Shown: positions 1 through 34,037 of the stretch, piece by piece
Layout of the letters: the number at the start of each line of letters is the position of its first letter
Position numbering within the stretch: position 1 is the stretch's first letter
Notes under the pieces: generated by a model
Databases searched by the model: none
Seen by the model: only the letters and a program-made list of their open reading frames with translations
What the model was told of the DNA's origin: nothing
NCBI GenBank assembly: GCA_026225455.1
Contig: JAMFSV010000150.1
Coordinates: 1-34,037 of the forward strand
Direction of reading: 5' to 3'
Length of the DNA stretch: 34,037 nucleotides
From: Burkholderiales bacterium
GTDB lineage: Bacteria > Pseudomonadota > Gammaproteobacteria > Burkholderiales > Burkholderiaceae
Made by a program: the position numbers and the translations under genes

Positions 1-1
1 G

Positions 2-697
2 CTGTTTGTCTTGTGGCAGTGGTTTGGCGATGCCATCTCTGAGTCCGAGGGCGGCAAATACGGCAAATTGGTTGACGGTTCATATCGCTGGAGCATGAGC
101 TGGTTCATCTTCTCCGAAGTGATGTTCTTCGGTGCGTTCTTCGGTGCGCTGTTTTACGCCCGTGAATTTGCGCTCGATATGCTGAGCAACGTCAACACCC
201 AGATTATCTGGCCTGACTTTGCCTCCGCCTGGCCCAACAATGGTCCGGCCGACCTGGTTTCACAATTTCGCGGCATGACGCCTTGGCCGGTACCGACCAT
301 CAATACGGCGCTGTTGTTGACTTCGGGTGCCACGTTGACGGTGTCGCACCATGCGCTGCGTGAGAATCATCGTAAAAAAGCCTGCATCTGGCTCGGCATC
401 ACCATTTTGCTGGGCGCGACCTTCCTGTTTTGCCAAGGCTACGAATATTTCCATGCGTATAACGAGCTGAACCTGAAGCTGACCTCGGGCGTCTACGGTT
501 CGACCTTCTTCCTGCTGACCGGCTTCCACGGTTTCCACGTGACGATGGGCGGCTTGATGTTGAGCGTGGTACTGATCCGTATGCTGCGCGGCGATTTCAC
601 CGCCGAACATCATTTCGCCTTTGAAGGTGCCGCCTGGTATTGGCACTTTGTTGACGTGGTGTGGCTCGGCCTTTATGTAGTGGTTTATTGGCTTTGA
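2..697 (+). CDS. ctaE: Cytochrome c oxidase subunit III, 5' end cut by the window
   Basis: This is the C-terminal 231 residues of subunit III of the aa3-type heme-copper oxidase, an integral inner-membrane protein that stabilises the catalytic core. The open frame runs off the left edge, so the true start lies outside. Visible family features are the ESEGGKYGK stretch, the helix MSWFIFSEVMFFGAFFGALFYARE, the conserved HGFHVTMGG segment and the C-terminal WYWHFVDVVWLGLY motif, with about five hydrophobic helices in this part. The genes that follow (DUF2909, SURF1, heme A and heme O synthases, SCO) are all oxidase assembly genes, which fits the usual cta/cox locus. The stop is followed by a strong hairpin terminator at 808-844. 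Confidence 0.96.
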   Translation: MFVLWQWFGDAISESEGGKYGKLVDGSYRWSMSWFIFSEVMFFGAFFGALFYAREFALDMLSNVNTQIIWPDFASAWPNNGPADLVSQFRGMTPWPVPTINTALLLTSGATLTVSHHALRENHRKKACIWLGITILLGATFLFCQGYEYFHAYNELNLKLTSGVYGSTFFLLTGFHGFHVTMGGLMLSVVLIRMLRGDFTAEHHFAFEGAAWYWHFVDVVWLGLYVVVYWL

Positions 698-704
698 GGC
701 TGGA

Positions 705-735
705 GCGCCGCGCAAGTTTGAGGTGCGCGCGGCGC
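705..735. other. GC-rich inverted repeat after ctaE
   Basis: GCGCCGCGC (705-713) is complementary to GCGCGGCGC (727-735), giving a 9-bp stem with a 13-nt loop a few bases after the ctaE stop. No U-tract follows, so it may protect the mRNA 3' end rather than terminate. Confidence 0.4.
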
Positions 736-807
736 TTGAGTTGCCTAGGTTCTTGATGGGCGCTTCAAGTGGCGCCTAAAGCCGGCAACAAGCGAAATAA
801 CAATGCG

Positions 808-844
808 AAATGACAACGCCGCCCATGGGGCGGCGTTGTCATTT
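808..844. terminator. Bidirectional intrinsic terminator between ctaE and the DUF2909 gene
   Basis: AAATGACAACGCCGCCC (808-824) is perfectly complementary to 828-844, a 17-bp stem with a 3-nt loop. It ends in a short T-run on the plus strand and is mirrored by an A/T-rich foot on the minus strand. It lies between convergent genes (ctaE on +, DUF2909 on -) and can serve both. Confidence 0.85.
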
Positions 845-926
845 TCAGGCGATGGCTGCGGCAATTTGCCGCACAGCAAGTTTGAGCCGGTGGGTCGTGG
901 TTTCGGTGAGGCGCGATTTTAGCGCT

Positions 927-1136
927 TTAGCGGCCCAAGGGGATGCCGGTCGACTGAATCCAGCCCATCCAGTGAGCGAACAGGATGAACAGGAACAGGG
1001 CGATGGAAAAGCCCACCCGGAACATCAGCGAATACACCATGCGATTTGACTTGCCGCGGTCGTTCATCATAAAAAACAGCGCGGAGCCGAGGCTGGCAAG
1101 GATCAGAATGAAGGCAATGGCAACAACGATGTGCAT
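927..1136 (-). CDS. Twin transmembrane protein, DUF2909 family
   Basis: A 69-residue protein with two hydrophobic helices, roughly residues 2-22 (HIVVAIAFILILASLGSALF) and 38-58, joined by a short basic loop (NDRGKSNRM). DUF2909 proteins sit almost invariably beside cytochrome oxidase subunit III in beta- and gammaproteobacteria and are thought to help the oxidase, but no biochemical role is established. The start is ATG at 1136, where the first helix begins. A much longer open frame continues upstream on the same strand, antisense to SURF1 and its neighbour, but it lacks plausible protein character. The gene converges on ctaE across the terminator at 808-844. Confidence 0.85.
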   Translation of the reverse strand: MHIVVAIAFILILASLGSALFFMMNDRGKSNRMVYSLMFRVGFSIALFLFILFAHWMGWIQSTGIPLGR

Positions 1137-1265
1137 GAATTCGGCCGATAAAGTAGTCGCAGCGATTATCTCACCGCGGGCGGCAGACTGTGTAATCCCG
1201 CACCGCGATCCCGCGCCGCGCACGGCAGTCGGCTCCCGCAGGGCAGACGAAAACCAAGGTGCACC

Positions 1266-1982
1266 ATGTTGAAAATTCGCTTCTGGCCCGCCGTTACCGT
1301 GTTGGCGGTGGCGGCGCTGACAACTTCGCTGGGTTTCTGGCAACGCGGACGGGCGCATGAAAAAGAAGCGCGCCAAGCCCGTATCGAACAATTTGCCCAG
1401 GCGCCGGCCACGACCCTGGGCGCGGCGAGCTTGCCGCTGGCGGCGGTTGAATATCATAAGCTGCGTGTGCGCGGACGTTTCTTGTCGGATCTGACGGTGT
1501 ACCTGGATAACCGGCCGTATCAGGATCAGCCGGGTTTTTACGTGATTACGCCGTTGCAGCTCGATGACGGCGGCGCGGTGCTGGTCAACCGCGGCTGGTT
1601 GCCGCGCAATCTGGCCGACCGTATCGCGATCGCACCTTATCGCACGCCGGAGGGCGAGGTCGAGCTTGAAGGCCTGGGCCGGGCCAATGTCGGGCTGGCA
1701 TTTGAGTTGGGGCATGATGGTTCTGCGCCGCACTTGAAGATCCGGCAAAATCTCCCGATCGCCTCTTATGCGACCGAGACGGGTTTGCACTTGCAGCCTT
1801 TTGTGATCGAGCAAACCAGCAACAACGGCGACGGCCTGGTGCGCGATTGGCCGGTGCCGACCACCGGAGTGGAGCGTAATTACGGTTATATGCTGCAGTG
1901 GTGGGGGATGGCGATTGCAGTGATTATTTTTGGTTTGTATGCCGCGTGGCGTGGCGGCAAACCCGATGAAAAACAAACTTGA
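1266..1982 (+). CDS. SURF1 family cytochrome oxidase assembly protein
   Basis: A 238-residue inner-membrane protein of the SURF1/Shy1 family, which helps insert heme A into subunit I of aa3 oxidases. It has the typical topology of an N-terminal helix (about 7-24), a periplasmic domain and a C-terminal helix (about 205-226, MLQWWGMAIAVIIFGLYAAW). Family signatures are GFWQRGRAHEKEA just after the first helix, EYHKLRVRGRF, YQDQPGFYVITPL and LVNRGWLPR. It is divergent from the DUF2909 gene and followed by the thioredoxin-fold gene at 2085. Length is normal for bacterial SURF1. Confidence 0.94.
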   Translation: MLKIRFWPAVTVLAVAALTTSLGFWQRGRAHEKEARQARIEQFAQAPATTLGAASLPLAAVEYHKLRVRGRFLSDLTVYLDNRPYQDQPGFYVITPLQLDDGGAVLVNRGWLPRNLADRIAIAPYRTPEGEVELEGLGRANVGLAFELGHDGSAPHLKIRQNLPIASYATETGLHLQPFVIEQTSNNGDGLVRDWPVPTTGVERNYGYMLQWWGMAIAVIIFGLYAAWRGGKPDEKQT

Positions 1983-1986
1983 AAGC

Positions 1987-2003
1987 GCAGTCTTGAAGAC
2001 TGC
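1987..2003. other. Short perfect palindrome after SURF1
   Basis: GCAGTCTT-G-AAGACTGC, an 8-bp inverted repeat with a single central base, starts five bases after the SURF1 stop. It may be the base of an mRNA hairpin. No T-run follows. Confidence 0.5.
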
Positions 2004-2023
2004 TTGTGTATCGTTATGCTTAG

Positions 2024-2059
2024 CCGGCAGGTCCGACTTGTTCGAGTCGGACCTGCCGG
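2024..2059. other. Perfect 15-bp hairpin between SURF1 and the next gene
   Basis: CCGGCAGGTCCGACT (2024-2038) is exactly complementary to 2045-2059, with loop TGTTCG. It ends 25 bases before the GTG start at 2085. There is no U-tract, so it is not a standard intrinsic terminator. It could be an intercistronic mRNA-processing or stabilising hairpin, or a repeated extragenic palindrome. Confidence 0.75.
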
Positions 2060-2084
2060 GAGCCCTGTTACCCGAGGATATGTC

Positions 2085-2717
2085 GTGACCCAGCAACGTG
2101 TTTCCGCCCGCCGCCCGCCGGCTTCGAGCCCAACCCCAGCCAGCCAGCGGCGAGCACGCTTGGTGGTGCTCCTGGTACTGCTGATTTGCGCGGCCCCGGT
2201 GATTGCCTCGTATTTGACCTATTACGTGTTCAAGCCGGCCGGCGGCTCGACCAATTACGGCACGCTGATTATTCCGCAACGCCCTGAGCCGGACGGGTTT
2301 GCCGTGCGCGACCAGAGCGGCGCGGCGGTCGCGCCGGACGCTTTCAAAGGCAAATGGTTGCTGGTTTCGGTGGCACCCAGCGCGTGCGACACCGCCTGTG
2401 CCACGCATTTGTATTTCGCCCGGCAAATCCGCGCCACCCAAGGCGCCGAGCGCGATCGCATCGAAACCGTCTGGCTGCGCACCGATAGCGGTCCGATTGC
2501 CGCGGCGATTCAAACGGCCTATCCGGACACCCATGCCTGGATCGTCGACCCCGCCGCGCTGGCGCAATGGTTCCCGGTCGATGCGGGAACGCAGATGCGT
2601 GACCATATCTATGTGATCGATCCCAACGGTCACTTGATGATGCGTTTCCCCAAAGACGCCGATCCGAGCAAGATCAAAAACGATATCGGCAAGCTGTTGC
2701 ACGCGTCGACCGTCTAG
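2085..2717 (+). CDS. Membrane-anchored SCO/thioredoxin-fold cytochrome oxidase accessory protein
   Basis: 210 residues starting at GTG 2085, chosen because GAGGA lies 7 bases upstream; an in-frame ATG at 2004 lies before the hairpin at 2024-2059 and would add 27 unlikely residues. An arginine-rich cytoplasmic tail is followed by one helix (about 24-43, LVVLLVLLICAAPVIASYLTY) and a periplasmic domain with SACDTACATHLYFARQ, a CxxxC pair placed as in SCO proteins, and DHIYVIDPNGHLMMRFP near the end. Burkholderiales carry this protein between SURF1 and heme A synthase. It is often labelled only as a transmembrane oxidase-associated protein. A role in copper or thiol handling for oxidase assembly is inference. 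Confidence 0.8.
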   Translation: MTQQRVSARRPPASSPTPASQRRARLVVLLVLLICAAPVIASYLTYYVFKPAGGSTNYGTLIIPQRPEPDGFAVRDQSGAAVAPDAFKGKWLLVSVAPSACDTACATHLYFARQIRATQGAERDRIETVWLRTDSGPIAAAIQTAYPDTHAWIVDPAALAQWFPVDAGTQMRDHIYVIDPNGHLMMRFPKDADPSKIKNDIGKLLHASTV

Positions 2718-2813
2718 GCCTCGAGGTGGAGCATTGCCGCGCGGTTATATCAGGCCGCGGCGCATGTGCCGTTTGCCTGGGCCGCGGCTGCGATAATTTT
2801 GGACGGATTTGAG

Positions 2814-3914
2814 ATGTTCCTGTTAGAGATTGCCCTGACCGGCTTATGCATCGCTTTGGTACCGTTGACCTATATCTGGGTCAGGGGCGATGCCGATAAA
2901 TTCCGCAAGCTGGTCTGGGTCACCACCTTTCTCACCATGGACCTGGTGATGTTCGGCGGTTTTACCCGTCTCACCGACTCCGGCCTGGGTTGCCCGGACT
3001 GGCCCGGCTGTTATGGCACAGCCTCGCCGTTTATCGCGCATGCCGCGATCCATGCGGCACAAACCTTGATGCCCACCGGGCCTGTGAGCATGTCCAAAGC
3101 GTGGATCGAAATGATTCATCGTTACTTTGCCACGGCCATCGGGGTGTTGATCATCACCCAGGTGCTGCTGGCCTGGATCAAACGGCGCAGCCTGAAAATT
3201 TCGCCATGGTGGCCGACCGCATTGCTGCTGCTGATTTGCGTGCAGGGCGTGTTCGGAGCCTGGACCGTGACCTTGAAATTGCAGCCGATTATCGTTACCA
3301 CCCATTTGCTGCTCGGTTTGGCGATGCTGGGTTTGCTCGGCTGGATCGGCGCGCGCCTGACGCCGGTTGCGGCGCCGGTGCGCGATGCCTTGCGTTGGCA
3401 ACCCGCAGCCGTGTTGGGTTTGGCGTTATTGATTGTGCAGATTGCATTGGGCGGCTGGGTCAGCACCAACTATGCGGTGCTGGCCTGTACCGATTTTCCG
3501 ACCTGTAACGGGCAGTGGGTGCCGCCCATGGATTTTGTCCATGGCTTTCATCTGTGGCGGCAATTGGGCCTGACCAGCAATGGTGAAGTCTTGACTCAGG
3601 CCGCGCTGGTGGCGATCCACTGGGCGCACCGGACCTTCGCTTTCCTGGTGGTGCCTTACCTCGCCTGGCTTGGCTGGCGCTTGCGGCAGTACGCGGCGCT
3701 GCGGACTCCGGCGACCGGCCTGCTGCTGGTGATCGTGATTCAATTTGTCACCGGATTGTCCAATATCGTGCTGCAATGGCCCTTGCTCGTTGCAGTCGCA
3801 CACAACGGCGGCGCGGCGGTCCTGCTGCTGCTGCTCGTCATGTTAAACTACCGTCTTACTTTGAGCCGGTCTACACCGTCTGCCGCCGTGATTTTCCCGG
3901 CCGTCGGCGCGTGA
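2814..3914 (+). CDS. ctaA: Heme A synthase (COX15/CtaA)
   Basis: A 366-residue polytopic inner-membrane enzyme that oxidises the C8 methyl of heme O to a formyl group, giving heme A for aa3 oxidase. The start is ATG 2814 (MFLLEIALTG), preceded by GGACGGA; an upstream ATG at 2766 would add 16 residues. About eight helices are arranged in two similar halves. Heme-ligand histidines are visible at H102 (IHRYF), H164 (THLLLG), H269/H272 (IHWAHRT) and H330 (AHNGG). Paired cysteines occur in GCPDWPGC (C60, C66) and ACTDFPTC (C225, C231). The ctaB gene follows 9 bases after the stop, so the two form an operon that makes heme O and then heme A. Confidence 0.96.
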   Translation: MFLLEIALTGLCIALVPLTYIWVRGDADKFRKLVWVTTFLTMDLVMFGGFTRLTDSGLGCPDWPGCYGTASPFIAHAAIHAAQTLMPTGPVSMSKAWIEMIHRYFATAIGVLIITQVLLAWIKRRSLKISPWWPTALLLLICVQGVFGAWTVTLKLQPIIVTTHLLLGLAMLGLLGWIGARLTPVAAPVRDALRWQPAAVLGLALLIVQIALGGWVSTNYAVLACTDFPTCNGQWVPPMDFVHGFHLWRQLGLTSNGEVLTQAALVAIHWAHRTFAFLVVPYLAWLGWRLRQYAALRTPATGLLLVIVIQFVTGLSNIVLQWPLLVAVAHNGGAAVLLLLLVMLNYRLTLSRSTPSAAVIFPAVGA

Positions 3915-3923
3915 TCCCTCCCG

Positions 3924-4838
3924 ATGGAAAGCACCACTCTGCAAGCACATTCCCAGACTCCGGGCAACCGTATAGCCCAGTACCTCGCGCTGACCAAGCC
4001 GCGAGTGACCCAGCTCGCCGTTTTTTGCGCGGTGATCGGCATGTTCCTGGCGACCCCCGGCATGGTGCCTTGGCGCGCGCTGATCGGCGGCACCGTGGGC
4101 ATTACCTTGCTGGCTGGCGCCGCCTTTGCCATCAACTGTCTGGTCGAGCAAAAAATCGATGCCTTGATGCGCCGTACCGCCTGGCGCCCATCGGCACGCG
4201 GTGAAATCACCTCGGTGCAAATCACCATTTTTTCCTGTGTGCTCGGCGCGGCCGGCATGTGGGTGCTCTACACCTTTACCAACCCCTTGACCATGTGGCT
4301 GACCTTGGCCACCTTTGTCGGCTATGCCGTCATTTACACCCTCATCCTCAAGCCCTCCACGCCGCAAAATATCGTGATCGGCGGCGCTTCGGGCGCCATG
4401 CCGCCGGCACTCGGTTGGGCTGCCGTAACCGGCCATGTGCCGCCGGAAGCATGGATCCTGGTGTTGATCATCTTTGTCTGGACTCCGCCGCATTTCTGGT
4501 CGCTGGCCTTGTACCGGCGCCAGGAATACCTGAAGTCGGGTTTGCCGATGCTGCCCAATACCCATGGCGAGCAATTCACCCGCCTGCAGATCCTGCTCTA
4601 CACCATCGTGCTGTTCGGCGTGTCGTTGTTGCCTTATGCCGATGGCATGAGCGGTGCGGTTTATCTGATCTCGGCGGTGGTGCTCGATCTTATTTTCCTG
4701 GCTTATGCCTGGAAAATCTATCGCGCTTATTCCGACGAACTGGCTCGCCGCGCTTTCCGCTTTTCGATTGTTTATCTGTCGCTGTTGTTCGCGGCATTGC
4801 TGGTCGATCATTACACGCATGCGCTGATCGGCTTCTGA
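3924..4838 (+). CDS. ctaB: Protoheme IX farnesyltransferase (heme O synthase)
   Basis: A 304-residue UbiA-family prenyltransferase that adds a farnesyl group to protoheme IX, the first step of heme A synthesis. It contains [21 protein letters not shown] at the first helix, the Mg-diphosphate motif region [20 protein letters not shown] (about 73-92), [15 protein letters not shown], and [17 protein letters not shown]. Nine or so hydrophobic helices are visible, and length is standard. It directly follows ctaA and very probably shares its transcript. The sequence reads closely like Burkholderia CtaB throughout. Confidence 0.97.
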
Positions 4839-4918
4839 GGCAAGCGCGGGCGGCTGCGTCGGCGCTCGGCGGCTAACGGCGCTATCCCAGGCGCGCTATA
4901 CGATAGAGTTGTGGTCCT

Positions 4919-5533
4919 ATGAGAATCTTGTGCTTGAATCGCCGGCGCCAAGTCTGCCGCGCGTGGCTCTTGTTCTGCGCCGTCGCCATGATGGCGGCCT
5001 GCAGCTCCAAACCCTCGTTTGAAAATCTCGACCTGACCGGCAACACCGCGTTTGGTCAGAACTTCTCGGTTCCCGATACCGACGGCAAAACCCGCACCAT
5101 GGCCGATTTCAAGGGCCGTCTGGTGGTTCTGGTGTTCGGCTATACCCACTGCCCGGACGTTTGCCCCACAACCTTGGCCGATCTGGCTCAAGCCATGCAG
5201 CAACTGGGCGGCGACAGTAGTCGGGTGCAGGTGTTGTTTGTGACAGTCGACCCCGAGCGCGATAATCCCGCGCTGCTGGCGCAATACGTTCATGCGTTTA
5301 ACCCGCATTTTGTGGGGCTGGTACCGCAGAACGAGGCTCAACTTAAACAAATCACCCAGGATTTCCGTATTTATTACGCCAAGGCCCGGGGCGCGACCCC
5401 GGCCGACTATACGGTAGACCATACCGCCGCCAGCTATGTGTTCGATCAACAGGGACAATTGCGCCTGTACGTCAAAGACGCGCAAGGCGCACAACCGTGG
5501 CTGCATGATCTGAAGCTGTTGTTGCAGCACTGA
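4919..5533 (+). CDS. SCO1/SenC copper chaperone lipoprotein
   Basis: 204 residues with an N-terminal signal ending in a lipobox (MMAAC, Cys28), so it is predicted to be a lipoprotein facing the periplasm. The thioredoxin-like SCO domain has the copper site CPDVCP (Cys78, Cys82) and the distal histidine in VDHTAASY (His168). SCO proteins deliver copper to, or keep reduced the thiols of, the CuA site of oxidase subunit II. The position after ctaA-ctaB matches other Burkholderiales oxidase loci. An 80-bp spacer separates it from ctaB. Confidence 0.94.
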   Translation: MRILCLNRRRQVCRAWLLFCAVAMMAACSSKPSFENLDLTGNTAFGQNFSVPDTDGKTRTMADFKGRLVVLVFGYTHCPDVCPTTLADLAQAMQQLGGDSSRVQVLFVTVDPERDNPALLAQYVHAFNPHFVGLVPQNEAQLKQITQDFRIYYAKARGATPADYTVDHTAASYVFDQQGQLRLYVKDAQGAQPWLHDLKLLLQH

Positions 5534-5615
5534 CCCGGCAGCACCGACCCGTAGACGTGCCGCAGTCGAGCAATGCAGGCACTATGGCGGGTAGCAAAAA
5601 ATCAAAGGGCAAAGA

Positions 5616-6740
5616 ATGTCGACGTGCACTATCAGGGGCAATATCTTGACGCCCCAAGGCTGGCAGCATGGAAGCCTGGAACTGGAACACGGACGTATCG
5701 TCCGGATCGATGCGGTCGCGGTGGATCCGCAGACCAATCAAGATGCCTATATCCTGCCGGGTTTTATCGATTTGCATGTACACGGCGGCGGCGGTGCCGA
5801 TGTCATGGAAGGCGAAGCCGCGACCCAGACCATGGCGCGCCTGCATGCGCGCTTCGGCACCACCAGCATGCTCGCCACTACCATGACCGCGCCACGCGCT
5901 GAACTGGAGGCGGTATTGACCGGCTTGGGCCGGGTGGCGCGAGACCGCGGTCCGGGTTGTGCGCGGATCCTCGGCGTGCATTTGGAAGGGCCGTATTTAA
6001 ACCGCGGCAAACTCGGTGCTCAGCCTGACGCGGTGCAAACCGCCGCACTGGAAGAAGTGCTGTATTACCTCGATCTCGCCCCGGTACGCGTGGTGACGCT
6101 GGCGCCTGAAATCGCCGGGCATGCCGAGATTATTACCGCACTGGCGGCGCGCGGCATCCGGGTGCAGGTCGGTCATACCCTGGGCACTTACGAAGACGGC
6201 GTTGCGGCCTTGCGCCACGGCGCCAGCGGTTTTACGCATTTATACAATGCGATGAGCGGCTTGCATCACCGCGCCCCGGGCATGGTCGGGGCGGCGCTGG
6301 CCCACGCCGAATTCGCCGAGCTTATTCCCGATTTGCTGCATGTGCACCCAGGCGCGATTCTTACCGCTTTGCGCGCGATTCCGCGCTTATATTGCGTCAC
6401 CGACGCGACCTCGGCCACCGGCATGCCGGATGGCGACTATCGGCTGGGTAGCCAGCATGTGAACAAATGTTTGGGTGCGGTGCGTCTGGCCGACGGCACT
6501 TTGGCCGGCAGCACGCTGACCATGGATGTCGCTTTGCGTAATCTGGTGGGGATGGGCTTGCCGCTGGCCGACGTGTCAGACCGGTTGTCGCGTCACGCGG
6601 CCGATTATCTGGGTTTGTCCGAACGGGGCCGGATTGCTGTGGGCGCTTATGCCGACTTGGTGGTGCTGGATCGCGAAGTGCGTTTGCAAAGGACTTACGT
6701 GGAAGGCGAAGAGGTTGCCGCTGGGCCTGTGGCGCCATAA
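5616..6740 (+). CDS. nagA: N-acetylglucosamine-6-phosphate deacetylase
   Basis: 374 residues of the amidohydrolase superfamily, hydrolysing GlcNAc-6-P to GlcN-6-P and acetate in amino-sugar and cell-wall recycling. Metal and catalytic positions are recognisable: GFIDLHVHGGGG (H54, H56), HLEGPY (E124), VGHTLGTYEDG (H187), FTHLYNAMSGLHHR (H208), LLHVHPGAI and the catalytic VTDATSATG (D263). The C-terminal GRIAVGAYADLVVLD is typical of the family. The start is ATG 5616 after AAAGGGCAAAG. No nagB, nagE or GntR regulator is adjacent, so the enzyme stands alone between the SCO gene and rpoH. Confidence 0.95.
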   Translation: MSTCTIRGNILTPQGWQHGSLELEHGRIVRIDAVAVDPQTNQDAYILPGFIDLHVHGGGGADVMEGEAATQTMARLHARFGTTSMLATTMTAPRAELEAVLTGLGRVARDRGPGCARILGVHLEGPYLNRGKLGAQPDAVQTAALEEVLYYLDLAPVRVVTLAPEIAGHAEIITALAARGIRVQVGHTLGTYEDGVAALRHGASGFTHLYNAMSGLHHRAPGMVGAALAHAEFAELIPDLLHVHPGAILTALRAIPRLYCVTDATSATGMPDGDYRLGSQHVNKCLGAVRLADGTLAGSTLTMDVALRNLVGMGLPLADVSDRLSRHAADYLGLSERGRIAVGAYADLVVLDREVRLQRTYVEGEEVAAGPVAP

Positions 6741-6906
6741 CACGCCGTAGTCCGGCGCTTGGCTTGGCCAGCGTCGGAAAAGGATGCAGACAAGGGACGC
6801 AGACAGGGGGATACAGGCGTGAGCCTACGCGCGTGAGATAGGCGCGTTGGAACATGCACCGATGCGTGCTACCTACTACGGCGACCAGCGCTTGCGCGCA
6901 TGGCGC

Positions 6907-7071
6907 TCAACGTCGATATGGGTCGTTGTCCGAGGCGCGGATGCGGATCGGCACCAGGCGTTGGCGCGCTTGCTGTTCGGCTTTCATGCGCGATAACGCC
7001 AAGCCCATCATGACAGCGGTGCCAAGAGCAACTAAGAGGCCTAAGCCCAGGGTCCAGTTAAGATCGAACAT
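6907..7071 (-). CDS. Small single-pass membrane protein, 54 residues
   Basis: I read this gene directly: ATG at 7071 (minus), stop TGA at 6907. It begins MFDLNWTLGLGLLVALGTAV, continues with a hydrophobic helix to about residue 27 (…MMGLALSRM), then a basic, glutamine/arginine-rich tail ending DNDPYRR. A GGAG Shine-Dalgarno lies 6 bases upstream of the ATG, and the helix-plus-charged-tail pattern is typical of a real small membrane protein. No family is recognised. It stands alone between nagA (convergent) and the long gene-free stretch before rpoH. Confidence 0.6.
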   Translation of the reverse strand: MFDLNWTLGLGLLVALGTAVMMGLALSRMKAEQQARQRLVPIRIRASDNDPYRR

Positions 7072-7611
7072 GGCACGCTCCAAAAAAATTCATCAAGGCT
7101 TTGGCGAATTTGATGCCGATCGCCACCTGAGACTGCGCAGGGTCCGCGCGACTGTGTCTCGGAACTGCCTGATTGTTACCAACGTACCACAAATCTGACA
7201 TGCAACCTTGCGTACGGCCTGCTTGCTAGCTCATGTTAGACCGAGTTAGCAACCTTGGTTCCCGAGTTTTCGGACTCATTTACTCAAGAACCGGTGCTGT
7301 GCCAACGAATACAGGGCCTGTGTCATCAAAATTTGCGTTATGTATGAATACTATAACGGCAAAAAATGTGGCGCATTAAGCGATTGAGGCCGAAATTGTC
7401 GAAAATCAGGCATTTTTTTGAGCGAGCGCAAATTTAAGGCTCTTCGGCCGGTCCGAATTGGCTTTCGGCCGCCGTCTTTCCCGCTTTATTTGTCCAAAAA
7501 CTGCCGCGGCCGGCGAATGCGTTCGGATACTTCATGAGCCGCTGACCGCCGCTGACCTTTAAGCGCCGGTCAGCAGCCAAGCCGGTAGTGCGACAAATTC
7601 AGACAAAACCA
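7072..7611. other. 540-bp stretch with no convincing gene, downstream of rpoH
   Basis: No open frame here has coding character. It is AT-richer than its surroundings, notably about 7310-7440. It should contain the rpoH 3' end: GCTGACC and GGTCAGC around 7550-7575 can form a 7-bp hairpin, but without a U-tract. On the minus strand the segment around 7340-7370 has promoter-like TTGCCG and AT-rich hexamers that could drive the small gene at 6907-7071. That is weak evidence. Confidence 0.4.
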
Positions 7612-8535
7612 TCAGGCAAATTCGTGCAAGGCAGCGCGCATTTTTTTCATCGCGGCGGTCTCGATCTGGCGGATACGTTCCGCCGACACGCCAAATTCAT
7701 CGGCCAGCTCATGCAGGGTGGCGCCGCCTGAGCCATTATCTTCAACATTCAGCCAGCGGGCTTCAATGATGCGGCGGCTGCGCGCGTCCAAGGCCGTAAG
7801 CGCTTGCGACAAGCCATCGCCTTGCAAGCGGTCCATTTGGCGCGACGCGATGATTTCGGTCGGCTCATGGTGGGTGTCCGCCAGATAAGCGATAGGGGCG
7901 AAGGCTTCTTCGCCATCGTCGATTTGGCCTTCCAGCGCGATATCGCCCCCCGACAAGCGGGTTTCCATCTCCGCGACTTCTTCGCGTTTGACGTTCAGCT
8001 CTTTCGCCAGCCCGTCGATTTCATCGGGCGTAAAAGCGTGAATCCCTTGCTTGTGGCTGCGCAGGTTAAAGAACAGCTTGCGTTGTGCTTTGGTGGTCGC
8101 CACTTTGACCATGCGCCAGTTGCGCAGGATGTATTCGTGGATTTCGGCCTTGATCCAGTGCATGGCGTACGACACCAGGCGCACGTTTTGTTCGGGATCG
8201 AAGCGTTTGACCGCTTTCATCAGGCCGATATTGCCTTCCTGGATCAGGTCGGCATGCGGCAAACCATAACCGAGGTAATTGCGCGCAATCGACACCACCA
8301 GGCGCAGATGCGACAGCACCAGGCCACGTGCGGCGTCGAGGTCGTTTTGTTCGCGATATTCGGTTGCCAGCCGCTGTTCCTCGTCCACCGTGAGCAGGGG
8401 AACCCGGTTAACCGCTTGAATGTAGGCGTCGATATTACCCAGCGGGCCCAGCAAGCTGTTGGCCAGCACGAGCGGAGACGCGCCTTTCGGCTTCGTCAAG
8501 CTGGTTGCAGCGGGTAAAGTCAGTTCCAGATCCAC
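7612..8535 (-). CDS. rpoH: Heat-shock RNA polymerase sigma factor, sigma-32
   Basis: 307 residues starting at GTG 8535, chosen because AAGGAG sits about 7 bases upstream; the longer frame would begin inside the CIRCE operator. Region 1.2 contains YIQAVNRVPLLT, region 2 contains DLIQEGNIGLMKAVKRFDP (about 96-114) and SYAMHWIKAEIHEYIL, and the RpoH-specific box QRKLFFNLR is at 151-159. The C-terminal region 4 helix-turn-helix (LHELADEFGVSAERIRQIE) is intact. It directs transcription of chaperone and protease genes under heat shock. A perfect CIRCE lies at 8571-8597, so HrcA repression of the sigma gene itself is predicted. Confidence 0.97.
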   Translation of the reverse strand: MDLELTLPAATSLTKPKGASPLVLANSLLGPLGNIDAYIQAVNRVPLLTVDEEQRLATEYREQNDLDAARGLVLSHLRLVVSIARNYLGYGLPHADLIQEGNIGLMKAVKRFDPEQNVRLVSYAMHWIKAEIHEYILRNWRMVKVATTKAQRKLFFNLRSHKQGIHAFTPDEIDGLAKELNVKREEVAEMETRLSGGDIALEGQIDDGEEAFAPIAYLADTHHEPTEIIASRQMDRLQGDGLSQALTALDARSRRIIEARWLNVEDNGSGGATLHELADEFGVSAERIRQIETAAMKKMRAALHEFA

Positions 8536-8567
8536 GCTCGGCTCCTTTGGGCGGCTATTGCGAATCG

Positions 8568-8597
8568 ATTTTAGCACTCTCCAGAATAGAGTGCTAA
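8568..8597 (-). promoter_or_regulatory. Candidate sigma-70-type promoter of rpoH overlapping CIRCE
   Basis: On the minus strand TTAGCA (8592-8597) and TAAAAT (8568-8573) are 18 bases apart. The -10 matches five of six consensus bases; the -35 is weak. Transcription would start near 8561, about 25 bases before the rpoH start codon, leaving room only for the ribosome site. HrcA bound to CIRCE would cover both hexamers. Confidence 0.45.
8571..8597. promoter_or_regulatory. Perfect CIRCE operator (HrcA binding site) upstream of rpoH
   Basis: TTAGCACTC (8571-8579), nine spacer bases, then GAGTGCTAA (8589-8597) is an exact match to the consensus CIRCE element bound by the heat-shock repressor HrcA. 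It lies 36 bases upstream of the rpoH start codon and faces no other gene closely; the plus-strand gene starts 345 bases away. Confidence 0.95.
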
Positions 8598-8712
8598 TAC
8601 TTGGACGAGGGATAGGGGCATGAGTTCATCAAAAACAGCATTTTTTTGTGCTTGGCAACAAATTTTCGCCCGAACCTCAAGCGGCTGCCGCTCCTTATCT
8701 GTGTCTCGTAAA

Positions 8713-8734
8713 AATTAAGGGTATACCCTTAATT
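8713..8734. promoter_or_regulatory. 22-bp perfect palindrome, candidate operator
   Basis: The half-site AATTAAGGGTA (8713-8723) is followed immediately by its exact complement (8724-8734). It lies in the 406-bp divergent region between rpoH and the secreted protein gene at 8942. An uninterrupted dyad of this length is typical of a dimeric repressor or activator site. No U-tract follows on either strand. The cognate regulator is not identifiable. Confidence 0.6.
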
Positions 8735-8941
8735 CGACAAAAGCCAGTATTCGATGATGGAAAAAATAGGGCCGTACGGTTTTAAGGCCTGCTCCGGTAT
8801 AGAGCTCGGGTTGGAGCGGCATAAAAAATAAGAATGGTCTTATATTTTGCCGCTCACGCTGGATGTCTCAGCATTCCGGCTAATGTTTCGCTACGCCATG
8901 GGATTAAACCCATTGGATTAAACCGTCACACAGGAACCGTC

Positions 8942-9679
8942 ATGCGTATCAACCGGAAATACTTTCTTGGGTTCGCCACTGCTTTGGCGCTCGGCCAATT
9001 GCCGCTAACCGCCGCGGCTCAAGGCGAGGCCGCTTATCAGGCGCCCGTCGCGGCGACGCATGCGGTGTCGCCCGCTCCGCAATTGAACCCCGTGCCGGGC
9101 CACCCGAATGCCCAAGGCTGGATCAACCGCGATTTCCGGCTGCATCGTATGGGCTTGCATACGCTGTATATCGAGCCGATTGAGGTCCAATCCGCCGCCG
9201 ATTCGCCGTATCGCGACCTGTCACCCGAGGAATTGGCCACCCTCAACCAGCAATTTCGTCTCGCGGTGGCCGCGCAATTGCCGCCCGACTTGAAGCTGGT
9301 GGCCGCGCCGCAGCCCGATTCCATGCTGGTTAATATTGTTCTGCAGCATAGCGAGATGAAAAAGGATGGGTTCCACTTGCGCAACTACACGCCCATCGGC
9401 TTTTTGGTCAGTCACGCAAAAGCCGCGGTCGGGGTCAGCAAGATTTCGTTCGAACGCATGCTGGTCAATGTCAACGCGTACAACAGCGCGGGCGACGCCT
9501 TGTTTGTCTTGACCATGAAACCGCAGGGGATTCCGGCAGACCCGGGCTCGGCCTTGACACCTGCCGACGCAGACCCGAACCAGGTGCCGATGTCGCCCGT
9601 CAGGCTGGATCAGATGCCCACCTATCTGGCGGCGAAGGTGGCAAAATTTCAGACTGCATTGCAGGCGCTTGCCGCATAA
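8942..9679 (+). CDS. Secreted protein of unknown function, resembling DUF3313
   Basis: 245 residues. The start is ATG 8942, 8 bases after AGGA; a longer frame upstream lacks a ribosome site. A Sec signal peptide (MRINRKYFLGFATALALGQL, cleavage near TAAAQG, about residue 26) precedes a periplasmic or outer-membrane domain. The segment PYRDLSPEELATLNQQFRLA, followed by LPPDLKLVAAPQPDSMLVNIVL, resembles the core of DUF3313 proteins, most of which are lipoproteins; here no lipobox cysteine is seen. That family call is tentative. It is divergent from rpoH and could share the palindrome at 8713-8734 as a control site. Confidence 0.7.
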   Translation: MRINRKYFLGFATALALGQLPLTAAAQGEAAYQAPVAATHAVSPAPQLNPVPGHPNAQGWINRDFRLHRMGLHTLYIEPIEVQSAADSPYRDLSPEELATLNQQFRLAVAAQLPPDLKLVAAPQPDSMLVNIVLQHSEMKKDGFHLRNYTPIGFLVSHAKAAVGVSKISFERMLVNVNAYNSAGDALFVLTMKPQGIPADPGSALTPADADPNQVPMSPVRLDQMPTYLAAKVAKFQTALQALAA

Positions 9680-9718
9680 CGCTTGCTGTATGGCTGCTGC
9701 TTCACAACACCTGGGTCA

Positions 9719-10711
9719 TCAGACCGCAGCCCGCGTCGGCGCGACGATATTCACTATCGTTGCAACTTGCAAGCGGATCGATTCCGGCACCGCGATGCGC
9801 CCGGCCAGTACGTCGTCTATCCACTGCGCGGTGGTATCGGCATCGCGGCTTTCGGGCAGCATGACGGCTGGCGCATCGTCGGCCCGGATTTGCGCGGGCA
9901 CCAGCGTTTCACTCAGGCCGTCATGCAACCAATCGATCTGGACTTGCCTGCGGGTATCGGCCACCGCTTCGCCTTCCGTGCCTCGGGCGAGCAAGGCGCC
10001 GCCGATGCCGGCTTGGGGAAACGCCTGAAATAGTTCGGACAGGCTGGTCCGGTATTCAGGGTGGGTGTAGTTCACCAGGCGCAATGCGTGATGCCCCTCG
10101 GGGTGTGTGAACGGCTGCAATAGCTTGACCAAGGTATGACTCGAATTGCGCACTCCCAGCACCCGCCGCAGCGCCAGCAGACGCGCCATGGGTGGCGAGA
10201 GCGTATCGATCGGGGCAAAAGCGACCCGGCGGATGCCGAGCGCCGCTTCAATATCGCTGCTGTTGCGCGATTGTTCGATACCCAGCAGCGAAAAAATCTC
10301 GGCACTGGTCACTCGGCCCGGATCGTCGGTCACGCCGTGCACCAGCACCGGCACACCTTCGCGGGCCAGCAGGAGCGCCAGCAAAGGTGTCAGATTGGCC
10401 TGTTTGCGCGCGCCGTTGTAGCTGGGAATGGAAACCGGCCGAGACGCGGTCGGCGGCGCGCTGAGCGGTGTCAGGGTGGCGTGCGCCGCGCTCAGCATGC
10501 CGGCCAATTCCGCCGCGGTTTCGCCTTTAAGCCGATAGGCCAGCAGTACGGCACCGAGTTCGACGTCGGACACATCGCCGGCCAACATGGCCTCATACAG
10601 CGCATGGGCGTCGGCGGTCGACAAGGCGCGCGCGCCATTGGGGCCGCGCCCGATTTCCTTGATAAATGGGGCGCAACGAAAAGAGGCAGTACGAGAAACT
10701 GGGTCGGTCAT
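9719..10711 (-). CDS. ybiB: YbiB family DNA-binding protein (TrpD2-like)
   Basis: 330 residues with the fold of anthranilate phosphoribosyltransferase but lacking its usual active-site signature (the GTGGD motif is replaced around SIPSYNGARKQANL). This is characteristic of YbiB/TrpD2, which binds nucleic acid rather than making tryptophan. N-terminal helices contain GARALSTADAHALYEAMLAG and the MLSAAHATL segment. The central part has LLAREGVPVLVHGV and RNSSHTLVKLLQPF. It is the third gene of a minus-strand row nasT-nasS-ybiB, 135 bp after nasS. In many Burkholderiales ybiB follows the nitrate-assimilation genes. An inverted repeat (CCGCTGAA, 10798-10805, with 10820-10827) lies in the spacer. 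Confidence 0.88.
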   Translation of the reverse strand: MTDPVSRTASFRCAPFIKEIGRGPNGARALSTADAHALYEAMLAGDVSDVELGAVLLAYRLKGETAAELAGMLSAAHATLTPLSAPPTASRPVSIPSYNGARKQANLTPLLALLLAREGVPVLVHGVTDDPGRVTSAEIFSLLGIEQSRNSSDIEAALGIRRVAFAPIDTLSPPMARLLALRRVLGVRNSSHTLVKLLQPFTHPEGHHALRLVNYTHPEYRTSLSELFQAFPQAGIGGALLARGTEGEAVADTRRQVQIDWLHDGLSETLVPAQIRADDAPAVMLPESRDADTTAQWIDDVLAGRIAVPESIRLQVATIVNIVAPTRAAV

Positions 10712-10846
10712 GAGGTTCAGGGCTGGGATTGACGGAAGCTTGCGCCATCATACGCCGCCCGAGGCACTTCCCGGGGTCGCGTCTTGAACCTGTCCGGCCG
10801 CTGAATTCGCTTAAGCCTGTTCAGCGGATTCAGCCTGCTACGCCGA

Positions 10847-12148
10847 TCAAGCATGGATCTTGAAGCCATCCGCATAAGCTTCGGGCTTGCCGGGGTCCCA
10901 CACCACACCATCGCTCAAGGTGGCGCCGCGCATCTCGGTTTGCGGCAGCGCGACATGTGCCGCGCCGGCCGCGTCACGGTAAATATCGATCCGGTTGACC
11001 TGCTGTGCAATGCCCAGATAGTCCGGATGTTCCTTGAGCAAGCCCCAGCGTTTGTGCTGCGTCATGAACCACATGCCGTCCGATAGATAGGGGAAATTGA
11101 CCGCGCCGTCCTCAAAGAATTTCATCGGGTTGAGGTCATCCCAGGTTTTTCCCATGCCGTCGGTATAACGCCCCAACATGCGATCGACAATCACATTTTC
11201 GTCGGTGTCGAGATAAGGCTGCGCGGCGATGGTGGTGGCGGTCCGTTCGCGATTGCCGATCGAACCGTCGATAAAACGTGAGGCTTCCAGGATCGCGGCC
11301 ACCATCGCGCGCGCCGTATTGGGGTAACGCGTGGCAAATTCGGCGGTGGTGCCCAGGACTTTCTCCGGATGATCCTGCCAGATGTCCTGGGTGATGACTG
11401 CGGTAAAGCCGATATGGTCGGCAATCGCCAGTGCGTTCCACGGTTCGCCGGCACAGAAACCATCCATTTTGCCGTCGCGCATATGCGCCACCATTTGCTG
11501 CGGCGGCACGGTAATCGAGCGTACATCGCGCAACGGGTTGACGCCGTGCGCGGCGAGCCAGTAATACAGCCACATCGCATGGGTGCCGGTGGGAAAGGTC
11601 TGGGCAAAAGTATATTCGCGCGGTTCCCGTTGCATCAGAGCGGCCAACGAGGCGCCGTCGGTGACGCCTTTTTGCGCCAGTTGCTTGGACAGTGTGATGG
11701 CCTGGCTGTTGCGGTTGAGCGTCATCAGCACCGCCATCTCTTTTTTAGGTCCGCCGATACCCAATTGCACCCCGTAAATCAGGCCGTATAAAACATGGGC
11801 CGCATCGAGCTCGCCGCCGACCAGTTTGTCGCGCACGCCGGCCCACGACGATTCTTTGCTGGGGGTGATGGTAATGCCGTATTTTTTATCCAGGCCGAGC
11901 TTGGCGGCCATAATGACCGAGGCGCAATCCGTCAGCGGAATAAAGCCGATCTTGACCTCGGATTTTTCCGGGGCATCCGAACCCGCCGCCCACGCGCCTG
12001 CCCGCACGCGTGGATCGACCAGGTCAAGCGCATTGGCGCCGAGATTGGCCTGGTCTGGAGCTGCCACGGCTGCACTGGATTGAGCTTGGTCGAGGGCGGC
12101 TGTGGCCGCGCCAGGTTCCGTGCCGGCGGTGGTTCTGAAAAGCGTCAT
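10847..12148 (-). CDS. nasS: NasS/NrtA-type nitrate-binding sensor protein
   Basis: 433 residues of the CmpA/NrtA periplasmic-binding family. The core has VKIGFIPLTDCASVIMAAKLGLDKKYG, SSWAGVRDKLVGGELDAAHVLYGL, TFPTGTHAMWLYYWLAA and MDGFCAGEPWNALAI, all typical nitrate-binding regions. No Sec or Tat signal is present; instead about 60 alanine/glutamine-rich residues precede the domain. That, and the ANTAR regulator gene immediately upstream, favour NasS, the cytoplasmic nitrate/nitrite sensor that holds NasT inactive, over the transporter subunit NrtA. The start is ATG 12148 with GGAG 6 bases upstream. No ABC permease or ATPase gene is nearby. Confidence 0.82.
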   Translation of the reverse strand: MTLFRTTAGTEPGAATAALDQAQSSAAVAAPDQANLGANALDLVDPRVRAGAWAAGSDAPEKSEVKIGFIPLTDCASVIMAAKLGLDKKYGITITPSKESSWAGVRDKLVGGELDAAHVLYGLIYGVQLGIGGPKKEMAVLMTLNRNSQAITLSKQLAQKGVTDGASLAALMQREPREYTFAQTFPTGTHAMWLYYWLAAHGVNPLRDVRSITVPPQQMVAHMRDGKMDGFCAGEPWNALAIADHIGFTAVITQDIWQDHPEKVLGTTAEFATRYPNTARAMVAAILEASRFIDGSIGNRERTATTIAAQPYLDTDENVIVDRMLGRYTDGMGKTWDDLNPMKFFEDGAVNFPYLSDGMWFMTQHKRWGLLKEHPDYLGIAQQVNRIDIYRDAAGAAHVALPQTEMRGATLSDGVVWDPGKPEAYADGFKIHA

Positions 12149-12300
12149 ACAATCTCCGCAGCAAAAAAAATATCCTGCAACGCCTGCACCCGCGCCGATG
12201 GACGGCAATTGGTGCGGTTTCGGCCGGGCGCCGCACCGTCGCTGTGCTGTCGCGCCGAATCAGGGCGCGGGCGCAGGCAGGGGTTTGACTTGGTCATGGT
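12149..12300 (-). promoter_or_regulatory. Structured leader between nasT and nasS
   Basis: In the minus-strand RNA, the complement of 12264-12277 can pair with that of 12183-12196 over 14 bases (one G-U pair), enclosing a second hairpin of GGTGCGG (12211-12217) with CCGCACC (12231-12237). Downstream, before the nasS ribosome site, is a run of eight U (12163-12170). This layout suggests an attenuator or ANTAR-responsive leader, but the U-run is about 12 bases away from the stem and the classic paired hexaloops are not evident. Confidence 0.35.
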
Positions 12301-12939
12301 TTAACTCAGGGCCGCCGACACATCGATAATGCGTTGCGCCGCTTCCGCAATGCGGATGCTTTTTTCCATGGCTAATTTACGCAAGCGGCGATACGCATCG
12401 TCCTCGGTAATTTGCAACTGCTGCATCAGCAATCCTTTGGCGCGCTCGACCAATTTGCGTTCGGTCAGCTTGTTGCGGGTATCGGCCAGTTCGCTACGCA
12501 ATTGCTGCTCGAACTGGAAACGTGCATAGGCCACGTCCAGCACCGGCTTGACGCGCTCCGGTTTCAGGCCGTCGACGATATAGGCGGTAATGCCGGCCGC
12601 CAGCGAGGTCCTGATTCTGTCGGTATCGGTATTGTCGGTAAACAGGACGATGGGGCGGGGCGCATGCTGGGTCGAAACGCACACATGTTCGACCAGATCG
12701 CGCGCGGCCGCTTCGGACTCGATAATCAATAAATCGGGCTGAACGGCGGCAATCAATTCCGGCAGCCGCAAATCGGCGTCGACCACGCTGACCAATTCGT
12801 AACCCGCCGCGGCCAGACCGGCGCGGATAGCGTCGACATCATCTTCATGCGAATTGAACGGGTCGCGCACCAGCAGAATCCTGAGCGAAGCTTGGGCGCC
12901 CGAGGTCTTGGGTACGGTTTCGGAGCTTGGGGGACGCAT
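12301..12939 (-). CDS. nasT: NasT-type ANTAR-domain response regulator / antiterminator
   Basis: 212 residues from ATG 12939 (MRPPSSET). A receiver-like domain (about 20-135) begins with LRILLVRDPFNSHEDDVDAI and includes VVDADLRLPELIAAVQPDLLIIE. It is followed by a coiled linker (FQFEQQLRSELADTRNKL) and a C-terminal ANTAR RNA-binding domain (about 155-208: KLVERAKGLLMQQLQITEDD, YRRLRKLAMEKSIRIAEAAQ). NasT binds two-hairpin leaders of nitrate-assimilation mRNAs and prevents termination when NasS releases it. It is paired with nasS downstream. The ribosome site is weak, and an in-frame start at 13002 is possible. Confidence 0.85.
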   Translation of the reverse strand: MRPPSSETVPKTSGAQASLRILLVRDPFNSHEDDVDAIRAGLAAAGYELVSVVDADLRLPELIAAVQPDLLIIESEAAARDLVEHVCVSTQHAPRPIVLFTDNTDTDRIRTSLAAGITAYIVDGLKPERVKPVLDVAYARFQFEQQLRSELADTRNKLTERKLVERAKGLLMQQLQITEDDAYRRLRKLAMEKSIRIAEAAQRIIDVSAALS

Positions 12940-13309
12940 CTCGGAGCGACGGATTCCTGGAAGAGTAAGGATAAAGTAAGCAAATTTTACGCCCAAGGGC
13001 ATAAAGCGGCGCGCCTCGATTTTGTTAAGTGCTTATTAAGTGCTTACATTGCGAGCCGGGGCCGACCAGGCACATAATAAGCAAACAGCTTCAAGCGACG
13101 GCTGAGCTTGAGTCTGACAGGTTGGGTCCGGTCCCTCGTTGACTGCCGGATTGCGTATTTCGTGCCAGACTTGAATGTCGCGTAATGACTTATATCCCGA
13201 CGCACGGCGACGGCGCATTATCGGCATTGCCGCGTCATGCTGTGCGAACTACGATTGCGGCCCGGATGACGGGCATGGCACCCGAATATGTTTTAGAGAG
13301 ATATCCGAA
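12940..13309. promoter_or_regulatory. Divergent intergenic region of nasT and the FAH-family gene
   Basis: This 370-bp region has no gene. It carries an exact tandem direct repeat TTAAGTGCTTA at 13025-13035 and 13036-13046, 86 bases upstream of the nasT start. Eleven-base phasing puts both copies on the same face of the helix, as expected for tandem binding of a response-regulator-type protein, but it could equally be a chance duplication like others in this window. Confidence 0.4.
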
Positions 13310-14008
13310 ATGGCTTATGTTTTCCCTCCTGCTGCGACCGTGTCCGTGCCGGTGGCCGGTCTTGATGCCCAGTTCCCGGTGCGCCGGATTTATTGTGTCG
13401 GCCGCAACTACGAAGCGCATGCCCGCGAGATGGGTCACGACCCCGATCGCGAACCGCCGTTTTTCTTCTGTAAGCCGGCCGATGCCATTGTTTATATTGC
13501 GCCGGGCGAGACGGGCGAATTCCCCTATCCGACGCAATCGAAAGACGTGCATTATGAAATGGAACTGGTGGCGGCTATCGGGGTGCAAGGAAAAGATATT
13601 CCTGTTGAGCGCGCGCTTGAGCATGTGTTCGGTTATGCCCTGGGCCTGGACATGACTCGCCGCGATCTGCAGGCGCAAATGAAAAAGATGGGACGCCCCT
13701 GGGATATTGCCAAAGGTTTCGATCATTCCGCGCCCATCGGTCCGATTCATCGCGCAAATAAAGACAGTCATCCGGACCGGGGCGCCATCTGGCTCAAGGT
13801 TAACGGTGCCGATCGGCAACGTTCCGACGTGTCGCAATTAATCTGGTCGGTGGCGGAAACGGTGGCTTATTTGTCGACCTTGTTCGAGTTGTTCCCGGGC
13901 GATCTGATCTATACCGGCACCCCGGAAGGCGTAGGCCCTATCGTTAAAGGCGACTTGATGACGGGCGGCGTGGACGGCTACGGGGAGTTTTCGGTAAAGG
14001 TAGTCTGA
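13310..14008 (+). CDS. Fumarylacetoacetate hydrolase family protein (acylpyruvase type)
   Basis: 232 residues from ATG 13310, with AGAGAGATA upstream. FAH-fold features are IYCVGRNYEAHAREMG, FFFCKPADAIV, the metal-binding acidic segment VHYEMELVAAIG, YALGLDMTRRDLQ and TGTPEGVGP. The short length and RNYxxHAxExG motif place it with fumarylpyruvate hydrolases/acylpyruvases (FahD, NagK-like) rather than the longer tyrosine-pathway FAH. It is followed by a zeta-class GST isomerase, so the pair could isomerise maleylpyruvate or maleylacetoacetate and cleave the fumaryl product. The substrate is inference. The stop lies within a 10-bp tandem duplication (from 14000). Confidence 0.88.
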   Translation: MAYVFPPAATVSVPVAGLDAQFPVRRIYCVGRNYEAHAREMGHDPDREPPFFFCKPADAIVYIAPGETGEFPYPTQSKDVHYEMELVAAIGVQGKDIPVERALEHVFGYALGLDMTRRDLQAQMKKMGRPWDIAKGFDHSAPIGPIHRANKDSHPDRGAIWLKVNGADRQRSDVSQLIWSVAETVAYLSTLFELFPGDLIYTGTPEGVGPIVKGDLMTGGVDGYGEFSVKVV

Positions 14009-14136
14009 AGTAGTCTGACGCGGCAAGATAAGCCGATAAACCGGCCGGCTCAGGTCCATTGGGTTCATTTGGATTCGGCCGGTCTCAATGCGCTTGGTTG
14101 CGCAGCTTAAGCATGTCACCGGTGCGCCACATGAAT

Positions 14137-14158
14137 TTCAAATGAGCTTCAAATGAGC
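14137..14158. repeat. 11-bp perfect tandem duplication upstream of maiA
   Basis: TTCAAATGAGC occurs twice without gap in the 232-bp spacer between the FAH-family gene and maiA. No other feature is seen in that spacer. Confidence 0.8.
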
Positions 14159-14240
14159 GCGCGGGGCGGTGCGACCACCGCCCGCGTGCAGCAAACTCGC
14201 GGCAACCGGACAATCCTATAAATCAAAGAGGAGACATAGA

Positions 14241-14882
14241 TTGGATCTTTATAGCTACTTTCGCAGTTCGGCGGCGTACCGGGTGCGTATTGCACTAAAT
14301 TTGAAAGGTCTGCCGGTCAATCTCATTCCAATTCACTTGATCAAGGACGGCGGCCAGCAACACTCGCCCGAATATCGCAAACTCAATCCGGATGCCTTGT
14401 TACCTGCCTTGGTCGATAACGGCGCGATTATCCATCAATCGCTTGCCATCATCGAATATCTGGAAGAAGTCCATCCGACGCCGGCGCTGCTGCCGGCTAC
14501 GCCGCTCGATCGTGCTTATGTCCGCGCCTTGGCCATGCAAATCGCCTGCGACGTGCATCCGCTGAATAATATGCGGGTGTTGAAGTATCTGAAGCGGCTT
14601 AATATCGATGACGAAGCGCGCGACGAATGGTATCGCCACTGGATCGAACTCGTCTTCGAAGCGCTTGAACTGCGCCTGGCTGGCGATACCCGCACGGGCG
14701 ATTTCGCTTTTGGTAATACGCCGACCCTCGCCGATCTTTGCATCGTGCCTCAGGTGTTTAATGCCAAGCGTTTTAGCGTCGATATGGCGCCTTTCCCCAT
14801 TATCAGCCGCATCAGCGATAACGCCCAACAACTTCAGGCTTTCGTCAACGCCGCACCCGCCGCACAACCCGACGCCGAATAA
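14241..14882 (+). CDS. maiA: Maleylacetoacetate (or maleylpyruvate) isomerase, zeta-class GST
   Basis: 213 residues from TTG 14241, chosen because AAAGAGGAGA lies immediately upstream and homologues begin at this point (DLYSYFRSS). An N-terminal thioredoxin-like domain has the zeta-class active-site region SSAAYRVRIALNLKG (Ser8, Ser9) and QSLAIIEYLEE, which binds glutathione. The C-terminal helical domain contains IACDVHPLNNMRVLKYL and NTPTLADLCIVPQVFNA. The enzyme performs glutathione-dependent cis-trans isomerisation, feeding the FAH-family hydrolase encoded just upstream. The stop codon overlaps the next start by one base (TAATG), implying translational coupling. Confidence 0.92.
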   Translation: MDLYSYFRSSAAYRVRIALNLKGLPVNLIPIHLIKDGGQQHSPEYRKLNPDALLPALVDNGAIIHQSLAIIEYLEEVHPTPALLPATPLDRAYVRALAMQIACDVHPLNNMRVLKYLKRLNIDDEARDEWYRHWIELVFEALELRLAGDTRTGDFAFGNTPTLADLCIVPQVFNAKRFSVDMAPFPIISRISDNAQQLQAFVNAAPAAQPDAE

Positions 14883-15535
14883 TGCTGATTCTTTGGCCAG
14901 GCCTCGCGGTCACGGCGACCGGGGCCTCGCTTGCCGCTTTCGCGGCAGGTATGGGGCTGGGCGCCAGCTTGATTATTGCCATCGGCGCGCAAAATGCCTA
15001 TGTGCTGCGTCAGGGTTTGCGTCGTGAGCATGTCGGCCAAAGCGTGGCGATCTGTATCTGCATCGACGTATTGCTGATTGCGCTTGGGGTGGGCGGAATG
15101 GGCGCGCTGCTCGGTCAGATGCCGCGTTTGCTTAACCTGATCCGTTGGGCCGGGGTGCTGTTTCTGCTGGCGTATGGCGCGCATGCCTTGCGTGCCGCTT
15201 GGCGCGGCACCGGTCATTTGGAGGCGTCCACCGATGCGACACAAACGGCGGGTGCGGCGGCCCTGACCGTGCTGGCGTTATCGGTGTTGAACCCGCATGT
15301 CTATCTTGATACCGTGGTGCTGCTTGGCGCCATCGGCGCCAGTCGCGGCTGGCCCGGCAGCTTCTGGTTTGCGGCCGGGGCGATGTGCGCCTCGACGATC
15401 TGGTTCACGGTGCTGGGTTACGGCGCCCGTTTGCTGATCCCGATTTTTTCGCGCGATATTGCGTGGCGCGTGCTCGATATCGTGATCGGGGTGGTGATGT
15501 GGGCCATCGCCTTGTCGCTGGCTTTGCAGGTTTGA
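14882..15535 (+). CDS. LysE/ArgO family amino-acid exporter
   Basis: 217 residues with about six hydrophobic helices. The diagnostic LysE signature is GMGLGASLIIAIGAQNAYVL (about 23-42), followed by RQGLRREHVGQSVAICICID and VLALSVLNPHVYLDTVVLLG, which contains the conserved NPH-Y-D motif. Such proteins export basic amino acids, arginine or lysine, across the inner membrane. It starts on the last base of the maiA stop codon (ATG 14882). An internal start near 14951 (MGLGASL) is a less likely alternative. No LysG/ArgP regulator is next to it. Confidence 0.93.
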   Translation: MLILWPGLAVTATGASLAAFAAGMGLGASLIIAIGAQNAYVLRQGLRREHVGQSVAICICIDVLLIALGVGGMGALLGQMPRLLNLIRWAGVLFLLAYGAHALRAAWRGTGHLEASTDATQTAGAAALTVLALSVLNPHVYLDTVVLLGAIGASRGWPGSFWFAAGAMCASTIWFTVLGYGARLLIPIFSRDIAWRVLDIVIGVVMWAIALSLALQV

Positions 15536-15725
15536 ACTATGGCGACTCGAGAAGGCGATGTGAGCCTAACGCGGGCGCGACAGGCATCACTTCCGAGGTT
15601 GGCTTAACTTGAGCGTTCCAGGCTTTCGAAAGGCTTTTGGCTCAAAACGGGTGATTTTCCCCGAGTTTTGCAGTGGATGACTATAAGCTATAAATCCGGC
15701 GCCAATAGTAAATATCCATTAGTCT

Positions 15726-15754
15726 TTGCGTATAGTAAGGCTATACACTAAAAT
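15726..15754 (+). promoter_or_regulatory. Candidate higBA promoter and operator
   Basis: TTGCGT (15726-15731) and TAAAAT (15749-15754) are 17 bases apart. The spacer is filled by an inverted repeat GTATAG-TAAGG-CTATAC (15730-15746), well placed for autorepression by HigA. The start codon at 15764 lies only about 10 bases beyond the -10, so the toxin mRNA would be nearly leaderless. Confidence 0.6.
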
Positions 15755-15763
15755 GTATCCAAC

Positions 15764-16042
15764 ATGATCAAGAATTTCGCTCATTCAGGTTTTGAGCGGT
15801 TCTTCAAAACGGGTTCCAAGAAGGGCATTCGGCCCCACCACGAAGACCGTATTAGAAAGCAGCTAGGTACGCTGAACTATGCCACTAGGCCTGAAGATAT
15901 GGGCGTCCCGGGCTGGCGCTTACATCCGTTGGGCGGGGACATGAAAGGCCACTGGTCTGTGACGGTAAACGGCAATTGGCGCATCACGTTTAAATTCGTA
16001 GGAACGGATGTATATGTCGTTAACTATCAAGACTATCACTAG
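15764..16042 (+). CDS. higB: HigB-type mRNA-interferase toxin
   Basis: 92 residues of the RelE/ParE superfamily, HigB branch. It starts MIKNFAHSGFERFFKTGSKK and shows the conserved GWRLHPLGGDMKGHWSVTVN segment and the C-terminal NWRITFKFVGTDVYVVNYQDYH. HigB toxins cut mRNA on the ribosome. The toxin gene precedes the antitoxin, as in all hig loci. No Shine-Dalgarno is visible before the ATG. The base composition is distinctly lower in GC than the flanking genes, suggesting acquisition. Confidence 0.93.
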   Translation: MIKNFAHSGFERFFKTGSKKGIRPHHEDRIRKQLGTLNYATRPEDMGVPGWRLHPLGGDMKGHWSVTVNGNWRITFKFVGTDVYVVNYQDYH

Positions 16043-16050
16043 GAAAAAGC

Positions 16051-16368
16051 ATGACTCGGATGCATAACCCTCCTCACCCCGGCGCTATCCTGGCCGATTG
16101 GCTGGAAGGACTGGATGCCATGACGATCACCGAGTTTGCCAAACGCATTCACGTGACGCGAGCTACGTTATCGCGAATCATCAATGGTCACGCGTCCATC
16201 ACTCCTGACTTGGCTATTCGCCTCGAAGAAGCGCTAGGAGCGAGTCGCGAGATGTGGGTCGGTATGCAAGGTGCTTACGATTTGTGGGTGGCATCTGCGC
16301 AACCACGCAAAGCAATCGAGCCGATTGCACGGCCAGTAGTGGAAGCCGAAGAGCTTGTTTTCGGCTGA
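16051..16368 (+). CDS. higA: HigA-type antitoxin, XRE-family DNA-binding protein
   Basis: 105 residues with an N-terminal helix-turn-helix: HPGAILADWLEGLDAMTITE, then FAKRIHVTRATLSRIINGHA (recognition helix about 43-55) and ITPDLAIRLEEALG, then MWVGMQGAYDLW, a HigA signature. It neutralises HigB and represses the operon, probably at the inverted repeat 15730-15746. An AGGA Shine-Dalgarno overlaps the toxin stop codon, 7 bases before ATG 16051, so the antitoxin should be translated better than the toxin. Confidence 0.94.
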   Translation: MTRMHNPPHPGAILADWLEGLDAMTITEFAKRIHVTRATLSRIINGHASITPDLAIRLEEALGASREMWVGMQGAYDLWVASAQPRKAIEPIARPVVEAEELVFG

Positions 16369-16485
16369 AGCTACCGGCCATCTGGTTGCGACATCAGATC
16401 ATGCTTCTGTAAGTCATTTCACGTCGAGGGTCGTATTTAATCGCGCTATATCGCTCGATTTGGTTTTGTCCCCTTGGGGGTCATT

Positions 16486-17556
16486 TCACCCCAGCAGCGC
16501 GTCGGCGAATTCTTCGGCCGAGAACGGTTGCAGGTCTTCGACCTGTTCGCCCACGCCGATAAAATAAACCGGAATCGGGCGCTGCCGTGCGATTGCCGCC
16601 AGAATGCCGCCCTTGGCGGTACCGTCCAATTTGGTCACGATCAGGCCGGTCAGGCCGAGCGCGTCATCGAATGCCTTGACCTGGGTCAGGGCATTTTGTC
16701 CAGTGTTGGCGTCGATCACCAGCAGCACTTCGTGGGGCGCACCTTCCATGGCCTTGGCCGTGACGCGCTTGACCTTGCGCAATTCTTCCATCAAATGCAA
16801 TTGCGTCGGCAAGCGCCCGGCGGTATCGGCCATCAGCACATCGATATTGCGCGCGCGTGCGGCGCTCACCGCGTCGAAAATCACGGCGGCGGGGTCGCCG
16901 CCTTCCTGTGAGATGACCGTGACGTTGTTGCGTTCGCCCCAAATCGTGAGCTGTTCGCGCGCGGCGGCGCGAAAGGTGTCGCCGGCCGCCAGTAACACCG
17001 ATTGACCGTAATGTTGCAGATGTTTGGCCAGTTTGCCGATGCTGGTGGTTTTGCCCGCGCCGTTGACTCCGGCAATCATGATGACCAGCGGTTTGGCACG
17101 GCCGAGCGCCATGGATTTTTCCAGCGGACGCAGCAACTCGATCAGCATGGTGCGCAATGCCGCCTTGACCTGGGCGCCTTCGCTCAGACGTTCGGCCTTG
17201 ACCTTTAATCTTAAGGCGTTAAGCAGATATTCGGTGGCGTCGACCCCGGCATCCGATACCAGCAGGGCGGTTTCCAGTTCTTCGAACAAAGTTTCATCGA
17301 CTTTGACGCCGATAAAAATACCGGTCAGGCCGGCACTGGTTTTAGACAATCCCTGGCGCAAGCGGCCCAACCATGAGCTGCGCGCGGCGGGTTCGACCGC
17401 CGGGGGGGGGATTTCGATGGTCGTTTCAAGCGCCGGGGCGGTTGCCGGCTGCGTCACGGCGGATTGCGAGGACTGCGGGAGTTCTGCCGCGGGTTCCGGC
17501 TGGGCCGGTGTCGATTCGGGCTGCGTACCTTTGAAGCGCTTGATAAAGCTGAACAT
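16486..17556 (-). CDS. ftsY: Signal recognition particle receptor FtsY
   Basis: 356 residues. The SRP-family GTPase docks ribosome-SRP complexes at the inner membrane. A short proline/glutamate-rich A domain (about 1-60) is followed by the N domain (RSSWLGRLRQGLSKTSAGLT) and G domain: GVNGAGKT (163-170), DTFRAAAREQL, DTAGRLPT (244-251), TKLD (308-311) and GVGEQVEDLQPF. The A domain is short for the family but the NG domain is complete. It converges on the higBA module, whose last codon ends 117 bp from the ftsY stop. In relatives the gene divergently upstream is often an M16 peptidase; here there is a gene-free gap instead. Confidence 0.97.
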   Translation of the reverse strand: MFSFIKRFKGTQPESTPAQPEPAAELPQSSQSAVTQPATAPALETTIEIPPPAVEPAARSSWLGRLRQGLSKTSAGLTGIFIGVKVDETLFEELETALLVSDAGVDATEYLLNALRLKVKAERLSEGAQVKAALRTMLIELLRPLEKSMALGRAKPLVIMIAGVNGAGKTTSIGKLAKHLQHYGQSVLLAAGDTFRAAAREQLTIWGERNNVTVISQEGGDPAAVIFDAVSAARARNIDVLMADTAGRLPTQLHLMEELRKVKRVTAKAMEGAPHEVLLVIDANTGQNALTQVKAFDDALGLTGLIVTKLDGTAKGGILAAIARQRPIPVYFIGVGEQVEDLQPFSAEEFADALLG

Positions 17557-18075
17557 GGCGGCGGAGTAAACTCTTCGAAGCGCAGCTCATTGGCTGCGCG
17601 GGGCTAGATATCTGGAACCAAGCGGGAGCAAAGGCGCGGTATGGCACAGCGAGCCGGCGACAGGCTTGCATCGGCGGCGGGTGCTTAAGCTTGCGCCTGC
17701 GGCAACGGTGCCTGCGAGTTCGAATCTCTGGTGCGATCTTGCAAACGCCCGAGGCGCTATTTTAACAGAGCCCCAGGCCGGAGCCCGATAAGCGTTTGTG
17801 ATCTGGACCGCCGGCGAATTGCGCGTGAGCGCTTGGTGTGCTGTTGCGCGCATTCATCCATCAAACAATTTACGGAACAGGACACCCGGGCGTGGTATGT
17901 TTCCGACTTTCCGGGCCTGAGCCGTTGGGGGGGGCGACATTCGCCGCACGCTTGCCGCGGCTGCCTGAGTTACTTACCTGAGTTACTTACCTAAGCTGGT
18001 TCCATAAGCCGGTTACACAAGCAGATTACCTAAGCCCGGCCATGCCCGCCCGCACTTTTTCGACTTGAACGCACC
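17557..18075. other. 519-bp gap between ftsY and rsmD with a degenerate 13-bp tandem array
   Basis: No convincing gene is present. The segment should contain the divergent ftsY and rsmD promoters. Its right half holds the tandem array described at 17966-18039. The rest shows no recognisable RNA or coding signal. A T-loop-like GTTCGAAT at about 17718 does not extend into a tRNA. Confidence 0.5.
17966..18039. repeat. Degenerate 13-bp tandem repeat, five units plus a partial sixth
   Basis: Units are TGAGTTACTTACC twice exactly (17966-17991), then TAAGCTGGTTCCA (17992-18004), TAAGCCGGTTACA (18005-18017), CAAGCAGATTACC (18018-18030) and the start of another (TAAGCCCGG). The consensus is roughly TAAGCYGGTTACC. 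It sits just upstream of rsmD. Thirteen bases is not a codon multiple and the array has no coding role. Confidence 0.8.
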
Positions 18076-18765
18076 ATGAAACGTCCGCCACGCATTCCGC
18101 TCGAACCTCATCCCGCCAGTACGGCTCCCGCTCGGCCCGGTCGAAATATGCACCGTAGCGTGCCGCACCAGATCCGCATTATCGGCGGCGAATGGAAACG
18201 CACGCCGTTGCCGGTCCTCGATCTGGACGGATTGCGCCCGACTCCTGACCGGGTACGCGAGACCTTGTTCAATTGGTTGGGACAAGATCTGGCGGGCCAG
18301 ACTTGCCTGGATTTGTTTGCCGGCAGCGGCGCGCTCGGGATGGAAGCCGCTTCGCGGGGGGCGGCGCAGGTCATGATGGTGGAACGCAATGTCCGCGCCG
18401 TCAAACAGTTGCGGGCGAATCAGGAGCGCCTGGGGGCGAGTACGGTCCAGGTGATCGAGGCGGATGCGTTGCGGCTGGCGGCAGGGTTGCGGCCGGAGAG
18501 TTTTGATGTGGTGTTTCTCGATCCGCCGTTCGAAGGCGATTTGCTGGTTCGCGCCTTGGCCTTATGCCTGCCGCTGGTGAGCGCGCATGGCGCGCTGTAT
18601 ATCGAGTCGGCGCAATCGCTCGAACGCCTCGCGGCCAACGAGCCCGAGGACGTGGCGGCGCGAGGCGGCCGTGCCTTTCCATCGCTGCAGGGGTGGCATG
18701 TGACACGGCAGGGCCGCGCCGGTGCGGTGCATTATCATTTGCTGCGGCGCGGAAATAAGGAATAA
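18076..18765 (+). CDS. rsmD: 16S rRNA (guanine(966)-N(2))-methyltransferase
   Basis: 229 residues. The S-adenosylmethionine-dependent enzyme methylates G966 of 16S rRNA in the 30S subunit. The family start QIRIIGGEWKRTPLPV is followed by GLRPTPDRVRETLFNWL, motif I LDLFAGSGALGMEAASRGA and the catalytic DPPF (in VVFLDPPFEG). The C-terminus ends VTRQGRAGAVHYHLL. A second in-frame ATG at 18148 would remove a basic/proline-rich tail of 24 residues and is a fair alternative start. It precedes coaD, as is common in proteobacteria. Confidence 0.94.
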   Translation: MKRPPRIPLEPHPASTAPARPGRNMHRSVPHQIRIIGGEWKRTPLPVLDLDGLRPTPDRVRETLFNWLGQDLAGQTCLDLFAGSGALGMEAASRGAAQVMMVERNVRAVKQLRANQERLGASTVQVIEADALRLAAGLRPESFDVVFLDPPFEGDLLVRALALCLPLVSAHGALYIESAQSLERLAANEPEDVAARGGRAFPSLQGWHVTRQGRAGAVHYHLLRRGNKE

Positions 18766-19049
18766 TGCACATGCATTGGCGGCCGGGGTGGCGCTAACGC
18801 GTAAAAACACCTTATTTACCGCCGGCTGAAAATGCTGAAAAATGCCCCCACGCGCGAGTCGTCGCGCAGCAGGCGGTGCGCGCAGGTGGCTTATCGGGGT
18901 ATCCTGCGGCCTGGAGCGTCAACGGCCGCGGGCCGTGACCGCCGGAAGATGAACCCAGGCAGTGGCGCTGCCCGGACCCAAGGGGCCGGGCGGGCCGAAC
19001 AGATCGAGCGAACATGACACAGACTCGAGCAGAGCACGAGGAGAAGGCA

Positions 19050-19547
19050 ATGGTTGTCGCGGTATATCCGGGAACCTTCGATCCGCTGACACGCGGGCAT
19101 GAAGACCTTGTGCGACGCGCCTCCAGCATTTTCGACAAGTTGGTCGTCGGAGTCGCGGACAGTCGCAATAAAAAACCGTTTTTCAACCTCGAAGAGCGGC
19201 TGAAAATTGCGCGCGAGGTGTTGGGCCACTATCCAAACGTGCAGGTTGAGAGTTTTACCGGCCTGTTAAAGGATTTTGTGCGCAATAACAACGCGCGCGT
19301 CATCGTACGCGGCTTGCGTGCCGTATCCGACTTTGAATATGAGTTCCAGATGGCCGGGATGAATCGTTATCTATTGCCCGATGTGGAAACCATGTTCATG
19401 ACGCCCTCCGACCAATATCAGTTTATTTCGGGCACGATCGTGCGCGAAATAGCCCAATTAGGCGGAGATGTCAGCAAATTTGTGTTTCCATCGGTCGAAA
19501 AATGGCTCATGGACAAGGTTGCACTGTCACAATTGCAGCAGCAGTAA
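19050..19547 (+). CDS. coaD: Phosphopantetheine adenylyltransferase
   Basis: 165 residues. It transfers AMP from ATP to 4'-phosphopantetheine, the penultimate step of coenzyme A synthesis, as a cytosolic hexamer. The nucleotidyltransferase signature is [20 protein letters not shown] (TxGH with His17). [20 protein letters not shown] binds phosphopantetheine, and [20 protein letters not shown] is the adenylyl-binding end. The start is ATG 19050 after GAGGAGAAGG; an upstream ATG at 19014 adds 12 residues and overlaps that ribosome site. The 284 bp between rsmD and coaD holds no other gene. Confidence 0.97.
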
Positions 19548-19644
19548 GCAGCCCGCAGGCGACGGGTGTAGAGTCGGGGTTCAGTCTGGCATCCCGAGCC
19601 TGGCGTCCTGTGTCGCCGCATCTGCCGGTGCAGCAAGAGAGTAA

Positions 19645-19896
<252 letters not shown>

Positions 19897-19953
19897 TCCT
19901 GGCGCCAAGCCAGGTATGCCGCATGCCTGGCTCGATACAGGCGCGCTCTCCCG

Positions 19954-21147
19954 CTAAATTTGCGTCAGCTTGGCCAGCGCTTGAAGCAGGCTATTGCACT
20001 CCGCTTCGCTACCGATGCTGATCCGCAAAAATTGAGCGATGCGCGGCGCGTCGAAGTGCCGCACAAAAATCCCTTGCTCACGCAGGCCTCGGCTCAGCGT
20101 CGCCGCGTCATGAAGCGGGTGGCGCGCAAAAACGAAGTTGGCGGCGGATGGCAGTACGTTAAAACCCAATGCTTCCAGTTTGCCGGTTAAGCGGACCCGG
20201 CTGCCGATCACCGCCTGGCGCGTGGTGTCGAACCATTCCTGATCTTCATAGGCGGCGATCGCGGCAACTTGGGCCAGCCGGTCGAGCGGATACGAGTTGA
20301 AGCTGTCTTTAAGCCGGGTCAGGGCGGTGATCAATTCGCTATCGCCCAACGCCAGCCCGACTCGCATGCCCGCCAGCGAGCGCGATTTGGAGAGCGTCTG
20401 CACCACCAGCAAATTCGGATAACGGTGGATCAGTGGGACCGCCGAAACGCCGCCGAAATCGATATAAGCTTCGTCGACCACCACCACGGAATCGCGATTG
20501 ACTTGCAATAGGCGTTCAATCGCGCTTAAGGGCAACAAGCGGCCGGTGGGCGCATTCGGGTTAGCGAAGACGATGCCGCCGTTGGGACCGGCTCCGCAAT
20601 CTTCCAGATAATGCTCAAGGTCGATGGAAAAATCCACATCGAGCGGTATCGTCCGGTAATTTATGTCATACAGCCGACAATAAGTCGGGTAAAAGCTATA
20701 ACCGATATCCGGGAACAGTGTCGGATTATCCTGTTTCAGCAGGCCGGCAAAGATATGCGCCAAGACCTCATCGGAGCCGTTGCCGACAAAAATCTGCTCC
20801 GGGGCCAAGCCATAATATCGCGCCAGCGTGGCACGCAGTTGCCGCGAGGTCGGGTCCGGATAGCGCCGCAGGGATTCGCCCGGCGTGGACTCGCCCGGCG
20901 TGGACCCGCCCGGCGTGGATTCGCCCGGCGTGGACTCGCCCAGCGTGGATTCGCCCGGCGTGCATTCGCCGAGTGCCGCTGCGCCGGACGTGCCGCTCAG
21001 TTCGCGCTGGATCGCCGCCACCACACGCGGCGAAGGTCCATAAGGATTTTCGTTGGTGTTGAGCTTGACCGGGTTGGTCAGCGCGGGCTGTTCGCCCGGC
21101 ACATAGGGCTGCAATCGGTGGACCAGGGCACTCCAGTAACGGCTCAT
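19954..21147 (-). CDS. hisC: Histidinol-phosphate aminotransferase with a GESTP repeat insertion
   Basis: 397 residues from ATG 21147 (GAGG 7 bases upstream). This PLP-dependent enzyme converts imidazole-acetol phosphate and glutamate to histidinol phosphate. Family motifs are [43 protein letters not shown], the PLP lysine in [14 protein letters not shown] (Lys254) and FLRISIGS. Between the first helix (VVAAIQREL, to residue 50) and the conserved LRRYPDPT (93-100) is an insertion of about 40 residues made mostly of GESTP pentapeptides, accounting for the excess over the usual 355 or so. The insertion is in frame and all catalytic residues remain, so the enzyme is probably active. It is not in a his operon here. 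Confidence 0.95.
20873..20977. repeat. 15-bp tandem repeat, seven units, inside hisC
   Basis: Six near-identical plus-strand units (GATTCGCCCGGCGTG and one- or two-base variants) run from 20873 to 20962, with a more diverged seventh to 20977. The period is five codons; on the hisC strand it encodes GESTP repeats at about residues 60-92. Substitutions are mostly C/T, and several units are identical, which indicates recent slippage expansion. Confidence 0.95.
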
Positions 21148-21174
21148 GCTTGACCTCGAATGATGGATTTCGCG

Positions 21175-21197
21175 GCTTTGGGCGTCAAGCCCAAAGC
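21175..21197. other. 9-bp inverted repeat in the hisC upstream region
   Basis: GCTTTGGGC (21175-21183) and GCCCAAAGC (21189-21197) are perfect complements with a 5-base loop, 28 bases before the hisC start on the minus strand. It lacks a T-run; it may be a leader hairpin or part of a Rho-dependent end after pth. Confidence 0.5.
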
Positions 21198-21301
21198 ATG
21201 CACCGATTGCTGCAGCGCCGGTAATCGGAACCGGCAATCGGGTAGAGCTCTAATTGGTATGACGGAGGCAGATCGCCGTGCGATGACGGCGGATGCCAGC
21301 T

Positions 21302-21907
21302 TTATCCGGGCTTATGTAGTTGCATCATCGCGCGTTCCAGCTCGCCCTTGACCACCAGCGGCATGACGGTCATGGCTCGCTCCAGCGCCAGATCGATCAA
21401 ATGCTGTTCTTCCTTGCGCGGCGGTTTCAGCACAAAATTCGCCACATCGGGCCGCGCGCCGGCCGCTTTCGCGCTGTCGCCCAGCGCATCGCGCGGATGG
21501 CCGATGCCGATGCGCAAGCGCCAATATTGTTGAGTGCTCAGATGGGCGCTGATGTCTTTCAAGCCGTTGTGGCCGCCGCTGCCGCCGCCGAGTTTAAGTT
21601 TGACGGTGCCGGGAGGCAGGTCCAGTTCGTCATGTGCAACCAGGATCTGGTCGGGCAGAATTTTATAAAACCCGGCGAGCGCCACCACTGAAAGACCGGA
21701 ACGGTTCATATAGGTTTGCGGTTGCAGCAGCCAGACCTCTTCGCCATAGAGCCGCGCGCGCGCCACCATCCCTTGCTGGCGGGACTCGTGACGCAAGGTG
21801 GCATTGCCTTCGCGGGCCAAGGCGTCGACCAGCCAGAAACCCGCATTGTGCCGGGTCGTTACATATTCCGGGCCGGGGTTGCCGAGGCCGACAATCATTT
21901 TGATCAT
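21302..21907 (-). CDS. pth: Peptidyl-tRNA hydrolase
   Basis: 201 residues. It releases peptides from peptidyl-tRNA that drops off ribosomes; essential in bacteria. Motifs are [20 protein letters not shown] (catalytic His20), [20 protein letters not shown] (catalytic Asp) and [13 protein letters not shown], with RIGIGHP following. Length is normal. It lies downstream of rplY, separated by the terminator at 22062-22097, an order conserved in betaproteobacteria. Confidence 0.97.
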
Positions 21908-22061
21908 CGTGGTTCGAACTCGTTAATCTAGGTTGCGCGGGGTTGCGAGCAGTCGGCCCTTGAGCCTGCTGCCCGATCAAATTTGATGATGCCTGAGTTA
22001 CTGCCCGAATAGCCATCTGACTTCGTGCCGGCATTCAACCCCGGTGCGCCGATTCAGATGG

Positions 22062-22097
22062 AAAAAACCCGCCGTGGCGGACCGCGGCGGGTTTTTT
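22062..22097. terminator. Intrinsic terminator after rplY
   Basis: AAAAAACCCGCCG (22062-22074) is exactly complementary to CGGCGGGTTTTTT (22085-22097). On the minus strand this is a GC stem followed by six U, 47 bases after the rplY stop and before pth. Its symmetry would let it work in both directions. Confidence 0.92.
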
Positions 22098-22143
22098 CAT
22101 CCACTGGCATCAGGTAAATACGACGCCGGTAGCTGCAGCCGGC

Positions 22144-22758
22144 TTATGCTGCCGGTGCGTCTTTGGTGGCTGCCGCGGCTTCGTCGGCTGCGGCGCCGGC
22201 AGGCACGGTAGCGGTGACGATAACCGGGTTTTCCAGGTCCAGATGCTGAACCAGTTCAACGCCGCTCGGCAGGATAATGTCTTTCACGTGGATCGAGTGA
22301 CCGACTTCCAGCTTGGCCAGGTCAACCGCGATGAATTCCGGCAGGTTGGCCGGCAAGCACGTGATTTCGATTTCCGTGAAGATGTGGCTGACAATAGCCG
22401 CCGACAATTTCACTGCCGGGGAGATTTCCGGGTTCAAGAAGTGCAACGGCACCTTGGTGTGCAGCTTTTGTTTTGCATCAACGCGTTGGAAGTCAACGTG
22501 CAGAATCAATTGCTTGAACGGGTGATATTGCACATCGCGCAACAGCACTTGTTCCGATTTGCCGGCAATTTCCAGATCCAGAATCGATGCATGGAACGCT
22601 TCTTTCTTCAATGCATGAAAGAGTGCGTTGTGATCGATTTCGATCAATTGGGGTTCATTACCAGCGCCATACACGATTGCCGGCGTTTTACCGGCATTGC
22701 GCAGACGGCGGCTCGCACCCGTTCCCTGCAGACTACGCTCGAAAGCGATAACTTTCAT
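22144..22758 (-). CDS. rplY: 50S ribosomal protein L25, CTC form
   Basis: 204 residues. It binds 5S rRNA in the large subunit. The N-terminal L25 domain (about 1-95) has the conserved [19 protein letters not shown] and [22 protein letters not shown]-terminal TL5/CTC beta domain follows ([20 protein letters not shown]…). The tail is alanine-rich ([14 protein letters not shown]), as in other betaproteobacterial CTC proteins. It follows prs and precedes pth, the usual order. Confidence 0.96.
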
Positions 22759-22963
22759 AAACTACTCCGTATAATGCCCGCGACCAGGCAGTAAAAGGGG
22801 CCTTCTGCTGCCCAGCCCAAGATGGGCGGAGCGCGAGGCCCGTTGCAACAGACTACGTTGGCGATGCAGAATTCGTCTTGCTACATCGATTTTCCGGCGT
22901 ACCGTTTAAGCGGTGCGCCGTAAATTCAGTACTTGGCTGCGCATCGTGTGCCAGCCACGCCGA
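22759..22963. other. Intergenic spacer prs-rplY
   Basis: 205 bp without a gene. A near-perfect hairpin at about 22895-22918 (GGCGTACCG … CGGTGCGCC, one mismatch) follows prs but has no U-tract on the minus strand, so termination is uncertain. The rplY leader should lie in the left half. Confidence 0.35.
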
Positions 22964-23923
22964 TTATTCTTCGGCTTCGGCGAACAGCGAGATGACCGAG
23001 TCGCCGCGGCGAATTCGCGAAAATGTCTCTGCCAGCAGGCTGGCGCACGACAATTGGCGAATCTTGGTGCAACTGCGCGCTTCATCGCTCAGCGGAATGG
23101 TGTCGGTGACAACCAGTTCGTCGAGTTCCGACGCATCGATCCGTGCGCCCGCGCCGCCCGACAATACCGGGTGCGTGGTATAGGCAAAGACCTTGATTGC
23201 GCCGCGTTCTTTCAGCACCTGCGCCGCTTTGCACAAGGTGCCCGCGGTGTCGACCATATCGTCCATGATGACGCAGGTACGGCCGTCAACTTCGCCGATA
23301 ATATTCATGACTTCGGCGATATTCGCTTTGGGACGGCGTTTGTCGATAATTGCCAGGTCGGTATTCATTTGCTTGGCCAGGGCTCGGGCGCGTACCACGC
23401 CGCCTACGTCCGGCGACACCACCAGCAGGTTCTCGTAATTCTGCTTGCGCAGGTCGCCGAGCAATACCGGGGTGGCGTAAATATTGTCCACCGGGATATC
23501 AAAAAAGCCCTGAATCTGGTCGGCGTGCAAATCCATCGTGATGATGCGGTCGACGCCGGCGATTTGCAGCATGTTCGCGACAATCTTGGCTGAAATCGCC
23601 ACCCGTGCCGAGCGCGGCCGACGATCCTGGCGCGCATATCCGAAATAAGGGATCGCTGCGGTAATGCGTCCGGCGGAGGCGCGTTTCAGCGCGTCCACCA
23701 TGATCATCAATTCCATCAGATTGTCGTTGGCCGGTGCGCAGGTCGACTGGAGGATAAAAACATCCTTGCCGCGTACGTTTTCCTTGATCTCTACCTGAAT
23801 CTCGCCGTCTGAAAACCGGCTGACCATGGCTTTGCCAAGAGGGATACCAAGGATTTTGACGACTTCCTGTGCAAGCGCGGGATTGGCGTTGCCAGTAAAT
23901 ACCATCAGGCCGTCACTGCTCAT
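22964..23923 (-). CDS. prs: Ribose-phosphate pyrophosphokinase (PRPP synthetase)
   Basis: 319 residues. It makes phosphoribosyl pyrophosphate from ribose-5-phosphate and ATP for nucleotide, histidine and tryptophan synthesis. Signatures are the flexible-loop region [52 protein letters not shown], the metal-site [11 protein letters not shown] and the PRPP-binding [13 protein letters not shown]. The length fits the class I enzyme. A tRNA-Gln gene lies just upstream on the same strand, so both may come from one transcript, as in other Burkholderiales. Confidence 0.98.
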
Positions 23924-23969
23924 CTTGCACCTGCTTAGGGACGTAGGGTCGGGATGAAGCTAGAAATTA

Positions 23970-24046
23970 TGGCAGGGGAGGAAGGACTCGAACCCTCGCA
24001 TGCCGGAATCAAAATCCGGTGCCTTGACCAACTTGGCGACTCCCCT
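23970..24046 (-). tRNA. tRNA-Gln (UUG), CCA encoded
   Basis: 77 nt on the minus strand. The acceptor stem AGGGGAG pairs fully with CTCCCCT; the D-arm begins GCC; the anticodon stem CCGGA/TCCGG flanks loop TTTTGAT with anticodon TTG (24010-24012); the T-arm is GAGGG-TTCGAGT-CCTTC. Discriminator G73 and the terminal CCA (23970-23972) are encoded. It sits between ispE and prs. Confidence 0.97.
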
Positions 24047-24102
24047 ACACTAACCGAGAATTTGCCGGGTTTTATAAAGCAAAAAAACCAGGCAAAAAAA
24101 TC

Positions 24103-24996
24103 TTATGCTGCAAAAGCGAAGAGAGGGTGACGATCGAGACTGCCTGTCACTGCGCTTCTCCACTCCGAAGGTAGCCTGGCTTGCGCCGAAACTGCCGCAT
24201 CGTGGCTGGGGAAGGCGGCAAAAACACTGGCTCCCGAACCTGTCATGCGGGCCGGTGCGATAAGAGTTTTCTCTGCGGAAAACCACTCAAGCACAGCGGC
24301 GACTTCTTTATATCTTCTTGCTACGGTCTCTTGCATATCGTTTTGGCCGAACTGCTGAGGCCAGGATTTGCAAGAAGTTTCCTCTGCAAGAAAGTCCATA
24401 ATTGTGATGACTTTTGAGTCCCTTGTCAATTCCTCTGCGCGAAATATTTCTACCGTGGGCACCTGAACCTGGGGCGTGACGACCAGAAAGTGGCGCGCCG
24501 GCAATTCGACTGCCTGCAAGGTTTCGCCGACACCTTCGGCGAAGGCATTGCGGCCAAACACAAAAAACGGCACATCGGCACCGAGTTTGAGTGCCAGTGT
24601 TTGCAGTTCGGCGCGGGGCAAGGCCAGCTTCCATAAGCGGTTCAGTGCCAGCAGGGTGGTCGCGGCATCGGAGCTGCCGCCGCCTAGACCGCCCCCCATC
24701 GGCAGGCGTTTATCGATTTCGATCTCGACCCCCAGGCGGCAGCCGGTATGCGCTTGCAGCAAGCGCGCTGCGCGCACCGTCAGGTCGGTATCGGCCGGCA
24801 CCTCGGCGACCTCGGTCAGCCGTCGTACAGCACCGTCGTCGCGGCAGGTGAAATGGAGCGTGTCGCCCCAGTCCAGCATCTGGAATACGGTTTGCAGCGC
24901 ATGATAACCATCCGCGCGGCGGCCGGTGATATGCAGGAATAAATTGAGCTTGGCCGGGGCCAGGCAATCGCGCAGCGAATTTGGGGTGGCGGTCAT
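24103..24996 (-). CDS. ispE: 4-diphosphocytidyl-2-C-methyl-D-erythritol kinase
   Basis: 297 residues from ATG 24996 ([10 protein letters not shown]); a TTG start ten codons upstream is possible, and neither has a clear ribosome site. This GHMP-family kinase phosphorylates CDP-ME in the non-mevalonate isoprenoid pathway. Motifs are [24 protein letters not shown]-binding [20 protein letters not shown], the [20 protein letters not shown] segment and the C-terminal [13 protein letters not shown]. It follows lolB on the same strand, the classic betaproteobacterial lolB-ispE pair. Confidence 0.96.
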
Positions 24997-25126
24997 GCAA
25001 ATTTGGCGTGCAAAGTGACTGTGCAAAAAATGGGGGTGAGCGCGGCGCTAAAGCCGGGCCTCGAGCGCGCAGGCCCGACCGCGAGCCTGATTGACCGCAG
25101 GCGCGCCATTATCGGCCCAACTCCAG

Positions 25127-25792
25127 CTATCGGTCCAGTACCAGCTTAACTTCAAGCGCAGGCGTGGCGCGGGTCAGATTGACGCGTTTGATTGCCGTCG
25201 TGCCATCCCCGTCGGGGCGGCCGGCCGCCGCATCGTCATAAGCCAGGTAATCGATGGTCCAGTCGTCCTGTCGAATTTGGCTGATACGGCCGCTGGCAGG
25301 ATCTTTGGTGACCTGGGCCTGAGTCTCGGGCGCGGCTTGCGGTTTGAGCCAATATTGCAGGCCGGCCAGCGGTAAAGGAAAGCCGATCGCGCGTTGCATC
25401 AGTGTTTCGACGGCCGGTGCGCTCTGCACCGGGTGGTTGGGCAGTTCAAGCGTGGCGCCGGCGGGCGACACGGAGACGCGCGCCATGGTTTGTCCCAGCG
25501 GATTGAGTAATTGCAGCGTGGCGGAATGGGCCTGTTGCTGGAGCTCGAAATTGCCGTAGACATTGCGATCTTCGCCGTTGTTGTCGACATAATGAACGGC
25601 AAAGCGGCCGTGATAGTCGACATTGCCGTTGCCTTGCAAAATCTGTTCCGGTGCGGCTCCGGCTTGGGTTTGAGGTGTTGCCGGCGTCAAGCTGGCGCAG
25701 CCGCCCAGCAGCAATGTCGCCGCCGCGAGCGCCACGCCGGCGCGCAGCAGGGAGGCGGCCGAGGTGCGGCTCATGTGACTTATGTGACTCAT
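25127..25792 (-). CDS. lolB: Outer-membrane lipoprotein insertion protein LolB
   Basis: 221 residues from ATG 25792. It receives lipoproteins from LolA in the periplasm and inserts them in the outer membrane. A signal peptide ends in the lipobox LLLGGC (Cys32). The mature part has YHGRFAVHYVDNNGEDRNVYGNF and LQLLNPLGQTMARVSVSPAGATLEL, then WLKPQ, typical of LolB. Two in-frame ATGs (25792 and 25774) arise from a 9-bp repeat (25772-25798), so the exact start is uncertain by six codons. It lies 58 bp after the TPR gene and before ispE. Confidence 0.92.
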   Translation of the reverse strand: MSHISHMSRTSAASLLRAGVALAAATLLLGGCASLTPATPQTQAGAAPEQILQGNGNVDYHGRFAVHYVDNNGEDRNVYGNFELQQQAHSATLQLLNPLGQTMARVSVSPAGATLELPNHPVQSAPAVETLMQRAIGFPLPLAGLQYWLKPQAAPETQAQVTKDPASGRISQIRQDDWTIDYLAYDDAAAGRPDGDGTTAIKRVNLTRATPALEVKLVLDR

Positions 25793-25798
25793 ATGACC
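25772..25798. repeat. 9-bp imperfect triplicate at the start of lolB
   Basis: CATGTGACT, TATGTGACT and CATATGACC follow each other in phase with the lolB codons, encoding the Met-Ser-His-Ile-Ser-His-Met-Ser-Arg start and creating a second start codon. Confidence 0.7.
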
Positions 25799-25850
25799 CA
25801 CCCGCCGCCGCCCGCGCCAGATCCCCGCACGTTTGCCTGACTGCACCGCA

Positions 25851-27707
25851 TTACAAAGTTCCGACCTGCAGACGCTTGAGGGTCTCAAGCAGCGTGTCGT
25901 TATCTTTTTCCAGCTTGGCCGCTTCGCGCCAAGTTTGTTTGGCTTCGTCCTGTTTGCCGCTGACCCACAATACCTCGCCCAGATGCGCCCCGATTTCCGC
26001 ATTGGGTTTCAGGTCGTAGGCGCGGCGCAGGATAATCGCGGCACTGTCCTTGTCGCCTTCGCGGAATTTGACCCAACCGAGGCTGTCCATGATGAAGGCA
26101 TCGGTGGGGGCCAGCGCGGAAGCTTTCTGGATCAGCTTGTCGGCCTCGTCCAGATGCTGGTTGCGGTCCGCCATGGAATAACCCAGCGCGTTATAGGCGT
26201 TCGGGTTGCCCGGTTCGAGCTTGATCAACTGGCGCAGCAGCGTTTCCATCAAATCGTATTGCTGGTTTCTTTCGCAGGACATGGCGTAGTCGTAGACCAC
26301 GCTGGGCACATTGGGGAACTGCTCATTGATTTGCGCGTAACGCGCTTGAGCGTCGGCATAACGTTTGGCATCGAACAGCAGGCCCGCATCGGTGTGCTGC
26401 ACCATCAACTGATCGCGCGGCTCAATGGGGTTCAGGCCGGCGAGCAATTTGCGCGCGGCGTCGAGCTGGTTGTCCTTGGCCAGCAGTTGCGCGTGCGTGA
26501 CCTGTGCCGACAGATATTGCGGGCTGCCCGCATCGATCTTGGCCAACCACTTCAAGGCTTCGCGATTATCGTTCTGGTCGGCCGCCAATTCGGCGAGATA
26601 CAGATAGGCTTGAGCCGGATCGGCATTGGCCCCCTTCTGTTTTTCCGCCAACTGCGCGTATTGTTCCAGGTTGCGTTTGGCCTGATCCAGGTGTTGCTGC
26701 TGGATGTCGATCATGGCCAGCGCCAATAGCGGCGTCGGATCGTCGGCATTCAGTTTGCGCATGGTATCGAATTGCTGGTGCGCTTCGTCCAGTTGATTGC
26801 CCTGGATGTAAATCTGCGCCAGCGCCATTCGCACGTTGCGCGCATTCGGATTTTTTTCCAGGAAAGTATTCAGGCTGGCGATAGCCTCGGCGCGGTCTGT
26901 CGCGCCCAGTTGCGCCAGCATCAATGCGGCTTGCTCGTCATCCGGTTTCAGCTTCAGCGCTTGCTCAAGCGAGGTCTGGGCGCCGCGCGGGTCGCTGGTC
27001 AGGACCTGCTGGCGTGCTATGGCGATCGATGCTTCGGGCCGCTGCATATCGTCCTTGAGCAGCGTTTGCAGGAGTTGCAGTGAGCCGACCCGGTCCGGTC
27101 CCTGGGAGATCAGGCCTTGCAATGCGGCAATCGCGCCGCCGCGCTTGGCGTCGGGCACGGCCGCCAGTTCGCGCGCCAGAATCGGCTGGGCGTCGCTGAG
27201 GTTGCCGTTCAGCACCAGCATCGATGCGGTCAACTGTTCGGCGCGCTGGGAATCCGGTGCATACTGATACCAAAGCCGGGATGCGACCAAGGCGTCGGAC
27301 GGGCTTTGCGCTTGCAGGGCGATTTGCGCGGCGCGTTCCGCCATGCGCGGGTCGTGCGTATCGCGCGCCAGCGACAAATAGGTTTGGTAGGCCGGCGCCG
27401 CTTGACCGCGCTGCAGGGCGAGTTCGGCGGCCATCACCTGGAATACAATCTGGCCGGTCAGGGCAACGCCGGGAATATCCTTGGGGTCGCCATCCAGGTT
27501 GACCTCAGGTTCGCTGGCGGTGGCCGGTGCTGCTGCGCTAGCCGCGACGGGCGCACTGGCCGCGACGGGCGCGCCGGCGGCTTGGGCCTGCGCTTCGGCG
27601 GAACTGGTGGCCAAGCCCCAAAACAGGCAGGCCGCTAAAGGAATTGCCCGCATGCTCAGGGCTGTCGTAGAGAATTTCGAAAAAAGCTTCACGAAGGGGA
27701 AGTTCAT
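25851..27707 (-). CDS. Periplasmic tetratricopeptide-repeat protein
   Basis: 618 residues from ATG 27707 (MNFPFVKLF); the longer open frame upstream overlaps the divergent mutM gene and is rejected. A signal peptide (to about residue 42, SSAEAQA) is followed by an alanine/proline linker with APVAAS twice, then many TPR units, e.g. ALQRGQAAPAYQTYLSLARD, LEKNPNARNVRMALAQIYIQ, and near the end NPNAYNALGYSMADRNQHLD and DAFIMDSLGWVKFREGDKDS, the latter being the signature of this envelope TPR family. Its place before lolB is conserved in Burkholderiales. A scaffold or envelope-assembly role is inference. Confidence 0.9.
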   Translation of the reverse strand: MNFPFVKLFSKFSTTALSMRAIPLAACLFWGLATSSAEAQAQAAGAPVAASAPVAASAAAPATASEPEVNLDGDPKDIPGVALTGQIVFQVMAAELALQRGQAAPAYQTYLSLARDTHDPRMAERAAQIALQAQSPSDALVASRLWYQYAPDSQRAEQLTASMLVLNGNLSDAQPILARELAAVPDAKRGGAIAALQGLISQGPDRVGSLQLLQTLLKDDMQRPEASIAIARQQVLTSDPRGAQTSLEQALKLKPDDEQAALMLAQLGATDRAEAIASLNTFLEKNPNARNVRMALAQIYIQGNQLDEAHQQFDTMRKLNADDPTPLLALAMIDIQQQHLDQAKRNLEQYAQLAEKQKGANADPAQAYLYLAELAADQNDNREALKWLAKIDAGSPQYLSAQVTHAQLLAKDNQLDAARKLLAGLNPIEPRDQLMVQHTDAGLLFDAKRYADAQARYAQINEQFPNVPSVVYDYAMSCERNQQYDLMETLLRQLIKLEPGNPNAYNALGYSMADRNQHLDEADKLIQKASALAPTDAFIMDSLGWVKFREGDKDSAAIILRRAYDLKPNAEIGAHLGEVLWVSGKQDEAKQTWREAAKLEKDNDTLLETLKRLQVGTL

Positions 27708-27845
27708 GGATATCCGGGTTGGGTTTAAACGATTGTAACGCGACGGCCGCGATTCCGGGCGCTGACGCCGCCTGCTAAGGCGCAACAATTTGAGACGCAA
27801 CGGCGCGCCACCTGTGCGCGCCCCACTGATAAAGACAGCAAATAC

Positions 27846-28676
27846 ATGCCAGAGTTGCCGGAAGTTGAAGTTACACGGCGCGGAATCGAGCCGCATATCG
27901 TCGGACGCACCATTGAACGCGTCGAAATTCGCACCCAGCAACTACGCTGGCCCGTGCCACAGGGCTTGCCGGCCTTGCTCGGACAGCGCGCGATCGAGCG
28001 GGTCGGGCGGCGCGGCAAATATTTGCTGCTCGAACTCGACAGCGGTTGGGTGATCGTGCATCTGGGCATGACCGGCACGTTGCGGGTGTTACCCACCGGC
28101 GCCACGCTGGGTTTGCCCGGCCGGCATGACCATATCGATTGGGTGTTCGATGATTGGGTGCTGCGTTTTCGCGACCCGCGCCGCTTTGGCGCCGTATTGT
28201 GGCATCCGCGGGCGGCCGGCGATGTCCTTCAGCACTTGTTATTGGCCAAACTTGGGGTCGAGCCGTTTTCTCCCGCCTTTGACGGTGCATTGTTATACGC
28301 CCGCACGCGGGGCCGCAGCATGTCGGTGAAGCAGGTGCTGATGGCGGGCGAGATCGTAGTGGGGGTGGGCAACATCTACGCCTCGGAAAGCCTGTTCCGC
28401 GCCGGAATCCGGCCTACCACGGCGGCCGGCCGGGTCTCGCTCGCCCGTTACGAACGGCTGGCGCAGGAAATTCGCGCCACCTTGGCCGCAGCCATCGAGC
28501 GCGGAGGCAGCACCTTGCGGGATTTTGTCGGCGGCACCGGTGAGAGCGGTTACTTCCAGCTCGACTATTTCGTTTATGATCGCGCAGGCGTTGCGTGCCG
28601 GATTTGCGGCACGCCGATCCGGCAGATCGTACAAGGGCAGCGCTCCACCTATTTTTGCCCGTCTTGCCAGCGGTAA
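27846..28676 (+). CDS. mutM: Formamidopyrimidine-DNA glycosylase
   Basis: 276 residues. It excises 8-oxoguanine and formamidopyrimidines from DNA as a bifunctional glycosylase/AP lyase. The catalytic N-terminus [17 protein letters not shown] has Pro2 and Glu3. [11 protein letters not shown] and [11 protein letters not shown] follow. [19 protein letters not shown] is the H2TH region, and the C-terminal zinc finger is [20 protein letters not shown], then CPSCQR. The start is fixed because Pro2 must follow Met. mutY follows 22 bases downstream, giving a GO-repair pair. Confidence 0.98.
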
Positions 28677-28698
28677 TCCGTTTTTAATTTCTGTGCCG

Positions 28699-29796
28699 AT
28701 GATTCCCCTATCCGAATTTGCGCCGCGCTTGATTGCCTGGCAACGCGAGCATGGCCGCCATGGCTTGCCCTGGCAGGGTACGCATGACCCCTACCGGGTC
28801 TGGCTGTCCGAGATCATGCTGCAACAAACCCAAGTGACCAGCGTGCTGGCCTATTACGCCCGTTTTCTGGCACGTTTTCCTGATGTGCAGGCCTTGGCCG
28901 CGGCCCCGCTGGATGACGTGATGGCGCTGTGGAGCGGCCTCGGCTATTACACCCGGGCGCGTAATTTGCACCGTTGCGCGCAGCAAGTGGTGGCGCAATA
29001 TGGCGGCGCTTTTCCCGCTAGCGCCGCTGAACTATGCGAATTACCCGGCATCGGCCGCTCGACCGCGGCGGCGATCGCCTCATTCGCCTTCGGCGCACGC
29101 AGCGCGATTCTCGACGGCAACGTCAAACGGGTGCTGGCTCGCGTTTATGGCATTGAGGGTTTCCCCGGCGAAAAGCGGATCGAGAACGCGATGTGGGAGC
29201 TGGCCGAATCGCTGCTACCCGCGAGCGCGGCGGATCCCTCCGCGACGCATGCCGAACCGATTTTTCACGCCGAGATGAGCGCTTATACCCAAGGTTTGAT
29301 GGATCTTGGCGCTACGCTATGCGTCAGGGGCCAGCCCGATTGCGCGCGTTGTCCGTTTCAGGACGATTGCGTCGCGCGCCTGAGCGGCCGGCAGCGGGTC
29401 TTGCCGCAGGCAAGGCCGAAAAAGACCGTGCCGACGCGCCAGACGCTGATGCTGATATTGCGCCACGCGGATCAGGTGTTGCTCGAAAAACGGCCGCCGT
29501 CCGGTATCTGGGGCGGTTTATGGAGTTTGCCGCAGGCGGCGGATGAGGCTTCGTTGGCGGTCTATGCGCAGCGCTTCGGCGCGGCCGCGCCGTTCGCGAA
29601 AATGAGCATGCTGACGCATGTGTTTACCCATTTCAAGCTGGAGATCGAACCCCGGCTGGCGGATCTCGATCACGCCGTGGCTCACCTGGCCGACGGCGAC
29701 GACTATGCCTGGGTTGCGTTGGCGAAGCTGGAGGATTATGGCTTGCCGGCGCCGGTGCGGCGTTTGCTGGACGGGCTCAGCGGCACCTTGCTGTAG
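28699..29796 (+). CDS. mutY: Adenine DNA glycosylase MutY
   Basis: 365 residues from ATG 28699. It removes adenine mispaired with 8-oxoguanine. HhH-GPD features are SEIMLQQTQVTSVLAYY (catalytic Glu38), LPGIGRSTAAAIASFAFG and LDGNVKRVLAR (Asp139). The [4Fe-4S] loop is C208-x6-C215-x2-C218-x5-C224. The C-terminal NUDIX-like domain (about 240-365), with PPSGIWGGLWSLPQ, recognises 8-oxoG. Together with mutM upstream it forms the GO system in one operon. Its stop is soon followed by a 9-bp tandem repeat. Confidence 0.97.
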   Translation: MIPLSEFAPRLIAWQREHGRHGLPWQGTHDPYRVWLSEIMLQQTQVTSVLAYYARFLARFPDVQALAAAPLDDVMALWSGLGYYTRARNLHRCAQQVVAQYGGAFPASAAELCELPGIGRSTAAAIASFAFGARSAILDGNVKRVLARVYGIEGFPGEKRIENAMWELAESLLPASAADPSATHAEPIFHAEMSAYTQGLMDLGATLCVRGQPDCARCPFQDDCVARLSGRQRVLPQARPKKTVPTRQTLMLILRHADQVLLEKRPPSGIWGGLWSLPQAADEASLAVYAQRFGAAAPFAKMSMLTHVFTHFKLEIEPRLADLDHAVAHLADGDDYAWVALAKLEDYGLPAPVRRLLDGLSGTLL

Positions 29797-29810
29797 GGCT
29801 GGGCCATTGC

Positions 29811-29846
29811 CGTTAGGCGCGTTAGGCACGTTAGGCACGTTAGGCG
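29811..29846. repeat. 9-bp tandem repeat, four units, after mutY
   Basis: CGTTAGGCG, CGTTAGGCA, CGTTAGGCA and CGTTAGGCG lie head to tail 14 bases after the mutY stop, between convergent mutY and the LON-domain gene. It has no hairpin potential and no coding role. Confidence 0.9.
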
Positions 29847-29904
29847 GCGGGGTCCTTGCCGCCAGCAGCAAGCGCACAAGGGCCGCACACCGGTGTTGCG
29901 GCGC

Positions 29905-30531
29905 TTACAGCATGCCGTGTTGCAGCATGTAATGATGCACGATATCGAGCCGGGCGGCCGCGTCCTCGATTTCCATCAGTTTTTGCCTGGCCCGCACGGG
30001 AATCGGCAGAATTTCACCCAGCCGGTTGCTGACCCAGGCCGGATCGATCAAATCGAACGGCTCCAGAAACGGCCGATGCTCGGGATCGCGATCTGCGAAA
30101 GTATTAATGATGCGCTCAAGAACTTCGGCGCAAGTGCCCAGTTGCACCAGATGTTCGCGATCCGCCACCGGATTGTCGGCCGCAATCAGCGTGGCATGGC
30201 CGCGCAGCAGGCCATCGTGTTGCGTATGCCATTCGGCAAGCCGAAAGCGTTGCACGCCGCGCACGCGGATCAGCATCAAGCCAACTTGCTCAACTTCGCA
30301 GCTCAGGATTTCCGCCAGGCAGCCGACTGTTTCAGGGGTGGCGGCCGCACCCGGCTGCGCGACTTCGGTTCCGCTATGGAGCAGGCAGACGCCGAATGGG
30401 GCTCCGTCGCGCAGACAGGCACGCACCATGTCGATATAACGCGCTTCGAAGATTTTCAGCGGCAACAGGCCGCCCGGAAACAACACCGTTCCCAAGGGAA
30501 ACAAAGGCAAATCGGCGAGGAGTTCGGACAT
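29905..30531 (-). CDS. LON substrate-binding-domain protein
   Basis: 208 residues from ATG 30531 with GAGGGA upstream. It consists of a LON N-terminal (PUA-like) domain only: LADLPLFPLGTVLFPGGLLP, LKIFEARYIDMVRACL, FGVCLL, VGCLAEIL, LMLIRVRGVQRFRL, and a helical C-terminal part (RARQKLMEIEDAAARLDIVH). There is no ATPase or protease domain, which is normal for this stand-alone family found in many bacteria and of unknown function. It is convergent with mutY and lies downstream of rapZ on the same strand. Confidence 0.92.
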   Translation of the reverse strand: MSELLADLPLFPLGTVLFPGGLLPLKIFEARYIDMVRACLRDGAPFGVCLLHSGTEVAQPGAAATPETVGCLAEILSCEVEQVGLMLIRVRGVQRFRLAEWHTQHDGLLRGHATLIAADNPVADREHLVQLGTCAEVLERIINTFADRDPEHRPFLEPFDLIDPAWVSNRLGEILPIPVRARQKLMEIEDAAARLDIVHHYMLQHGML

Positions 30532-30647
30532 GTTGGCGTCCCTCGTTAGGTGGCCTGGCGGCACAGGCAGTGGTTCGACCAGCGGTTCAGCTCGGCTTCG
30601 GGCTCGGCTCAGGCTAAAGCCATAACTTTAACCCCGATTTCGGCCGT

Positions 30648-30683
30648 GGTTTTAGCCCGGGTTTTAACCCGAGTTTTAACCAT
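30648..30683. repeat. 12-bp imperfect tandem repeat at the rapZ 3' end
   Basis: GGTTTTAGCCCG, GGTTTTAACCCG and AGTTTTAACCAT follow one another; the last unit contains the rapZ stop codon (TTA at 30676-30678 on the plus strand). Confidence 0.6.
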
Positions 30684-31554
30684 TAGCCGGCGGCTGGCGG
30701 CTGCCGTCTTCAGCCAGGATCATTTCCCGGTGCCGCACCAGCACGTCGGCCTCGGCGGCAAACAAGGTTCCCAGGGCCTGGGCAATATAGACCGAACGGT
30801 GTTGTCCGCCGGTACAGCCGATCGCCACCGTCAAATAACTGCGGTTGTCATCGCGAAAGCGCGGCAGCCATTTATGCAGGTAAGTGGAGATATCGTCGAT
30901 CATCTCACGGACCTCGGGCAGTGCCGACAAAAAGTCGATCACCGGCTGGTCCAGCCCGGTCAGCGGGCGTAGCGCATGGTCGTAATAAGGGTTGGGCAAG
31001 GTCCGCACGTCAAACACCAAGTCCGCGTCCAACGGCACGCCGCGCTTGAAGCCAAACGATTCGAACATCAGGGTGAGGCCGCTGTGCTCGTGTTCGATGA
31101 ATTTTTTGACCCAGGCGCGCAAGGTATTGGCGCGCAGGTTGCTGGTGTCGATCTGGTGACCGAATTCGGCCAGGCTCGAAACCAGTTCGCGCTCGTGCTC
31201 GATGGCGTCAGCCAGCGAGGCCAGGCCGGTCGCGCTGGACAGCGGATGGCGGCGGCGGGTTTCGGAAAAACGCTGGATCAGGGCTTGCGTGCTGGACGTC
31301 AGAAACAGGGTGTGCACGTCGTAGCGGGTTTTCAGGCCCGCGATGACTTTCGGCAAGTCGGGCAGGGAACTGCCCGAGCGCGCGTCGATCGCGACCGCCA
31401 GCTTGTCATAGCCGTCGCTGCTGAGGAAATCGGCCAAGCCGGGCAAAAACTTCGGCGGCAGGTTGTCGACACAGTAGTAGCCGACATCTTCCAATGCGTT
31501 CAATGCGACTGACTTGCCCGAGCCTGAAATGCCCGTAATCAAAATAATGCGCAT
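30676..31554 (-). CDS. rapZ: RNase adapter protein RapZ
   Basis: 292 residues from ATG 31554; the longer frame upstream lacks a ribosome site. N-terminal P-loop GISGSGKS (8-15), then [16 protein letters not shown]. Middle: SETRRRHPL and [12 protein letters not shown]. Conserved C-terminal domain: [26 protein letters not shown] and [17 protein letters not shown]. In enterobacteria RapZ senses glucosamine-6-phosphate and guides RNase E to the GlmZ sRNA; in betaproteobacteria its target is not known from sequence. It lies 82 bp downstream of hprK in the PTS-Ntr cluster. Confidence 0.96.
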
Positions 31555-31636
31555 GGACCCTTTGCGATAATGACTTTTGTCGATTTTAACGCCGGCATGA
31601 ATCAATAAGATGTCAGCCGGGGTCAAAATTTGGGCA

Positions 31637-32605
31637 CTAAATCATCTTTCCGGGAAACTGGCTTTCCGGATCTTGCATAGCCAGCCGTTGGCGGTCCATG
31701 AAATCGCGCAAGGTGTCGATCCCGCGTAATTGCAAGATCGTATTGCGTACCGCGGCTTCAACCAATACCGCCAAATTTCGACCGGCGGCCACTTGCAGTG
31801 TGACCTTGCTGATGGGCAGGCCGAGCACATCCACCGTTTGCGATTCGAGCGGCAGGCGCTGGAATTCGCCATCCGGCCGTTTGACCAGTTGCACGATCAG
31901 CTTGAGTTTCATTTTGCGCCGTACCGCGGTTTCACCAAAAATGGTCTTGATGTCGAGCAGGCCCAAGCCGCGGACTTCCAATAGATTTTGCAGCAGGGGC
32001 GGACAACGGCCTTCGATAAAATCCGGCCCGAGGCGCACGATATCGACCGCGTCGTCAGCCACCAGGCCGTGGCCCCGGCTGATCAATTCGAGGCCCAGTT
32101 CGCTTTTACCCAGTCCGGAATCGCCCGTCAGCAATACGCCCATGCCGAGAATGTCGAGAAACACGCCATGCATGGTCGAGCGCGGCGCCAGAATGCGCGA
32201 CATGTAAAGCCGCAGGCTGTCGATCACCGCGGCCGACGACATCGGGGTAGTAAACAGCGGCGTGGAGGAGCGGGTGCAACGCAACACCAGGTCGGCCGGC
32301 GCATCGACGCCGCCGGCGACGACCAGAAACGGCGGTTCAAGCGCCATCAACTCGGCCATATTGCGCTTGCGGTCCTCGTCGGACTGGCGCTGGTAATAAT
32401 CGAGCTCGGCGTCGCCCAGAACCTGGATCCGGTTGGGGTGGATCAAGTTCAAATGGCCCACCAGATCGGCTGATGAGGTGGCATTGGAGACGGTTTCCGA
32501 GGAAAAGCCGCGTTCCCAGCCCTCATGTCCGGTCAACCAGGACAGTTTGAGCGCTGACGCGTTGTCGTCGAAAATGCTCTGCGCGTTGATGCTCGATGTA
32601 TCCAT
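31637..32605 (-). CDS. hprK: HPr kinase/phosphorylase
   Basis: 322 residues from ATG 32605 (AAAGGAG upstream). It phosphorylates and dephosphorylates a serine of the phosphocarrier HPr, linking metabolism to PTS-Ntr signalling. The N-terminal domain contains [15 protein letters not shown]. The catalytic P-loop is GDSGLGKS (161-168), after [15 protein letters not shown] with His146. [36 protein letters not shown] and the C-terminal signature with [18 protein letters not shown] are also present. It sits between ptsN and rapZ, the normal betaproteobacterial arrangement. Confidence 0.97.
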
Positions 32606-32624
32606 CAGACCGTCACTCCTTTAC

Positions 32625-32644
32625 TACGCTGAATTACGCTGAAA
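32625..32644. repeat. 10-bp tandem duplication upstream of hprK
   Basis: TACGCTGAAT and TACGCTGAAA are adjacent, about 20 bases upstream of the hprK start codon in the leader. Confidence 0.6.
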
Positions 32645-32721
32645 AAGGCGTTGCGTGAGTTGGTGCCAGGGGGCGCAACCGGGTTCCGCAAGGCGCTTGG
32701 CCTCAGGGCTGCCGGCGATGG

Positions 32722-33177
32722 CTAGGGCTGCCATTGCGTCAGGAAGGCATGGACCGATTCGGCGTCGGGCTCGGTCGCCAGGCGTTCGCGGGTTTCGCGA
32801 TCGGACAGCAATTGAGCGATTTCCGAGAGAATTTCCAGGTGCTGCTGGGTGGCTTGTTCCGGCACCAGCAGGAAGATCAGCAGACCGACCGGCTGCCCAT
32901 CGGGCGATTCGAATGGAATCGGCTCGGCCAGCCTGACAAACGCGGCGAGGGGATGCTTCAGGCCTTTGATGCGTCCATGAGGAATGGCAACACCTTCACC
33001 CAAGCCGGTCGAACCGAGCCGTTCGCGGGCAAACAGGTTGTCCGTGACGACGCTGCGAGCGATCCCATTGTTGTTTTCAAAAATGAGGCCGGCTTGCTCA
33101 AAAACGCGCTTTTTGCTGGTGACCGATAGCCCGAGTAAAACTTTGTCGAGTGGGAGAAGTTTTGCTAAACGATTCAT
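32722..33177 (-). CDS. ptsN: PTS IIA-Ntr protein
   Basis: 151 residues from ATG 33177 (MNRLAKLLPLDKVLLG); an open frame continuing 57 codons upstream has no homologous look. This EIIA-Ntr receives phosphate from NPr and regulates nitrogen, potassium and stress functions by protein contacts. It contains the phosphorylated histidine in GEGVAIPHGRIKG (His67), VRLAEPIPFESPDGQPVGLL and FLLVPEQATQQHLEILSEIA. hprK follows after 116 bp. The hpf gene precedes it, separated by the terminator at 33465-33505. Confidence 0.96.
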   Translation of the reverse strand: MNRLAKLLPLDKVLLGLSVTSKKRVFEQAGLIFENNNGIARSVVTDNLFARERLGSTGLGEGVAIPHGRIKGLKHPLAAFVRLAEPIPFESPDGQPVGLLIFLLVPEQATQQHLEILSEIAQLLSDRETRERLATEPDAESVHAFLTQWQP

Positions 33178-33464
33178 GTTGACACGCCAAAGCGTGTGAG
33201 TCCCGGTTTTTAAGTACACGGCAAAACGGCCGGAATCAACCGGGGCGGGCGCGAAGGCGGGGGCAAAGCCGGCCGCTGGAGGCGCCCGAGCCGGTTTCGG
33301 CTCGCTTGCTGCTATTTTTAAACGGCGCCGGTAACGCGTTTTCCGCACCGGCTACGAAATAAACTGAACTTCATTATAGAACAGCGCAACGGGCCATGGT
33401 GGTCCGCTCGCGTTCCGTTGCCTGTTTTGTGGAGAACAGGCATACGGTATCGCTGCAACTCAAA
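33178..33464. other. Intergenic region hpf-ptsN
   Basis: 287 bp with no gene. It should hold the ptsN promoter. The segment 33355-33380 is AT-rich. No operator is recognised. Confidence 0.4.
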
Positions 33465-33505
33465 TAAAAAGCCGCCGGTCCGCGGCGCGGACGGACGGCT
33501 TTTTA
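33465..33505. terminator. Intrinsic terminator after hpf
   Basis: TAAAAAGCCG (33465-33474) is complementary to CGGCTTTTTA (33496-33505), with further GC pairing inside (GTCCGC with GCGGAC). On the minus strand the stem is followed by U-rich sequence 14 bases after the hpf stop. Confidence 0.88.
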
Positions 33506-33518
33506 TCGATGGGACTGC

Positions 33519-33875
33519 TTACGGTTGGGCTTCTCCGACCACCGGTTCCGGGTGGTATTTGATCGCTTCGTGAGCGTGTCCTTGCAGCTTGTCCTTGTAA
33601 CGGATGACCTGGCGGTCCAGCTTGTCGATCAACAGATCGATGGCCGCGTAAAGGTCGCTATCGGCACTTTCAACGAAGATCTCCTTGCCCTTCAGATGTA
33701 GCGTGATTTCAGCTTTCTGGCGCTTGTCCTTTTCCTTTTGGTTGTCGACTGCCAGCAGCACAGTGCCATCAATGACCTGGTCGAAATGGCGTATCACCCG
33801 TTCCAGCTTGGTGATTACATATTCTCGCAACGCAGGCGTAACCTCGAGATGATGTCCACTGATCTTCAGATTCAT
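33519..33875 (-). CDS. hpf: Ribosome hibernation-promoting factor
   Basis: 118 residues from ATG 33875 with GGAG upstream. It begins [20 protein letters not shown] and has the beta-alpha-beta fold features [40 protein letters not shown] and [18 protein letters not shown]. It binds the 30S subunit and drives inactive 100S dimers in stationary phase. The length matches the short/betaproteobacterial form, without the long C-terminal dimerisation domain. In relatives rpoN lies just upstream; here the window ends 162 bases beyond without showing it. Confidence 0.95.
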
Positions 33876-34037
33876 AGCTGCTCTCCGTACTCAAGGCCGC
33901 AACAACACCCAAGCATGAGCCGAGTGGGTCGAGAGGGGCACGCGGATCAGTGCACACGCTGTTGGGCGGGATGATCCGTGAGTCCGGGTCGGCCGGCTCA
34001 TGATCGCGAAGTACGTCGCGGCCGGTTATCGCCCGAA

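Follow-up and report, generated by a model that had tools for sequence, protein, structure and literature searches.

In-frame intragenic variable-number tandem repeats (VNTRs) have been described, for example, in the pe/ppe genes of Mycobacterium tuberculosis, where the repeat unit is a multiple of three bases (PMC12817950). A change in unit number within such a repeat would alter the length of the protein without a frameshift, and the same holds for the array considered here, which lies in a hisC gene of a Burkholderiales bacterium, within a stretch of 34,037 nucleotides analysed as a whole (hereafter the window). It has the unit length in common with the mycobacterial repeats but differs in its host, an aminotransferase paralog, and is known from one genome. 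The closest protein family is HisC, histidinol-phosphate transaminase (TIGR01141), to which the window protein is assigned on sequence similarity. It resembles this family in its score, its invariant columns and its match to a solved HisC structure, but the loop preceding its LRRYPDP motif is far longer than in other members. Finally, a five-residue period is common to the array and the pentapeptide repeat proteins, whose family fold is a regular helix. The hisC insert differs in being modelled as a low-confidence loop instead, and the idea of a pentapeptide-repeat protein was dropped because Pfam (E up to 0.001) gave Aminotran_1_2 as the sole match.

A 15-bp in-frame array in hisC

The array occupies positions 20872-20970 on the minus strand, inside hisC, as delimited by Tandem Repeats Finder (TRF), a listing of its units and a codon-shuffle control. 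TRF reports a period of 15, 6.6 copies, 89% matches and no indels, and the score of 156 is the highest among the eight TRF rows in the window. Read along the gene, six full 15-bp units extend from 20970 down to 20881 and are followed by a 9-bp partial unit encoding GES (20880-20872), which leads directly into LRRYPDP, while the frame stays open across the whole array. At a 15-bp shift, identity in the gene's best 84-bp window amounted to 89%, compared to a maximum of 51% among 2000 codon shuffles of the same gene. The array is real, and as a candidate coding VNTR or minisatellite it shows a tandem arrangement, an open frame and a unit length divisible by three. Immediately upstream of it on the minus strand, the codon listing shows a non-repetitive stretch of nine residues, SGTSGAAAL (20971-20997), that forms part of the same 42-residue loop.

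An earlier note, made from the letters of this DNA, had described seven 15-bp units at 20873-20977. The existence of the array, its placement between the N-terminal helix and the LRRYPDPT motif and its codon-multiple, in-frame period were all borne out, whereas the count has to be corrected to six full units and a 9-bp partial one, and the span to that given by TRF. The same note had regarded several units as identical and concluded that slippage was recent. One identical pair does exist (units 3 and 6), but every adjacent pair differs. This gives no indication of fresh slippage and means that the array is old enough for substitutions to have built up. Three of the differences between units are non-synonymous (S to C, P to L and E to G), which fits a loosely constrained loop.

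Two further candidates were considered for the array and set aside. A hairpin-driven structure was rejected, as the coding strand folds only slightly better than shuffled sequences (z −1.42 with DNA energies, a value equalled or surpassed by 16 of 200 shuffles), and its complement no better than them (z 0.56). A search for plasmid relatives returned 29 records at E up to 10, of which the best had E 0.3 and none covered 80% of the query, and these were taken as chance.

The host gene and its genomic setting

The host gene, a second, pth-coaD-linked histidinol-phosphate aminotransferase paralog, spans 19954-21147 on the minus strand and encodes 397 amino acids from an ATG at 21147, a start that is backed by homologs aligning from residue 1 of MSRYW. 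Against TIGR01141, the predicted protein reaches 294.5 bits, above the cut-off of 276.55, in agreement with the earlier description of a complete HisC. Upstream of it lies pth (21302-21907, minus strand), with rplY and prs further on that side, and coaD (19014-19547, plus strand) lies on the other side; the same neighbours are found in relatives. The names of these four flanking genes are those we presume for them. A contig from the wrong organism was also considered and rejected, since identity to the congener is 78% for MutY, 94% for both prs and coaD, and 86% for pth.

Elsewhere in the window's genome, contig C320 carries consecutive open reading frames (ORFs) of 224, 441 and 356 aa, which we take to be hisG, hisD and hisC. 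The last of these is intact, HisC-like and also a match in the HisC protein search, and the window hisC is thus, as judged from gene content, a second copy in its genome rather than the only one. Among 60 other genomes, the protein search found a close relative of the window HisC in 25 (best E 3.7e-85 or better, 43–67% identity) and remote matches only in 31 (best E 5e-40 or worse), while four gave no match. In the sole congener compared (G001; one genome per species was used), pth ends at 12653 and coaD starts at 13076 of the corresponding locus (L157, contig C14), and no hisC match is present in the 422 bp between them; the best HisC match anywhere in that genome is 32% identical. By sequence comparison, this is a clean presence/absence difference within the genus. 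The gene is likewise absent between pth and coaD in two other relatives (G007 and G008), and present at this place in five (G020, G017, G012, G014 and G010); in G018 and G009, the examined stretch did not span both neighbours. The array thus sits in a second copy that several relatives lack, and the earlier portrayal of its host as a core metabolic enzyme does not hold in the sense of a sole HisC, given the apparent hisG-hisD-hisC set on C320 and a congener that does without the window copy. Gene content suggests that the window HisC would be redundant for histidine synthesis, and it may have another substrate.

Outside the loop, the gene looks constrained. In an alignment of 45 rows (the window protein and 44 of 80 loci), all 94 columns that are invariant in the other 44 rows are kept in the window HisC, as are 131 of the 133 columns with at least 95% agreement. 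The invariant positions include K254, the Lys of TLSKS, which is presumably the PLP lysine. Mismatch fractions against four orthologs, listed by codon position, were 0.24–0.26, 0.16–0.20 and 0.52–0.56. Mean identity of the window HisC to five relatives was 0.666, which is near the lowest value found among the relatives themselves (0.672–0.734), so no clear acceleration of the window protein can be seen. A pseudogene was ruled out by the open frame, the conserved columns, the codon-position pattern and this comparison of rates.

The extended loop and its probable proximity to the active site

The loop before LRRYPDP comprises 42 residues in the window HisC, compared to three (87 rows) or six (18 rows) in 105 aligned homologs, a set that comprises homologs with a tblastn E up to 1e-80, leaves aside the window's own locus, present in seven copies, and probably contains one species twice (L002 and L054). 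This corresponds to a lengthening by approximately 36 amino acids. No insertion of the array type was seen in any of the homologs compared (0/105), and the outcome that had been named as speaking against a labile repeat, an identical fixed insertion shared by every relative, was accordingly not found. Some orthologs hint at where the repeat came from. A native GES stands at the place of the array's last GES in L003, L010 and L075, and the six-residue loops include GEAGES (L003) and GDNGES (L010), from which it follows that the array's last GES has native residues as its counterpart. The native DNA of L003, GGCGAAGCCGGCGAG, is already a loose repeat of GGCGAR. This suggests growth of the array from native GES codons as the simplest origin.

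In an AlphaFold2 model of the monomer, the mean pLDDT was 85.9, while residues 55–86 fell below 50; the structure prediction that had been proposed as a check thus placed the insert at very low confidence, as expected for a disordered loop. The best match among solved structures was 3hdo, the HisC of Geobacter metallireducens (E 3.6e-33, TM 0.92 by target). Judging by alignment, the loop lies close to the active site. The Tyr of LRRYPDP, Tyr96 (codon at 20860-20862, minus strand), is invariant in the 45-row alignment, and only three residues separate it from the array's final GES. Its E. coli counterpart is, we assume, Tyr55. The Tyr55 discussed in PMC6411801 belongs to another enzyme. In the phmmer alignments, query residue 92 falls on chain position 64 of 4r8d, and residue 91 on position 50 of 1fg3; if the stretches are ungapped in between, Tyr96 would correspond to Tyr67 of the M. 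tuberculosis enzyme HspAT, within one residue of numbering. In the HspAT structure, Tyr67 is contributed by the neighbouring protomer, from which it projects to line the substrate pocket (PMC4703992). Tyr96 therefore probably reaches, by alignment, into the active site of the partner subunit, and the long loop, although predicted to be disordered, would probably lie beside both the dimer interface and the active site.

Probable origin of the array and occurrences of its unit elsewhere

We consider the array likely to be an in-frame minisatellite, specific to this lineage and located in a tolerant loop of a second, dispensable HisC. Native GES codons just 5' of LRRYPDP would have been duplicated along with a TP segment (ACGCCG), after which replication slippage or unequal recombination may have brought the 15-bp unit to its present 6.6 or so copies. 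With a unit of five codons, each step in copy number would have preserved the frame, and the resulting loop would be tolerated in the window HisC because it is disordered and histidine synthesis does not appear to depend on the second copy. The insert is probably a harmless copying accident, whose unit number might differ between strains; on the most likely reading, it is a coding minisatellite that arose by slippage in the loop of a redundant enzyme, which is a known kind of event. What makes the case worth noting is that a conserved enzyme fold apparently takes about 36 extra residues, mostly repeats, at a distance of four residues from a tyrosine that is probably part of the active site, and that a loop of this kind, in a gene copy absent from the congener, offers a natural test of loop growth through slippage.

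The position of the insert would also suit a selected function, in which the insert, as a linker rich in negative charge and hydroxyl groups next to the active site, modulates the access of substrate, the packing of the dimer or contact with a partner. The enzyme outside the insert is well conserved, and the insert ends four residues before the likely counterpart of the tyrosine that lines the partner protomer's pocket in HspAT (Tyr67*; PMC4703992). We nevertheless regard this as improbable, as the insert is found in none of the 105 homologs, is modelled without structure and contains three unit differences that alter the amino acid. Still less probable is an artefact of assembly, by which a fragmented draft would have created the unit number or the whole array. 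The assembly is indeed a draft, in 381 contigs and 70.75% complete, but adjacent units differ by substitutions, which is not what a collapsed or expanded misassembly would produce, the frame remains open, and the array, at 99 bp, is shorter than a typical short read.

A less marginal alternative, though we think it unlikely, is that the unit belongs to a recurrent Burkholderiaceae family of 15-bp tandem repeats (a core of approximately CCACGCCGGGCG plus three variable bases) that occurs at unrelated loci and in either orientation, HisC being one landing place. Such a family might spread by copying between loci or might consist of sequence that is unusually prone to duplication, and either route would be compatible with a neutral insert. 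At tight settings, the evidence is in its favour. Allowing at most one mismatch, the tandem unit was found in 5 of 144 genomes of the related genus g20 (six matches), compared to none for the reversed control, and two shuffled units and their reversals each gave none in 141 genomes. A pattern that allowed any Gly, Ser (TCN), Thr and Pro codon matched 3 of 329 genomes, one of them the window's own, again with none in the control; all four of these matches (two from one array) use TCC-ACG-CCG, although, in the 12 window genes from which codon use was taken, TCC accounts for 13% of the codons for Ser and ACG for 20% of those for Thr. Other results speak against it. With up to two mismatches, 11 matches in 7 of 117 genomes stood against four in the control; with up to three, across 299 genomes of the family, five matches outside the window's genome were outnumbered by 14 control matches; and a 20-mer (one unit plus five bases, at most one mismatch) gave 19 matches in 13 of 141 genomes versus 10 in the control. 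The window's own genome showed no excess, with four non-array places within one mismatch of the unit and three for the control. Among the period-15 TRF rows of sampled stretches, the core was present in 1 of 13 in the window's genome (the hisC array itself), 0 of 15 in the congener and 0 of 14 in nine other genomes, and inspection by eye of the flanks of ten arrays revealed no longer shared flank, apart from that of four homologous MerR loci. The excess is thus present at tight settings and shrinks or reverses at looser ones. Purely local slippage from native codons leaves the occurrence of the unit in unrelated genes, beyond controls at tight settings, unexplained, and this stands as a counterpoint to the minisatellite reading preferred here.

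The hosts of these occurrences are for the most part unrelated. The tandem unit was found at tight settings in the C-terminal tails of MerR regulators (G020 and G342, with G224 and G339 added at looser settings), and it is also held by a DUF2939 protein of G236 (L217), occurs reversed and read as GVDSP in an alpha/beta-hydrolase ORF of G344 (L227), and lies upstream of a PAS-AraC regulator in G452 (L237), where it is probably non-coding. Two of the five matching genomes, G020 and G342, share one homologous MerR gene, which reduces the independent cases to four. Were the family reading to apply, which we rather doubt, a unit with this core would repeatedly form short arrays, coding and probably non-coding, in both orientations and as GESTP or GVDSP linkers. 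Such a unit could mark a hotspot at which duplication depends on sequence, or it could be a minute dispersed repeat; in either case it would supply proteins with disordered linkers, and the HisC loop would be among the longest arrays of the unit found in this analysis. In the literature searched, the unit and peptide strings were in no paper, and no tandem-repeat or HisC title among the matches listed names the repeat. The recurrence of the unit elsewhere is the only part of the findings that could be new; should it be confirmed, Burkholderiaceae would seem to have a source of new protein linkers that is tied to a particular sequence, and complete genomes would allow a direct count.

In the four MerR ORF tails, of G020 (L216), G224 (L218), G339 (L228) and G342 (L229), the GESTP units adjoin the start of the next ORF. 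TRF gives 2.9 units for G020, and counting by eye gives roughly 2.7 to 3 for the other three; the similarity of these values among four species with 78–87% protein identity suggests slow rather than rapid change there. Looser tandem relatives of the unit were seen at L214 (G070), L225 (G329) and L226 (G348); one host ORF is Asp/Glu racemase-like and carries them on its N-terminal side, and for the other two Pfam gave no match.

Short tandem arrays in general are common in these genomes, G012 being sparser. In addition to the window itself, repeat sampling covered 40 further stretches of its genome, totalling 388,049 bp, along with 17 stretches of the congener and 20 from nine other genomes. 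After merging, the window held seven arrays and the further stretches of its genome 38, compared to 53 for the congener (340,000 bp), 16 for G017 (80,000 bp) and 5 for G012 (100,000 bp). A period of 15 was frequent, with 13 TRF rows for the window's genome, 15 for the congener and 14 for the nine other genomes. Other arrays of the window, in or beside intergenic stretches, lie at 17964-18036 (13-bp units), 29811-29845 (9 bp) and 30648-30681 (12 bp). At the corresponding locus in a relative, G017 (L195, 2369-7475), four arrays with 6- or 7-bp units and up to 15.6 copies occur within approximately 5 kb.
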